Source: Labilithrix sp. (GTDB lineage: Bacteria; Myxococcota; Polyangia; Polyangiales; Polyangiaceae). From it: a stretch of DNA of 64,000 nt. This document shows, in pieces, positions 1-64,000 of this stretch. Location: assembly GCA_028287035.1 (NCBI GenBank), contig JAQBQL010000100.1:1-64000 (forward strand), given 5' to 3'. The position numbers and the translations under genes are program-made. The notes under the pieces were generated by a model, which was not told where the DNA came from, did no database searches, and was given only the letters and a program-made list of their open reading frames with translations. Within the stretch, counting starts at the first letter, position 1, and each line of letters starts with the position of its first letter.

Positions 1-111
1 AACAGCCGGAACGGCACCTACGTGCGCCTCAAGGCGGAGCGCGAGCTCGCCCACGGCGACTACGTCTTCATCGGCCGCAAGCTGCTCCGCGTCGAGATCA
101 CCGCGGCCTGA
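1..111 (+). CDS. FHA-domain protein, C-terminal fragment
   Basis: Only the last 36 codons are in the window; the gene starts upstream. The residues NSRNGTYV, followed by a short turn, GDYVFIGRKLLRVEI and a stop, are the end of a forkhead-associated domain, where the Asn of the NGT loop helps hold the phosphothreonine peptide. FHA domains bind phosphothreonine and usually work with Ser/Thr kinases, which are plentiful in this window. What lies N-terminal to the FHA domain cannot be seen. It converges on the encapsulin gene. Confidence 0.7.
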   Translation, partial: NSRNGTYVRLKAERELAHGDYVFIGRKLLRVEITAA

Positions 112-151
112 TCGGCGCGCGGTGACCTCTCGCGGGGGGACCGGGTGGGGC

Positions 152-976
152 TCAGCGCCGCGAAGGCGGCGTGCCCGGGGCGGCGATCCACACCGCAGCC
201 TTGGGCTCGAGGACGCGGAACGTGAAGGACTCGGTGAGGTAGAGCTCGACCTCGTGCTTCTCGTGGTACGCGTACCCGATCGAGAGGTCCTGACCCACCG
301 TCAGCTCGTAGTCGCCGCCACGCGCCGACACGAGAGCGGCGCCCTGGACGGCTTCGCTCTGGATGATCGGACCATCGATGAGCGAGCTCTCGATGCGCTT
401 CGCGAGCGTGCGGCCGTCGTCGGTGGTCGCGAAGACCTCCTCGTAGAGCTTCGTCCCGAGGACGAGCACGTACGGACCGTTGATGCCCGCGATGCGGAGC
501 AGCTCCTTCGCGTCGACGATGGCCTTCGGCAGCTCGAGGACGTTGGTGGGGAGGAGCTGGCGCGGGTGCGGGCTCGACTGCAGGATGCCCTCGATGCCGG
601 CCGACGGGAGGCCGTTGAAGATCGCGTCGTCCTCGACGAACGCGGTCTTCTTGGCGACCTCGATGACGGCGTCGAGATCCGGGTCGTCGGCGCCGCGCGC
701 CACGGTGTCGAGCTCCATCAGCGAGAGCCGGATCGGAAGCCGGATCTCGATGAGCGGCTGCACCTCGCGGACGCCGATGTTGACGGTGTCCTCGGGCGCC
801 GAGAGGATCTTGAGGCGGCCCGTGTTGACCGCGCCGAACTTCCAGCCGAACGGCCCGCGGAAGTCGACGAAGCGGCGACCGGCGAGGCGGAGCTCGAGGA
901 CGCGCCTCGCCTCCTCGTCGATGAGCTTCCAGGCTTCGGGGAGGATCGGCGCGTGATTGCGCTTCAGGAGGTCCAT
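152..976 (-). CDS. Encapsulin shell protein (family 1, HK97-fold nanocompartment)
   Basis: A 274-residue protein beginning MDLLKRNHAPILPEAW, the typical opening of family 1 encapsulins, and close to their usual length of about 265-285 aa. The internal stretches RRFVDFRGPFGW and IGVREVQPLIEIR match the shell family, as does the C-terminal AYHEKHEVELYLTESFTFR. Encapsulins self-assemble into protein cages that hold cargo carrying a short C-terminal targeting peptide. The start at 976 lies one base after the stop of the cargo gene (978), so the two are co-transcribed. An upstream in-frame ATG at 1033 would lie inside the cargo gene and is less likely. Confidence 0.93.
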   Translation of the reverse strand: MDLLKRNHAPILPEAWKLIDEEARRVLELRLAGRRFVDFRGPFGWKFGAVNTGRLKILSAPEDTVNIGVREVQPLIEIRLPIRLSLMELDTVARGADDPDLDAVIEVAKKTAFVEDDAIFNGLPSAGIEGILQSSPHPRQLLPTNVLELPKAIVDAKELLRIAGINGPYVLVLGTKLYEEVFATTDDGRTLAKRIESSLIDGPIIQSEAVQGAALVSARGGDYELTVGQDLSIGYAYHEKHEVELYLTESFTFRVLEPKAAVWIAAPGTPPSRR

Positions 977-977
977 G

Positions 978-1463
978 TCAGCGTCCCTTCGTCTCGGTGC
1001 GGTGCTCGATGCGGCGGATGCCGAGCGAGCCATCGTTCTTGCCCGACGGGGTGTGTCCGTGGTGCCCGCCGTGCTTGTGTTGCTTGCCGCGCTCGCCCTT
1101 GGGGGCGGACGCGGTGACCTTGCGGGCGGCGGCGTCTTCCCGTTCGCCGTCCTCGCCGCCTTCCTTCATCTGCTCCTCGACCTCGGTGATCGGCACCTCG
1201 GTGAAGAGGTACGTGCGCATGTTCTCGTCGAACTTCGGCACGCGCCGGCGGATCCACTCGAGGGTCATGATCGCGTGCTCGATCTCCTCGTCGCGGTTGT
1301 GAGCGAGGATCGCCTTCAGCGACTCGTCCGGCGTCGCGTCGACGCGCTGCTGGTACCAGTCCACCGCCTCGAGCTCCTCTTGCAGGGAGACGATCGCGCG
1401 ATGGAGATCCTTGGTGGAGGAGGTGAGCTCCTCGGGTTGTTCGTGCCACCCTTCATGAGACAT
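978..1463 (-). CDS. Encapsulated ferritin-like cargo protein (EncFtn)
   Basis: A 161-residue protein of the encapsulated-ferritin family, which oxidises Fe(II) for mineral storage inside the encapsulin shell. The two-helix core (about residues 15-90) has HRAIVSLQEELEAVDWYQQR and AHNRDEEIEHAIMTLEW. By analogy with the characterised Rhodospirillum protein the metal ligands should be E30, E59, E60 and H63. A Lys/His-rich linker (KHGGHHGH) leads to GSLGIRRIE near residues 145-153, which resembles the shell-targeting signal (GSLGIGSL type). The signal stops nine residues short of the C terminus rather than at the very end. The gene precedes encapsulin with a single-base gap. Confidence 0.93.
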   Translation of the reverse strand: MSHEGWHEQPEELTSSTKDLHRAIVSLQEELEAVDWYQQRVDATPDESLKAILAHNRDEEIEHAIMTLEWIRRRVPKFDENMRTYLFTEVPITEVEEQMKEGGEDGEREDAAARKVTASAPKGERGKQHKHGGHHGHTPSGKNDGSLGIRRIEHRTETKGR

Positions 1464-1501
1464 GGTCTCACCACGCTAGGGTCGCGGAGCGTCTTCGCCA
1501 A

Positions 1502-2173
1502 TCACGTTCTGCTGCGATCGCGTGCGCTACGCGGGGACCCCGCATCGTCGGGCGCGGGCGGGGCGGCCGGGGGGCCCGCCGAGCGGAGCCCGAGCGCGCG
1601 GCGCGCCATCGTGGAGAGCGTCCCGATCATCGCCTCGGGCACCATGTCGAGGAGCTCCTCGAGGTCGACCGGGCCGTCGGCGACGGGGATCTCCTCGAAC
1701 ACGGTCGCGAAGCGCTCGTACTTGCGCTGCAGGGCGGTGAGCTTCTGGCGGAGGGCCGTCGCCTCTTCCCCGTCGGCGTCGCCGAGGAGCCCGAGCCCGC
1801 GGTCGCAGAGGGCGACCTTGTCCATCACCACGCGCCGGAGCCGCGAGACGTAGGCGCCCACGATGACGTCCGGGTACTTGCCGCGGAGCGCGAAGGCATC
1901 GTGGCGGGTGCCCCCGGGGCGGTGCCGCTCGACGATGCCGGCGGCCTCGAGGGCGCGCAGGTTGGCGAACACGTTGCTCTTCGATCGCCCGAGCTCGGCG
2001 ACCAGCCCGTCCATCGAGAGCGGCCCGTCGGCAAGGTAGAGCGCGGCGACGACCTGACCGCCGAGCCTCGTGATGCCCGGGAAGCTCATCGCGATCTCGC
2101 GACCCACGCCGTCGAGCACCGCGGCCCGGGCCGCGAGCACGCGCGGGTCACGGGGATCGCCGGGCCTCACCAT
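1502..2173 (-). CDS. GbsR/MarR-type winged-helix transcriptional regulator
   Basis: A 223-residue protein. Residues about 25-95 hold a winged helix: GGQVVAALYLADGPLSMDGL, then recognition helix GRSKSNVFANLRALEAAGIV and a wing with RHRPGGTRHD. This layout is typical of GbsR-like members of the MarR superfamily. A helical segment (about 110-190) may serve dimerisation, followed by a Pro/Ala-rich tail. The start at 2173 was chosen because the winged helix begins shortly after; an ATG at 2212 would add 13 residues. It lies 38 bp upstream of EncFtn on the same strand, so it may regulate the nanocompartment genes; this is inferred from position only. Confidence 0.75.
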   Translation of the reverse strand: MVRPGDPRDPRVLAARAAVLDGVGREIAMSFPGITRLGGQVVAALYLADGPLSMDGLVAELGRSKSNVFANLRALEAAGIVERHRPGGTRHDAFALRGKYPDVIVGAYVSRLRRVVMDKVALCDRGLGLLGDADGEEATALRQKLTALQRKYERFATVFEEIPVADGPVDLEELLDMVPEAMIGTLSTMARRALGLRSAGPPAAPPAPDDAGSPRSARDRSRT

Positions 2174-2226
2174 GCGCGCGTCACCATGCGCGAAGGAGTA
2201 GCACGCCAGCACGGCGCGCCTGCGGG

Positions 2227-3729
2227 TCAGCGCCGGACGCGTTCACGACGCGGAAAGGCGCTCGGCCGTCGCCCTGCGTCGCCGCCGGCGCCGCCGTCAC
2301 GCGCTTCGCCGCGCACGACGTTGCGCGCGTCGGCCACCGCCTCGCGCCGCATCGCCTCGATGGGGGCCGTGCTCTCGCCGCGGCCGGCCAATACGATCTC
2401 GGCGACGTCCAGCGCCGGCAGGAAGAGCTCGGTGCGCGCGAAGCGGCCGGTCTTCCCGGCGAGGATGCGCGGGACCATGAACATGATGCGGCGGATGCCG
2501 TCGGCGATGCGCCGGGGCATCGCGATGCGATCGATCACGGGGTCGAGGAAGTCGTTCACCGCGGCCATGAGGTCGCGCATCCCGTACGTCGCCTCTTCCA
2601 GCGGATCGTAGAAGAGGACGGTCATCAGGACGAGGTCGTCGAGCGCGCCACTCTCGCGAGTCTTGCGATCGATCTCGGTCATCTTGGCGAAGAAGCGGAT
2701 GCTCCCCGCGTCCGTCGCCTCGTCGTCGTCGAGGAAGGCCGACAGCTCGGGCATCAGCACCGCCATCGCGCCGATCTCCCAGAGGAGCCACATCGAGCGA
2801 TGCGAGGCGCCCATGCGCATGAGCCGCAGGATCTCCTCGAAGATGCGCGGCCGCGCGGCGCGCGCGAGCTCGTGGCGCATGCTGACCATCGCGTCGTAGA
2901 CGTTCGGGTGGATGCCGAGGTCGAGGCGCGCCGCGAACTTCACCGCGCGCAGGATGCGGACCGGATCCTCGCGGAAGCGCACGCTCGGCTCGCCGATGGT
3001 GCGGATGGTGCGCGCCTGGATGTCCGGCATGCCCCCGCACCAGTCGAGGACCTGGCGGCGATCGAGGTCGTAGAAGAGCGCGTTGATCGTGAAGTCACGA
3101 CGGAGCGCGTCCTCGTGCGCCTCGCCGAACACGTTGTCGCTGCGGATGAGGAGATCGTCCTCCTCGTCGCCGTCCGACTCGGTCGGGCTGCGCCGGAAGG
3201 TGGCGACCTCGACGACCTTGCCGCCGCCGAAGAGCACGTGCGCGAGGCGGAAGCGCCGGCCGATGATCCGGCAGTTCCGGAAGAGGCCGCGCACGTCGTC
3301 GGGACGCGCGCTGGTCGCGACGTCGAAGTCCTTGGGATGGCCGCTCAGGAGAAGGTCGCGGACGCATCCGCCGACCAGGTACGCCTGGAAGCCGGCGCGC
3401 TCGAGGCGGCGCACGACCTTGGCGGCATCGGCATCGATGCTGTCCTCGTCGAGGGGCGCGTCGTGGCGCACGAGACCCGTCGCCTCGTGGCGCGGGGCGC
3501 GGTTGCGGGCGCCCGCGGCAGCCGCCGCTGGCTCGCGATCGCGATCCCGGTCCCGGTCGCGACCACGCCCGCTGCGTCCGTTCGACGGGGCGTGCTCGGC
3601 CTCGCCGTTCGCGAGCGCCGCGCGAGGCTCACCGCGATCGCTGCCTTCGTCTTCCGCGGGCTCGGGCTCGACGGTGAAGGACGGCAGCTCCGGAGGCGGA
3701 GGAAGGTCGTGGCTGTTCCGACGACGCAT
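2227..3729 (-). CDS. pcnB: Poly(A) polymerase / CCA tRNA nucleotidyltransferase family protein
   Basis: A class II nucleotidyltransferase of about 500 aa. After a charged, low-complexity N-terminal extension of about 110 residues with a run of Arg-Asp dipeptides comes the catalytic head: AYLVGGCVRDLLLSG, then HPKDFDVATSARP with the metal-binding aspartates. GRRFRLAHVLF and DALRRDFTINALFYD follow, and the RNA-binding region starts at DPVRILRAVKFAARLD. Length and layout fit PcnB-type poly(A) polymerase, which adds 3' A tails for RNA decay. Sequence alone does not exclude a CCA-adding enzyme. An in-frame ATG at 3741 would add four residues. Confidence 0.8.
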   Translation of the reverse strand: MRRRNSHDLPPPPELPSFTVEPEPAEDEGSDRGEPRAALANGEAEHAPSNGRSGRGRDRDRDRDREPAAAAAGARNRAPRHEATGLVRHDAPLDEDSIDADAAKVVRRLERAGFQAYLVGGCVRDLLLSGHPKDFDVATSARPDDVRGLFRNCRIIGRRFRLAHVLFGGGKVVEVATFRRSPTESDGDEEDDLLIRSDNVFGEAHEDALRRDFTINALFYDLDRRQVLDWCGGMPDIQARTIRTIGEPSVRFREDPVRILRAVKFAARLDLGIHPNVYDAMVSMRHELARAARPRIFEEILRLMRMGASHRSMWLLWEIGAMAVLMPELSAFLDDDEATDAGSIRFFAKMTEIDRKTRESGALDDLVLMTVLFYDPLEEATYGMRDLMAAVNDFLDPVIDRIAMPRRIADGIRRIMFMVPRILAGKTGRFARTELFLPALDVAEIVLAGRGESTAPIEAMRREAVADARNVVRGEARDGGAGGDAGRRPSAFPRRERVRR

Positions 3730-3879
3730 GACCCGATTCAAAAGCGATCCAACAAGGCGGTTCGAAACGTCCCAGAATCCGACGACAATTCACGCCCGAC
3801 CAGGAGCCCTGGACGTGGCTGGCCGAGCCTATCAGCGTCCCCGATCGCCCGCAACGTGAGGGTGATAGGCTTTCGTTCG

Positions 3880-5133
3880 ATGGCTGTTCAGCTCGCCGCC
3901 GCCAAGCTGACCGACTTCGCCCTGGGGGCTCCGCTGGGCTCCGGGACGACGGCCAAGGTGTACGACGCGGTGCAGATCGCCAGCGGAAAGCCGGTCGCCA
4001 TCAAGATGCTGGAGCCCTCGGCGGGGGCGTCGGCGGCGGGGAGCGAGATGCGGGAGCGGTTCGCGCGGGAGGCGGTCCTCCTCGCCGGCGTGACCAGCAA
4101 GCACGTGGGGGGCGTCCTCGGCTTCGGGTTCGAGCGCGGACAGCCGTTCCTCGTGCTCGAGCGGCTCGACGGCGAGACCCTCGATGCCAAGCTCCGGCGC
4201 GAGGGTCCGGTCAGCATGCCGGTCGCGGTCCGCTGGATCGAGCAGCTCCTCGTCGGCGTTCGCGACTGCCACGACCAGCAGATCATCCACCGGGACATCA
4301 AGCCGTCGAACCTGTTCCTGCACCGGGCAGGCTTCGAGGAGACCGTGAAGCTCATCGACTTCGGGGTCGCCCGGCTCCGCGAGATCAGCGACGACGGCAG
4401 CCCCGAGTCCGCGCTCACCTCGCGCAACCACCTCCTCGGCAGCATGGGCTACATGGCCCCGGAGCAGTTCGCGGACCCGAAGAGCGTCGGTTTCACCGCG
4501 GATCTGTACGCGGTCGGGGTCGTCGTCTTCCGGACCCTGACCGGCCGGCTCCCGTTCGTGAGCCGGTCGCTCGACGTGGTGATCCGCATGAAGACCGAGC
4601 AGCCCGCCCCCACGCTGTCGGAGAACGCGGGGCTCCCGCGGAACGTGCTGCTCGACTGGTTCGCCAAGAAGGCGATGGCCCGCGCGCCGGGCGACCGCTT
4701 CCAGAGCGCGCGCGAGATGCTCGAGCAGTGGTGGAACGTGATGGCGAGCATCGACGAGGACGGCGCCACCGACGTGATGCGGGGCATCGGCCGGGTGGAC
4801 GAGTCCTACGCCGGCCGTCTCCACCGGCCGGGGGACCGGCGGGAGGTCGAGGAGCCGAGCCCGCTCTCGGAAGAGGAGCGGACGCTGCGGCGTCTCGCCC
4901 CGGCGTTCCCGGCGTGCAGCTCGGGACCGGACAGCGAGCTCACCGAGCTCACCGAGCTCACGGCGCTCGACGCGCTCGACGACCTCGACGCGCCGCGCTA
5001 CCCCGCTGCCGAGGGCGCGCCCCCGGCGACCCAGCACGAAGAGATGCCGACCCGGACCGACCCGAACCTGCGGCGGCTGGTCGAGCAGGAGCTCGCGCTC
5101 CAGCGAAACAAGAAGGCGCCGGATCACAAGTAG
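3880..5133 (+). CDS. Serine/threonine protein kinase
   Basis: A 417-residue cytosolic kinase with no membrane segment. It shows the glycine loop LGAPLGSGTTAKVYD, the ATP-binding lysine in VAIKMLE, the catalytic loop HRDIKPSNLFLH, the metal-binding DFGVARL and the activation-segment end GSMGYMAPEQF. All core residues are present, so it should be active. The last ~130 residues are acidic and include a Glu-Leu-Thr tripeptide repeat near residue 350. Start chosen at ATG 3880, just before the kinase fold. Transcribed divergently from the pcnB-like gene and upstream of dnaK, separated from it by 222 bp. Confidence 0.92.
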   Translation: MAVQLAAAKLTDFALGAPLGSGTTAKVYDAVQIASGKPVAIKMLEPSAGASAAGSEMRERFAREAVLLAGVTSKHVGGVLGFGFERGQPFLVLERLDGETLDAKLRREGPVSMPVAVRWIEQLLVGVRDCHDQQIIHRDIKPSNLFLHRAGFEETVKLIDFGVARLREISDDGSPESALTSRNHLLGSMGYMAPEQFADPKSVGFTADLYAVGVVVFRTLTGRLPFVSRSLDVVIRMKTEQPAPTLSENAGLPRNVLLDWFAKKAMARAPGDRFQSAREMLEQWWNVMASIDEDGATDVMRGIGRVDESYAGRLHRPGDRREVEEPSPLSEEERTLRRLAPAFPACSSGPDSELTELTELTALDALDDLDAPRYPAAEGAPPATQHEEMPTRTDPNLRRLVEQELALQRNKKAPDHK

Positions 5134-5189
5134 ATTCCGCGCTGCCGCCCTCGTTCGCAGAAGGCCGTCAAGTTCCGTGCCGCGAGGCG

Positions 5190-5217
5190 TTGACGTCGGG
5201 GGTCGTGTGATTAGCTT
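5190..5217 (+). promoter_or_regulatory. Candidate sigma-70-type promoter upstream of dnaK
   Basis: TTGACG at 5190-5195 and TAGCTT at 5212-5217 are separated by 16 bp, in the 222-bp gap before dnaK. The -35 box is close to consensus and the -10 box keeps the TA...T positions. A transcript would have a leader of about 130 nt. No clear CIRCE inverted repeat was seen. Motif match only. Confidence 0.35.
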
Positions 5218-5355
5218 GCTCGCCACGAACCCGGACCGACCCCTGCGGTCGGACGCAGGCTCGTGCGGCACCGCCCCTCGGCGCGCCGCGCGCAGCCCGC
5301 ACGCGGGTCCCAAGACTTCGACAAAGACTCGAACAGACTGCGGAGGCATACGGCC

Positions 5356-7284
5356 ATGGGCAAGATCATCGGAATCGACCTCGGAACGACGAACAGCTGC
5401 GTATCGGTCATGGAGGGGCGCGAGCCCAAGGTGATCGTGAACGAGGAAGGCTCGCGCATCACGCCGAGCGTCGTCGCGTACGACGACAAGGGCGAGGTCC
5501 TCGTCGGCCAGATCGCGAAGCGGCAGGCGGTCACGAACCCCGAGAACACGATCTACAGCGCCAAGCGCTTCGTCGGTCGCAAGTTCGAGGAGGTCACCGA
5601 GGAGGCGAAGCGCGTCCCGTACAAGCTCGTGAAGGCGAGCAACGGCGACAGCGCCTTCGAGGTCCGCGGCAAGACCGTGAGCCCTCAGGAGGTCAGCGCG
5701 AAGATCCTCCAGAAGCTCAAGAAGGCAGCCGAGGACTACCTCGGTGAGAAGGTGACCGAGGCGGTCATCACCGTTCCCGCGTACTTCAACGACGCCCAGC
5801 GCCAGGCCACGAAGGACGCCGGCAAGATCGCCGGCCTCGAGGTGAAGCGCATCGTGAACGAGCCCACGGCGGCGGCGCTCGCGTACGGCCTCGACAAGAA
5901 GAAGGACGAGATCATCGCCGTCTACGACTTCGGCGGCGGCACGTTCGACATCTCGATCCTCGAGGTCGGCGACAACGTCGTGCAGGTCATCTCGACCAAC
6001 GGCGACACGCACCTCGGCGGCGACGACGTCGACAACCTGATCATCGACTGGCTCGCGGCCGAGTTCAAGAAGAGCCAGGGCATCGACCTCACGAAGGACA
6101 AGATGGCCCTCCAGCGCCTCAAGGAGGCGGGCGAGAAGGCGAAGATCGAGCTGTCGAGCACGCAGGAGACCACGGTGAACCTCCCGTTCATCACGGTCGG
6201 CCCGGGCGGCCCGGTCCACCTCGACATCAAGCTCTCGCGCTCGAAGCTGGAGCAGATGATGGGACCCCTCATCGAGCGCTCGATGGAGCCCGTCAAGAAG
6301 GCGCTCCAGGACGCGAAGAAGACCCCCAAGGACATCGCCGAGGTCGTCCTCGTCGGTGGCTCGACGCGCATCCCGCTCGTCAAGGAGACGGTCAAGAAGT
6401 TCTTCGGCAAGGACCCGCACCAGGGCGTGAACCCCGACGAGGTCGTCGCGATCGGCGCCGGCGTCCAGGCGGGCGTCCTCTCCGGTGACGTGAAGGACAT
6501 GGTCCTCCTCGACGTGACGCCGCTCTCGCTCGGCGTCGAGACGCTCGGCGGCATCATGACCACCATGATCCCGCGCAACACGACCATCCCGACGCAGAAG
6601 AAGGAGATCTTCTCGACGGCGACCGACAACCAGCCGTCGGTCGAGGTCCACATCCTCCAGGGCGAGCGCACCGAGGCGCGTTACAACCGCACGCTCGGCA
6701 AGTTCCACCTCGAGGGACTCATGCCGGCGCCCCGCGGCGTGCCCAAGATCGAGGTCGCCTTCGACATCGACGCGAACGGCATCATCAACGTCAGCGCGAA
6801 GGACACCGCGACCGGCAAGGACATCTCGCGCCGCATCGAGAACGGCTCGGGCCTCACCGAGGCGGACATCCAGCGCATGGTGAAAGAGGCCTCGGAGCAC
6901 GAGGCCGAGGACAAGGAGCGCCGCGAGCAGGTCGAGCGCCGCAACAAGCTCGACAACCTCTGCTACACGCTCGAGAAGACGATCTCCGAGAGCAAGGACA
7001 AGCTGCCCGCGGGCGACGTCACCACGCTCGAGGGGCTCATCCGCGACGGCCGCGCCGCGGTCGAGAAGCAGGACGACGCGCTCATCACCGAGACGCTCGG
7101 CAAGCTCGAGACCGAGGCCCAGCGCATCGCGACGGTCATGTACCAGAACGCCGGCAACGGCGGCGACGGTGCGGGCCCCGCCGCCGGCGGCGGCGCACCG
7201 GACGGCGGCGCCCCGGCGGGCGGCGGCGAGAAGAAGAAGGACTCGGGCGTCATCGACGCGGAGTTCGAGGAGAGCTCGACCTGA
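5356..7284 (+). CDS. dnaK: Chaperone protein DnaK (Hsp70)
   Basis: A full-length 642-residue Hsp70. The start [18 protein letters not shown] is the classical N terminus and is preceded by a purine-rich stretch (GGAGG, 11 nt upstream). The ATPase domain (about 1-385) carries [26 protein letters not shown] and [11 protein letters not shown]. The substrate-binding domain follows with [14 protein letters not shown] and [15 protein letters not shown]. The C-terminal lid ends in a Gly/Ala-rich linker and the acidic tail VIDAEFEE. It folds proteins with DnaJ and GrpE, neither of which is adjacent. Confidence 0.99.
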
Positions 7285-7317
7285 TCGGTCGCCCGCTCTA
7301 GACGCGAGACACGGCGG

Positions 7318-7349
7318 AAGGCCCGCGCTCACCCGAGCGGCGGGCCTTT
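7318..7349 (+). terminator. Rho-independent terminator after dnaK
   Basis: A strong hairpin 34 bp after the dnaK stop. AAGGCCCGC (7318-7326) pairs with GCGGGCCTT (7340-7348), and an inner GCTC/GAGC pair extends the stem around a four-base ACCC loop with one bulged G. A short T run follows (7347-7349). The opposite strand reads into the end of the small gene at 7360, so it may act for both. Confidence 0.8.
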
Positions 7350-7359
7350 CGCGTTTGCC

Positions 7360-7662
7360 CTAGTCGTCGTCGCCCACGAGGAGCGGCGGCTCGTCTTCCG
7401 CTGCCGCGGCGACGTCGAGCGCGGCGGCGATCTCCTGGTCCGACGCGTGCAGCTCCACGACCTCGGGCTGCTCGACGATCCAGTCCGCGAGCGCGGCTCG
7501 CATCACGTCGTCGACGTCGTCGTCCTCGAGGGCGCGCAGGTACTTCAGCAGGCGTTCCGCGAACGACTGCCGCGATCGCGTGGTGGCAAGCTCCAGGAGC
7601 TCGCCCTCGAGCAGCACGTCCGTGAACGAGAGGCAGCGCTCGACGGTCCAGTCCACATCCAC
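7360..7662 (-). CDS. Small acidic hypothetical protein
   Basis: A 100-residue acidic protein that I do not recognise. It is predicted helical, with ERCLSFTDVLLEGELLELA near the start and a tail rich in Asp, Glu and Ala ending in GDDD. No signal peptide, membrane segment or metal motif. It converges on dnaK across the terminator and is divergent from the NtrC-like regulator. Codon composition matches its neighbours, which supports it being real. Confidence 0.55.
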   Translation of the reverse strand: MDVDWTVERCLSFTDVLLEGELLELATTRSRQSFAERLLKYLRALEDDDVDDVMRAALADWIVEQPEVVELHASDQEIAAALDVAAAAEDEPPLLVGDDD

Positions 7663-7910
7663 GGCGTCAGCCTACCGGATGTCCGGGAATTGTGCCTCGC
7701 GTGTGGCGCGGGCGCCCTGCTGCGCCGCGTTGGTTCCGCGCGCAGCGGCGGCGCCACCGGGAAGCGCGCGCTCGCACGCTTCATGCTCCACCCGCAGTCC
7801 ACGCTCCCGATCGTCCGCAAGAGAATGCGCCAAATTACCCACGTGCCCCGTCCGGTAGCGTCCGGTACCTTTTGGGCCGCGGCCCTTCGTCCGCGGAAAG
7901 GCGCGCGCGG

Positions 7911-9356
7911 ATGATGGCCGACCGACTACCGAGACAGCGAGGCGGGAAGACCGCGCCTTCGCGGCACTCGGTGCCGCTCGACATCCTCGTCGTCGACGAC
8001 GACCAGGCGACGCGCCTCAGCCTCACGTACGCGCTCACCGACGCGGGACACAAGGTGACCGAGGCGGTGGACGGCGAGGAGGCGATCGCCGTCATCGCCG
8101 AGAGCATCTTCGACGTCGCCATCCTCGACATACGCCTACCGAAGGTGGACGGACTCGCCATCTTCCGCCGCATCCGCCAGAAGTCGCCGAGCACGTCGGT
8201 GATCCTCATGACGGCGTTCGCGACGGTGAGCGACGCCGTCGCGACTCTCCGCGAGGGCGCCTACGACTACGTCACGAAGCCGTTCGACCCCGAGGAGTTC
8301 TCGCTCCGCGTCATCGGGCACATCGCCGAGCACCGCGCGCTGCGGCACGAGCTCGAAGAGGCGCGGCGCGCCGTCGCCAGCCGCGACGCGGGCTCGCCGA
8401 TCATCGGCCACACGCCGCCGATGCGTCAGCTGGTCGAGCGCATCAACACCGTGGCGCAGTCCGACGCGCCGGTCCTCATCCGCGGCGAGAGCGGCACCGG
8501 CAAGGAGCTCGTCGCTCACACCATCCACGCGCGCAGCCCGCGCAAGAACCACCCGTTCGTGTCGGTGAGCTGCACGGCGTTTCCCGAGTCGCTCATCGAG
8601 GCCGAGCTGTTCGGGCACGAGCGCGGCGCCTTCGCCGGAGCGGTGCGCGCGCGCGAGGGACGCTTCCAGGCCGCGGCGGGCGGCTCGCTCCTCCTCGACG
8701 AGATCGCCGAGCTGCCGCTCACCGCCCAGGCCAAGCTGCTGCGCGTCCTCGAGGAAGGCGTCGTCGAGCCGCTCGGCGGTGAGGGCACCGTCCCCGTCAA
8801 CGTCCGCATCATGACCGCGACGAACCGGGACCTGAAGGAGCTCGTCGCGCAGGGGAAGTTCCGGGACGACCTCTACTTCCGGATCAACGTGCTCGACCTC
8901 GACATCCCACCGGTGCGCGAACGCCGGGCCGACCTGCCGCTCCTGATGGCGCACTTCCTCCGTCGCTTCTACCCGGGGCGCGTCCCGCCCGGGATCGCGC
9001 CGCGCGCCTGGGCGGCGCTCATGGATTACGACTTCCCGGGGAACGTGCGCGAGTTCGCCCACGCGGTGGAGCGCGCCGTCGCGCTCGCACGCGGCAGCGA
9101 GATCGATCTCGAGCACCTGCCGCCCGACATCGTCGGGTCGAGCACCGACGCGACGGCCGCCGAGGAAGGTGCCTTCCGGCCGCTCGCCGTGACGGTCAAG
9201 GAGTTCGAGAAGCAGTACATCGTTCGCGCGCTCCGCCTCGCCGGCGGGAGCAAGACGCAGGCGGCGGAGCTCCTCGGGATCTCGCGCAAGAACCTGGCGG
9301 ACAAGCTCAAGATGCACGGCATCACCGACGCCGGCGACGGGGGCGACGCGGGCTGA
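7911..9356 (+). CDS. NtrC-family response regulator with altered sigma-54 contact motif (GAFAGA)
   Basis: A 481-residue protein with receiver, AAA+ and Fis-type HTH domains. The receiver (about 24-140) has VVDDDQ and the phosphoacceptor Asp in ILDIRLP. The AAA+ domain has Walker A GESGTGKE and Walker B SLLLDEIAEL. The C-terminal HTH includes GGSKTQAAELLGISRKNL. The loop that normally reads GAFTGA and contacts sigma-54 is GAFAGA (residues 239-244, codons 8625-8642). The Thr is central to sigma-54 engagement in well-studied members, so this protein may not activate sigma-54 promoters in the standard way. ATG at 7911 chosen; 7914 is also possible. Confidence 0.92.
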   Translation: MMADRLPRQRGGKTAPSRHSVPLDILVVDDDQATRLSLTYALTDAGHKVTEAVDGEEAIAVIAESIFDVAILDIRLPKVDGLAIFRRIRQKSPSTSVILMTAFATVSDAVATLREGAYDYVTKPFDPEEFSLRVIGHIAEHRALRHELEEARRAVASRDAGSPIIGHTPPMRQLVERINTVAQSDAPVLIRGESGTGKELVAHTIHARSPRKNHPFVSVSCTAFPESLIEAELFGHERGAFAGAVRAREGRFQAAAGGSLLLDEIAELPLTAQAKLLRVLEEGVVEPLGGEGTVPVNVRIMTATNRDLKELVAQGKFRDDLYFRINVLDLDIPPVRERRADLPLLMAHFLRRFYPGRVPPGIAPRAWAALMDYDFPGNVREFAHAVERAVALARGSEIDLEHLPPDIVGSSTDATAAEEGAFRPLAVTVKEFEKQYIVRALRLAGGSKTQAAELLGISRKNLADKLKMHGITDAGDGGDAG

Positions 9357-9360
9357 CCGC

Positions 9361-10146
9361 TCACCCGCGCGAGCGCGGCACGTCCTCCGGATAGCCCTTC
9401 GGACCGTCCTTCGGGAGGAGGAGCGTGAACGTGGTCGGCTCCTCGGGGCGCGCATCGATGACGAGCTTGCCGCCGTGCGCGGTCGCGAAGCCGCGGGCGA
9501 CCGCGAGGCCGAAGCCGGCGCCCACGCGGTTCGCGCGCTTCGCGTGGAACTGACGGTCGAAGAGGTTGCGCCGGACCTGCGGCGTCAGCCCCGGCCCGCG
9601 GTCGGTGATGGAGATGGCGACCGACGTCTCGCGATCGGCCGCGCTGAGCGTGACGGCGCTGCCCGCCGGCGAGAGCTTCACGGCATTGTCGACGAGCTGC
9701 CCGATCGCCCGGACCAGCCGCTCGCGGTCACAGCGGAGCGCCACCGCCGGCGCGGGCGCGAGCACCTCGAGCGCGACCTGCCGCGCCCGCGCCGCGTCGC
9801 CGAACTGCTCGGAGACGACGTGGAGCAGCTCGCCCGCGTCCTGCAGGCCGAGCCGGAGCGTGACCGCGTCGCCCTCGATCTCGGACAGATCCGCGAAGTT
9901 CCGGATGAGCCGCTCCATCTGCGTGCACGACCGGAGCATCGCCTCGAGGATCTTCACCGAGCGCGCGTTCTCGTCGAGCCGCTGCGTGCTCTGGAGCACG
10001 TAGTTCGCGCCCATGGTCACGGCGGCGAGCGGCGCCCGCAGGTCGTGGCAGATGGCCGAAAGCAGCGGGTCCTTGCCCTTGGGCTTCTTCGGCTTCCGGG
10101 GCGCCCGCTTCTTCGCTTCCGTGGCCGGTGCGGAGCCGCTCCTCAT
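9361..10146 (-). CDS. Soluble sensor histidine kinase (HisKA-HATPase only)
   Basis: A 261-residue protein with a short Lys/Pro-rich N terminus, a dimerisation/phosphorylation domain (SAICHDLRAPLAAV with the phospho-His) and an ATPase domain. The ATPase shows an N box (VRAIGQLVDNAVKLSP), G1 ITDRGPGL and G2 GAGFGLAVARG. It has no membrane segment and no PAS, GAF or HAMP sensor, so its input must come from a partner. It lies tail to tail with the GAFAGA regulator (5-bp gap), a plausible but unproven partner. ATG 10146 chosen; a longer reading to 10296 has non-coding character. Confidence 0.85.
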   Translation of the reverse strand: MRSGSAPATEAKKRAPRKPKKPKGKDPLLSAICHDLRAPLAAVTMGANYVLQSTQRLDENARSVKILEAMLRSCTQMERLIRNFADLSEIEGDAVTLRLGLQDAGELLHVVSEQFGDAARARQVALEVLAPAPAVALRCDRERLVRAIGQLVDNAVKLSPAGSAVTLSAADRETSVAISITDRGPGLTPQVRRNLFDRQFHAKRANRVGAGFGLAVARGFATAHGGKLVIDARPEEPTTFTLLLPKDGPKGYPEDVPRSRG

Positions 10147-10259
10147 GCTGCCCAGCCTACGTCGCCCGCATGTTTTGTCGATGCGGTTCGAAGAGCACGC
10201 GGCAGCTGGCCCCCTGCGGTGGAGCTGCGGCCCGCGCCGCGACTGTGCGAGACTTCCGG

Positions 10260-11195
10260 GTGGTGGCCGTCCTCGCGAAACCTTCGCTGCTCGCACGCGC
10301 CGCGCGTCTCCCGCAGAGCGTGGTCCGCGGCCTCTTCAAGCATCACGCGTTCGACCACGCGGCCACCATGGCCTTCTACTTCTTCCTCGGCACGATACCG
10401 CTGCTCGTGTTCGCGGGCCTCCTGGTCGGAAACATCGTGGAGCGCGAAGGTGCCGAGGAGCTGTCGCGGCCGCTGTACCGGGCGATGCCGAAGGTGGCGT
10501 CCGACTTCATGCGGACGGAGCTCACCCGCATCGGCGGCGCGAGCCCGATCACGGCGGCGCCGCTCAGCATGCTCGGCTTCCTCTGGCTGACCACGAACGG
10601 CGTCCACAACCTGATGGACGTCTTCGAGCTCCTCGTCCACGCGCGGCCTCGCCCGTGGTGGAAGCAGCGCCTCATCGCGGTGGTCTGGGTCGTGGCCGGG
10701 CTCGGCGGCATCGCCGCGGTGACCTGGCTCGTCCTCTTCGTCAACGGCGCGGCCTCCGGCTTCTCGGCGCGTCACCTGCCGGCGCTCCTGCACCGTCTCG
10801 GCGATTTCGTCGCGCAGGGCTGGCAACGCGTCGGCGTGCTCGTGGTGTTCGTGGCGATGGTCGCGATCGGCCTCGCGCTGTTCTACCGGACCGCCGTGGT
10901 GCACCCGCCCGGGATCCGTCGCCACGTGTGGACCGGCACCGCGGTGGCGCTCCTGCTGTGGGGGATCGTGTCGTGGGGCTTCGGCGCGTACGTGATGACC
11001 ATCGCGCACTACGCGATCTATTACGGGAGCCTCGCGACGGTCGCGGTCATCCTGCTCTGGCTCTACCTGACGAGCCTCGCGCTCCTCGTGGGCGCCGAGG
11101 TGAACGCGCACATCGAGGGCATGCGCGACGCGAGCGGCGCCGCGATCATCCACGACGACGTCGAGCTGCCGATCTCGCGACGCTCGCTCATGTGA
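10260..11195 (+). CDS. YihY/UPF0761-family inner-membrane protein
   Basis: About 311 residues with six hydrophobic segments, typical of the YihY (formerly 'ribonuclease BN-like') family, whose function is not firmly known. Family features include DHAATMAFYFFLGTIPLLVF near residue 35, the central IGGASPITAAPLSMLGFLWL and the last helices YYGSLATVAVILLWLYLT with GAEVNAH. The start is uncertain: GTG 10260 or 10263 fits the family better than the ATG at 10128, which lies inside the divergent histidine kinase. Confidence 0.82.
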   Translation: MVAVLAKPSLLARAARLPQSVVRGLFKHHAFDHAATMAFYFFLGTIPLLVFAGLLVGNIVEREGAEELSRPLYRAMPKVASDFMRTELTRIGGASPITAAPLSMLGFLWLTTNGVHNLMDVFELLVHARPRPWWKQRLIAVVWVVAGLGGIAAVTWLVLFVNGAASGFSARHLPALLHRLGDFVAQGWQRVGVLVVFVAMVAIGLALFYRTAVVHPPGIRRHVWTGTAVALLLWGIVSWGFGAYVMTIAHYAIYYGSLATVAVILLWLYLTSLALLVGAEVNAHIEGMRDASGAAIIHDDVELPISRRSLM

Positions 11196-11210
11196 GCGAG
11201 CGCGCGCGCT

Positions 11211-11783
11211 TCAGGCGGACACGAAGACGGCGCTCGTCTTGTTCCCCTGGCCCGTCGAGCGGCGGAACCCGGCATCCCGGATCGCGCCGCGCTCGGTGAG
11301 CACCGAGACCACGTCGGCGCTGTCGTCGTGCCCGAGCTCGGCGAGATGGGCGGCGAGCTGCGTGGCGGTCGCGCCCTTGTTGCCGCGCGAGGCGAAGTAC
11401 CGGTTGGCGGCGGCGATCATGTCGCTCGAGACCGCGGCGCTCTTCTTCGCGGCGCGCGTCGGCTCGGCAGCGCCGGCGGTCCGCGCGGTCCTCGCACCCA
11501 TGGCGGGCTTGTCTGCCTTCGCCGGAGCGCGGCTCGCGCTCGCGACGCGGGTGCCGGTGGAAGACGTGGCGGCGGTCGTCGCGGTCTTCCGCGGCCGTCC
11601 CGGGCCACGCTTCGGCGGCGCTTCCTCGGCGCGGCGCCCCGCGGCCTTGCCCGCGGGCCTTCCGGTGCGCGCCGCTTCGGTGGCGCGGCGCGTGCTCAGC
11701 TCCTCGGCCGCGGACGCCCGCAGCGCCTCGAGGATCTGCCCCGCGAACTCCGCCGTGATGCGCGCCATCTTCTCCGTGAACAT
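11211..11783 (-). CDS. Basic protein with AT-hook-like motif
   Basis: A 190-residue protein in three parts: an N-terminal helix (MFTEKMARITAEFAGQILEAL), a long Ala/Lys/Arg/Pro-rich middle containing the AT-hook-like KRGPGRPRK, and a C-terminal folded region (SDMIAAANRYFASRGNKGAT to the end) that looks like a small winged helix. AT-hooks bind the DNA minor groove, so a nucleoid-associated or architectural role is possible. I recognise no named family. It ends 15 bp from the convergent YihY gene. Confidence 0.65.
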   Translation of the reverse strand: MFTEKMARITAEFAGQILEALRASAAEELSTRRATEAARTGRPAGKAAGRRAEEAPPKRGPGRPRKTATTAATSSTGTRVASASRAPAKADKPAMGARTARTAGAAEPTRAAKKSAAVSSDMIAAANRYFASRGNKGATATQLAAHLAELGHDDSADVVSVLTERGAIRDAGFRRSTGQGNKTSAVFVSA

Positions 11784-11793
11784 CGACGGCACC

Positions 11794-14139
11794 TTACTCG
11801 GCCGGCAGGGCCGCGGTCGATAGCTTCCCGCTGACCATCGCATGCGCGCTGCCGCCGGTCGTCTCGACCGCCGGCTTGACCACCGGACGGCTGGCCGCCC
11901 GCATCTCCGCGAGCGAGGTCAGGAACGAGAGCGTCGACTCGGCGCCCTGGTTCTCGTTGACCCGGTCGACGTGGATGCCGTCCCGGCAGCCGGCGGTCCG
12001 CGCGTCGTAGACCTGCAGGTCGCCCGAGTTCTGGCCGAGAAACCACTGGAAGGCGTGCCGCGCGTGCTCGAGATACTTCACGTCGCCGGTGACCCGGTGC
12101 GCATCGAGGCATGCCGAGACCATCGCGCAGGCCTCCACCGGCTGCTGGTCGAACCGCGCCCGTGTCCCGCCGCGGACGTGGAAGCCGTTCGAGCCGATCG
12201 GCGAGAAGCGCCCGTCCTCCCCGATGTGCTGCGCGACGAGCCAGTCGAGTGACCGCTTGGCAACCGCCGCCATCGCCTCGTCACCGGTGCGCCAGGCGCT
12301 GAGCAGCAGCGCCTGCGAGAGCCGGGCGTTGCAGTAGGTGAGCCGGTCCTCGAACCAGGGCCAGGTCGCGCTCTCGTTCTCGCGAAAGCACGTCATGAGC
12401 CGCTCCGACAGCTCGGCCCGCATGGCGATCGCCGCGCCGTCGCCGCCGTGGGCGCGCAGGTACTCGTCGATCCCGAGCAGGCAGTAGGCCCAGGCGCGAG
12501 GGCTGGTGAGCGAGGCCGACGCGGCGAGCGCGCCCTGGAAGAGGCGAGTCGAGAGCCCGCGCCGCCCCGGATCGCGGGAACGACCGACGACGGTGCCGAG
12601 CGCCCAGAGTGATCGCCCGTGGCTGTCGTCCGAGTCGGGCGCGTCGTGCCAGTGCCGCGCGTAGGAGAGGAAGTTGTGGAAGCGTCCGCTCTCCGGCGCA
12701 AATGCGTGGTTCACGAACGCGAGGTAACGCGTCGCGAGCGACCGCACGACCTCCGGCCGTTCGGTGCCCGCCTCCTCGAGATGGGTCATGAGGAGCAGCG
12801 CGCGCGCGTTGTCGTCGACGCAGTAGCCCTCGCTGTAGCAGGGGATGTCGAAGGTCGCGTGCTGGAGCATCCCCGTGTCGTCGGTGAGGAGCTGCACGTG
12901 CGCGAGGTCGATCTCCGGCAGATCGGGGCGCCGCCTCGGGAGGCTGCGGGCGAGGAGCCCGGCGCGCGCGCGCTCGGCCTGCGAGGCGTGCGCCCGCTCG
13001 AACGACTCGACGTACCGCCGCGCCACGATCGGCCAGCCCATCGTCTTCCCGTACGTGATGGCGCGGCGCTGGAGCTCGACCCGCTTGATGGGATCGTCCA
13101 GAAGCCCGATGACCTCCTTGGCGATCGCGCCCGAGTCACGCCACGGCACGAGGATCCCGCGTCCTTCGCCGAGGAGCTCGCGCGCATACCGGTAGGGCGT
13201 CGAGATGACCGCCTTCCCGCAGCCGACCGCGTAGGCGAGCGTCCCGGAGGTGCTCTGCTCTTCCTTCAGGTACGGCGTGATGTAGAGGTCGGCGGCGCCG
13301 ATGAACTCGACGAGCTCCTCGTGGCTCACGAACCGGTTGTGGAACATGACGCTCGACTCGACGCCGAGCCGCTCGGCCCGCATCTGGAGCATCTGCCGGT
13401 ACGTCTCGCCGTGCTCCTGCTTGACGTGCGGGTGGGTCGCCCCGAGCACGACGTAGACGGTGCCGGGGTGGCGCGCGAGGATCGCCGGCATCGCGTCGAT
13501 GACGTGCTCGATGCCCTTGTCGGGAGAGAGCAGCCCGAACGTGAGGATGACCGATCCGCTGACGCCGAGCTTCTCGGCGCTGCGCCGCTCGGGGGCGATG
13601 GGGATGCCGTGCGGGATGACGTCGATCTTGCCGGGCGCGAGGCCGTGCACCTCCTGGAGGAGCGTCGCCCCGTCGGTGCTCATCACGACGACACGCTCCG
13701 AGAGGCCGAGCAGCGAGTCCATGACCGCCCGCTGCGTGTCGTCCGGCTTGGCGAGGATCGTGTGCAGCGTCGTCACGATGGGCGCGCGCACGGCGCGCAG
13801 GAGCTCGAGCACGTTCGCGCCCGCCTTCGGGCCGAAGATCCCGTACTCGTGCTGGACCGACACCACGTCGGCGCCGCTCACGTTGAGGAAGTCGGCGGCG
13901 CGGCGATACGCAACGACGTCGCCATCGGGCACCTCGAACCGGACGCGCGGCGGGTAGGCGTGCGCCGAGCCCGCGTCGTTCATGGCGAGCACGAAGCAGT
14001 CGAGGTCCGGGATCTCGCGACCGATCGCGTCGACGAGGTCCGTCGTGAACGTCGCGATGCCGCAGCGGCGTGGCAGGTGGTTGCCGAGCATGGCAACCGT
14101 TTGAATGGTCCGCCGGCCTTGGGCGCGATCGTCTGTCAT
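11794..14139 (-). CDS. GT4 glycosyltransferase fused to an (alpha/alpha)6-like glycoside-processing domain
   Basis: A 781-residue, probably cytosolic, two-part enzyme. Residues about 1-400 form a GT-B fold GT4 transferase: the N-terminal LGNHLPRRCGIATFTTDL, the second-domain LTFGLLSPDKGIEHVIDAM and the nucleotide-sugar site region KEEQSTSGTLAYAVGCGKAV. Residues about 425-760 are all-helical, with CYCVDDNARALLLM-type and FHNFLSYARHWHD motifs that suggest an (alpha/alpha)6 barrel. The substrate is unknown. It is the last gene of the glycan operon, 98 bp after the preceding GT4 gene. ATG 14139 chosen because family similarity begins there. Confidence 0.85.
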   Translation of the reverse strand: MTDDRAQGRRTIQTVAMLGNHLPRRCGIATFTTDLVDAIGREIPDLDCFVLAMNDAGSAHAYPPRVRFEVPDGDVVAYRRAADFLNVSGADVVSVQHEYGIFGPKAGANVLELLRAVRAPIVTTLHTILAKPDDTQRAVMDSLLGLSERVVVMSTDGATLLQEVHGLAPGKIDVIPHGIPIAPERRSAEKLGVSGSVILTFGLLSPDKGIEHVIDAMPAILARHPGTVYVVLGATHPHVKQEHGETYRQMLQMRAERLGVESSVMFHNRFVSHEELVEFIGAADLYITPYLKEEQSTSGTLAYAVGCGKAVISTPYRYARELLGEGRGILVPWRDSGAIAKEVIGLLDDPIKRVELQRRAITYGKTMGWPIVARRYVESFERAHASQAERARAGLLARSLPRRRPDLPEIDLAHVQLLTDDTGMLQHATFDIPCYSEGYCVDDNARALLLMTHLEEAGTERPEVVRSLATRYLAFVNHAFAPESGRFHNFLSYARHWHDAPDSDDSHGRSLWALGTVVGRSRDPGRRGLSTRLFQGALAASASLTSPRAWAYCLLGIDEYLRAHGGDGAAIAMRAELSERLMTCFRENESATWPWFEDRLTYCNARLSQALLLSAWRTGDEAMAAVAKRSLDWLVAQHIGEDGRFSPIGSNGFHVRGGTRARFDQQPVEACAMVSACLDAHRVTGDVKYLEHARHAFQWFLGQNSGDLQVYDARTAGCRDGIHVDRVNENQGAESTLSFLTSLAEMRAASRPVVKPAVETTGGSAHAMVSGKLSTAALPAE

Positions 14140-14237
14140 CAAGCCTCGAACGACCGCGTGCTTCGTGGCCGAGAATGGGTGGGGAGAGCACCACCATGCG
14201 GCTGCGTGCCCAGAACCGCAAGGTCGCCGTGCGCGCG

Positions 14238-15260
14238 TTAGCCCAGCAGCGAACGGTAGAGCGCGAGGTAGCGATCGGCCATCCGATCGACGGTGAACCG
14301 AGCTGCCACCCTGGCCCGGCACGCAGCGCGGTCGATCTCGCCGATGCGCGCGATCGCGGCGACCGCTTCGTCCACCGTGTCGACCAGGAACCCCGTGACG
14401 CCATCCTCGATGAGCTCACTCATCGCGCCGCGGCGCATCGCGATCACCGGCGTCCCGCACGCCATCGCCTCGACCACGGAAAGGCCGAACGGCTCGTCGA
14501 ACCGGATGAGATGAAGGAGGGCGTACGCGCCCCCGAGCATGGAGGTGCGGGCGGTGCCGCCGACGGGGCCGTCGTACACGACGCGGTCGCCGTCGACGTG
14601 CGGCGCCACCTCGCGCTCGTGGTAGCCCTGATCCTGCACGATGCCCGCCATGACGAGGCGACGGCCCGCCCGCCGTGCCGCCTCGATCGCCTCGGCCGCG
14701 CCCTTGTGCGGGTGGATGCGCCCGAAGAAGAGGAGATCCTGGCCCGCTTCCGCGACGAACGGGAGCTCGTCGAGCACGACCCCGTGATGGATGGTCGCGG
14801 CGTAGCGGAGGTCGGGGTGACGGTCGGCGTCGCTGATCGCCACGTAGGAGACGCGGTCCTGGTAGCGCTGGAACACCGGGACGATGCGCTCCGAGGAGAA
14901 GCCGTGGATCGTCGTCACGAGCGGGGTGCCGACGAAGCGCGAGAACGCGAGCGGGACGAAGTCGGCCTGGTTGTGGAGCACGTCGAACTCCCCCGCGCGC
15001 TCGAACGCGTTCGCCACGTGGAGGAGCTCCCAGACCTTCGCGTCGATGCTCGGGTCCTCCGAGTAAGGGCGCGGGCAGACCGCCGCGAGGGTGCCGGCGG
15101 TGAGCGAGTCGGCGGTCGCGAACAGCGTCACGTCCACGCCGCGCGCGACGAGGGCCTCCGTCAGCAAGCTCGTCACGAGCTCCCACGGGCCGTAATGACG
15201 CGGCGGCGTTCGCCACGAGATGGGCGCGATCATCCCGACCCGCAGCGCGCGCTCCTTCAC
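14238..15260 (-). CDS. GT4 glycosyltransferase
   Basis: A 340-residue single-domain GT4 enzyme (GT-B fold). The start VGMIAPISWRTPPRHYGPWE contains the donor-domain glycine region, LLFFGRIHPHKGAAEAIEAA marks the C-terminal Rossmann half, and RFDEPFGLSVVEAMACGTPV holds the E-x7-E nucleotide-sugar motif. GTG 15260 is chosen because it overlaps the stop of the GH13 gene by 4 bases (GTGA), implying translational coupling. The substrate cannot be told from sequence; the operon suggests a short storage or stress-related oligosaccharide. Confidence 0.88.
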   Translation of the reverse strand: MKERALRVGMIAPISWRTPPRHYGPWELVTSLLTEALVARGVDVTLFATADSLTAGTLAAVCPRPYSEDPSIDAKVWELLHVANAFERAGEFDVLHNQADFVPLAFSRFVGTPLVTTIHGFSSERIVPVFQRYQDRVSYVAISDADRHPDLRYAATIHHGVVLDELPFVAEAGQDLLFFGRIHPHKGAAEAIEAARRAGRRLVMAGIVQDQGYHEREVAPHVDGDRVVYDGPVGGTARTSMLGGAYALLHLIRFDEPFGLSVVEAMACGTPVIAMRRGAMSELIEDGVTGFLVDTVDEAVAAIARIGEIDRAACRARVAARFTVDRMADRYLALYRSLLG

Positions 15261-16849
15261 GGGGCGTCCTCGAGGACGAGCCCCTCGTCGGGCGCGAGGA
15301 CGAGGTCCGCGCCGGCCAGCAGCAGCTCGGTGCGCTCCGGGCGGGTCGAGAGGAGCACGCGGACGTTGCCGCCAGGGAGCGCCAGCGTGCGCACCTCGCC
15401 GCTCAGGTTCAGCACGACGCGGAGGCGCTCGCCCTCGTGGCGCCGCTCGTAGGCGAGCACGTCGGCGGCGCCGTGTCCGTCGATCATCGCGAAGCTGCCC
15501 ACGGCGAGCGCGGGGCGCGCACGCCGCAGCGCCAGGAGCGCACGATGCAAGGTGAGCATCGAGGCCGGATCGGCGGCGCACGACGCGACGTTCCGCGTGG
15601 CCGCGTCGGCGTGCAGCGGCAGCCACGGCTCGCCCGTCGTGAAGCCCGCGCCGGGCGATGGCGTCCAGGCCATCGGCGAGCGGACCGGATCGCGCCCCAG
15701 GCCGAGGCCGGGCTCGCGGAGCTCACGCGGGTCGACGACGCGCTCCGGCGGGATCGCGACGTCGGTCATGCCGAGCTCGTCGCCGTAGTAGAGCGTCGGA
15801 GTCCCGCGCAGCGTGAGCAGCAGCATGGCCGCGACGCGCGCCTGGCGCTCGCCGAGGCGGGAGGCGACGCGGGGGCGATCGTGGTTGCCGAGCACCCAGT
15901 TCGGCCACGCGCCGGCGGGCAGCGCCGCCTCGTAGGCGACGATCATCGCCTCGAGACCGCGCGCGTCCCACCGCTGCTCGACGAGCTGGAAGTTGAACGG
16001 GAGATGCACCCCCGGCACGCCGACGCCGTAGTAGCGAACGAGCCGCTCGACGGGCAGGTAGATCTCGCCGATGAGCACGCGCTCGCCGAAGGAGTCCGCG
16101 ATGCGCCGCATCTCGCCGGCAATCGCGTGCACCTCCGGCTGGTCCGCCGAGTGGAGCTGGATGACGGAGTGCATCTCGCCCATGCCCTTTGCGTAGTCGG
16201 GATTCGGCGGATTGTCGGGAAGCCCCTCGGCCTTGATGAGGTGCCACAGCACGTCGATGCGGAACCCGTCGATGCCGCGCGCCAGCCAGAAGCGGAGCAC
16301 GTCGTACATCGCCTCGCGCACGCGCGGGTTCCGCCAGTCGAGGTCGGGCTGCTCCTTCAGGAACGCATGGAGGTAGTACTGCCCGGTGAGCTCGTCCCAC
16401 TCCCACGACGAGCCGCCGAAGTCGCTCTTCCAGTTGTTGGGCGGTCCGCCGCCAGGAGCCGGGTCGCGCCAGATGTAGAAGTCGCGGCGCGGGTTGTCGC
16501 GCGAGCTCCTGCTCTCGCGGAACCACGGGTGCTCGCTCGACGTGTGGTTGGGCACGAAGTCGAGCAGCACGCGGAGGCCCCTGGCATGGGCATCCGCGAC
16601 GAGCGCGTCGAGGTCGGCGAGCGTGCCGAAGCACGGGTCGACGTCGCAGTAGTCGGCGACGTCGTAGCCGAAGTCCGCCATGGGCGAGGGGAAGATCGGG
16701 GAGATCCAGAGCGCGTCGACGCCGAGCGTGACGAGATGATCGAGCCGCTGCCGGATGCCTTCGAGATCGCCGATGCCGTCGCCGTTCGTGTCCTGGAACG
16801 ACCGCGGATAGATCTGGTAGACGACGCCGCGTTGCCACCACGTGCTCAT
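15257..16849 (-). CDS. GH13 alpha-glucosidase-like enzyme
   Basis: A 530-residue GH13 enzyme beginning WWQRGVVYQIYPRSFQDT, typical of alpha-glucosidase/oligo-1,6-glucosidase and related hydrolases. All catalytic motifs are present: region I DFVPNHTS, nucleophile Asp in GIDGFRIDV, acid/base Glu in LIGEIYLP, and the transition-state Asp in LGNHDRPR. Residues about 440-530 form the C-terminal beta domain. There is no signal peptide, so it acts in the cytosol. The ATG overlaps the stop of the upstream GH130 gene by 4 bases (ATGA). It may hydrolyse or transfer alpha-glucosyl units; specificity is not decidable here. Confidence 0.92.
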   Translation of the reverse strand: MSTWWQRGVVYQIYPRSFQDTNGDGIGDLEGIRQRLDHLVTLGVDALWISPIFPSPMADFGYDVADYCDVDPCFGTLADLDALVADAHARGLRVLLDFVPNHTSSEHPWFRESRSSRDNPRRDFYIWRDPAPGGGPPNNWKSDFGGSSWEWDELTGQYYLHAFLKEQPDLDWRNPRVREAMYDVLRFWLARGIDGFRIDVLWHLIKAEGLPDNPPNPDYAKGMGEMHSVIQLHSADQPEVHAIAGEMRRIADSFGERVLIGEIYLPVERLVRYYGVGVPGVHLPFNFQLVEQRWDARGLEAMIVAYEAALPAGAWPNWVLGNHDRPRVASRLGERQARVAAMLLLTLRGTPTLYYGDELGMTDVAIPPERVVDPRELREPGLGLGRDPVRSPMAWTPSPGAGFTTGEPWLPLHADAATRNVASCAADPASMLTLHRALLALRRARPALAVGSFAMIDGHGAADVLAYERRHEGERLRVVLNLSGEVRTLALPGGNVRVLLSTRPERTELLLAGADLVLAPDEGLVLEDAP

Positions 16850-17958
16850 GCGAAGCGCTCCTTCGGCAAACAGGTGATACGGCACGCGAGGTCGGCCTCG
16901 CCCGACGCGAGGACGTAGTGGTCGCCCGCGTCGGCGATCCCCGTCGTGAAGACGACCGGCGCGGGCAGGTAGAGCTGCGCGGCGAGCGGGCGGGTCAGCT
17001 CGGCGCTTGCCTCGAGCAGCGGGGTCTCGTCCTCCTGGCGAAGGATGCGCGAGGGGTCCTCGGCGTCGAGCAGCGCCCAGAAGCTGCGATAGATGCCGAC
17101 CGACGCGCGCGTCTCGACGCCGTGGTAGACGGCGAGCCAGCCGTGCTCGGTGCGGATGGGCGGGCTGCCGCCGCCGACCTTGGCGCTCGACGTGCTGCCC
17201 TTGCGTGCGCGGATGCCGGGACGGTCGAGGGGTCGCCAGTGCAGCGCATCCGGCGACACGGCGAGCTGGATCGAGGGGCCCGCGGCCCACGGGCTCTCCT
17301 CGGGATACGCGAAGTAGACCTCGCCGAGGGGGCGCGTGAGGGCGGCGAAGCGGCCAGAGACCATGCCCTCGAACAGGATCATGTCCTTGTTCTGGTGGTC
17401 GAGCACGATGCCCTGCAGCTCGTAGCGGAGGCCGTCGTGCGAGACGTGGAGCGTCGTGCAGTGGCGCTCGGCGCTGACCGAGCAGGTCGTCATGTACCAG
17501 ACCGCGCCGACCTTGCTGATGCGCGCGTCCTCCACGCCGTACTCCTGGTACGAGGCGGCCGGCGCGATGGCGTGCTCGTAGTGCACGGTGACCACGCGCT
17601 CGCCGCGGGCGTCGAGCTCGACGGGCAGCAGCCATGACAGCGACGTGAGAGCGAGCACGCGATGGGGACCGCCGCGCAGCGAGAACTGCCGCGGATCCGT
17701 CATGTCGACCGAGCCGAGGGCGTGCTGGTCGAGGACGTAGCCGGCGGGCGTCCAGCGGATCGCGCGCACGAAGCCGTTCACGACCGGCTCGGCGAGGGCC
17801 TCGGCGACACGCACCATCAGCAGCAGGTTGCCGTTCGGCAGCCGCGTCATCCCCGGGTTGAACGCGCCGAGCACGAACGTCGGCACGACCAGCGACGCGC
17901 GCAGCGGCGACCGCGAGAGGTCGACGTCGGCGGGCGTGAAGACGAGGCGGTCGGTCAC
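16846..17958 (-). CDS. GH130-like beta-mannoside phosphorylase/hydrolase (second copy)
   Basis: A 370-residue five-bladed beta-propeller of the GH130 type. Marks are FNPGMTRLPNGNLLLMVRVAE near residue 33, YGVEDARISKVG with the putative catalytic Asp, and GGGSPPIRTEHGWLAVYHGV for phosphate/sugar binding. GH130 enzymes phosphorolyse or hydrolyse beta-1,2- or beta-1,4-mannosides. No signal peptide. The GTG start at 17958 overlaps the stop of the upstream GH130 gene (GTGA), and its stop overlaps the GH13 start. It is shorter than and different from its neighbour, so it is probably a different specificity, not a recent duplicate. Confidence 0.87.
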   Translation of the reverse strand: MTDRLVFTPADVDLSRSPLRASLVVPTFVLGAFNPGMTRLPNGNLLLMVRVAEALAEPVVNGFVRAIRWTPAGYVLDQHALGSVDMTDPRQFSLRGGPHRVLALTSLSWLLPVELDARGERVVTVHYEHAIAPAASYQEYGVEDARISKVGAVWYMTTCSVSAERHCTTLHVSHDGLRYELQGIVLDHQNKDMILFEGMVSGRFAALTRPLGEVYFAYPEESPWAAGPSIQLAVSPDALHWRPLDRPGIRARKGSTSSAKVGGGSPPIRTEHGWLAVYHGVETRASVGIYRSFWALLDAEDPSRILRQEDETPLLEASAELTRPLAAQLYLPAPVVFTTGIADAGDHYVLASGEADLACRITCLPKERFA

Positions 17959-19400
17959 GACGTCAGCTGACCGAGAACGTCGGCGAGAAGGACCGTGGCC
18001 ACGCTCGTGTGACTGTCGGAGACGGCGTACGGGATGATCAGCGTGTCGCCGTGGAGGAGCGCGCCGCAGGAGTACACGACGTTGGGGACGTAGCCGTCGC
18101 GCTCGTCGGCATTGGGGACGAGCAGCGGCTCGCGCAGCGTGCCGATCACCTTCGAGGGGTCCTCGAGGTCGAGCAGGATGGCGCCGAGCCAGTACTGGCG
18201 CATCGGGCCGACGCCGTGCGTGAGCAGGAGCCAGCCGGCCTTCGTCTCGATCGGCGAGCCGCAGTTGCCGACCTGCACGAACTCCCACGCGAAGCGCGGC
18301 GCGTACACGAGCTTCGACTCGTTCCAGAAGTGGATGTTGTCCGACGCGAGCAGGTAGATGTTCTCGCCGTCGAGGCGCGAGGCCATCATGAACTGGCCGC
18401 CGACCTTCCGCGGGAAGAGGGCCATGCCCTTGTTCTGCACGCACGTGCCGTTCAGCGTGTTGACCTTGAAGTGCCGGAAATCCGGGGTCTCGATGAGCTG
18501 CGGGAGGACGCGCAGCCCGTTGTAGGCGGTGTACGTCGCGTAGTAGTGCACGCGGCCGTCCCCCTGGACGAAGCGGACGAAGCGCGCGTCCTCGATGCCG
18601 CGGCTCTCGCTCTCGCTGACCGGGAAGATGACGCGCTCGGAGAGCTCCACGTCGGGCGAGAACTCGAGCTCGTAGTTCGAGTGGGCGAGCCAGAGCATGC
18701 TGTCGACGAGCTCGCGGTACTGCGTGGTGCCCGTCGCGGGGCGGCAGCGCTCGATGGCGGCCTGGAGGTCGGCGAGGGTGAAGCGCGAGTCGAGGAGGGC
18801 GAGGATCGGCTCCGCGACGGGGCGGTGCGCCTTCATCTCGCGCAGCTTCAGCTCGTAGCTGCCCTTGTCGTAGAGAGCGTCGTCGACGGGGCGTCCGGTG
18901 AGGGCGAAGCGGGTGGGCGTGTCGATCTCGACCTGCTGCTGGGCATCGACGATGCCGCTGCGGAACTCGATGGAGGAGATGTGGCCCTCGCCGCACGCGC
19001 GGAGGCTCATGATGAAGCGCTGGGCGCCGGGCGGGACGCCGTTCTGATCGGGGTGGGCGACCATCGACGGGTTGAAGAGCGCCACCGCCTCGAGCGAGTA
19101 CTCGTTCGTGAAGTACGCGCCGAGGAGGAGGCGTCGTTCGTCGTTGCCGTCGGGAAGCTCGCCGGCGACCACGAGGGCCGCGGCGTAGCTGTGACGGAAG
19201 ATGGCGCGCACGTCCTTGTGACGCTCGCGGTAGTCGGCGAGGAGGGCGGCGGCGCTCGCCCCGACCTCGGCGTCCGAGAGCTGCGCGACGCGCGCGATGA
19301 TCGCCTTGATCCGGGCTGCTCCGCCCGGCATGAAGGTGCGGGCGATGACCCGGCGCGGGTCGGCGGCGAGGCGGAGCGGCAGGCGCGTGATGTTCAGCAA
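17955..19400 (-). CDS. GH130-like beta-mannoside phosphorylase/hydrolase (first gene of glycan operon)
   Basis: About 481 residues. An N-terminal helical region (ADPRRVIARTFMPGGAARIK to about residue 115) precedes a GH130-like propeller. The propeller shows NEYSLEAVALFNPSMV, ESRGIEDARFVRF with the putative catalytic Asp, NKGMALFPRKVGGQF and NCGSPIETKAGWLLLTHGVG. The longer N-terminal part is typical of one GH130 subgroup. The start is uncertain: no ATG precedes the conserved N terminus, so TTG 19400 (or CTG 19397) is proposed, with GGAGG about 14 nt upstream. The reading frame stays open to 21824, but that part is non-coding in character. Confidence 0.8.
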   Translation of the reverse strand: MLNITRLPLRLAADPRRVIARTFMPGGAARIKAIIARVAQLSDAEVGASAAALLADYRERHKDVRAIFRHSYAAALVVAGELPDGNDERRLLLGAYFTNEYSLEAVALFNPSMVAHPDQNGVPPGAQRFIMSLRACGEGHISSIEFRSGIVDAQQQVEIDTPTRFALTGRPVDDALYDKGSYELKLREMKAHRPVAEPILALLDSRFTLADLQAAIERCRPATGTTQYRELVDSMLWLAHSNYELEFSPDVELSERVIFPVSESESRGIEDARFVRFVQGDGRVHYYATYTAYNGLRVLPQLIETPDFRHFKVNTLNGTCVQNKGMALFPRKVGGQFMMASRLDGENIYLLASDNIHFWNESKLVYAPRFAWEFVQVGNCGSPIETKAGWLLLTHGVGPMRQYWLGAILLDLEDPSKVIGTLREPLLVPNADERDGYVPNVVYSCGALLHGDTLIIPYAVSDSHTSVATVLLADVLGQLTS

Positions 19401-19484
19401 GGACCGGTTATACGCCTCCGGGCTTCGCGCCGTCTGGAGAGAACGTGGCAGAGATGGCGGGGCGAGCGTGGTAGTTCGCGGCCC

Positions 19485-20729
19485 ATGCGCTCGTCCTCCG
19501 TCACTGTCCTCGCGTTCGCGGGCGTCCTCGTTCTTGCCGGCTGCCGTCGTCCTGCTGCAGAGGGGACGGACGCTGCGATCGCTTCCGCCGCGCCGCCGGC
19601 CTCCGGCAGCGCCGTCGCACCCGCGCCCTCGGCTGCCGCAGCAGGCTGCTCGCTCGAGCACGGGTTTCGCGGCACGATCGGGCCCAAGCTCGAGGTGCTC
19701 GCGCGGCTCGAGCGCACCGCAGCCGGGGTGGAGGGGCACTACCTCTACGCGCACGTCGGCGCCGAGCTTCCGCTGCGCGGGACCATCGGCTCTGATGGTG
19801 CGGTCGCGCTCGCCGAGGGCGACGCGGCGAGCCCGAGCGGGCGGTTCGCCGGTCGCTGCGAGGCCGACGGTCATCTGCGCGGGACGTGGACGAAGACGCA
19901 GGACGGCGCGGCGCTGCCCTTCGACCTCGCGCCGGTCACGCCGCGCGACGAGGTCGTCGTCGTGACGCGGAAGAAGGCGCGGCGCTTCCCGCCTCATCCC
20001 AGCAAGGCGCCGCGCGCGCAGCAGGGCGGTTTCGCGTTCGAGCCGAAACAGGCGTGCACCGAGGAGGTCTCGTGGCCCGAGATCTTCGGGGCGCCGACCG
20101 CCGAGATCGAGGCGAGCATCAACCGCGCCCTCACGAGCGATGCGTGGGTGTTCCCGGATGCGCAAGGCGGGGCGCAGCTGCGCGCCTGCGTCGTCGGCGA
20201 GCGGAGCACCGGGACGCGGAGCTTCGAGGTGCTGATGAACCGCGCCGGCATCTTCGCGGTGCGGGAGCACGAGACCTCGACGTTCGAGGGCGGCACCCAT
20301 CCGTGGGATCCGGGCGCCGAGTCGTGGCTCGCGTTCGACACGCGTACCGGTACGCCGCTGACGAAGCGCGCGCTCCTCCCGAGCACGAAGGCCGGCGAGG
20401 AGGCGCTCTCGAAGCTCCTCGACCGGTGCGTGACCGTGTTCATGAACAACGGTGGCGGCGGCGGCGACGCCACGGAGATGCGCGAGCGAATGAGCCTCGG
20501 CAATCTCGCGCTCCTCGTGCTGCCTGCCGACAAGGGCCTCCACTTCGGCGCGACCGGGTATGCGCCGTTCGCGCGCGTGCTGGAGGGTGAGGGTCCCACC
20601 ATCGCGTGGTCGGCGCTGCTGGCGGCGGGCGCGCTCCCGGCGGGCAGCCCGGCGGCGCGCGCATGGGCGGGCGTGACCCCTGCGAAGCCGACCGACGACC
20701 CGTGCGTGATTGTGCCGCCGCCGCGCTGA
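19485..20729 (+). CDS. Putative lipoprotein with DUF3298-like C-terminal region
   Basis: A 414-residue exported protein. The signal sequence ends in a lipobox (VLVLAGC, Cys about residue 20), followed by an Ala/Ser/Pro linker. A first domain (about 55-150) has repeated beta-strand patterns with G-x-W (HLRGTWTKTQDGAALPF). The second part (about 185-400) resembles the RsiV/DUF3298 fold, with FEVLMNRAGIFAVREHETSTF and AWLAFDTRTGTPLT-like strands. The role is unknown; it could bind polysaccharide or peptidoglycan at the envelope. Divergent from the glycan operon with an 84-bp shared upstream region. Confidence 0.7.
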   Translation: MRSSSVTVLAFAGVLVLAGCRRPAAEGTDAAIASAAPPASGSAVAPAPSAAAAGCSLEHGFRGTIGPKLEVLARLERTAAGVEGHYLYAHVGAELPLRGTIGSDGAVALAEGDAASPSGRFAGRCEADGHLRGTWTKTQDGAALPFDLAPVTPRDEVVVVTRKKARRFPPHPSKAPRAQQGGFAFEPKQACTEEVSWPEIFGAPTAEIEASINRALTSDAWVFPDAQGGAQLRACVVGERSTGTRSFEVLMNRAGIFAVREHETSTFEGGTHPWDPGAESWLAFDTRTGTPLTKRALLPSTKAGEEALSKLLDRCVTVFMNNGGGGGDATEMRERMSLGNLALLVLPADKGLHFGATGYAPFARVLEGEGPTIAWSALLAAGALPAGSPAARAWAGVTPAKPTDDPCVIVPPPR

Positions 20730-20777
20730 GCGGCGTCGGAGGGCGGAACTTCGTTCGCCGGGGAGGGTCGGGGGCGG

Positions 20778-21059
20778 AAAGTCGTTCGGATCCCCCCCGT
20801 GATGTGGCGCGGCGGAGGGGGTTCGAGGGGCGGAAAGTCGTTCGGATCCCCTCATCAGGGGGCCTGGCGATCGGCAGGGATCCGAACGAGTTTTGCGACC
20901 CGGCCCCTCTCCCGGGGCGCCGGAGACCGCGAGGGATCCGAACGAGTTTTGCCACCGCGCCCCTCTCCCGGGGCGCCCGAGACCGCGAGGGATCCGAACG
21001 ACTTTCCGCCTCGCAACCCTCGCTCGGAGCGCCGCGGTGGTGAGGGATCCGAACGAATT
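20778..21059. repeat. Inverted array of ~55-bp-period repeats, locus 1 (6 copies)
   Basis: Six copies of a core, GAGGGATCCGAACGA[G/C]TTT or its complement, fill the gap between the lipoprotein and the cytochrome-like gene. Two copies are reversed (cores about 20778-20794 and 20834-20850), then four are forward (starting 20877, 20933, 20989 and 21044). Spacing within each arm is 55-56 bp. The two central copies can form a 17-bp stem with one mismatch around a 26-nt loop. Intervening DNA is GC-rich, with CTCTCCCGGGGCGCC repeated in part of the forward arm. A 55/56-bp period is not a multiple of three, so this is not a protein repeat. No promoter or gene is apparent inside. Confidence 0.85.
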
Positions 21060-21073
21060 CCGGGTCACGCGGT

Positions 21074-22141
<1,068 letters not shown>

Positions 22142-22201
22142 GCCCGCCCGCCGCCGCCGCGCAGCGCGACCGTCTCGCCCGCGATCGCCTAAGGTGGCGC
22201 G

Positions 22202-23047
22202 ATGATCGAGCACGCCCGGGGCCTCTCAGCGCGCGGCCTCGACGCCCTCGCGGCGCTCGAGCAGCGCTCCGTCGCGGCCGATGGCGGCCGCCTGAAGCTC
22301 GAATGGAGCACGCTGCGGTCGCGCCCCGGCGACCAGGTCGACGACCTCCTCTGGTGGGAGGGCGAGCAGCTCCTCGGCTTCGTCGGCCTGTACGCCTTCG
22401 GCGGCGTGGACGTGGAGCTCGCGGGGGTCGTCGACCCCGCCGCGCGCCGGAAAGGCATCGCCACCGCGCTGCTCGCATCGGCGCTCCCGCTCTGCCGTGA
22501 GCGTGGCTTCCCGCGAGCGCTCCTCGTCACGCCGCGCGCGCCCGCGGCCGGACACGCCTTCGCGCTCCGCCGCGGCGCCGCGCTCGACCACTCGGAGCAT
22601 GCGCTCGTGCTGATCGGCGAGCCCGCCGCCGGCCCGTCCGACCCCGCGCTCCGCGTCCGCGAGGCGACCGCCGCCGACCTTCCGCTGCTGAACCACCTGC
22701 TCGAGGAGGCGTTCGGCTTCACCCCCGAGACGGTCCTCGCGCGGCTCGGGACGACGACCGCCCGCACGCTCGTCGCCGAGATCGACGGCGAGGTGATCGG
22801 CACCGTACGCGTCACGCTCGAGGCCGAGGTGGGCGGCGTCTACGGATTCGCGATCGCCCCGGCGCTGCGCGGCCGCGGCATCGGACGCGACGTCCTCCGT
22901 CGCGTCTGCCAGCAGCTGCGCGCCGGGGGAGCGACCCGCGTGGGCCTCGAGGTGATGGTGCATAACGAGCGCGCCCTCGGGCTCTACACGTCCCTCGGGT
23001 TCGGGGTCGTGACGACCGAGGACTACTACGCCCTCCCGTTGCGCTGA
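22202..23047 (+). CDS. Tandem GNAT-family N-acetyltransferase
   Basis: A 281-residue protein with two GNAT domains. The first (about 1-140) has VDPAARRKGIATALLASALP as the acetyl-CoA motif A; the second (about 150-281) has IAPALRGRGIGRDVLRRVCQ, then EVMVHNERALGLYTSLGFGV. Both keep the R/Q-x-x-G-x-G/A pattern, although the first is weaker (RRKGIA), so one half may be structural. The substrate is unknown. ATG 22202 follows an AAGGTGG sequence that may be its ribosome-binding site. Confidence 0.85.
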   Translation: MIEHARGLSARGLDALAALEQRSVAADGGRLKLEWSTLRSRPGDQVDDLLWWEGEQLLGFVGLYAFGGVDVELAGVVDPAARRKGIATALLASALPLCRERGFPRALLVTPRAPAAGHAFALRRGAALDHSEHALVLIGEPAAGPSDPALRVREATAADLPLLNHLLEEAFGFTPETVLARLGTTTARTLVAEIDGEVIGTVRVTLEAEVGGVYGFAIAPALRGRGIGRDVLRRVCQQLRAGGATRVGLEVMVHNERALGLYTSLGFGVVTTEDYYALPLR

Positions 23048-23083
23048 CCGCGACACGCGCCTCCTCCACGCCGCACGCGCGGA

Positions 23084-24259
23084 TCAGGGCAGCGCGACGA
23101 CGCCGCTGTCGAGCAGACGGGCCGCCTCGACCGCCGAGAGGATCGCGTACGTGGCCATCGTGTCCCCTCGCAGCCACACCGCCGTGCACCGCCGGCGGTC
23201 TTCGCGCAGCGCCAGCGCACGGTCGATCTCGCCGCGCACGAAGCCGAAGAGCACGTCGAGGTCCGTCGCCTCGCGCACCGCCCGCCGCGCGTCGAAGAGG
23301 CAAGGAAGCCGCTCGGTCTGGAGCGCGGCGAGCGCGCCGCCGACGATCGCCATCGGCGCCTCGAGCGTCGCACGCGAGAGCGCGGACCGCGCAACCAGGG
23401 CGTGAGCCACGAGCTCCTGCGCGAGCGAGGTCGTGACCCCCTCCTCGATCGTCGCCTGGCGATGCTGGGCGGCGAGCGTCGCGTCGTCGGCGGGCAGCGG
23501 CACGTCGAGCGCCGCGAGCACCGCGCGGCACCTCGCAGCGGCCGCGAGGCGTTCCTCGTCGGCGCGGAAGACGATCAGCTCCGCGACGACGGGCCCGAGC
23601 TCTCCATCGAGCCGCCGGCCCGTCGTGATCGTCGCGCGTGCCACGAGGCCCGTCGAGAGCGCATCCAGCAGGTACGGCGCCGAGGTGGCGCCATCACGGA
23701 TCCTCGCCTCGTCCGTGACGTCGGGGGACCGCATCGGCACGTCACCGAGGCGCGGAAGTGGCCGCAGGCCGTGGGTCCGGAACCCGGCGGCCACGCGCTC
23801 GGTCAGGACGACCGTGAAGCACGTGCGCGTGTCGAGCGCCGGTCGTGCGGAGCGCGCCGCGACGAGCCGATGCGCGGGCGACGCGAAGCGCGCGATCGAG
23901 CCGTGCGCCGGCTTCTCTTCGGCCGGGACGCGAAGATACCGCGCCGTACCCTGGGCGCGCAGCACCGCGGCGAGCCGCTTCGCCTGCGCGCGGTGCTCGT
24001 CGCCCAGGAACTCGTGGGGGTCCTCGGGGCCGATGCAGAGCGACACGGCAGGGCCGAAGACCTCCGCCCCGATCGGCGGTTCGACCGAGCGCACCACCAG
24101 GTCACCCAGCTTCGTGTCGGCGATCTCGTCGAGCCCGATCGGGCGAAGCTCGCGCCGGAGCGTGGCCTCGTCGGGGAAATCGAGCGACACCTCGTACCGG
24201 TCTCCGACGCTCCAGCAGGACTCCACGTACGTGAACGGTGACGTGTCGTCCGACAGCAC
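23084..24259 (-). CDS. Hypothetical protein, partner of the SMI1/KNR4 gene
   Basis: A 391-residue protein that I do not recognise. Starting at GTG 24259 it overlaps the upstream TAG stop by one base (TAGTG), which argues for translational coupling. It is mixed alpha/beta without signal peptide or membrane helix. The N-terminal third is rich in acidic and aromatic residues; the last ~190 residues are Ala/Arg/Glu-rich and helical (ARCRAVLAALDVPLPADDAT, ending RLLDSGVVALP). No catalytic motif stands out. Coupling to an SMI1/KNR4 protein leaves toxin-immunity, regulatory or structural roles open. Confidence 0.65.
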   Translation of the reverse strand: MLSDDTSPFTYVESCWSVGDRYEVSLDFPDEATLRRELRPIGLDEIADTKLGDLVVRSVEPPIGAEVFGPAVSLCIGPEDPHEFLGDEHRAQAKRLAAVLRAQGTARYLRVPAEEKPAHGSIARFASPAHRLVAARSARPALDTRTCFTVVLTERVAAGFRTHGLRPLPRLGDVPMRSPDVTDEARIRDGATSAPYLLDALSTGLVARATITTGRRLDGELGPVVAELIVFRADEERLAAAARCRAVLAALDVPLPADDATLAAQHRQATIEEGVTTSLAQELVAHALVARSALSRATLEAPMAIVGGALAALQTERLPCLFDARRAVREATDLDVLFGFVRGEIDRALALREDRRRCTAVWLRGDTMATYAILSAVEAARLLDSGVVALP

Positions 24260-25467
24260 TACCGGTGCCGCGCCCGGGACTGCGACGCGGGGCAGGTCGT
24301 CCTCGTCGTCCTCCTCGTGTCGCCGCGCAGAGCGTCGAGCACGAGCTGCTCGAAGTCCTCGTCGAACGCGCGGAAGGGCCGGTCGTCGGCGAGGAAATCG
24401 TGCGTGGCGTAGGCGAACCGGCCATCGGTCGTCGCCACGCATGCGGTGCCCCTGGGGAGCGCATCGCCGAAGGTGAAGAGCGGTACCGCCCGACGGAGGT
24501 TCTGCCCGATTCCCCATCCGATCGGCGTGCCCTCGGCCGATCCGGCCCCGAGCATCTCGTCGACGAAGCGATTCAGCGTCGTCCGCGCTGCCTCGATTCC
24601 GCCCATCGGCGACGATCCGTCGATCGAGAACATGCGCAGCCGGCGAGCGTCGAGCCAGTGGTAGCGGCGCAGGAAGGCGACGTAGCTCGCCGGCAACGCC
24701 ATCCCGAATCGCGCTTCGAGCGCCCGCACCTCGTCTTCACTCGCGCCGCGGCTGGCGCGCGCCGGGGGACGGCCGCGCGCGTCGAGCCACGCGAGCGTGT
24801 CCGCGAGGCTCGTCCGGGGCAGCCGCTCCTCGAGCACCGGGACCGCCGCCATCGCGGCGTCCTCCACGGACTCGTGCACGTCGACGGCGCGTAGTCCGAC
24901 GCGGGGCACGAGCTTCGCCGACGTGAGGTAGTAGCGCGCCCCTGCGTACGGTCGCCACGAGGGATCACGACGCCGGCGCGCGAAGCTCGTGGCGCCGCAC
25001 GACAGCTCCTCGCCATCGTCGGCCACGGCGCGCCCGGTGCCGTCGTCCTCGTCGAACGACACCAGGGTGATCGCACAAGGCTCGACGACGAGCTCGCGCG
25101 GCTCGTCGGCTTCGAGGACCAGCTCGAGCAGCGTGCGACCGCCGAGCGCGAAGCTCGCGCGGGCGCCTTCCCGCCACGTGATCCCTTCGGCGGGCATCTC
25201 GCTCGACGCGACGACCCGTCCGTCGATCGCGACAGCGCCGCCTTCACTCGTGTGCTGCAGCCGGCAGACCCCATCGGCGCCTTGCACGACGCGGTACGAG
25301 AACGGCGCGCCTCGGCCCTCCGCCATGCCGCCCTGCCGGACCGCGACCCCGCCGCCCTCCGCACCTCCGATGCCGAGCGGCGCGCCCGTCGCGATCGTGC
25401 GGCATGCGAAGGCGTCCAGCCCGCCCAGCGATACGTCGACAGCACGAGCCACGGCGCGCAGACGCAT
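24259..25467 (-). CDS. SMI1/KNR4-domain protein with N-terminal FHA-like region
   Basis: A 402-residue protein. The C-terminal ~170 residues carry an SMI1/KNR4 fold: SEDEVRALEARFGMALPASY followed by VAFLRRYHW is the characteristic start, and MFSIDGSSPMGGIE and FDEDFEQLVLDAL complete it. The SMI1/KNR4 superfamily is common among immunity proteins of polymorphic toxin systems. Residues about 60-120 are beta-rich (CRLQHTSEGGAVAIDGRVV, RTLLELVLEADEP) and may be FHA-like. No toxin gene is adjacent, so an immunity role is speculative. Confidence 0.72.
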   Translation of the reverse strand: MRLRAVARAVDVSLGGLDAFACRTIATGAPLGIGGAEGGGVAVRQGGMAEGRGAPFSYRVVQGADGVCRLQHTSEGGAVAIDGRVVASSEMPAEGITWREGARASFALGGRTLLELVLEADEPRELVVEPCAITLVSFDEDDGTGRAVADDGEELSCGATSFARRRRDPSWRPYAGARYYLTSAKLVPRVGLRAVDVHESVEDAAMAAVPVLEERLPRTSLADTLAWLDARGRPPARASRGASEDEVRALEARFGMALPASYVAFLRRYHWLDARRLRMFSIDGSSPMGGIEAARTTLNRFVDEMLGAGSAEGTPIGWGIGQNLRRAVPLFTFGDALPRGTACVATTDGRFAYATHDFLADDRPFRAFDEDFEQLVLDALRGDTRRTTRTTCPASQSRARHR

Positions 25468-25508
25468 CCGTCCACGATACCAGGCGCGTTGCGGTGATAA
25501 TCTGCGGC

Positions 25509-25715
25509 ATGGGCGAGACCAGGCCGTGCGAGACGTGCAAGCACCCGCTGACGTTCGGGGGCATCCGGAACTTCCGGACGGGGGGCCAGGGGGGGCTCGG
25601 CACCTTCTTCTTCGGGCAGTGGGCCGAGGCGTCGGAGGAGCTGCTGCCTCTCGCCATCTGGGGCTGCACCACCTGCGGGCGCATCCAGCTCTTCCTGCCG
25701 ACCGTCACGCCCTGA
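25509..25715 (+). CDS. Small zinc-ribbon-like protein
   Basis: A 68-residue protein with two CxxC knuckles (CETCKH near residue 7 and CTTCG near residue 56) on either side of a Gly/Phe-rich middle (GGQGGLGTFFFGQW). This arrangement suggests a zinc ribbon. The function is unknown. It is divergent from the SMI1/KNR4 gene and ends 23 bp before the truncated tRNA copy, making it the last chromosomal gene before the island. Confidence 0.65.
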   Translation: MGETRPCETCKHPLTFGGIRNFRTGGQGGLGTFFFGQWAEASEELLPLAIWGCTTCGRIQLFLPTVTP

Positions 25716-25738
25716 GGCGCGTGGAGAATGTCGAATGG

Positions 25739-25783
25739 CACGCCGAGAGGATTCGAACCTCTGACCTACGGCTCCGGAGGCCG
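25739..25783 (-). repeat. Truncated tRNA-Arg copy = left attachment site (att)
   Basis: This stretch repeats the T arm and anticodon half of the intact tRNA-Arg at 30674-30747. 25745-25783 (39 bp) is identical to 30681-30719, and the match continues outward with one missing G in the acceptor strand. The remaining 5' half of the tRNA is absent, so it is not a working tRNA. Same orientation as the intact gene, as expected for an attachment site left by integration into a tRNA 3' end. Confidence 0.88.
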
Positions 25784-25954
25784 CATGACAAGGCACGAAA
25801 GTGAACGGGTGCGCGGAGTTGGAGGCGAACGGCCCCCCCTTGAACCTGACATGAGGTCGTATGTTAGACGGTGACCTCCGGTGAAAAGGCACCAGCCGGT
25901 GCCTATTGCGCTGGGGCGCTGCGTGTCTCCGACGAGGGTGTGCGGTCGGCGGGC

Positions 25955-26287
25955 CTACTGCGAGAGCGAGATCACGTCGTCCGCCGTACCCTGGGCGCCG
26001 TCCGGGCCGAAGCTGATGACGGTGTTGCTCCCGACGTTCGTGTCCGTGCTGCACGTGATCTTGAAGGGGTGACCCCACGGGTCCAGCTTGTCCTTCCCGA
26101 GGTCTGACGGTCTCGGGCAAGCGTTGTTGTGCTCGGCCCGGTACGCGGTCGCTTGGATGCGGAGCACGTTGGCGCTCGTCAGCGCGCTCTCTCGCCGCTG
26201 GTTCTCGCGCTGGCCCTTCTCGGCCTCCTCACGGCCGCACCCGAGAAGGCCGACGCCAACGACAAGGACGAGGAGCCTGAAGGTCAT
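25955..26287 (-). CDS. Small lipoprotein with type II pseudopilin-like C terminus
   Basis: A 110-residue protein starting with a short hydrophobic signal and lipobox (VVGVGLLGCG, Cys near residue 17). The second half reads DKLDPWGHPFKITCSTDTN and SFGPDGAQGTADDVISL, the pattern seen at the C terminus of GspG-type major pseudopilins, whose DGxxGTxDD loop binds calcium. It lacks the N-terminal pilin helix, so it is not a working pseudopilin. It lies just inside the left end of the island and may be chromosomal debris or cargo. Confidence 0.65.
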   Translation of the reverse strand: MTFRLLVLVVGVGLLGCGREEAEKGQRENQRRESALTSANVLRIQATAYRAEHNNACPRPSDLGKDKLDPWGHPFKITCSTDTNVGSNTVISFGPDGAQGTADDVISLSQ

Positions 26288-26632
26288 CGTGCGAGCGTAC
26301 GGGTGAAGGACCTCCGCGTGCCATGCTTCGCGTTCACTACGTCGCAGCCCGTGGCTACACTGGTTCCACGAGCACGGCGGCGACCTCGCGGAGCTGCTCT
26401 CGCCGCGCACCGCCACCGACGCCGCCGATCTTTCCCCGATTGGACCCGCCCGGGCCGCTCTGCCGCATCATCACGGCGTCCGGGTCATCGCGAGGCGAGA
26501 ATGAGCCTCGGCGAGAGGCTTGCAGCCATGACAATGCGCTTCCGGGAAGGCGCCTGCCATGTTCGACGTTCGTATGCACCCCCCTTCGGGGGTCTGTCCG
26601 CGCGGTCCCGACGCCGTGTACGCTCGCCGGCC
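26288..26632. other. Island stretch without a convincing gene
   Basis: 345 bp between the pseudopilin-like lipoprotein and the 235-aa gene. Open frames cross it but show no codon bias or recognisable protein. It contains a small CCCC-TTCG-GGGG hairpin (26581-26592), 40 bp before the GTG of the next gene; it lacks a T run and is more likely a leader structure than a terminator. The promoter of the two-gene operon probably lies here. Confidence 0.4.
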
Positions 26633-27340
26633 GTGCCGCTCTACTGGTTCCACGCGTTCGACCGCCCGGACCTCCCGAAGATCATCGAGGTCCTCCGCGA
26701 TGGGCCGAAGCATCATCCGTTACCAACATCGGAAACACGGCGGAACGAAGCCGAGCTAGGCATCGAACCGCCGCACGTCTACGCCTACCTAGGCCGCACC
26801 TTGAAGAGCTTCGGACAGAACGCGATCGCCTTGAAACAGCCAGCACTCGAAGGCGAGGTGTGTCCGTTCGACTCCGGTGGGCTGCTTCGAAAAATCGCGC
26901 CCGTCTCGGGGAGGAAGAAGGCCGCGAAGGCGGCGTACCTGCAAGCCTACTCTTGGCCGACCACGGCGCTGAGGGTGTTGCTCAAGACTTATCCGTCGTC
27001 GTCTCAAACGCAACACGTTGCGTACGTCGCAATGGCGGCGCCAGCGGTGGATGGTCCTCATGTGTACTGGCCGAAGCGAGGCGCCGCAGAGCCGATCTGG
27101 ACGAGCAACACCCAGTGGCGTGCATGGACCTGGGAAGGCCGCTCGCCGTCGCCGCTGACGACGGGCAAGCACCTCGTGAGATGGACCTGCCCGAATGACA
27201 CCTACCCCAAGCTGGAAGAGTACGTAGCAAGCCGGCCGCCCTCTGACAGAAAGTGGTTCGAGCAGGTTTCGAAGCTCTACGTTCGCGGCGGATTGACTCG
27301 GCTCATGACTGCCCTGCGTGCCGCTCAGGAGACGCCGTGA
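26633..27340 (+). CDS. Unrecognised island protein, 235 aa (first gene of an overlapping pair)
   Basis: I do not recognise this protein. It starts at GTG with VPLYWFHAFDRPDLPKIIEV, and has a central segment YAYLGRTLKSFGQNAIALKQ, then a distinctive GEVCPFDSGGLLRKI (about residues 75-90), and aromatic-rich strands (HVYWPKRG, WRAWTWEGR). The mixed alpha/beta sequence, with conserved-looking Cys, Asp and His, could be an enzyme, but no known catalytic motif fits. The stop overlaps the next start (GTGA), so the two are translated together. GC is lower than in neighbouring chromosomal genes. Confidence 0.6.
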   Translation: MPLYWFHAFDRPDLPKIIEVLRDGPKHHPLPTSETRRNEAELGIEPPHVYAYLGRTLKSFGQNAIALKQPALEGEVCPFDSGGLLRKIAPVSGRKKAAKAAYLQAYSWPTTALRVLLKTYPSSSQTQHVAYVAMAAPAVDGPHVYWPKRGAAEPIWTSNTQWRAWTWEGRSPSPLTTGKHLVRWTCPNDTYPKLEEYVASRPPSDRKWFEQVSKLYVRGGLTRLMTALRAAQETP

Positions 27341-29220
27341 CCGACGTCGTCGGCTACGAGGCCGCGCCCTCCGAAGGCTTCCTCGTCGCGTGGGGCGCTG
27401 CTGCGATCAGAGATGAGGACTCTCTGGTGAATCCTGCGACGGGCATGCGTGTCGAATGGAGCGACGATGAAGTGAAGGCCCTCGAGGAGAACGGCGATCT
27501 CGTCCTCCTTCCTAAGCCGTTGCCAATCGGCGAGGAATACGCCAAGCATCACCTTGTCGTCCTGCAGGTGGCGAAGCTCTCGGCCTACTCGAAGGCCTTC
27601 CACATCGACACCCAGCAAGCGGGTGGCATCGTGGGGTCGCATTGGACGAAGCGATATCACTTCTATGTGTTCGAGAATGACTTCGCCTTCGACCAGATGG
27701 CGCACCGACTCTGCACGCAGATCGTGACCGCGGTTCTCTCGGGCGCGTTCACCGATACGGAACGCGACCGCCTGATCGAAGCTGGCCTGATTCTGGACTC
27801 GTACGATCCATTCTTGAATGCACTTCGCGTCTGGTTCTCACCACGCCGCCCTGCACTCAGGCAGGTTGTCTCGGGCAAGCTCTCCGAATTCCATCGAGAG
27901 AGATTCGACCAGATGCTTGGGGACCTTGAGGAACTTGAGGCCGCGGCGGAGGCGGAAACCGAAACCGAGCTTGCGCGCTCGGAGATGTTCCTAAAGTATC
28001 AGAACGGGGTCGTGCCTCCCGGCGGCGGGCTGAATGTGCCGGTTGCGCTCCGTGTCCTGCACGCGATGAACGGCGTGAGCAGCGAACTGCAGCAGATCGT
28101 CTCGGATGAGTTTCCGTTCATCGAAGACCCTCCACCACTTCACGTTCAATCGCTCGTGGCGGCCAGCGCCGAGTTTCACTTCGCCCCGGTTGGGGAGTCA
28201 CTCGGAGAGCAACTCTCTCGGCTCATCCAGCTGAGGTACCTTTCGAACGCGCTCGAAGGTAAGGAGACGAGGATCAAACCGACGACGCTCGCGCGCCTCA
28301 CCGACCTTGGCGGAGAAACCAACCTAAGCCACAAGCCCATAGGACAGCACGACATTCGGGGCGTGAACCTGGCCGCGCAGAACGTGAAAAAGCCGCGACG
28401 GTCGGAGCCGTTTCAGGTGCTCGGATATCAGTCGGGGCTGGTCAATTCAGGCAAGCGAGTGGAGATCACCATCTTCCCGGGCCGTCGTTTTTCAGTGGGT
28501 ACCACTGACAATGGGGACGGCGATCCTCCCCTCAACCTGGCGTTCCTTGAGACCTCGCGGGACTTCCTCTTCCGACCGACGCTTTACACGTTAGTCCGTT
28601 CGGTTGATGAGCGGGGCCGAGAGGTCTTTCATCTGCGCGACGTGCGAGCGGTTCGTTCGAAGTTCGAGGGCACGATCACGGCACTGCCGTCTGCCATTGT
28701 TCCCGGAGCATTTATCTTCGGGCTTCGGTTCCGGCTCTCGTCAGCCGACGGTAGAACACTGCAGATCGGCGTACTCGGTCCCGTCGATGCGTCCTCTGCC
28801 TCCGTCAAGGAGGCTCGAAGCTGGCTCGGTGACTATCGTGGTCAATGTCTAGAGTACGAGCTCTCGCCGTCCCACAAGCCGATCCGTCGCATGAAGCCCC
28901 CGAAGCACGTGGCGACCGCTATCGGGCGTGTCGTGGTCTCCCTCCAGGATCTCGGCGGTTCCGCCCCCGTCACGCGTCTAGTAACGGAGATCAACGCGCG
29001 ATACGACACGACGCTCCGCGTGAACAACACGCGACGAGAAGCGCTCTTCCACCCGGACCTTCTCGAGTTTGACGACCACGACCCACGCGTCGTTCGCCTG
29101 ACGGACCGCGGCATTCTGTACGCGACCGCCTATCGCGCTGCTGGCGGTGGCGTCGGGGTGAATCTGGAGGAACGCCTGAAGTACGACGACGGCACCGCGA
29201 GCGTCGACGACAAGAGCTAG
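27337..29220 (+). CDS. Unrecognised island protein, 627 aa (second gene of the pair)
   Basis: A large soluble protein of unknown family; no signal peptide or membrane helix is apparent. GTG 27337 overlaps the preceding stop by 4 bases. Regions: an N-terminal alpha/beta part with RYHFYVFENDFAFDQMAHRL (about 115), an acidic coiled-coil-like stretch (DLEELEAAAEAETETELA, about 208), a beta-rich middle (FQVLGYQSGLVNSGKRVEIT), and a C-terminal segment (about 525-600) resembling a winged helix: VSLQDLGGSAPVTRLVTEIN and VVRLTDRGILYA. The C terminus suggests DNA or protein binding. A defence or regulatory role would suit its island setting, but this is inference. Confidence 0.65.
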   Translation: MTDVVGYEAAPSEGFLVAWGAAAIRDEDSLVNPATGMRVEWSDDEVKALEENGDLVLLPKPLPIGEEYAKHHLVVLQVAKLSAYSKAFHIDTQQAGGIVGSHWTKRYHFYVFENDFAFDQMAHRLCTQIVTAVLSGAFTDTERDRLIEAGLILDSYDPFLNALRVWFSPRRPALRQVVSGKLSEFHRERFDQMLGDLEELEAAAEAETETELARSEMFLKYQNGVVPPGGGLNVPVALRVLHAMNGVSSELQQIVSDEFPFIEDPPPLHVQSLVAASAEFHFAPVGESLGEQLSRLIQLRYLSNALEGKETRIKPTTLARLTDLGGETNLSHKPIGQHDIRGVNLAAQNVKKPRRSEPFQVLGYQSGLVNSGKRVEITIFPGRRFSVGTTDNGDGDPPLNLAFLETSRDFLFRPTLYTLVRSVDERGREVFHLRDVRAVRSKFEGTITALPSAIVPGAFIFGLRFRLSSADGRTLQIGVLGPVDASSASVKEARSWLGDYRGQCLEYELSPSHKPIRRMKPPKHVATAIGRVVVSLQDLGGSAPVTRLVTEINARYDTTLRVNNTRREALFHPDLLEFDDHDPRVVRLTDRGILYATAYRAAGGGVGVNLEERLKYDDGTASVDDKS

Positions 29221-29482
29221 ACGTCGCCGCTACGATGGGTCCGTGCTCCACGACCACGATCGCTCGGGCCTCACTGGACCTGGACTTGAACGAACAGCAA
29301 ATACAAGGACGTCGATCCCTGGCACTCGAGGTGGGGGCGGTCTGCGTTCGTGCAGCACTTAGGCTACCCGGATGCAGCGCACGCCAGCCGCCGACAACGC
29401 TGGACGACGGGCGCTTCGTTGGTCCGCGGCCACGCCCGCAATCGTAGAGCGCGTCGCGCGCGGGCAACCGAACGACCCCACC

Positions 29483-29851
29483 TCACAAGCAGCGGTAGAC
29501 CTTCGCCGTGAAGACGTGGTGCTTCACGGCGTACGACGACGAGTGCGCGTCGACCGTCCCGAAGATGCCGCGGCTGGCAGTCGTGTCCGTCTCCACGGTG
29601 GTGCCGCCGAAGTCGTCGAGCACCCGATAGTGCGTGCCGCCGTGGTTGGCCGCCGTCTCGGCAATGTCCTTGACCGTCGCGGCCTCGACGACGAACCCGA
29701 GCTCATCGCATCCCTCCTTCGCGTCCTGCACTCGGTACGCGTCCTTGGTGGCGCCGTACTCCTTCGCTCCCTTCGCCGGACGGAACCGGGCCGGGTCCGA
29801 GCACGCCCCGCAGAACGGCAGCACCAGCACGAGCCAGGTAGCTCTCATCAT
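29483..29851 (-). CDS. Small lipoprotein
   Basis: A 122-residue exported protein: signal MMRATWLVLVLPFCGAC with a lipobox-like PFCGAC, then a domain of alternating strands and helices containing CDELGFVVEAATVKDIAETA and GGTHYRVLDDFGGTTVE. This resembles small Gram-negative envelope lipoproteins with a DUF4156-like fold. The tail ends VFTAKVYRCL, and the Cys may pair with the internal Cys. Start 29851 (tandem ATG; 29848 possible). The 262 bp upstream of its stop, 29221-29482, separate it from the convergent 627-aa gene and hold nothing I can name. Confidence 0.6.
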   Translation of the reverse strand: MMRATWLVLVLPFCGACSDPARFRPAKGAKEYGATKDAYRVQDAKEGCDELGFVVEAATVKDIAETAANHGGTHYRVLDDFGGTTVETDTTASRGIFGTVDAHSSSYAVKHHVFTAKVYRCL

Positions 29852-29906
29852 CGTCACCCCCGACCGTCCACGGTATCGAGGGGAGCGACCGGTGCACAAT
29901 GGGAAG

Positions 29907-30301
29907 CTAGGCGAGCGCGTCGCGATGGCGTGCAGCCGCGTCGAGGGCCTTCTCCTCGAGTTGCCGGATGCGTTCACGACTGAGGCCAAGCGGAGCGCCG
30001 ACCTGCTCGAGACTCGGCCCGCCGCGGTCGGCCACGTCGAGGGCGCACGAGAAGTCAGGCGGCACGTCTCGCCCCTCGAACGTCTCCCTCCCGCGTCCTG
30101 ACTTCGTGAGCTCGACGAGGAGCGAATGCCGGCAGGTGGAGAAGGGCCAAATCGAGGGGGTCCGCGCACTCTCCACGGTCCGCGGCCGACGCAGAGCAGG
30201 CCCTCGTCTTCGGTGTCGTCCGTCGCGTTGTCGTCGACCGTGAACGGGACCGGCAGACGCAGACCTTTCGTGGTGCCCGCAGGTCCCCTGGCGAGTGGCA
30301 C
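29907..30301 (-). pseudogene. Frameshifted sigma-70 region-4-like DNA-binding protein
   Basis: The C-terminal part, in the frame ending at 29907, reads WPFSTCRHSLLVEL, CALDVADRGG and then a sigma-70 region 4 helix-turn-helix, SLEQVGAPLGLSRERIRQLE. Related small proteins have the order LLC-x-GPW, CRH, CALDVA, HTH. The LLCVGRGPW part is here too but in a different frame (upstream of about 30175), so one indel near 30170-30180 splits the gene. It is probably a relic of the island, unless the frameshift is a sequencing error. The proposed start, GTG 30301, is uncertain. Confidence 0.55.
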
Positions 30302-30673
30302 CCGGTCGCGAATGGTCGAACGCCGCCCCGCTCTTCCCGTGACCGAACGCGCGCACTCGGAGGAGAAGCCTGCTCGGGACCTCTTTCGCCGCTCCGCTCC
30401 GGCGTGCGTTTCTTCGCGTGGGCCTGACGGCTCAGGACGTCCGCCACGACACCCGACGTCACGCGCGTGGACTGGCACTTGTTCCGGCGCGCCTTCTCGA
30501 CGGCAGCGGCTGAGGCGGGGTCGACGAACAGCACGCGAGGCTGCGCACGGCCCGGTGACCCGAACGTGCATGCCAGGTACCCCAGCAGAACCGGGCCATG
30601 CGGCGGATCCCGCGGGCGCACTCGCGAAGGCACTAGCAGCGGCCGATCCTTCCGAGCCCACCTAGAATCTCTG
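30302..30673. other. Island right end, no convincing gene
   Basis: 372 bp between the frameshifted HTH gene and the tRNA. All frames are open for long distances, but without start sites or recognisable products. A reverse-strand segment around 30400-30533 (peptide VEKARRNKCQSTRVTSGVV) looks protein-like but has no credible boundaries. It could be the remnant of a truncated gene at the island edge. Confidence 0.35.
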
Positions 30674-31940
<1,267 letters not shown>

Positions 31941-32082
31941 GCGACCATCGTAGCGGAGGCGCGCTCACATCGACCGAGTGGCGTCCTGCCCCGCTCATAC
32001 TCCGCAAGGGGTATGCGCATCACCAATTTCCAACAATCTTTCCACGACTTGACGCGTTCACGAGGCGTGCGTGTTATCGGAA

Positions 32083-34038
32083 ATGAGCATGGATCGGGTG
32101 GCCTCCGAGCCGTTGAAGCTCCTTCTCGTGGAGGACTCGGATGACGACGCCGCGCTCGTCCTGCGCGAGGTGGCGCGCTCCGGCATCGACTTCACGCCGA
32201 CGCGGGTCGACAACGAGGCGGACCTCCGCGAGGCCCTCCGCGAATCGTTCGACATCGTGCTCTCGGACTACACGCTGCCCACGCTCGACGCCCCCCGCGC
32301 GCTGCGGATCGTGCGCGAGCTGCGCGGCGATCTTCCGTTCATCGTCGTGTCCGGCACGATCGGCGAGGATGCCGCCGTCGAGGTGATGCGCAACGGGGCC
32401 AACGACTACCTCCTCAAGGACAAGCTCGCCCGTCTCGGTCCCGCGATCGTTCGCGAGCTGCGCGAGGCCCGGGCCCGCGCCGCGAGCCGCCGCGCCGAGC
32501 TCGCCCGCAAGCAGGCCGAGGCGAGCTTCCGGCTCATCATCGAGTCCTCCCCGGATCTCGTGGTCGTGCATCGTCACGGCCGCGTGATCTACGCGAACCC
32601 CAAGATGGTCGAGCGCCTCGGCTACCCCGACCAGGGCTCCTTGATCGGCATCGCGCTGGACCGCCTCGTGGTCGAGGACGACGGCCGCGCGCGCGCCGCT
32701 GCCGACAGCCAGCCGCCCCCCGCGACGCTCGCGGTCGAGCGCCCCGCCCCCGTCGCGCAGCACTGGCGCCACAAGGACGGCAGCGCGCTCGCGGTCGAGG
32801 TCGTTCGCAGCGCGGTCATGTTCGAGGGCGAGGTCGCCCAGCTCTTCATGGCGCGCGATCTCACCGAAAGAAACCACATCGCCGCCGCCATGATCGAGAT
32901 GGACCGCATGGCGGCCATCGGGATCCTCGCCGCCGGCGTCGGGCACGAGATCAACAATCCGCTCGCCTACGTCCTCGCCAACCTCGAGTTCGTGACCGGC
33001 GAGATCGAGATGCTCGTCAGCGAGCTCCCGGACGAGGCGGCGGTGCGCCTCCAGGACCGGATCAGCGATCTCGCGCAGGCCCTCGCCGACACGAACCACG
33101 GCGCGGAGCGGGTGCGCGCGATCGTCCAGGATCTCCGCACCTTCTCGCGCAGCGACGAGGAGACCGTCAACGCCGCCGACGTGCGCCAGATCATCGACTC
33201 GTCGCTGCGGATGGCCGCGGTCACGCTCCGCAACCGCGCCACCGTCTCGAGGACCTTCGACGACGTCCCGCAGGTGTTCGCGAGCGAGTCGCGGCTCGGC
33301 CAGGTGTTCCTGAACCTGGTCGTCAACGCCGCGCAGGCCCTTCCCGAGGGCACGCCCCAGGACCATCGCATCGACATCAGCGTCAGCTACGAAGACCCCA
33401 TGGTGACGGTCACGATTGCCGACACCGGGAGCGGCATCCCCGAGGACGTGCTCCCGCGCATCTTCGACCCGTTCTTCACGACGAAGCCGGTGGGGCAGGG
33501 GACCGGCCTCGGCCTCAGCATCTGCAAGCGCATCGTCGTGCAGCTCGGCGGCGACATCAGCGTCGAGAGCCAGGTCGGCAAGGGCACCACGTTCACGGTG
33601 AGGATCCCGCGAGCGCGCGGCCCCTCGCTCGCCGCACCGCGTTCGATCGCCCCGCCGCCCTCGAGCGGGCGCCGCGGGCGCATCCTGTGCGTGGACGACG
33701 AGCCGGCGCTCGGCCTGGCCCTCCGCCGCGCCCTCGTCGCCGAGCACGACGTCGTGCTGACCACGAGCCCGAACGAGGCCCTCCAGCAGGTGCGCGACGG
33801 CGAGGTGTTCGACCTCCTCCTCTGCGACCTCGTCATGCCCGGGATGAGCGGCGTCGACTTCCACGACGAGCTCGAGTCGTTCGCGCCCGAGCTCGCGCGG
33901 CGCATCGTGTTCCTCACGGGCGGCGCGCTCAACGCCCGCTCCCGCGAGTTCTTCGAGACCGCGCCGAACCGGCGACTCGACAAGCCGATCGGCCTCGACG
34001 AGCTGCGGACGACCATCGCGACGATGCTCGAGCCCTAG
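32083..34038 (+). CDS. Hybrid sensor histidine kinase (REC-PAS-HisKA-HATPase-REC)
   Basis: A 651-residue soluble kinase. It has a receiver (about 8-125; LLLVEDSDDDA and phosphoacceptor in IVLSDYTLP), a PAS domain (about 150-260; IESSPDLVVVHRHGRVIYAN), a HisKA with GVGHEINNPLAYVLANLE, and an ATPase with FLNLVVNAAQAL and GTGLGLSICKR. A second receiver (about 530-650; CVDDEPAL, LLCDLVMPGMSG) follows. All key residues are present in both receivers. The N-terminal receiver implies that another kinase feeds it. ATG 32083 chosen; GTG 32071 and ATG 32089 are alternatives. Confidence 0.93.
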   Translation: MSMDRVASEPLKLLLVEDSDDDAALVLREVARSGIDFTPTRVDNEADLREALRESFDIVLSDYTLPTLDAPRALRIVRELRGDLPFIVVSGTIGEDAAVEVMRNGANDYLLKDKLARLGPAIVRELREARARAASRRAELARKQAEASFRLIIESSPDLVVVHRHGRVIYANPKMVERLGYPDQGSLIGIALDRLVVEDDGRARAAADSQPPPATLAVERPAPVAQHWRHKDGSALAVEVVRSAVMFEGEVAQLFMARDLTERNHIAAAMIEMDRMAAIGILAAGVGHEINNPLAYVLANLEFVTGEIEMLVSELPDEAAVRLQDRISDLAQALADTNHGAERVRAIVQDLRTFSRSDEETVNAADVRQIIDSSLRMAAVTLRNRATVSRTFDDVPQVFASESRLGQVFLNLVVNAAQALPEGTPQDHRIDISVSYEDPMVTVTIADTGSGIPEDVLPRIFDPFFTTKPVGQGTGLGLSICKRIVVQLGGDISVESQVGKGTTFTVRIPRARGPSLAAPRSIAPPPSSGRRGRILCVDDEPALGLALRRALVAEHDVVLTTSPNEALQQVRDGEVFDLLLCDLVMPGMSGVDFHDELESFAPELARRIVFLTGGALNARSREFFETAPNRRLDKPIGLDELRTTIATMLEP

Positions 34039-34096
34039 CGCGTCCAGCTGCGCGCTTTCTTGGCCCGCGCACATCGGCCTACATACGCTTCGAACC

Positions 34097-34495
34097 ATGC
34101 TGTCCCCCGAGCCGGTTCGAAACGCGTTCCGCAGGTTCGTGCGCCTCGATTGTCAGGTGGTCCGCGAGCACGACTTCCGGCTCGTCGGCGACCTCGCCCT
34201 CGACCTGTCGACGCGAGGCATGCTCGTCCGCGGCACGGGCGTTCGCATCCTCACCGGCGAGGAGCTGCTCGTGGCCTTCCGGCCGCCGCGCTCCAACACC
34301 TGGATCGACACGCGGGCGGTCGTCGCGCGGGTCATCCACGGGCGGCGCCCGGGCGACAAGGGGCTCTGCTTCGGCATCGAGTTCGAGGGCATGGATCGCG
34401 ACCACGCCGAGCTCGTCTTCGAGAAGCTCCGCGGGATGAGCGCCCCCGACGCCACGCGTCCGCCGCGTCCGCTGGCCATCCCGCGCGCGGCATGA
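34097..34495 (+). CDS. PilZ-domain protein (putative cyclic-di-GMP receptor)
   Basis: A 132-residue single PilZ domain. The N-terminal RRFVRLDCQV corresponds to the RxxxR arginine motif and DLSTRGMLVRG to the D/N-x-S-x-x-G motif, the two parts that wrap cyclic-di-GMP. It continues as a beta-barrel to about residue 115, with a Pro-rich tail. Binding therefore looks possible. The stop overlaps the start of the ThrE-like gene (ATGA), so the two are co-translated. Confidence 0.82.
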   Translation: MLSPEPVRNAFRRFVRLDCQVVREHDFRLVGDLALDLSTRGMLVRGTGVRILTGEELLVAFRPPRSNTWIDTRAVVARVIHGRRPGDKGLCFGIEFEGMDRDHAELVFEKLRGMSAPDATRPPRPLAIPRAA

Positions 34496-35784
34496 CCCCG
34501 CGGCGCGAGCCCCCGCCCGCGCTGCCCTCCGACCCCCCGTCGGCGCAGAAGCGGAGCCGCGAGGAGCTCGCCGACTACCTGCTCGACATCGGAGCGACGC
34601 TCGCCTCGTACGGCTGCCCGAGCTACCGCCTCGAGGACGTCATCCGTGCCGTCGCCGAGACCGAGGGCTACCGCGCGGAGCCGTTCGCGCTGCCCACCGG
34701 GCTCTTCCTCCGCGTCACTCCCCAGGTCCGCAGCGATCTGCCGGTGCCCGAGGTGCACCGGATGATCCGGCTCTCCGACTGGGGCGTCGATCTCGGCCGG
34801 CTCACGCTCGTGGACGCGATCTTCAACGAGGTCGCCGCCCGGAAGCTCACCATTGACCAGGCGCGGACCGCCATCCGCGGGATCGTCAAGCAGGCGCCCA
34901 CGTGGTCGCGACCCATCGTGTGGGCGGCCACCACCGTCGCGGCGGGGTCGGCGGCGGTCTTCTTCCGGGGCGGGCCGCTCGACGTGCTCGTCGCCTCCAT
35001 CATCGGCGCGGTGATCGGGGCGAGCCGGTCGGTGCTCGATCGCAAGCCGACGCACCGGCTCCTCTCGGAGTTCCTCGGCGGCCTCTTCGCCGCCTCTTGC
35101 GCCTGGCTCGCGACCATCGTGTTCCCCGGCGTGCAGCCGGAGGTCATCGTGCTCGGCGGGGCCATCTCGCTCTTTCCCGGCATGACGTTCACGACGGGCC
35201 TCGCCGAGGTCGCGCAGAAGAACCTCGTGGCCGGCGGCGCGCGCCTGATGGACGCGCTCGTGACGCTCCTCCTCCTCGCATTCGGCGTCGCCCTCGTGAG
35301 CGGCTTCCAGACCATCAGCGGCGTCGTCACCACCGCGGCGCCGGTACGCGTGCCGCTCGGGCTGCCCTGGCAGGCGCTCGCCCTCGCGCTCTCGTCGGTC
35401 TCCTTCGCGGTGATCTTCCAGGTGCCGCGGCCCTACGTGTGGACCGCGCTCGTCTCCGGGGCGACCGGCTATGCCGTGACGGCGATGGCGATGCGCTACC
35501 TGCCCGAGGCTCCGCACGTCGCCGCGTTCTGCGCGGCCCTCGCGGTGTGCGTGCTCGCCAACGGCCTCGCCCGCTACACGAACCGGCCCGCGCAGCTGTT
35601 CCAGGTGCCCGGGATGATCCTGCTCGTCCCCGGGAGCTTCGGGTTCGTGAGCCTCGGTCAGATGCTCGCGAAGAACGCGGAGGCCGGCGTGCAGCAGGGC
35701 TTCCTGATGGCGCTCGTCGGGGCGGCGCTCGTCATCGGCGTCCTCGTCGCCAACGTCGTGCTGCCCGCACGCAAGCTGCTCTGA
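34492..35784 (+). CDS. thrE: Threonine/serine exporter family protein (ThrE-like)
   Basis: A 430-residue membrane protein. The cytosolic N-terminal part has LDIGATLASYGCPSYRLEDV, the ThrE/DUF1212 signature, then about ten hydrophobic segments, with LGGAISLFPGMTFTTGLAEV in the middle and LVPGSFGFVSLGQML in the C-terminal DUF3815 half. Fusion of both halves in one chain is the ThrE arrangement, which exports threonine and serine in Corynebacterium. The ATG overlaps the PilZ stop by 4 bases, suggesting coordinated expression. Actual substrate untested. Confidence 0.85.
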   Translation: MTPRREPPPALPSDPPSAQKRSREELADYLLDIGATLASYGCPSYRLEDVIRAVAETEGYRAEPFALPTGLFLRVTPQVRSDLPVPEVHRMIRLSDWGVDLGRLTLVDAIFNEVAARKLTIDQARTAIRGIVKQAPTWSRPIVWAATTVAAGSAAVFFRGGPLDVLVASIIGAVIGASRSVLDRKPTHRLLSEFLGGLFAASCAWLATIVFPGVQPEVIVLGGAISLFPGMTFTTGLAEVAQKNLVAGGARLMDALVTLLLLAFGVALVSGFQTISGVVTTAAPVRVPLGLPWQALALALSSVSFAVIFQVPRPYVWTALVSGATGYAVTAMAMRYLPEAPHVAAFCAALAVCVLANGLARYTNRPAQLFQVPGMILLVPGSFGFVSLGQMLAKNAEAGVQQGFLMALVGAALVIGVLVANVVLPARKLL

Positions 35785-35791
35785 GCGCCGC

Positions 35792-37411
35792 TCACTTCTT
35801 GTTGAAGCACTCCGGCTTCGGATGCCGGATGCCGCGCGCGTCGACCGTGAACGGGTTCTCGCACGGGTCGCGGACGACGACGCTCGGCGTCGCCGCAACG
35901 GGGGCCCGGACCGGGACGGGAACGGCCGGCGCGCGGCTCGACCCGCCACTCGTCGCGGATGCCCCGCCGTTCGGGGCGTTGCGCAGCGCTCCGCCGATGA
36001 CGATCGCGGACTCGCTCTCGAGGGGCGCCCTGGCCCCCGCGGCCTCTCCGGCGGCGTTCGCCGCCTCCGCGTTGCTCGCGTCGTTCGTCATCTGCATCCA
36101 GCGCAGGCCGAAGAGGATGCCGCCGCCGAGCAGGAGAAACGCGGCGACCACCAGCATCACGATGCCCACGACGTGACGCTTCGGGGCCGCCGAGGGCCCG
36201 AGCTCCGGCTCGTCGCCCGCTTCCGTCGGCGTGCCGCGCGCCGCTCGCCCGTCGTGCCCGAGCAACGTCTCGCGCTCGTCGTCGGGCGTCGACGCGAAGG
36301 GGCCCTTTGCGCCGCTCTCGTTCGAGATCGTCACCGCCTCGCCACGCGGGTCCTCCGTCGACACGACGCCGCTGCGCACGTCCATCGGCGAGCTCGGTGA
36401 CTCGACCCGCAGCATGGGCGGCGGCATCGAGGCCGACGTCTCGCTCTCGATGCGGTGCACGAGGTCCTGACGCCACTCGAGCGAGTCGCCGGCAATCTCG
36501 TGCACCCAGGCGCTGATCTCGCGCGCGGGCGCCGGCGCGAGCGCCTTCTCGAGGGCCGCGGCCATGTCGCGCGCCGTGCTCCAGCGCGCGTCGGCCTCGC
36601 GCTCGAGGCCCTTCATCACGACCGCGTCGAGGGCGGGCGAGATGTCCGGCGCGTACTTGCTGGGCGGCTCGATGTGCTCGTTGATGATCGAGTAGACCAG
36701 CGTCGCGACGTCGTCCGCCTTGAAGAGGCGCTGCCCGGTGAGGGTCTCCCAGAGGACGACGGCCGCCGAGTACACGTCGGCGCGGCGGTCGATGTTCCCC
36801 TTGGCGAGCTGCTCGGGGGACATGTACGCGACCTTCCCCTTGATCTGGTCGGTGCGCGTCTCCTGCACGCGGTTGGTCGCCTTCGCGATGCCGAAGTCGA
36901 GGAGGCGGGGCACGCCGTCGGTGCCGACGTGCACGTTCTGCGGGGACACGTCGCGGTGCACGAGACCGAGCAGGTGGCCCTTCTCGCTGAGCGCCTCGTG
37001 CGCCGAGTGCAGCCCCTCGAGCGCGCCCGAGATGATCCCGACCGCGCACCGCGGAGGCACGCGCCCGCCGGCTTCGCGCGCCTTCCGCACGAGGCGTGAG
37101 AGCGACTCGCCGGCGACGTACTCCATGACGAGGAACAGCTCGCCGTCGTCATGCACGACGTCGAGGGTGGCGACGACGTTGGGGTGACGGACGCGCGCCG
37201 CGAGCCGCGCCTCCTCGAGGAACATCGCGCCGAACTCGGGGTCCTTCGCGAGGTGCGGATGCAGGCGCTTGATGGCGACGGTGCGCGCGAAGCCGACCGG
37301 CCCGAGCAGGCGCGCGAGATGGACGGTGGCCATCCCGCCGGCGGCGATCTCGCCGTACAGCGCGTACCGACCCAGACTTCCGCGGTAATCCGCGCTGGAT
37401 TGCTCCGCCAC
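35792..37411 (-). CDS. Membrane-anchored serine/threonine protein kinase
   Basis: A 539-residue kinase with the glycine loop YGEIAAGGMATVHLAR, VAIKRLHP, the myxobacterial-style catalytic loop HRDVSPQNVHV, DFGIAKATN and KVAYMSPEQLAKG; all core residues are present. A linker (about 290-410) precedes one transmembrane helix (about 412-436, VGIVMLVVAAFLLLGGGILF). The ~100-residue outer tail ends in DPCENPF and KPECFNKK, whose two Cys could form a disulfide. The kinase faces the cytosol and the tail may sense the periplasm. Divergent from the heme A synthase gene. Confidence 0.93.
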   Translation of the reverse strand: MAEQSSADYRGSLGRYALYGEIAAGGMATVHLARLLGPVGFARTVAIKRLHPHLAKDPEFGAMFLEEARLAARVRHPNVVATLDVVHDDGELFLVMEYVAGESLSRLVRKAREAGGRVPPRCAVGIISGALEGLHSAHEALSEKGHLLGLVHRDVSPQNVHVGTDGVPRLLDFGIAKATNRVQETRTDQIKGKVAYMSPEQLAKGNIDRRADVYSAAVVLWETLTGQRLFKADDVATLVYSIINEHIEPPSKYAPDISPALDAVVMKGLEREADARWSTARDMAAALEKALAPAPAREISAWVHEIAGDSLEWRQDLVHRIESETSASMPPPMLRVESPSSPMDVRSGVVSTEDPRGEAVTISNESGAKGPFASTPDDERETLLGHDGRAARGTPTEAGDEPELGPSAAPKRHVVGIVMLVVAAFLLLGGGILFGLRWMQMTNDASNAEAANAAGEAAGARAPLESESAIVIGGALRNAPNGGASATSGGSSRAPAVPVPVRAPVAATPSVVVRDPCENPFTVDARGIRHPKPECFNKK

Positions 37412-37500
37412 TGGACGGGGAAGGTACCATGATCCACCCCCCGCCGAAAGCGGAGGGCTTGCCGGACGAGCCGGGCAGGTCTACGTCCCGCGCACGCCCG

Positions 37501-38601
37501 ATGGCCGCATCCTCCGACTTCTCCGCAAGCGTCACGCCCGGGGCCGCCGCGGCAGGAGCTCCGCAAGGCCTCCGCCGGTTCGCCTGGGGCGTGCTCGCGT
37601 ACAACCTGCTCGTCATCGCCTGGGGCGCGTTCGTGCGCGCCAGCGGGTCGGGCGCGGGCTGCGGCGCTCACTGGCCGCTCTGCAACGGGCAGGGCATCCC
37701 GGAGCTGAAGAGCAACGCGACCATCATCGAGATGACCCACCGCGCGACGAGCGGGATCGCGCTCCTGCTCGTGCTCGCGCTCATGGTGTGGACGCTGCGG
37801 GTCGTGCCGAGGCCGCACCGCGCGCGCCGCGCCTCGGTGTTGACGATGGTGTTCATGCTCGGCGAGGCGCTGATCGGCGCCGGCCTCGTGCTATTCGAGC
37901 TCGTCGCGCACGACGCCTCGATGAAGCGCGGCCTGTCGATGATCCTGCACCTCGGCAACACGTTCCTCCTGCTTGGCGCGCTGACGATCACCGCGTGGAC
38001 GCTGACCGTGGAGCGCGAGCGACCGACGCGCCGGCCCACGACGTCGGCGCCCGTGCGGTTCGCTCTCTACGCGTCGCTCGCCTCGGTGCTCGTGCTCGGA
38101 TCGAGCGGCGCCATCGCCGCCCTCGGTGACACGCTCTTCCCGGTGAAGTCCCTCGCTGCGGGCCTCGCGCAGGATCTGTCGCCGCTCGCGCACGTGTTCC
38201 TGCGCCTCCGCATGCTGCACCCGTTCCTCGCGTTCGCCGCCGGGGCGCTCGTGTTCGGCGCGTCGAGCCTCGTCCGCGCTGCAGCCCCGACCGATCGCTC
38301 GGGGACGCTCTCGCGGCTCGTCACGCTCACGTTCCTCGTGCAGTTCGTGATCGGTCTCCTCAACCTGTCGCTGCTCGCGCCGATCCCGGTGCAGATCGTC
38401 CACCTGCTCATGGCGGACGCCACGTGGATCGGGCTCGTGCTGCTCGGCTGGGATGCGCTCCACGGCACGCCGGCCGCCGCGCGCGGCCTCGCCGCGGAGG
38501 TCAGTGAGGCTTCCGCCCGGCCTGCTCGTCCGATTCCGCCACCGCCGCGAGACCCGCGAGATCCGCGAGCTTCAACGGATGAAACGGGGGCCGCGGCGTG
38601 A
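37501..38601 (+). CDS. ctaA: Heme A synthase (CtaA/COX15 family)
   Basis: About 366 residues with eight membrane helices. It contains AWGAFVRASGSGAGCGAHWP and LCNGQ, the N-terminal COX15/CtaA signature with the loop cysteines, and paired His motifs (IEMTHRATSGIA, ILHLGNTF, LRMLHPFLAF, VQIVHLLMADATW) that bind heme b and heme o. It oxidises heme O to heme A for cytochrome oxidase. ATG 37501 preferred; ATG 37429 would leave only 17 bp to the divergent kinase start. The C-terminal end overlaps the convergent BFD gene by about 100 bp. Confidence 0.9.
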   Translation: MAASSDFSASVTPGAAAAGAPQGLRRFAWGVLAYNLLVIAWGAFVRASGSGAGCGAHWPLCNGQGIPELKSNATIIEMTHRATSGIALLLVLALMVWTLRVVPRPHRARRASVLTMVFMLGEALIGAGLVLFELVAHDASMKRGLSMILHLGNTFLLLGALTITAWTLTVERERPTRRPTTSAPVRFALYASLASVLVLGSSGAIAALGDTLFPVKSLAAGLAQDLSPLAHVFLRLRMLHPFLAFAAGALVFGASSLVRAAAPTDRSGTLSRLVTLTFLVQFVIGLLNLSLLAPIPVQIVHLLMADATWIGLVLLGWDALHGTPAAARGLAAEVSEASARPARPIPPPPRDPRDPRASTDETGAAA

Positions 38602-38797
38602 ACGGCCTCGTCGCGTCGCCGCCGCGCTCGACGAGCAGGCGGGCGCACAGCGCGACGCACCCCTTGCCCTGGCACCAGCCCGTACCGAAGCCCGTGTAAC
38701 GCTTCAGGGACTCGATGTCCTTGTGGCCGCGCGCGACCGCGTCCTCCAGCTCGTGGAGGGTCACGTCCTCGCAGCGGCACACGAGGACCTTCGCCAC
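38501..38797 (-). CDS. BFD-like [2Fe-2S]-binding protein
   Basis: A 98-residue protein. The first ~60 residues hold a bacterioferritin-associated-ferredoxin-like domain with four Cys in the CxC...CxxxxC layout: VLVCRCEDVTLHEL and GFGTGWCQGKGC. The tail (TRPFTPRPPFHPLKLADLA) is like that of BFD domains in amino-acid/opine dehydrogenase subunits, so it may bind a partner dehydrogenase. It abuts queD (stop at 38799, start at 38797) and overlaps the end of the heme A synthase gene on the opposite strand. Confidence 0.83.
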   Translation of the reverse strand: MAKVLVCRCEDVTLHELEDAVARGHKDIESLKRYTGFGTGWCQGKGCVALCARLLVERGGDATRPFTPRPPFHPLKLADLAGLAAVAESDEQAGRKPH

Positions 38798-38798
38798 G

Positions 38799-39161
38799 TC
38801 AGTCGCCCGTGTACTCGCAGCGGGCGTCGCACGTCTCGAACACGGTGACCTGCGCGAGCGACGGCAGGTTCGGCTTCATCTTGTCCCAGATCCAGCGCGC
38901 GAGGATCTCGCTGGTCGGGTTCTCGAGGCCGGGAACGTCGTTCAGGTAGTTGTGATCGAGCTGGTCGTGGAGCGGCTGCCAGAGATCGAACAGGATCCCG
39001 AAATCGATGAACCAGCCCGTGTCGGGGTTCACCGGCCCGGCGACCGCCAGCTCGATCTTGAAGGAATGCCCGTGAAGGCGCTGGCACTTGTGGCCGGGCG
39101 GCACCTTCGGGAGCTTGTGGGCGGCTTCGAACTTGAACTCGTGGACGAGGCGGACATTCAC
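38799..39161 (-). CDS. queD: 6-carboxytetrahydropterin synthase / 6-pyruvoyl-tetrahydropterin synthase
   Basis: A 120-residue complete PTPS-family protein. The zinc histidines lie in FEAAHKLP and HGHSFKIEL, the catalytic Cys in HKCQRLHGH, DHNYLND gives the second conserved region, and TVFETCDARCEY the C-terminal Glu. It is probably QueD in queuosine synthesis, with a tetrahydropterin role possible. Upstream of and contiguous with the BFD gene on the same strand. Confidence 0.93.
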   Translation of the reverse strand: MNVRLVHEFKFEAAHKLPKVPPGHKCQRLHGHSFKIELAVAGPVNPDTGWFIDFGILFDLWQPLHDQLDHNYLNDVPGLENPTSEILARWIWDKMKPNLPSLAQVTVFETCDARCEYTGD

Positions 39162-39244
39162 GGTGGACCTGCCCGCACCATACCACGCCCTCTTTCGGCT
39201 GCGGCTTGCCCGCCCGCCAGGGTTCGGCTAATCACTCGCCCCCC

Positions 39245-39370
39245 ATGTATCTCGCCCTCTCCAAGAAGCCCCGCAAGTCGTCCCGCGGCAAGTCGAAGCG
39301 TTATCGCGCCGCCCTCAAGGCGAAGGACCGCGGCCGCCGGTCCCGCGTGTACCAGGCGCACCGCTCCTGA
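39245..39370 (+). CDS. Very small, highly basic protein (41 aa)
   Basis: ATG 39245 opens a 41-codon frame rich in Lys, Arg and Ser: MYLALSKKPRKSSRGKSKRY then ALKAKDRGRRSR and YQAHRS. The charge pattern suggests RNA or ribosome association. It lies in the 83-bp divergent region from queD; GGCTAAT just upstream (about 39225-39231) could be a -10 element. It ends at a clean TGA. No known family recognised; conservation in relatives would be the deciding check. Confidence 0.6.
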   Translation: MYLALSKKPRKSSRGKSKRYRAALKAKDRGRRSRVYQAHRS

Positions 39371-39453
39371 GCCTCTCGCAGGGCTGATCTCGCTCTCCCT
39401 GCGCGTCGCGACGAATCGATGCGACCCGCGGGGGCGTCGCGGCTCTACGAGCC

Positions 39454-39693
39454 GTGGTCCCCTCGCATCCTGCTCACCGTGCGGTCTACCGGCCGTTCAC
39501 GGCACCGCTCCATTCGCCGGCTGTCTCCGTCGCCCCTCCGAGGGCGGTGTTCGTGCTGCTGTCGATGATGGGGATGGTGCTGCTCGCGGCGGCGCTGTTC
39601 GCCTGCGGGACCGTGGGCTGCCTCGCCCTCATGGCCGACGCCGAGGACGGCGAGGTTGCGACCGCCGTCGTCACGCGGGCGCCAGGCCACTAG
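39454..39693 (+). CDS. Small membrane protein
   Basis: A possible 79-residue protein with one strong hydrophobic segment, VFVLLSMMGMVLLAAALFAC followed by GTVGCLALM. The start is uncertain: GTG 39454 gives 79 residues and GTG 39547, immediately before the helix, gives 48. It ends 10 bp before the next gene on the same strand, consistent with a short operon. Confidence 0.4.
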   Translation: MVPSHPAHRAVYRPFTAPLHSPAVSVAPPRAVFVLLSMMGMVLLAAALFACGTVGCLALMADAEDGEVATAVVTRAPGH

Positions 39694-39703
39694 AGTGCGC
39701 CGC

Positions 39704-41380
39704 ATGAGCGGCGAGGACGTGCCCGAGTGGTGGGCGACCGAGGCGACCAAGAAGCGAAACGTGCCGCTCACCGTCGCGGCCGTCACGCTGTTCGGCGCGG
39801 GCGCGTTCGGCGCGTACCTGATGTTCGGTCGCGGCGCGGACGCTCCGGCGCCGCCGGTGGTCGCCGCGGCGAGCGGGCCGTCGGCGGTCGTCGATCCCGC
39901 CACGCTCGAGCCGATCACGATGCACGCGCCGCTCCCCACGGCGGACGACATCTTCACCTCGAGGTTCCTGCGCTTCACCATCGCGCTCGACGGCGCGGCG
40001 AAGCAGGGGGGCGTGGCGACCGACGCCGGGGCTGACGGCGGCGCCGTGCTCGCGACGCCGGAGCTCGCCGAGGCGGAAGCGGCGCTCCGCGGCGACGACG
40101 TCCGCGAGGCGCTCGGCCCGCGCGGCGCCGGGGCGGTCGGCGACCTCATGACCGCGGCGAAGGCCGCGGCGGCGGCACCCGCGGGGGACGCGGCGAGCGT
40201 CGAGGCGTTCGAGATGGCGACGGCGCGCCTCGACAACGCCCTCGTCGCGGCCGGCCTGCCGTACTTCGTCGATGCGAGCGTCGTGCTGGATCCGGAGAAG
40301 GGGTCGCGGATGCTGCTCCTCTACGAGTTCGGCATCAAGGCGACCGGCCTTTGGGCGAGCGGCGACTCACGCGTGCGCGCGGTCCGCCTGCGGCGCCTCG
40401 ACCGGCTGAACTGGTCGCACACGCTGCTCGGCTTCGTGAATCCGTACCGCACGTACGCGGTCGTGCTCCTCGACCAGGTCGACGAGCAGCTCGTCACCAA
40501 CGTGGCGCCGGCGCTCGCGCCCGACGCGCCGATGCCGCTGCTCGCGAGCGAGGCGGAGAGTGACGCCTCGCCGGTCCCGCTGCCGCGCGAGACCGCCGCG
40601 ATCGCGGCGCGTGCGGGCGTCGCGGTGCGCGCCGAGCTCGGGGCCGTGCTCGACAAGGACGCGGCGTCCGCCCGCGAGCTCGGCGAAGCCCTGCAGGCGC
40701 GGCGCGCCCTGTTCGACAAGTGGAACGGCCGCCTGCGCGGACGCGGCACGCTGAAGTCGCCGCCGCGCCTCGAGGTCGATGTCGATGCGCTCGCGCGCGA
40801 GGTCGGGACCGCGCTGCCGGCCGCGGAGGTCGAGCAGCTGCGTGCCCTCGAGAAGCGTCTCGATGCGCCGGGGGTGCGGAAGGCGTGGGCGAGCTTGCGT
40901 GACACGTTCCTCGCGACCGTGGAGCGCCACGAGGTGCAGCACCGGCTCGACCAGATCATCAAGATCAGCCCGCCTCACGCGCTCGACGCGCTCATCCCGC
41001 CCGGTCAGGGCAAGAGCGCCGACGACGTCCGCGAGCACGTGAGCGCCGAGCTCTCCGCGTATCTCGCGCAGATCGCGCGTGACGAGCAGATGGCCCGCAC
41101 CTCGTTCACGATGCTCCTCCGATTCGTCGCCGACCCGCGGGTGAGGGGCACCGCCGAGTCCTACGCGGCGATCATCGCGACCGAGCAGCTCGCCGCGGAG
41201 CTCGGCGTGGAGGGCGTCGCGCCCATCGTGCACGATCGCGACGTCGACGACGCGCACGTCGATCGTGCACACCGCGAGATCACCGCCGTCACCCCCGAGA
41301 AGCTGCGCGAGGCCGCGGGCAAGGTGTGGGCGCGGCTCTATGGCCGGCCGCTTGCGCCGCTCCTGAAGCTGCCGCTCTAG
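39704..41380 (+). CDS. Membrane-anchored protein with HExxH motif
   Basis: A 558-residue protein of no family known to me. A transmembrane helix near the N terminus (about 23-40, [18 protein letters not shown]) anchors a large, Ala-rich helical domain that should be periplasmic. Near the C terminus, HEVQH (409-413) fits the zinc-protease HExxH pattern, with a possible third ligand E449 in [10 protein letters not shown], a spacing seen in gluzincins. The motif may be a chance match. The gene converges on mglA with overlapping stop codons. Confidence 0.65.
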
Positions 41381-41970
41381 CCGTTGCCGCCCTTTTTGAG
41401 CTCGGTGAGGACGAGCTTCGCGACGGCCTTCAGCGTGTCGAACACGCCGACGCCCGTACGCGCCACGGCCTCGAAGTCGGGCACGTTGGTCGGGTTCAGC
41501 ATCTGCCGGAGCTCGTCGACGGAGGCGACGTTCGGGAGGTCGCGCTTGTTGTACTGGACGACGTACGGGAGCTTGTCGAGCGAGTAGCCCTGCTCCGCGA
41601 GGTTCGTGCGCAGGTTCTCGACGGACTCGAGGTTCGCCTCGGTGCGCTCGATCTGGGAGTCGGCGCAGAAGACGACGCCGTCGACGCCCTTCAGGATCAG
41701 CTTCCGCGACGCGTCGTAGAAGACCTGGCCGGGGACCGTGTAGAGGTGGAAGCGCGTCTTGAACCCGCGGATCTCACCGAGCGACAGCGGGAGGAAGTCG
41801 AAGAAGAGCGTCCGCTCCGTCTCCGTCGCGAGGCTGATCATCTTGCCCTTCGCGTCGGGGTTCGTGCGCTCGTAGATGTACTGGAGGTTCGTGGTCTTCC
41901 CGCACAGACCCGGACCGTAGTAGACCAACTTGCAGTTGATCTCTCGCGCCATGTAGTTGATGAAGCTCAT
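41377..41970 (-). CDS. mglA: MglA, Ras-like GTPase for cell polarity and gliding
   Basis: A 197-residue small GTPase. P loop [10 protein letters not shown] (residues 19-28), the G3 region with the MglA-specific TVPGQ in place of DTPGQ, and the G4 motif NKRD are all intact. In Myxococcus xanthus MglA-GTP marks the leading pole and drives both motility systems; MglB is its activating protein. Here mglB lies 19 bp upstream on the same strand, the same order as in myxobacteria. Strong identification. Confidence 0.97.
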
Positions 41971-41989
41971 CGGGCTGTTCGCGTCCGCA

Positions 41990-42472
41990 TCAATCGTTGA
42001 ACAGGTTGTCGATGTCCTCGTCCGTGATCTCGGCGAAGGGCGAGTCGGCGCCGGGCTCCTGCACCTTCTTGAGCAGCAGCTCGAAGATGTGGTTGAGCTC
42101 CTCGCTCGCCTTCTTCACGCGGAGCCGGACGAGCCCGAGGCTCGAGCGTGAGTCGAAGATGACGACGAGGATGACGCGATTGCCCACCAGCTGGATGTGG
42201 ATGTTCGCCTTTTCACCTTCGTGAAACTGGGTGGCGAACTCGTTCTCCTTCAGCAGCTTGGCCATGCCGCCCGTCGCGGCGATGTTGCCGGCCGTGAGCG
42301 ACGCGAGGCTGGTCGTATCGACGTTGTCGATGTCGCCTGCCGCCGAGATGAGCTGACCGTTCTTGTCGACGATGAAGACGACCTTGGCGTTCGCGTCCCT
42401 CACCAAACGGTCGACGACCGTCTGGATCTGGTTGAACTCCTCCTCGTACATCACCATCTGGGGATTGACCAT
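41990..42472 (-). CDS. mglB: MglB, roadblock-domain GTPase-activating protein of MglA
   Basis: A 160-residue Roadblock/LC7 protein: [52 protein letters not shown] and the C-terminal [13 protein letters not shown] all follow the Myxococcus MglB pattern. It forms a dimer that stimulates GTP hydrolysis by MglA at the lagging pole. The start at 42472 is supported by a strong ribosome-binding site (GGAGG, 5 nt upstream). An upstream ATG at 42502 lacks one. Confidence 0.96.
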
Positions 42473-42521
42473 CGAACCCTCCGCAGAGCTTGCATGATGC
42501 AACCTGCGATGACGCTTACGG

Positions 42522-42550
42522 TTCTATCTTCTTTTCGTCGTGATCAGCAA
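42522..42550 (-). promoter_or_regulatory. Candidate mglBA promoter
   Basis: On the reverse strand TTGCTG (42550-42545) and ATAGAA (42527-42522) are 17 bp apart, with an AT-richer spacer in an otherwise GC-rich region. A leader of about 40 nt would reach the mglB start and its GGAGG. Motif match only. Confidence 0.35.
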
Positions 42551-42588
42551 GTGCATGGATGCAGCGAACGCGCGGCGCGCGCGCTTCA

Positions 42589-43965
42589 CTAAGCGCTGCA
42601 GAACCCGGAAACGGCGTCGTACAGCACTTTGAGGCCCCATTTGAGGCCGTCCACGGGCGCTCGCTCGTCGTGACCGTGGTACATTTTCGCGAAGTTGACG
42701 TCGTGGGTCGGGTCGAACTTGACGGGCGCGAAGCCGTAGCAAGTCGTTCCGAGGCGTGCATATGCCTTGGCGTCGGTGAACCCCGGGATCAGGTAGGGCA
42801 GCGGGAAGCCGAGGGGATCGTGACGGCGCACCGTCGCCGCGAGATGGTCGAAGAGCGGCGTCTTGCTGGTGGCCTCCACCGGCGGCATCGAGCGCAGGAC
42901 CTCGAGGTGCGGATCGCCGCCGAGCGCCTCGCGCAGCTCGTCGAGGAACGCGCTGTCCGACTGGCCGGGGAGCGTGCGGCCGTCGATGTCGACGCTCGCG
43001 TGGCCCGGGATGACGTTCACCTTCGCGCCGCCGCGGAGCACCGTGGGTGACGCGGTGTTCGACAGCATGGCGCCGAACGAGCGGCGCTGGCCGACGTCCT
43101 TGACGAGGTGATCGAGGATGAGCGACGCGACCTGCGGCGTCGTGAGGCGCTTCAGGACCTGCTTCTGCGGGGCGGGCAGCTCGCGCGCGAGGCCGTGCAG
43201 GAACTGCGTCACCACGTCGGTCGGGTGCATGGGGAGCCGGCGCCCGCCGAGCCGGGCCAGGGCCTTCGCAAGCCGCAGGATCGAGCTGTCCGGGTTGGGC
43301 ATCGAGCCATGGCCGGGCTCGCCTTCGTAGGTGGCGCGTACCCAGCAGACGCCCTTCTCGGCGACCTGGATCGGGTAGAACGTCCGGCCGAAGAGGTTCA
43401 GCGAGAAGCCGCCGATCTCGCCGAGCATGTATTCTGCGCGTACCGCGTCGCGGTGCTCGTCGCAGAGGAAGAGGCTTCCGAGCTCGCAGCCCGCCTCCTC
43501 GTCGGCGACGGCGGCGAAGATGACGTCACGCTCCAGCACCAGGCTGCCGTTCTTCACGGCCTCGGCGAGGAGGGTCATGACGCACGTGCTCATCGCCACC
43601 ATGTGCTTCATGTCGACGGCGCCGCGGCCCCAGACGTAGCCATCGTGGATCTCGCCGGCGAACGGGTCGTGCTTCCACTTCGCGGCGTCGGCGGCGACCA
43701 CGTCGAGGTGCGCGTTGAGGATGAGCGGGTCCTTCCGGCCGTTCCCCTTGAGGCGCGTCAGCACGTTCGTGCGGTTCTTCTGCTTCTCGAGCAGCCTGGG
43801 CTCGAGGCCCGCGGCGCGGAGGCGCTCGGCGACCAGCTCGGCGGCGGGGCGCTCGTTGCCGTCTTCGGGGTCGCGCGTGCCGAGATTCACGCTGCGGACG
43901 CGGATCAGCTGCTGGAGGAGGGTGATGCACGTGTCGCCCTGGGAGTCCCAATCGATCGCCGTCAT
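42589..43965 (-). CDS. M20-family metallopeptidase
   Basis: A 458-residue two-domain zinc peptidase. Catalytic-domain ligands are in LNAHLDVVAA (His, catalytic Asp), GRGAVDMKHM (bridging Asp) and AVADEEAGCE (catalytic Glu pair), with a late His in HDVNFAKMYHGHDE. A dimerisation domain (about 205-330) lies between. Members cleave dipeptides or N-acyl/carboxyl-blocked amino acids; the substrate is open. Probably cytosolic, as no signal peptide is present. It is followed after 116 bp by mglB on the same strand but is unlikely to share its job. Confidence 0.93.
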   Translation of the reverse strand: MTAIDWDSQGDTCITLLQQLIRVRSVNLGTRDPEDGNERPAAELVAERLRAAGLEPRLLEKQKNRTNVLTRLKGNGRKDPLILNAHLDVVAADAAKWKHDPFAGEIHDGYVWGRGAVDMKHMVAMSTCVMTLLAEAVKNGSLVLERDVIFAAVADEEAGCELGSLFLCDEHRDAVRAEYMLGEIGGFSLNLFGRTFYPIQVAEKGVCWVRATYEGEPGHGSMPNPDSSILRLAKALARLGGRRLPMHPTDVVTQFLHGLARELPAPQKQVLKRLTTPQVASLILDHLVKDVGQRRSFGAMLSNTASPTVLRGGAKVNVIPGHASVDIDGRTLPGQSDSAFLDELREALGGDPHLEVLRSMPPVEATSKTPLFDHLAATVRRHDPLGFPLPYLIPGFTDAKAYARLGTTCYGFAPVKFDPTHDVNFAKMYHGHDERAPVDGLKWGLKVLYDAVSGFCSA

Positions 43966-44006
43966 TTCCGCGGGCGATAGTAGCGTGCAATGATCGCGTC
44001 GCGTCG

Positions 44007-44969
44007 ATGGGATCGCTGCGCGTCACCGTTCACGAGGGGAGGAGCGTGGCCGAGCTCGCCGCGTGCTCGCGGGCCGCGCTCGACCGGCCGCTCGAGGCGG
44101 ATGGCGAGCTGCTGGTGGGCTCGACCGCCGACGAGGGGCTCGTGCTCGGGGCGTTCCAGCGGCCGGGCGAGCTGCCGGCCGACGTGCTCGGTGCCTACGC
44201 GGGGCGCCTCGTGCAGCGTGGCTCGGGGGGCGGCGAGGTTCGTGCGGCGGCGGGCACCGTGTGGCTGCAGCTCGCGCTCCGGCGCTCCGATGCGCTCGTG
44301 GCGGGCCCGCCCGACCGGCTGATCAACCGGCACGTGCGGCCGCTGCTGAAGGCGCTGAGCAAGCAGGGCGTGAAGGCCGGCTACTTCGACCGGGACTGGG
44401 TGGGCACCGCCGACAAGCGCGTCGTGGCCGCGGTGAGCTTCGGCCACGACGCCCGGAGCGGCCGCGCGCTCTTCGAGGCCTTCGTGCCGACGCGCGAGCC
44501 GATGGCGGTGCGCGAGCGGGCGGCGTGGCGCGGCCGGGCGCCGGGCATCGTCGCGGCGGAGGGCCTCCTCGCGGCGATCGCCGAGGCGTACGTGTCCGCG
44601 TACGGGGGCTCGCTGCTTGGCGGCGAGGCGGCTCCGTGGGGCGCCCCGTCCGGTGCGGCCGGCGGGGCGGCGGCCGGCGCTGCATCGTCGGGGGGCGGGT
44701 TGGCGGCGCAGGCGGGCTGGTCGGCGACGTGTGAAGAGGCGATCGGCGTCCTCGGCGCGGCTCGTGAGCAGGGGCGGGTCCACATCGGCGGCGAGCTCAT
44801 GGCCTCACGGGACGCGGTGACGCGGCTCGAGGAGCGTCTCTCGTCGTTGCCGCTGCTCGATGCCCTCTCGGTGGGCGCCGCGATCGACGAGGAGCTCGCC
44901 GCGCCGGGCGTCGCCGTGTTCGGCGTCCGCTCCCTTCGCTCGCTCTGCGACATCCTCCTCGCCCTCTGA
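44007..44969 (+). CDS. Lipoate-protein ligase-like protein (BPL/LPL fold)
   Basis: About 320 residues. The first ~210 resemble biotin/lipoate A/B ligases: VGSTADEGLVLGAFQRPGEL, the Gly-rich RGSGGGEVRAAAGTVWLQLA in place of RRxxGGG, and INRHVRPLLKALSKQGVKA, with YFDRDWVGTADKRVVAAVSF matching the segment around the catalytic Lys. A Gly/Ala linker and a ~90-residue helical tail follow. It could attach lipoate or a related acyl group, or be non-catalytic. Start ATG 44007. The second repeat array begins directly after its stop. Confidence 0.65.
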   Translation: MGSLRVTVHEGRSVAELAACSRAALDRPLEADGELLVGSTADEGLVLGAFQRPGELPADVLGAYAGRLVQRGSGGGEVRAAAGTVWLQLALRRSDALVAGPPDRLINRHVRPLLKALSKQGVKAGYFDRDWVGTADKRVVAAVSFGHDARSGRALFEAFVPTREPMAVRERAAWRGRAPGIVAAEGLLAAIAEAYVSAYGGSLLGGEAAPWGAPSGAAGGAAAGAASSGGGLAAQAGWSATCEEAIGVLGAAREQGRVHIGGELMASRDAVTRLEERLSSLPLLDALSVGAAIDEELAAPGVAVFGVRSLRSLCDILLAL

Positions 44970-45652
44970 GCTCGTTCGGATCCCTCACGGTCGCGTGCGC
45001 CGCGGAGGGAGCATGGGGCGTTGAAAGTCGTTCGGATCCCTCACGGTTTGGCGCACGGGGGAGGGAGCTGGGGCGTTGAAAGTCGTTCGGATCCCTTACG
45101 GTCCTGCGCGGCGCGGCGGGACGGTGGGGCGGCGAAATCGTTCGGATCCCTCACGGTCTGGCGCGCGGGGGAGGGAAGGGCGTTGAAAGTCGTTCGGATC
45201 CCTCACGGTCTGGCGCGCGGACCGGCCGCCTGCCCGCGGTGCCGCCCCCTTCGCGGTTGCGGACCGCCTGCAGGGCGCGGTGACGGTCCCCTCCGGCGGG
45301 TCGTGAGGGATCCGAACGAGTTTGGCGGGGTGGGGCACGTCACGGCGCAGGCGGGTCGTGAGGGATCCGAACGACTTTCGCGGGGTGGGACACGTCACGC
45401 GCGCGCGGGTCGTGAGGGATCCGAACGACTTTCGCGGGGTGGGACACGTCACGCGCGCGTGGGTCGTGAGGGATCCGAACGAGTTTGGCGGGGTGGGGCA
45501 CGTCACGGCGCAGGCGGGTCGTGAGGGATCCGAACGAGTTTGGCGGGGTGGGGCACGTCACGGCGCAGGCGGGTCGTGAGGGATCCGAACGAGTTCGGCG
45601 GGGTGGGACACGCCGCGGGGTGCTCACGGTCGTGAGGGATCCGAACGAGTTT
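44970..45652. repeat. Inverted array of ~55-bp-period repeats, locus 2 (12 copies)
   Basis: Twelve copies of the same core as at 20778-21059. Five are reversed (GAAAGTCGTTCGGATCCCTC type; starts about 44970, 45024, 45079, 45135, 45185), then a 92-bp gap, then seven forward (CGTGAGGGATCCGAACGAGT type; starts 45302, 45357, 45411, 45465, 45520, 45575, 45631). The forward units are near-identical over their full 54-56 bp (spacer CGGGGTGGGACACGTCACG type). The period is not a multiple of three and no frame stays in phase, so it is not coding. It fills the gap between the convergent lipoate-ligase-like and porin genes; 45653-45748 holds nothing recognisable. Confidence 0.9.
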
Positions 45653-45748
45653 TGCCGCCGGGGACACGCCGCGGGGCGCCGCGGTCGAGGGGGCCGGATA
45701 CGCTGCCCGGCGGCCGAAGGGCGACACGCAGCCCAACGAGTCGCTTCG

Positions 45749-47212
45749 TCAGAAGAAGCTGCCCTGCAGCCACGCCGTGTAGCCGAACGTGTGGCGCGAG
45801 GGGGCCGGGGCGGCGGCCGGATGCAGGTTGTCGATCACGTAGCTGACCTCGTTCACGAGTCGTAGCCAGCGCGTGAAGCGGACGCCCGCCATGAGCACGT
45901 AGGCGTCGCGGCCGTTCTCGTCGATCGAGGAGTCCGTCGTGTACGTGTCGAAGCGCGCGCCGGCGAGCGCCCAGCGCGTGAGCTCCTGCTCCGCACGCAG
46001 CGAGAAGCCGCGCTCGTTCACGTCCCGCACGTCGGCGCTGAAGCTCGCCGGGATGACGGGCAGCGCGAACGGCGTCAGGGCGCCCGTGTCCATGTTGCGG
46101 CCGAACATCAGCTCGGCGCCGAGCCGCGTCTCGCCGAGCGACGGCACGAACACGTGATGGACGCGCGCCGCCACGTTCGTCGCCATGCGCCCGTAGTTCT
46201 TCACGCGCAGCGCCCGCGTGTCGACCAGCTGGCCGCGGCCCGCGTAGCCGGAGAGCGACGCTTCGATGGGCCCCTTCCGCAGCTCGGCCATCGCGAAGAA
46301 GTCCTTCGACGTGTCGAGGTCGGGCAGCGCTGCGAAGCCCGGCTCACCGAGGCGCCGACCATTGACGATGCCGACGTCCACGCTCACCAAATCGCGCACG
46401 AACGTCTTCGCGTGCAGCCCGAGATCCCGCTCCGACGGAAACAGGCTCTGGGACATGAACGTGCGCTCGATGAACGGCCGCGTCATGCTCGACTCGAGCA
46501 CCTCGGCGAGGAACGGCACCTGGAAGAGCCCCCCGGTGAGCTCGGTCCTCACGTCCGGCGTGAAGCGCGCGATCCCGGTGACCTCGGCGTTGCGCGCGAG
46601 CGTCTGATCCGTGGCGGTCGGTCCGCCGGCCGGCAGGAGCTCCGCCTCCAGCGTCACGCGCAGCACGTCCGTGTCGTAGACAGTCCGGAGCCGCGTGCGC
46701 CGCAGCCGGAAGAGGTTCGTGTTCGTGGTCGACCCGTCGCCCCGCGCCACGACGTCGTTGGCGCCGATTCCCCGCGGAAGACCGCTGCCCCCGCCGTTCG
46801 GCGAGGCCGCGGCGTCGAACGACTGCAGCCGGTACTGCAGCTGGACATAGCCCTGCACCTTCAGGTGACGGAGCGGTCCGAGGTCCTGCTCGAGCGACGC
46901 GATGCGGGCCCGCGCATTCTCGAGCGAGGCGCGCAGCCCGGCCTCCGCGTGTGCCTCGCCCGCAGGCCCTGCGCTCGCCCCCGCGGCCGGCATCACGTCG
47001 GTCCCCGAGAACGACACCGGCCCGCCTTCCCCCCCCGCCGCCCCGGCGACAACCGGCGGAAACACGCGCGGCGGATCCGCGGCCTGCGCCGGCGACGGCT
47101 CGTTCTTCGCAGGCAACGGCGCGGGCGGCAGCAGCGCCTGCGCGCCCGCCGGCGACGCCCACAGCACGAGGAGCGCAGCGAACACGAAGGTCGGCCTGCG
47201 CACCGCGCTCAC
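45749..47212 (-). CDS. Outer-membrane porin-like beta-barrel protein
   Basis: About 487 residues. A signal peptide (FVFAALLVLWASPAGAQA) is followed by a Pro/Ala-rich stretch, a short coiled coil (SLENARARIASLEQDLGPL) and many amphipathic strands with alternating residues, ending in an aromatic (LQGSFF) as outer-membrane barrels do. VQGYVQLQYRLQSF and NTNLFRLRRTRLRTVYDTDV are typical of phosphate-selective (OprP/O-like) porins. GTG 47212 overlaps the stop of the HD-GYP gene (GTGA), linking it to cyclic-di-GMP turnover. Confidence 0.8.
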   Translation of the reverse strand: MSAVRRPTFVFAALLVLWASPAGAQALLPPAPLPAKNEPSPAQAADPPRVFPPVVAGAAGGEGGPVSFSGTDVMPAAGASAGPAGEAHAEAGLRASLENARARIASLEQDLGPLRHLKVQGYVQLQYRLQSFDAAASPNGGGSGLPRGIGANDVVARGDGSTTNTNLFRLRRTRLRTVYDTDVLRVTLEAELLPAGGPTATDQTLARNAEVTGIARFTPDVRTELTGGLFQVPFLAEVLESSMTRPFIERTFMSQSLFPSERDLGLHAKTFVRDLVSVDVGIVNGRRLGEPGFAALPDLDTSKDFFAMAELRKGPIEASLSGYAGRGQLVDTRALRVKNYGRMATNVAARVHHVFVPSLGETRLGAELMFGRNMDTGALTPFALPVIPASFSADVRDVNERGFSLRAEQELTRWALAGARFDTYTTDSSIDENGRDAYVLMAGVRFTRWLRLVNEVSYVIDNLHPAAAPAPSRHTFGYTAWLQGSFF

Positions 47213-49239
47213 GGCTTCTGCGCGCGCTCCCACACGCGTGCTTCCCGGAAGATACGAACGAGCTCGGGATCGAGGTGCTGGTCCTTCACGCCGTACTCGA
47301 GGATGTCGACGGCGCGCTCCACGGGCACCGCCTTCTTGTACGGACGGTCACTCGCCGTCAGCGCATCGAAGATGTCCGAGATGCTCATCATCTTCGCTTG
47401 CACCGGGATCTCCTCGGCGCGCAGGCGGTTCGGGTAGCCGGTCCCGTTGAGCCGCTCGTGATGCGCGCCAGCGATCTGCGGCACGCGCCGGAGCGCCTTC
47501 CCCCACGGGATGTTCGAGAGGAACCGGAACGTGTGGGACACGTGGCTCGTGATCTCGTCGTACTCCTTCGGCGTGAGCGACCCGCGCTTGACGCTGAGGG
47601 CGACCGCCTCGTCGGCGTCGATGAGGAACTGCGTCTGCCCTCGCAGATCGAAGTACGTCTCCTTCGCCAGCAGCTCGATCTTCGCGAAATCCCCGGCGGC
47701 GAGCACCGTCGGCTCGTTCGCCGCCATGATCGTGGCGTACGACGCATCGAGCTCGGCGCGCCGCTCCTGGTATTCTCGGTCGAGCGCCTCGAGCTCGCCG
47801 CGCGGCGCTCCGCGCTCCACCGCGGTCAGCTTGCGCCGCAGCATGTCGGCCTCGAGCGAGCGCGCGATGAAGTCGAAGCGTGCCCGGATCAGCTCGACCT
47901 TCTCCTCGTACAGCTTGTTGGCCTTCACGAGGACCTTCTCGCGAACGCCGATCTTGCCGAAATCGTGGAGCAGCGAGGCGTATTCGAGCTCGCGCAGGTC
48001 CTCCCGCGAGAAGGTCGCGATCTTGTACGGACCGCTCGACTCGCTGTCGACGACCTTGGCGAGCGCCACGGTGAGGTCGGCGACGCGGCGCGAGTGACCG
48101 CTCGTCGTGGGGTCACGCGACTCGATCGCCTCGACGCTCGCCTTCACGAACCCCTCGAAGAGGTTCTGGATCTCGCTGTAGAGCATCGCGTTCTCGAGCG
48201 ATGCGCCGGCCTGCGCGGCCACCATGCCGAGGAGCTCCTCGGACCGCTCGTCGAAGGGCACCACCTGCTCCTCGACGTCGTCCTTCGAGTAGAGCTTCTT
48301 CTCGGGGTCCTTCTTCTTGTTGATCAGCTGGATGACGCCGATCACCTCGTCCCGCTGCGAGATGAGCGGCACGGTCAGGATCGACTTCGTCCGGTAGCCG
48401 ATCTTCTCGTCGAACCGCCGGTCGAACCCGTACGGGGCGCCCGCCGGGATCTCGTACGCGTCGGCGATGTTGATGGCCTTGCGACCGACGACGGCGCTGC
48501 CCGCGATCGATCGCGTCGAGATCCCCATCACGAACTCGCGCGAGTCGTACGCGACGGTGTCGTTCTGCGAGAGCTTGAACCGCAGCATCGGCCCGCGCGC
48601 GGCGCGGCTGGTCGGCGGCGCGTCGACGTCGACCTCGGCGCTCTCCTCCTCGACCACGTAGATGCTGCCCGCGTCGGCGCCCGTGACGAAGCGGCTCTTC
48701 TCGAGGATGACGCCGAGGAGCTTGTTGACGTCGCGCTCCGTCGTCATCGCGTGCGCGATGTTGATGAGCTCGCCGAGCTCGTAGCGATAGCGGCGCAGCC
48801 ACTTGCCGCGGCTCTCGGCGCGGCCCTTCGCCTCGAGCAGCTCGAAGGCGCGGGTCACCGCGAGGAAGCACTCGTCGAGCGAGGCGTGCTCCCCGACGAT
48901 GCTCGCGAGCCCGCGGTTCATCGCCTGCTGCAGGTCGACCTCCTGCGGGTAGCCCATGAGGATCAGCATCCCCGTCGACTCGGCGAACCGCGCCGTGAAC
49001 GGCTTCAGCAGCTCGCGCCCGCGATCCCACACCACGGCGGGCGCGAAGATCACCATGAGGTCCTCGCGCGTGACCGCGACCAGCAGCGGGTGCGGGCGCG
49101 TCACGATCTCGGCGGCCAGCCGCGGGTCGCGGGCGAGCTGGCCGGCGAACCGGTCCAGCCTGGCGACGAGCGGAGGCGCCGCTTCGGTGATCTTCGGCGC
49201 GCTCGGCTCGGGCGCGAGCGCGCTCTGCATGTCGGTCAT
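47209..49239 (-). CDS. GAF/HD-GYP-domain protein (putative cyclic-di-GMP phosphodiesterase)
   Basis: A 676-residue soluble protein. An N-terminal helical region (about 1-160), a GAF domain (about 160-345; DVNKLLGVILEKSRFVTGAD, ILTVPLISQRDEVIGVIQLI) and an HD-GYP domain with SGHSRRVADLTVALA, the HD pair in LLHDFGKIG (about 425) and HHERLNGTGYP (about 593). The motif set is intact, so activity is expected. The HD and GYP motifs lie about 170 residues apart instead of the usual ~60. The extra ~100 residues (about 445-545) look like an antiparallel coiled coil. Its stop overlaps the start of the porin gene. Confidence 0.92.
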   Translation of the reverse strand: MTDMQSALAPEPSAPKITEAAPPLVARLDRFAGQLARDPRLAAEIVTRPHPLLVAVTREDLMVIFAPAVVWDRGRELLKPFTARFAESTGMLILMGYPQEVDLQQAMNRGLASIVGEHASLDECFLAVTRAFELLEAKGRAESRGKWLRRYRYELGELINIAHAMTTERDVNKLLGVILEKSRFVTGADAGSIYVVEEESAEVDVDAPPTSRAARGPMLRFKLSQNDTVAYDSREFVMGISTRSIAGSAVVGRKAINIADAYEIPAGAPYGFDRRFDEKIGYRTKSILTVPLISQRDEVIGVIQLINKKKDPEKKLYSKDDVEEQVVPFDERSEELLGMVAAQAGASLENAMLYSEIQNLFEGFVKASVEAIESRDPTTSGHSRRVADLTVALAKVVDSESSGPYKIATFSREDLRELEYASLLHDFGKIGVREKVLVKANKLYEEKVELIRARFDFIARSLEADMLRRKLTAVERGAPRGELEALDREYQERRAELDASYATIMAANEPTVLAAGDFAKIELLAKETYFDLRGQTQFLIDADEAVALSVKRGSLTPKEYDEITSHVSHTFRFLSNIPWGKALRRVPQIAGAHHERLNGTGYPNRLRAEEIPVQAKMMSISDIFDALTASDRPYKKAVPVERAVDILEYGVKDQHLDPELVRIFREARVWERAQKP

Positions 49240-49320
49240 GAGGGGGGCCCCGTCCGCGTTCGAAGGTATCAGAACGAACGAGGCGCGGAAGGTCGCCGGA
49301 ATGTCTAGACTGGGCCTCCC

Positions 49321-49968
49321 ATGACCGTGGACCTGAGCGCCATCCGTACCGACTACGCGCGCGCCGGGCTGACCGAGGCGGACGTCGACCCCTCACCCGT
49401 CGTCCAGCTCCGCCGGTGGCTCGACGACGCCCTCGCCGCGAGCCATCCCGAGCCCACCGCGATGACCGTGGCGACCGCCACGCGGTCGGGCGAGCCGGAC
49501 GCGCGCGTGGTGCTCCTCAAGGGCCTCGACGACCGGGGCCTCGTCTTCTACACGGGTCACGAGAGCCAGAAGGGCCGGGAGCTCGAGGAGAACCCGCGCG
49601 CCTGCGCGAACTTCTTCTGGGTGCTGCTCGAGCGGCAGGCGCGCGTCACGGGGGCGGTCACGAGGGCGAGCCGCGAGGAGGCGAAGGCGTACTTCGACTC
49701 GCGCCCGCGCGGGAGCCGGCTGGCAGCCTGGGCCTCGGCGCAGAGCAGCGTCATCCACGGCCGCGCGGAGCTCGAGGCCCGCTACGAGGAGGTCGCGGCG
49801 CGCTTCGGGACAGGCGGCGACATCCCGCTCCCCCCGCACTGGGGCGGCTACCGCATCGCGGTCGACAAGCTGGAGCTCTGGCAGGGCCGGCCCTCGCGCC
49901 TGCACGACCGCCTTCGCTACACGCGAACGCCCGAGGGCACGTGGCTCCTCGAGCGCCTCTCGCCGTAG
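49321..49968 (+). CDS. pdxH: Pyridoxamine 5'-phosphate oxidase
   Basis: A 215-residue FMN-dependent oxidase that makes pyridoxal phosphate from PNP or PMP. The family order is clear: an N-terminal helix, MTVATATRSGEPDARVVLLK for FMN contact, FYTGHESQKGRELEENPRA, RVTGAVTRAS, the C-terminal PPHWGGYRIAVDKLELWQGR and a final WLLERLSP. Complete and of normal length; start ATG 49321. Confidence 0.96.
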   Translation: MTVDLSAIRTDYARAGLTEADVDPSPVVQLRRWLDDALAASHPEPTAMTVATATRSGEPDARVVLLKGLDDRGLVFYTGHESQKGRELEENPRACANFFWVLLERQARVTGAVTRASREEAKAYFDSRPRGSRLAAWASAQSSVIHGRAELEARYEEVAARFGTGGDIPLPPHWGGYRIAVDKLELWQGRPSRLHDRLRYTRTPEGTWLLERLSP

Positions 49969-49978
49969 CGGACGCGCT

Positions 49979-50524
49979 TCAGGCGGTGAGGACCAACGCG
50001 AGGATCCCGACCACCGAGAGGGCGGCCGCCCAGATCCCCGCGACCACGAGGTTCTGGGGATCCTGCGCGGGCGCCGATGCCTTCTCCTGGATGCGCGAGG
50101 AGGGCGGGTCGGCGGCGGCGGTGAACCCCTCGGCGTAGAGCGCGATGCGCGTCTCGGTGACGGGCGCCGGCGTCTCGGGAAGGGTGAGGTCATCGTCCGT
50201 CGCCGGGTGGGGGCGCTCGGTGTCGGCGTCCTCGCGCTCGTTGGCGGTGAAGGCTGCCGCGAGGAGGCGCAGGTTCTCCTGGGGTCCGACCATGAGCGTC
50301 GGCTTCTCCTCGTCGTCGAACGGGTCGCTCATGTGCGCGCTGGCCGCGGCGAGCTCGCGGACGAGATCGTGGGAGCGGCGGGTCGGCGCCTCGAGCTCGA
50401 GGATCTCCTTCTCCTCGAGCGCGGGCTCCTCGGCCCGGGCGAACGGCGGGGCGATCGGCCTGCGGATCACGGCAACCCGGGCGACCGGCAACGACTCTGC
50501 AACTGCGAACGACCTCCGCGACAT
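49979..50524 (-). CDS. Tail-anchored hypothetical protein
   Basis: A 181-residue protein ending in one hydrophobic helix (VAGIWAAALSVVGILALVLT), so it should be anchored by its C terminus with the rest in the cytosol. The body is acidic and low in complexity (EEPALEEKEILELEAPTRRS, DPFDDEEKPTLMVGPQ). KPTLM-type peptides recur in myxobacterial Ser/Thr-kinase substrates, but that link is weak. ATG 50524 chosen; an ATG at 50554 would add 10 residues. The 196 bp to the next gene (50525-50720) hold nothing clear. Confidence 0.55.
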   Translation of the reverse strand: MSRRSFAVAESLPVARVAVIRRPIAPPFARAEEPALEEKEILELEAPTRRSHDLVRELAAASAHMSDPFDDEEKPTLMVGPQENLRLLAAAFTANEREDADTERPHPATDDDLTLPETPAPVTETRIALYAEGFTAAADPPSSRIQEKASAPAQDPQNLVVAGIWAAALSVVGILALVLTA

Positions 50525-50720
50525 GACAGCACCCTCCGGCCGGCGCTCCAGCAAGCGCGATGCCTCGGTCGTGCTCCGGGCCTTTTCGCGGCAAAGTCGC
50601 GCGACGCCCCGATCGGCCTACATGCCTTCACGGCCGTGCGCGCACGCGTAGCGTCGCCACCGTGGGGCAAAGCGCTGCTCGGCCGATGAGCGCGCGTTTC
50701 CCACGCGCGCCTACTCGCGG

Positions 50721-52088
50721 TCACTTCGGGTCGAGGAGCTTGGCGAGCGTCCGGAAGTCGACGTCGAGCGCCTCGGCGGTCATCACCTTGCGCCCTCCGA
50801 GCTGCTCGTACGCCCACGCCGCGTAGAGGCGCTGCACCTCGCGGAGCGGAACGACCGGGCCGCGGAACGTCGCGTTGCCAGGCGCGGTGAGGGCCGCGGT
50901 GACCGACGCCGGCAGGTCCGCGGCCCCGATCTCGGGTCCACGCGCCAGGATCACGGCCCGCTCGACGACGTGGCGCAGCTCCCGGACGTTGCCCGGCCAG
51001 TCGTGCGCGAGGAGCCGCGCCTGGGCGTCCGCCGAGAGCCGCTCGGCCGGCGAGGAGCCGTTCCGCTCGCGCGCCTCCGCGAGGAACCGCTGCACCAGTG
51101 CCGGGATGTCGGCCGTGCGATGACGCAGCGCAGGAAGCTCGATGGTGATGACGTCGAGCCGGTAGAGGAGGTCTTCGCGGAACTGGCCGTCCGCCACCCG
51201 GTCGCGCAGGTTGCGGTGCGTGGCGGCGATGATGCGGACGTCGACGTGCCGCTCCTGGTTCGAGCCGACCGGGCGCACCGTCCCGCTCTCGATGACGTGG
51301 AGCAGCTTCGCCTGGAGCGCCGGGCTCATCTCGGCGATCTCGTCGAGGAACAGCGTCCCCGTGCTCGCGTCCTGCAGCAGGCCGACGCGGCTCTGCGTGG
51401 CCCCCGTGAAGGCGCCCTTCACGTGTCCGAACAGCTCGCTCTCGAGGAGCGTCTCCGGCAAGGCGGCGCAGTTCACGGCGACGAACGGCCGTTCGGCCCG
51501 CCGGCCCTGCGCGTGGATGGCGCGGGCCACGACGCCCTTGCCGGTGCCCGTCTCGCCCAGCACGAGAACCGGCGCTGCCGCGTCCGCCACCCTCGTCACG
51601 AGATCGGCGACCGCCTGCATCGCCGGGCTCGCCACGATCAGGTTGCCGAGCCCGAAGCTTTGCCGGAGGGCGCGCCGCAGCGTCCTCGTCTCCTTCGTGA
51701 GACGCGTGCGCTCGAGCGCCTTGTCGAGGAAGAGCGCGAGCTCGCCGACCTTGAACGGCTTCGTCAGGTAGTGGAAGGCGCCCTGGCGGATCGACTCCAC
51801 CGCGCTGTCGACGGCGCTGAACGCGGTCATCACGATCACCGGCAGCTCCGGGGCGACGCGCCGCGCGATGGCGAGGAGGGCGAGACCGTCGGTGCCGGGC
51901 ATGCGCAGGTCGGTGACGAGCGCGTCGAACGGCTCGACGCCGAGGAGCCGCGCCGCCTCGTCGCCCGACGCCATCGCGACCGCGTCGTACCCGAGGTCCT
52001 CGAGGCCCTCGCACAGGGTCTCCGCGAGGGCGACCTGATCGTCGACCACGAGGACGCGCGGGCGAGGCGTTCCGGCGGCGCTGCTCAT
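50721..52088 (-). CDS. Sigma-54-dependent response regulator (NtrC family)
   Basis: A 455-residue complete regulator. The receiver (about 10-125) has VVDDQ and the phosphoacceptor in LVTDLRMPGTDG; the AAA+ domain has Walker A GETGTGKG, the sigma-54 contact loop intact as GAFTGA, and Walker B TLFLDEIAE. The C-terminal HTH (VPLREVQRLYAAWAYEQLGG, VDFRTLAKLLD) is shorter and less canonical than Fis. Its start overlaps the kinase stop by 4 bases (ATGA), so the two form a co-translated pair. It probably acts on the divergent efflux operon. Confidence 0.95.
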   Translation of the reverse strand: MSSAAGTPRPRVLVVDDQVALAETLCEGLEDLGYDAVAMASGDEAARLLGVEPFDALVTDLRMPGTDGLALLAIARRVAPELPVIVMTAFSAVDSAVESIRQGAFHYLTKPFKVGELALFLDKALERTRLTKETRTLRRALRQSFGLGNLIVASPAMQAVADLVTRVADAAAPVLVLGETGTGKGVVARAIHAQGRRAERPFVAVNCAALPETLLESELFGHVKGAFTGATQSRVGLLQDASTGTLFLDEIAEMSPALQAKLLHVIESGTVRPVGSNQERHVDVRIIAATHRNLRDRVADGQFREDLLYRLDVITIELPALRHRTADIPALVQRFLAEARERNGSSPAERLSADAQARLLAHDWPGNVRELRHVVERAVILARGPEIGAADLPASVTAALTAPGNATFRGPVVPLREVQRLYAAWAYEQLGGRKVMTAEALDVDFRTLAKLLDPK

Positions 52089-53599
52089 GAAGGCCTCGTT
52101 GCGATGGGCAGCATGACGACGGCGCGCGTGCCCCGCGGCTCACGCGGCGCGAGGGCGAGCGTACCGCCGTGATGGTGGACGATCTCGCTGGCGATGGCGA
52201 GGCCGAGCCCCGTGCCCTCGCGCTTGGTCGTGAAGAAGGGCTCGGTGGCGCGCCGCGCCGCCTCGGGGTCGATGCCGGCGCCGTCGTCCTCGACGACGAA
52301 CGCGACGCGATCGCCGGCTCGCTCTACCCGGAGCGCCACGTGGTCGCCGGCCTTGCACGCCTCGCACGCGTTGAGGAGCAGGTTGACGAGGACCTGCTCG
52401 AACATCCGCGCGTCGCACGCCGGGCGCGCGAGGTCGGCCGCGAGCTCGGCGTCGAGGACGACGCCCGCCTTCGTGAAGCGGTGCTCCACGAGATCGAGCG
52501 CGGCCCTCGCCATCCCACGGGGGTCGACCTCCTCGAGGCGCGGGGTGTGGCCGCGGGCGAGCGCGAGGAAGCCGCGCACCGTGCCCTCGATCCGGTCGGC
52601 CTGCTCGGCGATGATCTCGGCGGCCCGTCGCGTGCGCTCGTCACCGCCGCTCCGCCCGAGCACCTGCTCGGCCCGCGCGACGATGACGCCGAGCGGGGTC
52701 GCGACCTCGTGCGCGATGCCGGTCGCGAGGGCGGCCATGGTCGCGAGCTTGTCGGCCTGCACGAGCCGCTCGTCGCGTTCGCGCTCGAGGGCGGTGATGG
52801 CGAGCGCGTGCGCGAGCTCGAGCCCGCGCTTCTGACGGCGCAGGGCGGCGCTGCCGAAGGCGAGCACGAGGACGCCCGCCACGGCGACGCCGAGGAGCAG
52901 GCGCCACTGCGCGCGCCGCTGGCGATCGCGGGTGGTGGCGGCGGTCGCGACCACCGCCACCTCCCATGCGCCGAGCGATCCCGCCTCCACGCGCGCGACG
53001 CCGCCGAGCGCCATGCGCGCGGGCAGCCCGAGGGCCGCCGCTTCCGGGCGGGTGAACCGCACCGAGCGGGTCGACGGCGAGACCTTCACCACGGTGTCGC
53101 CGTCGAGCGCGGGGACCTCGACGCGCGCGCCATCGGCGGCGGCGACCCAGGCGCGGGCGGCGGCGCCAGCCGAGGGCGCCCGGACGAGCACGTGGATGAC
53201 GCCGGGCCGCTCGATGGCGCGGAGCGGGCCGAGCAGGCGGACCAGCGGGATGGTTGCGACGCGCTCGTCGTCGCGTCCGGCGAGCGGGAAACGGAAGGCG
53301 CCCGCGTCGTCGACCTGCGCGCGCACCCGGGACGCGCCACTCGACCGAGCGACGCGGACGTCGCCCGCCCCTTCGGCCTCCGCGCCCGCAACCACGTCCC
53401 GCGCCGCTTCCAGCGCGTCGCGCTCGGCAACCGCGAGCCGCTCCGCGAGGGCGCGGGAGAGCGCCTCCGCGAGCAGCGCCTGTTCGTCGGACAGCTCGCG
53501 GAGCGACGCGGCCTGCTCCCGCTCCTCGTCCCAGTAGGCGAGGAGCGCCACGGCGGCGACCGCGGCGAGCATCCAGAGAACGAGCACGCGGCTCTTCAT
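52085..53599 (-). CDS. Membrane sensor histidine kinase, partner of the adjacent regulator
   Basis: A 504-residue kinase. TM1 (about 5-22, VLWMLAAVAAVALLAYW) and TM2 (about 250-270, LLLGVAVAGVLVLAFGSAAL) enclose a ~225-residue periplasmic sensor domain rich in Ala and Arg. The cytosolic half has a HisKA (LATGIAHEVATPLGVIVARA), an N box (VLVNLLLNACEAC), G1 (EDDGAGID), F (EPFFTTKREG) and G2 (GTGLGLAIASE). ATG 53599 lies right before the first helix. Transcribed first, then the regulator. Confidence 0.93.
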   Translation of the reverse strand: MKSRVLVLWMLAAVAAVALLAYWDEEREQAASLRELSDEQALLAEALSRALAERLAVAERDALEAARDVVAGAEAEGAGDVRVARSSGASRVRAQVDDAGAFRFPLAGRDDERVATIPLVRLLGPLRAIERPGVIHVLVRAPSAGAAARAWVAAADGARVEVPALDGDTVVKVSPSTRSVRFTRPEAAALGLPARMALGGVARVEAGSLGAWEVAVVATAATTRDRQRRAQWRLLLGVAVAGVLVLAFGSAALRRQKRGLELAHALAITALERERDERLVQADKLATMAALATGIAHEVATPLGVIVARAEQVLGRSGGDERTRRAAEIIAEQADRIEGTVRGFLALARGHTPRLEEVDPRGMARAALDLVEHRFTKAGVVLDAELAADLARPACDARMFEQVLVNLLLNACEACKAGDHVALRVERAGDRVAFVVEDDGAGIDPEAARRATEPFFTTKREGTGLGLAIASEIVHHHGGTLALAPREPRGTRAVVMLPIATRPS

Positions 53600-53653
53600 T
53601 CGCAGCCGCGATCTACGCACGCGTGACGGCCGAGCGCCAGGACGGGCTGCCGA

Positions 53654-53690
53654 TTGGATCCCGTCCAATCGGCGGTTGGAGAAAATCCAA
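53654..53690. promoter_or_regulatory. Two TTGGA-N5-TCCAA dyads, 22 bp apart (putative regulator-binding site)
   Basis: In the 164-bp gap between the divergent kinase and tolC genes lie two dyads of the same geometry: TTGGA-TCCCG-TCCAA (53654-53668, arms extendable to 10 bp, 53649-53673) and TTGGA-GAAAA-TCCAA (53676-53690). Centres are exactly 22 bp apart, two turns of the helix, so two dimers would bind the same face. This is what an NtrC-type activator site looks like. The nearest candidate binder is the regulator at 50721-52088. Confidence 0.7.
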
Positions 53691-53732
53691 GCGTGGGGTC
53701 CGCGAGCGAGCGCGCCGCGGCGGATCCGGCCC

Positions 53733-53748
53733 TGGCGCGGCCTCTGCA
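53733..53748 (+). promoter_or_regulatory. Candidate sigma-54 (-24/-12) promoter of the efflux operon
   Basis: TGGCGCG-GCCT-CTGCA at 53733-53748 matches the sigma-54 consensus TGGCACG-N4-TTGCA with the invariant GG and GC in the right register. The two dyads lie about 60 bp upstream. The predicted transcript start (about 53759) is only about 5 nt before the tolC ATG, so the mRNA would be nearly leaderless, which weakens the case. GC-rich DNA gives chance matches. Confidence 0.45.
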
Positions 53749-53763
53749 TCACGCGGCCCGCCG

Positions 53764-55155
53764 ATGCTTCGCCCGCGCCTCGTCGTTCCGCTCGTCCTCG
53801 CCACGCTGGTGCTGCCGCTCGCCTCGGCAGCGCAGGAGGAGGCGCCCGCCGCCAGGGCGATGAGCCTCGAGGACGCGATCGCCTACGCGCGCGACCACCA
53901 GCCGGAGGTGCGGGCTGCGCTCTCCAGGGTCGCGGCCGAGGTCGCGTCGGCGGACATCCCGCGCGCCCAGTGGATGCCGACGGTCGGCGCGACCGCGCAG
54001 ATCTTCGCGATGACCGCGAACAACAGCACCGGAACGTACGTGAGCACCGGGGCGGGGTTCGACCTCCCGCGCATCGGCGGCACGCGCTCGGTGGCCGGTG
54101 GATCATGGGAGCCGCGCGCCTCCACCCTCGTCGCCGCGGGCGTTCGCCAGGAGGTGTTCGACTTCGGCCGCATCGCCGCGCAGGCCGCCGCCGCCGATGC
54201 GCGGGCCGACGTCGAGAAGCAGCGCGCGAAGGGCGTGGTCCTCGAGATGACCTACGACGTGGAGGAGGCCTACTACGCGGTGCTCGCCGCGAGGGCCGTG
54301 CTGCGCGCCGCCGAGGACGCCTTCGAGCGCGCCCGCGTGCATCGCGATCTCGCGCGCGCGGGCGTCACCTCGGGACTGCGTTCGCCCATCGAGACCACGC
54401 GGGCCGAGGCGGATCTCGCGCGCTTCGACACCCGTCGGATGCGCGCCCGGGGCAACGTGGCGATCGCGCAGGGCGTCTTCGCCGCGACGGTCGGCGTGCC
54501 CGACGCGGCTCTCGATGCCGTCGGCGCGCCGCGCACCCCGGCCGACGCGCCCGCGCTCGAGCGCGCCATCCGCGAGACCACCTCGCGCGATCCCGGGCTC
54601 CTCGAGGCGATGGCCCGGCTCCGCGCCCAGGAGGAGAGCACGCGCGCGATCGGCGCAGCCCTCCGGCCCGACGTGTACGTCAGCGGCACCATCTCCGGCC
54701 GCGCCGGTGGGTGGCCGGCCTCGGGCAACGGCGCGCTGCCCGAGGGAGACGGCTTCCTCCCGGCGGTCCCGAACTGGGACGTCGGCCTCGTCCTCTCGTG
54801 GCCCATCTTCGACGGCGTCGTTCGCGCGCGCCGCGACGCCTCGAGGGTGGCCGAGGCGGCACGGAAGGACGAGCTCGCGGTGGTCCGCCACGATCTCGCG
54901 GGCCGCGTGCGGGGCGCGTACGTGACGTTCGACGTCGCGCGCAGGGCGCTCCCGAGCCTGCAGCGCTCGGTCGAGGCCGCGCGCGCCAACTACGCGCAGG
55001 CCGACGCGCGGTTCCGCGGGGGCCTCGGCACCAGCGTCGAGCTCGCCGATGCCGAGGCGCTTCGCACCGACGCCGAGATCCAGGCGGCGCTCGGACAGTT
55101 CCAGCTCGCGCGGTCCCGCGCCGAGCTCGGTCGCACCATCGCCGAGGGGCTCTAG
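53764..55155 (+). CDS. TolC-family outer-membrane efflux protein
   Basis: A 463-residue protein with signal peptide VVPLVLATLVLPLASAAQ and two OEP repeats of coiled-coil helices flanking beta strands. Marks are MSLEDAIAYARDHQPEVRAA, ASTLVAAGVRQEVFDFGRIA, WDVGLVLSWPIFDGVVRARR and YAQADARFRGGLGTSVELAD. It forms a trimeric channel through the outer membrane for the RND pump encoded downstream. The start MLRPRL directly precedes the signal helix. The hlyD start is 4 bp after its stop. Confidence 0.93.
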   Translation: MLRPRLVVPLVLATLVLPLASAAQEEAPAARAMSLEDAIAYARDHQPEVRAALSRVAAEVASADIPRAQWMPTVGATAQIFAMTANNSTGTYVSTGAGFDLPRIGGTRSVAGGSWEPRASTLVAAGVRQEVFDFGRIAAQAAAADARADVEKQRAKGVVLEMTYDVEEAYYAVLAARAVLRAAEDAFERARVHRDLARAGVTSGLRSPIETTRAEADLARFDTRRMRARGNVAIAQGVFAATVGVPDAALDAVGAPRTPADAPALERAIRETTSRDPGLLEAMARLRAQEESTRAIGAALRPDVYVSGTISGRAGGWPASGNGALPEGDGFLPAVPNWDVGLVLSWPIFDGVVRARRDASRVAEAARKDELAVVRHDLAGRVRGAYVTFDVARRALPSLQRSVEAARANYAQADARFRGGLGTSVELADAEALRTDAEIQAALGQFQLARSRAELGRTIAEGL

Positions 55156-55159
55156 GATC

Positions 55160-56320
55160 ATGCAAACCACGCCTCTCGCTCCCTCTCGCGACGGCGCGCC
55201 CACGCGCGCGCGGCCGCTCGTCCCGATCGTGATCGTCGCCGCGGTGGTCCTGCTGCTCGCGCTCGGCGCCTTCCTCGTCTTCCGGGCCGAGTCGAGGAAC
55301 AACAAGGTGGCCCTGGCCGACGCGCCGAAGCCGGTGAGCGTGGTCGAGGCGCGAGGCACCACGTACCGCGCGGCGCGCACGTACGTCGCGACCATCGACC
55401 CGTGGATCTCGGCCAGCGTCGGTCCGCAGCTCGTCAGCGGCTACGTCGACACGGTGCTCGTGCGGCCCGGCGCGCTCGTCGAGAAGGGTCAGGTGCTCGC
55501 GACCCTCGACTGCAAGAGCGCGAGCGCCGCCAGCCAGGCGGTCGCGATGCAGGCGCGCGCCCTCGAGGCGCGTCAGAAGGCGGTGGCGAACGAGTCGGCG
55601 CGCGTGCAGGGGATGCTCGACGGCGGCTTCGTCTCGCCCAACGAGGCCGAGCAGAAGGAGGCGCAGAGCGCCGCCGAGGCCGCGCAGCTCCTCGCCACGC
55701 AGGCGCGCCTCGCGGGCACCTCGCTCGAGGTGAACGACTGCATCCTGCGCGCGCCCTTCCGCGGCGAGATCGCGACGCGCAGCATCGATCCCGGCGCGTT
55801 CGTCAGGCCGGGCGTCGCGATGGTCTCGGTCGTCGACCGCACCACCGTGCGCGTGACCGCCGACGCGCCCGAGATCGACTTCGACGTCATCAAGCCGGGC
55901 ACGACGGTGACGATGCACGTCCTCGCGACGAGCCGGGACCTCACCGCGGCGATCGCCCGGCGCGCTCCGGCGGCCGATCCCTCGACGCGCACCGTGCACT
56001 TCGAGCTCGACGTGCCGGACCCGGAGCGCACCATGCCGGTCGGCACGACCGCCGAGCTCCACATCGAGGTCGGCACGCCGGCGCCGGTGTCGATGATCCC
56101 GCTGTCGGCGGCGCTCGTGCGGGGAACGAAGGCGTCGGTGTTCGTGATCGAGGGTGACGTCGCGCGCGCCCGCACCTTCGCGCTGAAGGGCGAGCTCGCC
56201 GGCAAGCTCTATCTCGCCCAGACGCTCGCGCCCGGCACCCGCGTGGTGACCGAGGGACGCGCGCTGCTGTCGGACGGCGACCGGGTCACGGCGACGCTCG
56301 AGCCGCCGGTGCAGCCGTGA
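55160..56320 (+). CDS. RND efflux periplasmic adaptor (HlyD/MFP family)
   Basis: A 386-residue membrane-fusion protein. One N-terminal transmembrane helix (about 20-42, LVPIVIVAAVVLLLALGAFL) precedes the lipoyl half-motif SGYVDTVLVRPGALVEKGQV, a helical hairpin (about 115-170), the second lipoyl half (LRAPFRGEIATRSIDPGAFV) and beta-barrel and membrane-proximal domains. It links the RND pump to the TolC channel. It starts 4 bp after the tolC stop and overlaps the RND start. Confidence 0.94.
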   Translation: MQTTPLAPSRDGAPTRARPLVPIVIVAAVVLLLALGAFLVFRAESRNNKVALADAPKPVSVVEARGTTYRAARTYVATIDPWISASVGPQLVSGYVDTVLVRPGALVEKGQVLATLDCKSASAASQAVAMQARALEARQKAVANESARVQGMLDGGFVSPNEAEQKEAQSAAEAAQLLATQARLAGTSLEVNDCILRAPFRGEIATRSIDPGAFVRPGVAMVSVVDRTTVRVTADAPEIDFDVIKPGTTVTMHVLATSRDLTAAIARRAPAADPSTRTVHFELDVPDPERTMPVGTTAELHIEVGTPAPVSMIPLSAALVRGTKASVFVIEGDVARARTFALKGELAGKLYLAQTLAPGTRVVTEGRALLSDGDRVTATLEPPVQP

Positions 56321-59300
56321 CCAGGCTCGCGCTCCGCAATCCCATCGCGATCCTCATGCTGTCGATCGCGCTCGTCGTCTTCGCGGGCGTCGTCACCCCG
56401 CGCATGGCGGTCGACACGTTCCCGGAGCTCGCGCCGCCGGTCCTCGTCATCGGCACGCTCGCGCCCGGGCTCGGCCCGAAGGACGTCGAGAAGACGCTCA
56501 CGTGGCGCATCGAGAAGTACGTGAGCGCCACTCCGGGCGTCGACCACGTGGAGAGCGCGTCGCGCAACAACCTGTCCATCGTCTACGTCTGGCTGAAGTG
56601 GGGCACGGACCTCAACGCGGCGCAGACGCTCGTGCAGCAGCAGACCGCCTTCGCGATGAGCGCGGTCCCGAAGTCGCTCGGCGTCCTCCCGCCGTTCGTC
56701 CTGCAGTACGACCCGTCGAATGCGCCGGTCGTGCAGGTGGCCGTGTGGGGCGGCGGCCTCTCGGGCCCGCAGCTCTACGACTACGCGCTCAACACGATCG
56801 AGCCGCAGCTCGAGGGCATCCCGGGCGTCGCGAGCGCGTCGCTCAACGGCGGACGGCAGCGGCAGATCAACGTCATCGTCGATCCGTCGGCGGCGCAGGC
56901 GCGAGGCATCACCTCCACCGACGTCGCCGCCGCGGTCGGCCAGTCGAACGCGCTCCTCCCCTCCGGCGTGTTCCTGTCGCCGAGGTTCAGCTCGAACGTC
57001 TACACGAACAGCGTCCCCGAGCGGATCGCCACCATCGGCGAGGCCGCGGTGAAGACGCGCGGCGGCAAGGCGGTCCTCATCCGCGACGTCGCTCGCCTCG
57101 AGGACGGCGGCAGCCCCGACACGCAGACGGTCAGCATCAACGGCGAGAACGCCGTGTACCTCAACGTGCTGCGCGTTCCGGGTGGCAACACGCTCGAGAT
57201 CGTCGATCAGGTGAAGAAGATCGTCGGCAGCCTCCAGGATCTCCCGCCGGGTCTCCACGTGAAGCCGATCTTCGACCAGTCGACGTTCGTGCGCACGACC
57301 TACCACGGCCTCCGGCAGGAGGTGCTCCAGGCGCTCGTGCTGATCGCGCTCGTCATCATGCTCTTCCTCCAGAGCGTGCGCGGGACGCTCATCGTCTCGG
57401 TCGCCATCCCGCTCTCCTTCGCGATCACCCTGATCGCGCTCTACGCGAGCGGTCAGACGCTGAACGCGTTCACGCTCGGCGGCCTCACGCTGGCGATGGG
57501 CCGCCTCGTCGACGACGCCGTGGTGGTGCTCGAGTCGATCCACCGGCACCAGCGGCTCGGGATGAGCGCCTCCGAGGCGGCGCTCGAGGGGACGCAGGCG
57601 GTGGCGCTGCCGGTGCTCGCCTCGACGTTGACGACCATGGCGGTGCTCCTGCCGGTCCTCCTCCTCGCCGGCCTCGCGAAGAAGCTGTTCGCGCCGCTCG
57701 CCCTCACCGTGGCGGTGGCGATGATCGCCTCGTACTTCGTCAGCGTGTGCGTCACCCCGGTGGCGTGCCGGTTCTTCCTGGGTCACGCGGAGCACGGGCG
57801 CTTCGGCAAGCGCGTCGAGGCGGTCATCGACGGGATCGCCGAGCGCTACGCGGCGCTGCTGCGGAACGTCCTGCCTTACCGGTTCGTGGTCATCGGCGCC
57901 TGCGCGGTCCTGACCGCAGGGGCGGCGTGGGCGGCGGGCCGGCTCCCGAGCACGTTCTTCCCCGAGATCGACGAGTCGATGGAGCGCGTCTACGTGCGGC
58001 TCGCCCCCGGCGTGTCGCTCGAGGACTCGTCGCGCAAGATGCAGGAGATGGGCAAGACGCTCGCCGCCGAGCTGCCCGCAGGAAGCGTCGAGGTCGTGCT
58101 GACCAACGTCGGATCACCCAACAACGCGCGGTCGGCGATGACGAGCCCCAACAGCGGCCCGCACATGGGGTTCATCCGCCTGGCGCTCGTCGATGCCGAG
58201 AAGCGGAAGCTCTCGCAGCGCGAGATCGCCGACGAATCGCGGCGGATCCTGACGAAGCACTATCCGGGCGTCGAGCTCCTGCAGTGGCCGGGCGGCCTCG
58301 TGGCGAGCGTCTTCTCGAACGGGTACATCGCGCCGCTCGTCGTCGAGGTGCGCGGAGACAACCTGGCCGAGCTGATGGAGCACGCCCGCGCCGTCGCCGA
58401 GGTCACGCGGTCGGTGCCCGGGGTACGCGACGTCCAGATCTCCATGCAGAACGACTATCCGGAGGTCCGCGTCGACACCGCGCGCGACGAGGCGAACCTG
58501 GTCGGCGTGAGCGCCCGCATGGCGGCGCAGACCACCCTCGAGGCGACGCTCGGCAACATCAACGCGCCGAGCGTCTGGATCGATCCCGCGAACGGCCAGT
58601 CGTACTACGTCGTCACCTCGTACGACGGCGCGAAGGTCGCCGAGCCCGACTCGCTCGCGCAGATCCCGGCGCGCGTCAGCGAGGACGGTAAGGCGGTCTC
58701 GCTCGGCGCCTACGGCAACGTGCGCCGGTCGGTCGGGCCCATCGCGGTCGAGCGCAACCAGCTGCAGCGCGCCGCGCACGTGTACGCCCAGACCGAGGGC
58801 CGGGACATCGGCAGCGCCGCCGAGGAGCTCGAGCGCCGCCTCCACGAGAGCCCGCGTACGCACGGGATCGACTGGAGCTTCGTAGGTCAGGTGCAGCTGA
58901 TGCGCACCACCTTCTCGGGCCTCGGCCTCGCGATCGGTCTCGCGGTCATGGTGGTCTTCATGATCATGGCCGCGCAGTTCAAGTCGGTGCGCCTGCCGTT
59001 CGTCATGCTGTTCACGATCCCGGTGTCGCTGGTCGGCATCGTGACGGCGCTCGTCCTCGCCGGTCAGGGCTTCTCGATCACGGCGCTCATGGGCATCCTC
59101 ATGGTGGTCGGCATCGCGGTGTCGAACGGCATCCTCCTCGTCGACGACGCCACCCGGCGGTTCGCGGAGGGCGCGGACAAGCTCGAGGCCATCATCGCCG
59201 CGGCCCGCTCCCGCTTCGTCCCGATCGCGATGACGAGCCTCGCCACCGTCATCGGCCTCGTGCCGACCGCCATGGGTCTCGAGAAGGGGACGGAGGCGAA

Positions 59301-59415
59301 CCAGCCGCTCGCCCTGGCCGTCGTGGGCGGGCTCACGTCGTCGACCGCGCTGTCGCTCTTCCTCGTGCCGGTGATGTTCCTCTTCTTCGCGAGGCGGCCG
59401 CCGACCGAGGCGTGA
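56317..59415 (+). CDS. RND-family inner-membrane efflux transporter
   Basis: A 1032-residue RND transporter of normal length and twelve-helix layout. It begins LALRNPIAILMLSIALVVFA. The proton-relay aspartates are in TM4 (GGLTLAMGRLVDDAVVVLES), and GILMVVGIAVSNGILLVDDA is the matching helix in the second half. The periplasmic porter parts hold DTFPELAPPVLVIGTLAPGL and GVDHVESASRNN. GTG 56317 overlaps the adaptor stop (GTGA). DD in TM4 fits AcrB- or multidrug-like pumps as well as some metal pumps, so the substrate is open. Confidence 0.95.
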   Translation: MTRLALRNPIAILMLSIALVVFAGVVTPRMAVDTFPELAPPVLVIGTLAPGLGPKDVEKTLTWRIEKYVSATPGVDHVESASRNNLSIVYVWLKWGTDLNAAQTLVQQQTAFAMSAVPKSLGVLPPFVLQYDPSNAPVVQVAVWGGGLSGPQLYDYALNTIEPQLEGIPGVASASLNGGRQRQINVIVDPSAAQARGITSTDVAAAVGQSNALLPSGVFLSPRFSSNVYTNSVPERIATIGEAAVKTRGGKAVLIRDVARLEDGGSPDTQTVSINGENAVYLNVLRVPGGNTLEIVDQVKKIVGSLQDLPPGLHVKPIFDQSTFVRTTYHGLRQEVLQALVLIALVIMLFLQSVRGTLIVSVAIPLSFAITLIALYASGQTLNAFTLGGLTLAMGRLVDDAVVVLESIHRHQRLGMSASEAALEGTQAVALPVLASTLTTMAVLLPVLLLAGLAKKLFAPLALTVAVAMIASYFVSVCVTPVACRFFLGHAEHGRFGKRVEAVIDGIAERYAALLRNVLPYRFVVIGACAVLTAGAAWAAGRLPSTFFPEIDESMERVYVRLAPGVSLEDSSRKMQEMGKTLAAELPAGSVEVVLTNVGSPNNARSAMTSPNSGPHMGFIRLALVDAEKRKLSQREIADESRRILTKHYPGVELLQWPGGLVASVFSNGYIAPLVVEVRGDNLAELMEHARAVAEVTRSVPGVRDVQISMQNDYPEVRVDTARDEANLVGVSARMAAQTTLEATLGNINAPSVWIDPANGQSYYVVTSYDGAKVAEPDSLAQIPARVSEDGKAVSLGAYGNVRRSVGPIAVERNQLQRAAHVYAQTEGRDIGSAAEELERRLHESPRTHGIDWSFVGQVQLMRTTFSGLGLAIGLAVMVVFMIMAAQFKSVRLPFVMLFTIPVSLVGIVTALVLAGQGFSITALMGILMVVGIAVSNGILLVDDATRRFAEGADKLEAIIAAARSRFVPIAMTSLATVIGLVPTAMGLEKGTEANQPLALAVVGGLTSSTALSLFLVPVMFLFFARRPPTEA

Positions 59416-59418
59416 GCG

Positions 59419-60426
59419 TCAATCGTCGGCGGGGCTGGCGAGCTTGCGCGACCACACGATGGCGTCCTTGCGCTCGCCGCCGACCGTCACGTGGTTCTCG
59501 AGGAGGCCGGTGCGCCGGAAGCCGTTGAACACGAAGGCGGTGGCCAGCGCGACGTCGTCGCTGGGGGCCATGGCGAAGCAGCTCACGACGCCCTCGGACA
59601 GCAGCTTCTCGCAGAGCGCGCGCAGGGCGGCGACGGTCGCGAGGCGCTCGGGCTCGGTCTTCGGGCCCGTGAGCAGCTCGACGAATGCGTTGCCGAAGCA
59701 GGACTGAGACTCGGTCGACGCGACGAGCTCGAAGCCGCCGCGGCTCGTGAGCTGGAAGAATCGCCGCTCCACGTCGCGGCCGAACGCCTCGAACGCGGTG
59801 AGCGCCCGGCCCGTCTTCATGGCCTTCTCGATGGCCTTCTTGATCGGTGCGTCCGTCTCCTTGACGACCGTGATCCTGGTCGGCGGCAGCGCCTTCTCGA
59901 GCAGCTCCTTGGCCTGCTTCTTCGCCTGGACGAGCGTCTTCTCCGCGAAGTCCTGCGCGGCGGAAGGAGTGCCGGACGACATGTCGTCGTCGTCGTCATC
60001 GATCGTGACGGGCGCGGGGCCCTGGGCTGCGCCGCGGACCGAGCAGCCGAGGATGAACGCGTCGCTTCGCTTGTAGAAGCCGGCGATGTTCGCCTCCTTC
60101 GCGAAGCCGAGCTTCATCCAGGTGCTCACCTCGTCCCGCTCGACGAGCGTGTAGACCTTCTCGATCCCCTCGCGCTCGGCGAGGCGGAGGACGAAGAGAC
60201 GCTTCGCGTGGCTCGGGCCGGCGCGGAAGTCGACGACGCGCATCGTCTTCGCCCGCCGGTTCAGGAGGAGGCAGAGCGACACCGCGTCGTTCTGCACGAA
60301 CATCTCCTCGACGCCCCGCTTCGAGGCGGGCGGCGGCGCGCTGCTCGGCGCTCCGACGCGCAGCTTCCGGGCGCCGTGGCGCTCACGATCCGACGACCCC
60401 GATGACGACCAAGCTTTCGCGACCAT
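59419..60426 (-). CDS. GNAT-like acetyltransferase family protein
   Basis: A 335-residue protein. The N-terminal half (about 45-135) has the GNAT-like order RLFVLRLAEREGIEKVYTLV, then WMKLGFAKEANIAGFYKRSD and AFILGCSV, typical of small-molecule acetyltransferases. An acidic linker with six Asp (about 145) and a helical second half (FAEKTLVQAKKQAKELLEKA) lead to another alpha/beta part with FNGFRRTGLLENHVTV, which looks like a second, degenerate GNAT C terminus. The substrate is unknown. ATG 60426 chosen; it converges on the RND gene with a 3-bp gap. Confidence 0.7.
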   Translation of the reverse strand: MVAKAWSSSGSSDRERHGARKLRVGAPSSAPPPASKRGVEEMFVQNDAVSLCLLLNRRAKTMRVVDFRAGPSHAKRLFVLRLAEREGIEKVYTLVERDEVSTWMKLGFAKEANIAGFYKRSDAFILGCSVRGAAQGPAPVTIDDDDDDMSSGTPSAAQDFAEKTLVQAKKQAKELLEKALPPTRITVVKETDAPIKKAIEKAMKTGRALTAFEAFGRDVERRFFQLTSRGGFELVASTESQSCFGNAFVELLTGPKTEPERLATVAALRALCEKLLSEGVVSCFAMAPSDDVALATAFVFNGFRRTGLLENHVTVGGERKDAIVWSRKLASPADD

Positions 60427-60622
60427 GGTGATGCTCCCCCCGCCCCGGCGGCCTGCATGGCTCGCATCTCTGCAGCCGTGCAAGGCGACGGGGTCCGTCT
60501 TTCAACGTTGGAAGCTCGGCTATAAAGTCGAGCTGCCCCGGGCGGTCAACCGACTTCCACTCCTGAAAGGCGCGCCGCGTCCGATCGTGCAGATCTGCGA
60601 TGCCTGGCGCTGACGCTACGCG

Positions 60623-61561
60623 TCAGTCTTTCCGGAGCGCATCGATCTCGGACGCCGGGACGCCGAGCCGGGCGAGCGCCTCGGGCATCCGGTCCTTGTT
60701 CACCGACACGAGCGTGGGCATGCCCCCGGAGAGCCCGAGCACCTCGAGGAAGTTGATGCCGCTGTCGAAGGGCGCCGCGAAGGTGAGGGTGTCGCCGTCG
60801 AGCAGGAGGGCCATGGACGCGCGCTCCTGACCGAGGAGGAGCAGCATCGTCTTGTCGTACCGCTTCTGGCTGCCCGTCACGTCGAGGAATGCGACCGACG
60901 AGCAGGCGCTGATCGGAGGCTTGTGGATGACGATCTTCCGGTACCCGCGGGCGAGCTCCGAGGTCGTCTTCTCGACCGCGTCGAGCTCGGCGCCCGCGGC
61001 ATCGATGTCGTGCCAGAGCGCGTCGTCGCCGAGGCCGCTCGACAGGTGTCGGACCACGAGGCCGAGGAGCGCGAGGTCACGCCCGCGGGCCCGGATCGCG
61101 CGGTCGAACCTGCGTGCCGTGGGGGAGGGGACGCCCAGGCGCGTGTCGATGGCGCGCGCGTCGTCGTCGGCGCCGGGATACGGCTCGACCCCGCCGCGCA
61201 TCCACTTGGCGGCGCTGCACAGGCCGTCGAAATCGGTGTGGCAGACGATGGTGTCGACCTTGCCGACGCGCGCGCAGAGCTCCTCGGTCACCATCTCGGG
61301 GCACGCGCCGTGCTGCGCCTTCGTGGCGAGCACGAAGCGCGGATCTTTCATGTATTCTGCATGAAGAGCGTGGTCGTGGTGGTCGACCCAGGCGGCGAGG
61401 CGGCTGCCGAGCCCCTCGATGAAGGGCTTCGTGATCTTCTCGAAGCCGCCGCCCGACGCCTCGGAGGCGAACGCGACGTCCACGACGACGACGCGGCGCG
61501 TGAGGCTGCTCGCCTTGGGCAGCTTGCGTGGAGTGGCGAAGGCGAGCTCGGGACGGATCAT
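60623..61561 (-). CDS. DHH-family phosphoesterase-like protein
   Basis: A 312-residue soluble protein. It has VVVVDVAFAS (metal Asp), AAWVDHHDHALHAEY with the DHH motif, IVCHTDFDGLCSAAKW (a second Asp/His cluster) and a C-terminal RNA/DHHA1-like region with FAAPFDSGINFLEVLGLSGG. DHH proteins hydrolyse cyclic dinucleotides, nano-RNA, pyrophosphate or DNA ends. The order of motifs here is unlike DisA-linked PDEs or RecJ, so specificity is open. Divergent from hisIE with 51 bp between the starts. Confidence 0.78.
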   Translation of the reverse strand: MIRPELAFATPRKLPKASSLTRRVVVVDVAFASEASGGGFEKITKPFIEGLGSRLAAWVDHHDHALHAEYMKDPRFVLATKAQHGACPEMVTEELCARVGKVDTIVCHTDFDGLCSAAKWMRGGVEPYPGADDDARAIDTRLGVPSPTARRFDRAIRARGRDLALLGLVVRHLSSGLGDDALWHDIDAAGAELDAVEKTTSELARGYRKIVIHKPPISACSSVAFLDVTGSQKRYDKTMLLLLGQERASMALLLDGDTLTFAAPFDSGINFLEVLGLSGGMPTLVSVNKDRMPEALARLGVPASEIDALRKD

Positions 61562-61612
61562 CGAGGAGCGCGCTACTCTAGTCGGAAACACGAGCCCCTG
61601 GAGCGCGAGCGC

Positions 61613-62278
61613 ATGCAATTCGACGAGCACGGCCTCCTCCCGGTGGTGGCCCAGGACCACCTGACCGGCGAGATCCGGATGGTCGCCCACGCGAACGCCC
61701 GCGCCGTCGAGCTGACCCTCGCCACCGGCCGCGCCACCTTCTGGAGCCGCTCGCGACGCGAGCTGTGGGAGAAGGGGCTCACCAGCGGCAACGGCATGAG
61801 CGTGCAGGCGGTGCTCGTCGACTGCGACGCCGACTGCCTCGTCTACCTCGTGACGCCGCAGGGGCCGAGCTGCCACACCGGGACGCCTTCATGCTTCTTC
61901 CGGCGCGCCTCGCTCGCGGGCGGCGAGGTCACCGTCAGCGACGAGGCGGTGCCTGCGCCGACCATGCTCGCGCGGCTCGAGTCGGTGCTCGAGGAGCGGC
62001 GCGGGGCCTCGGCGGCGCGTAGCTACACGAAGAGCCTCTACGAAGGCGGCGCCGCGAAGATCGGGGCCAAGCTGCGCGAGGAGGCCGGTGAGCTCGCGGA
62101 GGCGCTCGCGGGGGAGAGCGACGAGCGCGTCGCATCGGAGGCCGCCGACGTGCTCTTCCACGTCATGGTGGGGCTACGGTCGCGCGGGGTCGCGTTCGCG
62201 CGTGTGCTCGAGGAGCTCGAACGGCGGAGCGGGACGAGCGGTCACGACGAGAAGCGCTCGCGTCCTGCCGCAGGATGA
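61613..62278 (+). CDS. hisIE: Bifunctional phosphoribosyl-AMP cyclohydrolase / phosphoribosyl-ATP pyrophosphatase
   Basis: A 221-residue fusion for two steps of histidine synthesis. The HisI part (about 1-115) has MVAHANARAVELTLATG and the metal-binding cysteines in VDCDADCLVYLV and CHTGTPSCF. The HisE part (about 125-205) has KSLYEGGAAKIGAKLREEAG and ESDERVASEAADVLFHVMVG with the metal-binding Glu/Asp. No other his genes are in the window. Start ATG 61613, with AGCGCGAG upstream. Confidence 0.95.
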   Translation: MQFDEHGLLPVVAQDHLTGEIRMVAHANARAVELTLATGRATFWSRSRRELWEKGLTSGNGMSVQAVLVDCDADCLVYLVTPQGPSCHTGTPSCFFRRASLAGGEVTVSDEAVPAPTMLARLESVLEERRGASAARSYTKSLYEGGAAKIGAKLREEAGELAEALAGESDERVASEAADVLFHVMVGLRSRGVAFARVLEELERRSGTSGHDEKRSRPAAG

Positions 62279-62294
62279 TAAGCTCGCCGACCTC

Positions 62295-64000
62295 ATGGGA
62301 CAGAATGTGCTCGTCTTCGAGAGCGACCCGACCTTCGCCGCCGACCTGCGCGATCAGCTGACGGGGCTGGGCCACAACGTCCAGGTCGTCGACGACGGCA
62401 ACGCGGGCCTCCAGCAGGCGACGACGTCCCGGCCGGACCTCATCCTGCTGTCGATCGAGCTGCCGCGGATGAACGGCTTCTCGGTCTGCAACAAGCTGAA
62501 GAAGGACGCGTCCCTCAAGGACGTGCCGCTCATCATCCTGTCGAGCGAGTCGAGCGACGAGACGTTCGAGCAGCACCGCAAGCTCCGCACGCGCGCCGAG
62601 GACTACATCCACAAGCCGATCAGCTTCGGCGACCTGCTCGCGCGCATCGAGCCGTTCGTGCAGCTCACGGGCGGCGCCGATGCCGACGATCACCCGACCG
62701 GCCATCCCCCGGCGCACGCGGCGGAGCCGACCCCGGAGCGCGTCGCCGAGACCGACGAAGGCGACATCCTCATCGAGGAGATGACGTCGCAGCCGCCGCG
62801 GGGCTCGGTGCGCGCGCCCGTGGACGGCGACGATGGCGGCGGCGCGCACGCCTCCCTCGAGGCCGCGCTCCGTCAGGCGAGCGAGGCCCCGGTGCCGCGC
62901 GTCAGCGAGCGTCCGGCCAGCGACGGGCGGCTGGAGCGCGAGCTCGAGGCCGCGCACGACCGCATCCGCGAGCTCGAGTCCGCCGCCCTTGCCGCCCAGG
63001 CGCAGGCGAGCGCCGGCCCCGACCCGGAGGATCTCGAGCGCCTCCAGAAGGAGAACGAGGAGCTGCGCGCGCGCCTCGCTGCGTCGGCGTCGAGCAGCAA
63101 GGGCGCGGTGTCGAGCCGCGAGTTCCTCGATCTGCGCGAGGCGCTCAACAAGAAGGACAAGGAGATCCTGTCGCTCCGCGAAGGCCTCTCCAAGAAGGAC
63201 AAGGAGATCGTCGACGTTCGCGACCGCTCCCTCGCCTTCGAGCGCCTGAAGGCGGATCTCGACGACAAGGTGCTCGAGCAAGAGCGCGAGCTCGCCGAGC
63301 GCGGCGAGCGCATCGACTCCCTCACCGCCGACAAGGACCAGGCGAAGAAGGCGGGCGACGATTTCAAGCGCCGCGCCGAGCGCGCGCAGGCCGACGCCGA
63401 GGCCGCCCGCAAGGAGCTCGAGGCGGCGCGCGACCGCCAGAGCCAGGAGCTCGCGGCGCGCGAGGCCGAGAAGACGCAGGCCGCCGAGCAGCACGCCGCG
63501 GCGCTCGAGGCCGCAGAGACCGCGAAGAACGTGGCGCTCGCCGAGGCCGAGGCTGCGCTGGCCACCGCGCTCGAGCAGGCCGAGCAGCGCCGCCGCGAGG
63601 AGCTCGCCCGGGCGAACGCCGAGCACCAGCAGGCGCTCGAGGCGGCGCAGCAGGCCGCCGAGGACACCCGCGCGACGGCCCTCGCCGAGCAGGCACGCAC
63701 GCTCGCCGGCGAGCACGAGACGAAGGTGAGCTCGCTTCATCGCCACCACCAGGAGGAGATGCAGCGCGCCCGGGCCGAGCACGAGCAGGCGCTCGAGACC
63801 CTGAGGTCCGAGCATGCCGCCGCGATCGCGCAGGCCGCCGGTGCCCACGAGGCGGCGCAGGCCGAGGCCGCGGCCGCTCACGTCGCGGCGCTCGCCGCCC
63901 TCCGCAACGAGCTCGAGGCCGATCGCGACGCGAGGGTGTCCGACGCGGAGGCCGCGGGGGCGCGTGCGCTCCAGGCGGCCCGTGCCGAGGCCGCGGAGCT
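62295..64000 (+). CDS. frzS: FrzS-like pseudo-receiver/coiled-coil protein (runs off the window)
   Basis: At least 568 codons are visible; the gene continues beyond the window. Residues 1-125 are a receiver fold (MGQNVLVFESDPTFAADLRD, LLSIELPRMNGFSV, EDYIHKPISFGDLLARIEPF). The phosphoacceptor position is Ser53 rather than Asp, so it is a pseudo-receiver, as in Myxococcus FrzS. A Pro/Glu linker (about 130-190) leads into a long coiled coil to the window end (Glu/Ala/Arg-rich heptads). FrzS moves between poles and supports type IV pilus motility. Paired with mglBA in this window, a motility role is likely. Confidence 0.85.
   Translation, partial: MGQNVLVFESDPTFAADLRDQLTGLGHNVQVVDDGNAGLQQATTSRPDLILLSIELPRMNGFSVCNKLKKDASLKDVPLIILSSESSDETFEQHRKLRTRAEDYIHKPISFGDLLARIEPFVQLTGGADADDHPTGHPPAHAAEPTPERVAETDEGDILIEEMTSQPPRGSVRAPVDGDDGGGAHASLEAALRQASEAPVPRVSERPASDGRLERELEAAHDRIRELESAALAAQAQASAGPDPEDLERLQKENEELRARLAASASSSKGAVSSREFLDLREALNKKDKEILSLREGLSKKDKEIVDVRDRSLAFERLKADLDDKVLEQERELAERGERIDSLTADKDQAKKAGDDFKRRAERAQADAEAARKELEAARDRQSQELAAREAEKTQAAEQHAAALEAAETAKNVALAEAEAALATALEQAEQRRREELARANAEHQQALEAAQQAAEDTRATALAEQARTLAGEHETKVSSLHRHHQEEMQRARAEHEQALETLRSEHAAAIAQAAGAHEAAQAEAAAAHVAALAALRNELEADRDARVSDAEAAGARALQAARAEAAE

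Follow-up and report, generated by a model that had tools for sequence, protein, structure and literature searches.

A mirror-image array of an invariant core between two convergent genes of a Labilithrix contig, possibly a REPIN/BIME-like doublet with tandemly amplified arms

An inverted array fills the gap between two convergent genes

We analyzed a 64,000-nucleotide stretch of Labilithrix sp. contig JAQBQL010000100.1, called the window below, which holds the two known loci of a repeat element with 18 cores between them within 64 kb. Locus 2, the subject of this report, comprises 12 cores at 44972-45648, five on the minus and seven on the plus strand, exactly as an earlier sequence-only reading of this DNA had counted them. 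The array fills a 779-bp gap between the stop codons of two genes that are indeed convergent, as that reading had also proposed, with stops at 44969 and 45749. The features referred to in the text are as follows.

44967..44969, plus strand: stop codon of the left flanking gene (gene start 44007 or 44046)
44972..45208, minus strand: left arm of locus 2, five cores (44972, 45028, 45083, 45138, 45190)
45182..45328, no strand assigned: central inverted doublet of locus 2, that is, the innermost left and right cores with the intervening sequence; foldable as one long hairpin
45301..45652, plus strand: right arm of locus 2, seven cores (45305, 45360, 45414, 45468, 45523, 45578, 45634)
45749..47233, minus strand: right flanking gene, convergent (start 47233 or 47212); its stop lies about 100 bp from the last core
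20744..21062, no strand assigned: locus 1, same family as locus 2, two minus cores (20782, 20838) and four plus cores (20875, 20931, 20987, 21042)
20826..20901, no strand assigned: central inverted doublet of locus 1, inner distance 43 bp; foldable as a hairpin

Read towards the center of the array, the core sequence is TCGTTCGGATCCC, 13 bp that are invariant in all 18 cores of both loci. On the plus strand the left-arm cores of locus 2 consist of TCGTTCGGATCCC followed by TCACGG in four of five cases and by TTACGG at 45083, and GAGGGATCCGAACGA is exact in 11 of the 12 locus 2 cores, the core at 45083 carrying the one mismatch. Successive cores are 56, 55, 55 and 52 bp apart in the left arm and 55, 54, 54, 55, 55 and 56 bp apart in the right arm, so that the spacing first estimated at about 50-56 bp measures 52-56 bp. 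The central gap of 92 bp proved exact when taken between the inner 19-bp cores, and the inner distance of locus 2 is 121 bp. When a 15-mer core was searched across the window with up to three mismatches, 21 matches were found (4.75 expected; none of 100 shuffles reached 21), and 18 of these fall in loci 1 and 2. Two bases separate the first locus 2 core from the stop codon at 44967-44969. The right flanking gene has no match in Pfam or NCBIfam.

Locus 1 has a degenerate outer copy near 20750, visible by eye, and is located between two plus-strand reading frames, 19485-20729 and 21140-22141, which are thus in the same direction and not convergent. Its first exact core lies 52 bases past the stop of the frame at 19485-20729, a frame with no Pfam match that was not called by the codon model and to which one relative has a 36% identical protein. 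Searches with the proteins neighboring locus 1 gave matches in none of nine and in one of 15 genomes.

Database searches gave no name to the array: Rfam had no match at E values up to 1 in 44500-46200, plasmid and phage records had no match to the array, and scans of viral contigs (60 plus nine stretches, all 69 checked) revealed one-orientation tandem runs and single inverted pairs with no mirror-image array. No description of the element was found in the literature searched, but most subscription journals were outside reach and its absence is therefore unproven; the papers matching 11-mers around the core concern, among the matches listed and judging by title and abstract, unrelated subjects.

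Elsewhere in the window, a gene for an encapsulin shell protein (Linocin_M18) adjoins one for an EncFtn-like protein (155-1463), and the region between the two array loci (23084-31940) encodes eight scanned proteins with no Pfam match over the cut-off, one of which has a weak SUKH-1 (SMI1/KNR4) match.

The core is constrained while the spacers drift

Each unit consists of the core, a spacer of about 35 bp and a mostly A-rich end. We aligned the 14 complete units, leaving out the four innermost cores, which have no complete unit, and found that 34 of 35 spacer columns are variable as opposed to five of 21 core columns (Fisher 7e-9), the core columns having been picked after viewing the alignment. 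The same difference is seen inside single arms: one of 21 core columns against 17 of 35 spacer columns in the left arm of locus 2 (p = 0.0008), one of 21 against 14 of 35 in its right arm (p = 0.004) and two of 21 against 19 of 35 in the right arm of locus 1 (p = 0.001). The constraint on the core that had been suggested from the sequence thus stands. The selection on spacing suggested along with it remains unproven, given a spacing of 52-56 bp in the window and an inner distance of 121 bp at locus 2 that does not correspond to whole helical turns.

The forward units had been described as near-identical, and this is true of three of the six complete right-arm units, which are identical. Two others are 98% alike and 88-89% identical to those three, and the outermost is the most divergent at 80-81%. 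The identical units do support the recent tandem amplification proposed from them.

We then compared spacers between arms and loci against about 2000 random segments of the window. Spacers of the left arm of locus 2 (2L) are related to those of locus 1: no random segment scored as high as the pairings 2L2-1L1 and 2L2-1R2, and 0.05% did so for 2L4-1L1, with 2L4-1R4 weaker at 3.9%. Comparisons inside locus 1 gave 0.8% and 4.5%. Right-arm spacers of locus 2 (2R), on the other hand, appear unrelated to the left arm, with 98% of random segments scoring as high or higher, and to locus 1 (34% and 58%), three 2R pairings having been tried overall. Scoring against shuffled letters ranked the pairings alike, with mean z values of 3.8 (2L-1L), 3.5 (2L-1R), 2.3 (2L-2R) and about 1 (2R-locus 1). 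The claim that the two loci share a core with different spacers is therefore not supported for 2L, and for 2R no relation was detected in the three pairings. From these comparisons and the invariant core we conclude that the arrays belong to one family of 55-bp units with drifting spacers and a fixed core, and that the 55-bp unit, not just the core, is common to loci 1 and 2.

A neutral minisatellite, in which slippage and unequal exchange built the array and the cores are alike through recency alone, would agree with the identical units of the right arm and with the absence of the array in relatives (see below). It does not account for a core that is invariant across arms with unrelated spacers and varies less than the spacer even inside single arms, nor would slippage alone explain the inversion of the array, and we consider this origin improbable.

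The central doublets are predicted to form hairpins

Both central doublets fold as single-stranded DNA into predicted hairpins far more stable than expected from their composition: -25.8 kcal/mol at locus 1 (z -5.92) and -52.2 kcal/mol at locus 2 (z -5.77), with none of 200 shuffles as good in either case. Four doublets of a Microbacterium metagenome-assembled genome (MAG), described below, gave DNA fold z values of -3.5, -2.6, -2.4 and -4.4. Single units behave differently. RNA folds of one or two units from seven window stretches ranged from z 0.67 to -1.58, none beyond shuffles, and none of the ten predicted consensus pairs of the unit shows a compensatory change; an RNA structure formed by each unit was therefore rejected. 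The sole palindrome seen in the core is GGATCC.

Folded as RNA, the entire 782 nt form a single long hairpin of -486 kcal/mol as opposed to -403 kcal/mol for 20 shuffles (z -13.8). This value, and the position between convergent stops, would suit a bidirectional terminator or a long double-stranded RNA in which read-through RNA of either gene pairs both arms. Any inverted array folds in this way whatever its function, however, and no terminator-like site was found in 44900-45800, no covarying hairpin exists per unit and locus 1 is situated between genes of the same direction. In the MAG, moreover, arm pairing is not preserved, since left and right spacings differ (22 versus 31-32 bp at two loci). 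Taken together, these observations make this function a distinctly unlikely one.

The array is a recent gain

For comparison with relatives we used 317 genomes of the class of G001, a Polyangia MAG, in 122 of which the neighboring M20 peptidase was matched. Twenty stretches around this gene were compared, and in 11 of them both flanking genes could be aligned with their stops (in nine they could not). The stop-to-stop gap, 779 bp in the window, is -16, -7, -4, 1, 24, 29 and 97 bp in the seven relatives that keep the gene pair adjacent and 645, 1116, 2174 and 3300 bp in four other, mostly less similar ones. A scan of the 20 stretches for inverted tandem 9-mers turned up a single inverted set (75 bp, a different 9-mer, in L085), which lies outside the convergent gap, with the left flanking gene on one side and the peptidase gene on the other. 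Given the short gap devoid of an inverted array in seven relatives, the array is a recent gain in the window's lineage. The sequence-only reading had named absence of the core from all related genomes as grounds for rejecting the element; no examined relative was found to carry the array, a result that reaches only as near as the closest of the 317 genomes, which is 81% identical in the M20 peptidase.

Since near-identical tandem units are an assembly hazard, we also considered an assembly artefact. The units can be distinguished from one another, the two arms differ and both flanking genes are syntenic in relatives, and this explanation appears very improbable indeed.

Other repeats were noticed along the way. 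The 97-bp gap, that of the relative G261, holds an unrelated 22-bp tandem repeat (L079:6045-6109), and the same genome has a 27-bp tandem repeat after its MglA gene (L079:9722-9810). Between convergent frames of the relative G265 (L104:3924-3974) we observed tandem 18-bp units of the form GGTTCG-TTTT-CGAACC ending in TTTTT, which resemble stacked bidirectional terminators. In G286 (L299, L300) two closely similar elements, each about 400 bp long, contain internal repeats with CGTTCG and by eye resemble MITEs.

Scanning 944,034 bases of the window, its relatives and the MAG for at least two plus at least two inverted tandem 9-mers, we found that the two window loci and four MAG loci stand out, next to three small cases with other 9-mers. 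Further array cases in Polyangia are few: a 10-mer core pair occurs in 11 of the 317 genomes, compared with two for a backwards control, and all 11 lie outside G254-G265, the range that includes the closest relatives. The array sequences of G282, G288, G289 and G101 look non-coding by eye, with some overlapped by reading frames, and the remaining Polyangia cases were mostly judged from matched letters only. In G288 and G289 (L042:1440-1700, L043:1250-1620) the array adjoins what looks like one and the same gene; these are tandem arrays of about 42 bp directly after that gene, with a hairpin-forming core CGATCCG-N7-CGGATCG that contains TCGTTCGG. Of 60 genomes in the G265 family, 17 contain an inverted 8-mer pair and seven match its backwards control, so single inverted core pairs are no strong sign of an element.

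Elements with a similar core in a Microbacterium MAG

A scan of genome contigs seeded with the window's own 12-mer core pair, in the form of two GGATCCGAACGA copies 28-58 bp apart, yielded 12 loci and led to the Microbacterium MAG G002. By eye, eight of the 12 resemble coding repeats. This genome has 59 TCCGAACGA sites, 40 of them in eight mirror-image loci and 19 single; 18 of the single sites have no partner within 250 bp at up to one mismatch, and the remaining site is 160 bp from a partner with one mismatch. The G002 elements are like those of the window in their 9-bp core, in their polarity (TCGTTCGGA left, TCCGAACGA right, at eight of eight loci), in being intergenic and in the tandem copies that extend the arms on one or both sides at six of eight loci. 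They differ in having a nearly fixed inner distance (65 bp at six of the eight loci, 64 bp and 75 bp at the other two) and in their outer copies, which recur every 22, 31-33 or 41-44 bp. Inspection by eye shows CC-N before most of their cores and no further likeness of the flanks to the window.

While inner length is nearly constant in G002, the sequence between the cores varies. The 56-bp centers of six equal-length loci (15 pairs) are 36-46% identical (mean near 42), apart from one neighboring pair at 70%, compared with 29-46% (mean near 37) for reversed controls. This is the pattern of near-constant length and free sequence reported for REPIN spacers (PMC3116915). Four of the eight loci are between convergent genes, three between genes of the same direction and one between divergent genes, the left gene at one locus (C78) resting on a Pfam match and not on a gene call. 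At the one locus compared with relatives, that beside HtpX, the compared stretch has no 8-bp core in two of the three closest (L199, 79%; L201, 77%), and the third (L200) has unread bases there. We had entertained a rule by which cores always lie at 3' ends in the sense of the upstream gene and dropped it in view of locus 1, the three same-direction and one divergent G002 loci and L036, a Polyangia core pair that also breaks it.

The geometry of the G002 loci bears upon the idea of a docking array, in which a DNA-binding protein (nucleoid, insulator or roadblock) would occupy cores along one helix face and serve an architectural role. In G002 the spacings of 11 arms fall close to multiples of 10.7 bp (mean cosine 0.93; none of 20000 random sets; one arm with spacings 43, 33 and 43 was entered as 43). 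Along with the constraint on the core across arms and loci, the inner distance of 65, 64 or 75 bp despite differing center sequences would favor such a protein, as would GCGTGTCG-N9-TCCGAACGA, which by eye is exact in six of eight centers. Tested by its four distinct period classes, however, the phasing is not significant (1489 of 20000 sets), the locus 2 inner distance amounts to 11.3 turns and no protein is known to bind the core. Helical phasing is thus suggestive only, and we consider a docking array unlikely, if worth keeping in mind.

The likeness between the window and MAG cores, which emerged from a search that used the core of the window as its query, may reflect a relationship through a shared factor or a coincidence in one 9-mer. 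The triple core occurs in three of 296 actinobacterial genomes and the inverted 8-mer pair in 30 of 119 genomes of the MAG's genus, at seven places in G002 and one or two elsewhere, many of the matches outside G002 being one shared stretch that looks coding.

G002 also contains further inverted doublet families, with arms CACAACGGCGGAGATC, CGAGACCACATCC, AATTCAGGCAGA, CATGTCCCACTTTCTG and CTTCTGGGCACCGA, one of them a nested two-plus-two (L133:10045-10140, L285:4110-4190, L290:2025-2110, L292:8205-8305, L289:4498-4570 and others). In 590,678 bases of this genome there are 48 inverted pairs with arms of at least 12, chance pairs included. Two common actinobacterial doublet arms had no match in the literature searched.

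Doublets beside AbiEi_4/DUF559 genes

In Microbacterium and Leucobacter, AbiEi_4/DUF559 genes (helix-turn-helix plus Vsr-like nuclease) adjoin inverted doublets with gene-specific arms (L155:4670-5861, which is G002 C76; L196:2368-2432; L194:1847-2170; L130:19476-20002; L197:730-1737). C76 is between two TCGTTCGGA elements, C41 is before a doublet of another family, the Leucobacter gene follows two copies of a third and there are two more cases. When doublets were counted up to 150 bp past the stop and up to 250 bp ahead of the frame, a doublet with arms of at least 11 lies beside five of five such genes in the Microbacteriaceae sequence examined as opposed to 34 of 332 G002 genes, and with arms of at least 13 beside four of five as opposed to 22 of 332. 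Against this association, it was the elements of C76 that drew attention to that gene, one of the five frames is truncated where its stretch ends and the background is G002, not Leucobacter. No more AbiEi_4/DUF559 genes were found in 400,000 bases of two Microbacterium genomes or in 314,224 bases drawn from Microbacterium and other actinobacteria, and plasmid records gave no match.

AbiEi antitoxins are reported to bind inverted repeats located within the promoters of their own genes (PMC7319586), which makes autoregulation the simpler reading of doublets beside these genes. At least one of six Polyangia genomes searched has an AbiEi_4 domain, and no AbiEi or DUF559 match was found among 43 scanned proteins of the window, a set made up of 42 of its 50 predicted proteins and one lipoprotein-like frame. 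A class of elements reaching across phyla, with non-palindromic inverted doublets, fixed or helically stepped geometry, outward tandem arms and AbiEi_4 and DUF559 proteins as recognizers in the role of RAYT, is in our estimation a doubtful proposition. If the actinobacterial lead holds, a candidate enzyme family has been named.

Interpretation and comparison with known systems

Our best explanation, which we hold with about even confidence, is that the array is a lineage-specific non-coding repeat of REPIN/BIME type: an inverted doublet whose arms were tandemly amplified and whose core has been kept through a protein that recognizes it. The heart of the element would be the inverted core pair, which, as single-stranded DNA or as RNA, could form a hairpin. 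A doublet of this kind presumably came to sit between the two stop codons, and its arms would then have been extended outwards by tandem duplication of the unit of about 55 bp. That the core stays intact while the spacers decay would be expected because something must recognize the core. The most likely candidate is a DNA-binding protein, such as a nuclease or transposase, that acts in trans from a gene at another place in the genome. Read-through transcription may incidentally be stopped or insulated, because each flanking gene meets a same-sense core at its 3' end and then the hairpin. The analysis itself shows the array, its recent gain, the homology of units between the loci, the constraint on the core and the predicted hairpins; mobility, the recognizing protein and any effect on transcription are what we infer from them. 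Counting against the REPIN reading are the failure of single units to fold on their own, the missing tag, the negative scan of window proteins for a transposase or RAYT and the inner distances of the two loci, 43 and 121 bp, where REPIN spacing should be more constant.

Set against the short gap in seven relatives, the locus is a clean case of an intergenic repeat that came to lie between two conserved genes and expanded to both sides of a hairpin center with its core fixed. Should a protein that binds the core be found, it would show how REP-like elements with neither palindromic arms nor a known transposase persist.

The array had been put forward as the strongest candidate in the window for an undescribed element, which overstates the case, since inverted doublets of REPIN/BIME type close to the 3' ends of genes have been described (PMC3116915, PMC3733652, PMC2817692). 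It is also not a CRISPR array, in agreement with the sequence-only reading. Although repeats are separated by spacers in both, the window spacers repeat together with their units, the orientation flips mid-array and the core is short; CRISPR was rejected on the duplication of spacers along with units. The closest analogue of a tandem repeat inside an element is BrickBuilt, a MITE with an internal minisatellite in Porphyromonas gingivalis, reported from strains of that one species (PMC4596501). Like the window array it is an intergenic tandem array of short units in a small element with inverted ends, but it is a direct 23-bp tandem repeat lacking spacers and not two mirror arrays around a hairpin.

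At both loci the array is intergenic and near gene 3' ends, the position looked for in REP/REPIN sequences. REP/REPIN sequences usually have more than 100 copies per genome, each REP is an imperfect palindrome and the cognate RAYT is a Y1 transposase. PMC3733652 places REP elements mainly between same-direction and convergent genes, near 3' ends, and describes them as forming dimers and bearing a GTAG or CGTC tag. For REPIN doublets, PMC3116915 states that arms are more conserved than the spacer and that spacer length and hairpin capacity are critical, and PMC2817692 states that BIMEs alternate in orientation and that RAYT genes are flanked by inverted REPs. According to these three sources, REPINs and BIMEs share with our array the short intergenic inverted pairs, the hairpin-forming doublet, the less conserved spacer, the location near gene 3' ends and, sometimes, clustering or tandem arrangement. 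The window differs from them in that its arm has no hairpin of its own, its core has no GTAG/CGTC tag and no RAYT is seen, and from BIMEs in that it has same-orientation runs of five and seven with one inversion and no alternation. In both array regions GTAG/CTAC occurs zero times and CGTC/GACG seven times, none adjoining any of the 18 cores, which are preceded instead by AAAG, AAAC, GAAC, GAAA, GAGC or GAAT, and no transposase or RAYT was found among the 43 window proteins scanned. Since the element shares the position, the inverted pairing and the doublet hairpin and is without the palindromic arm and the tag, with no RAYT among the window proteins scanned, we regard it as working like a REPIN/BIME-type repeat and as a variant, and not a member, of the RAYT-linked REP family.
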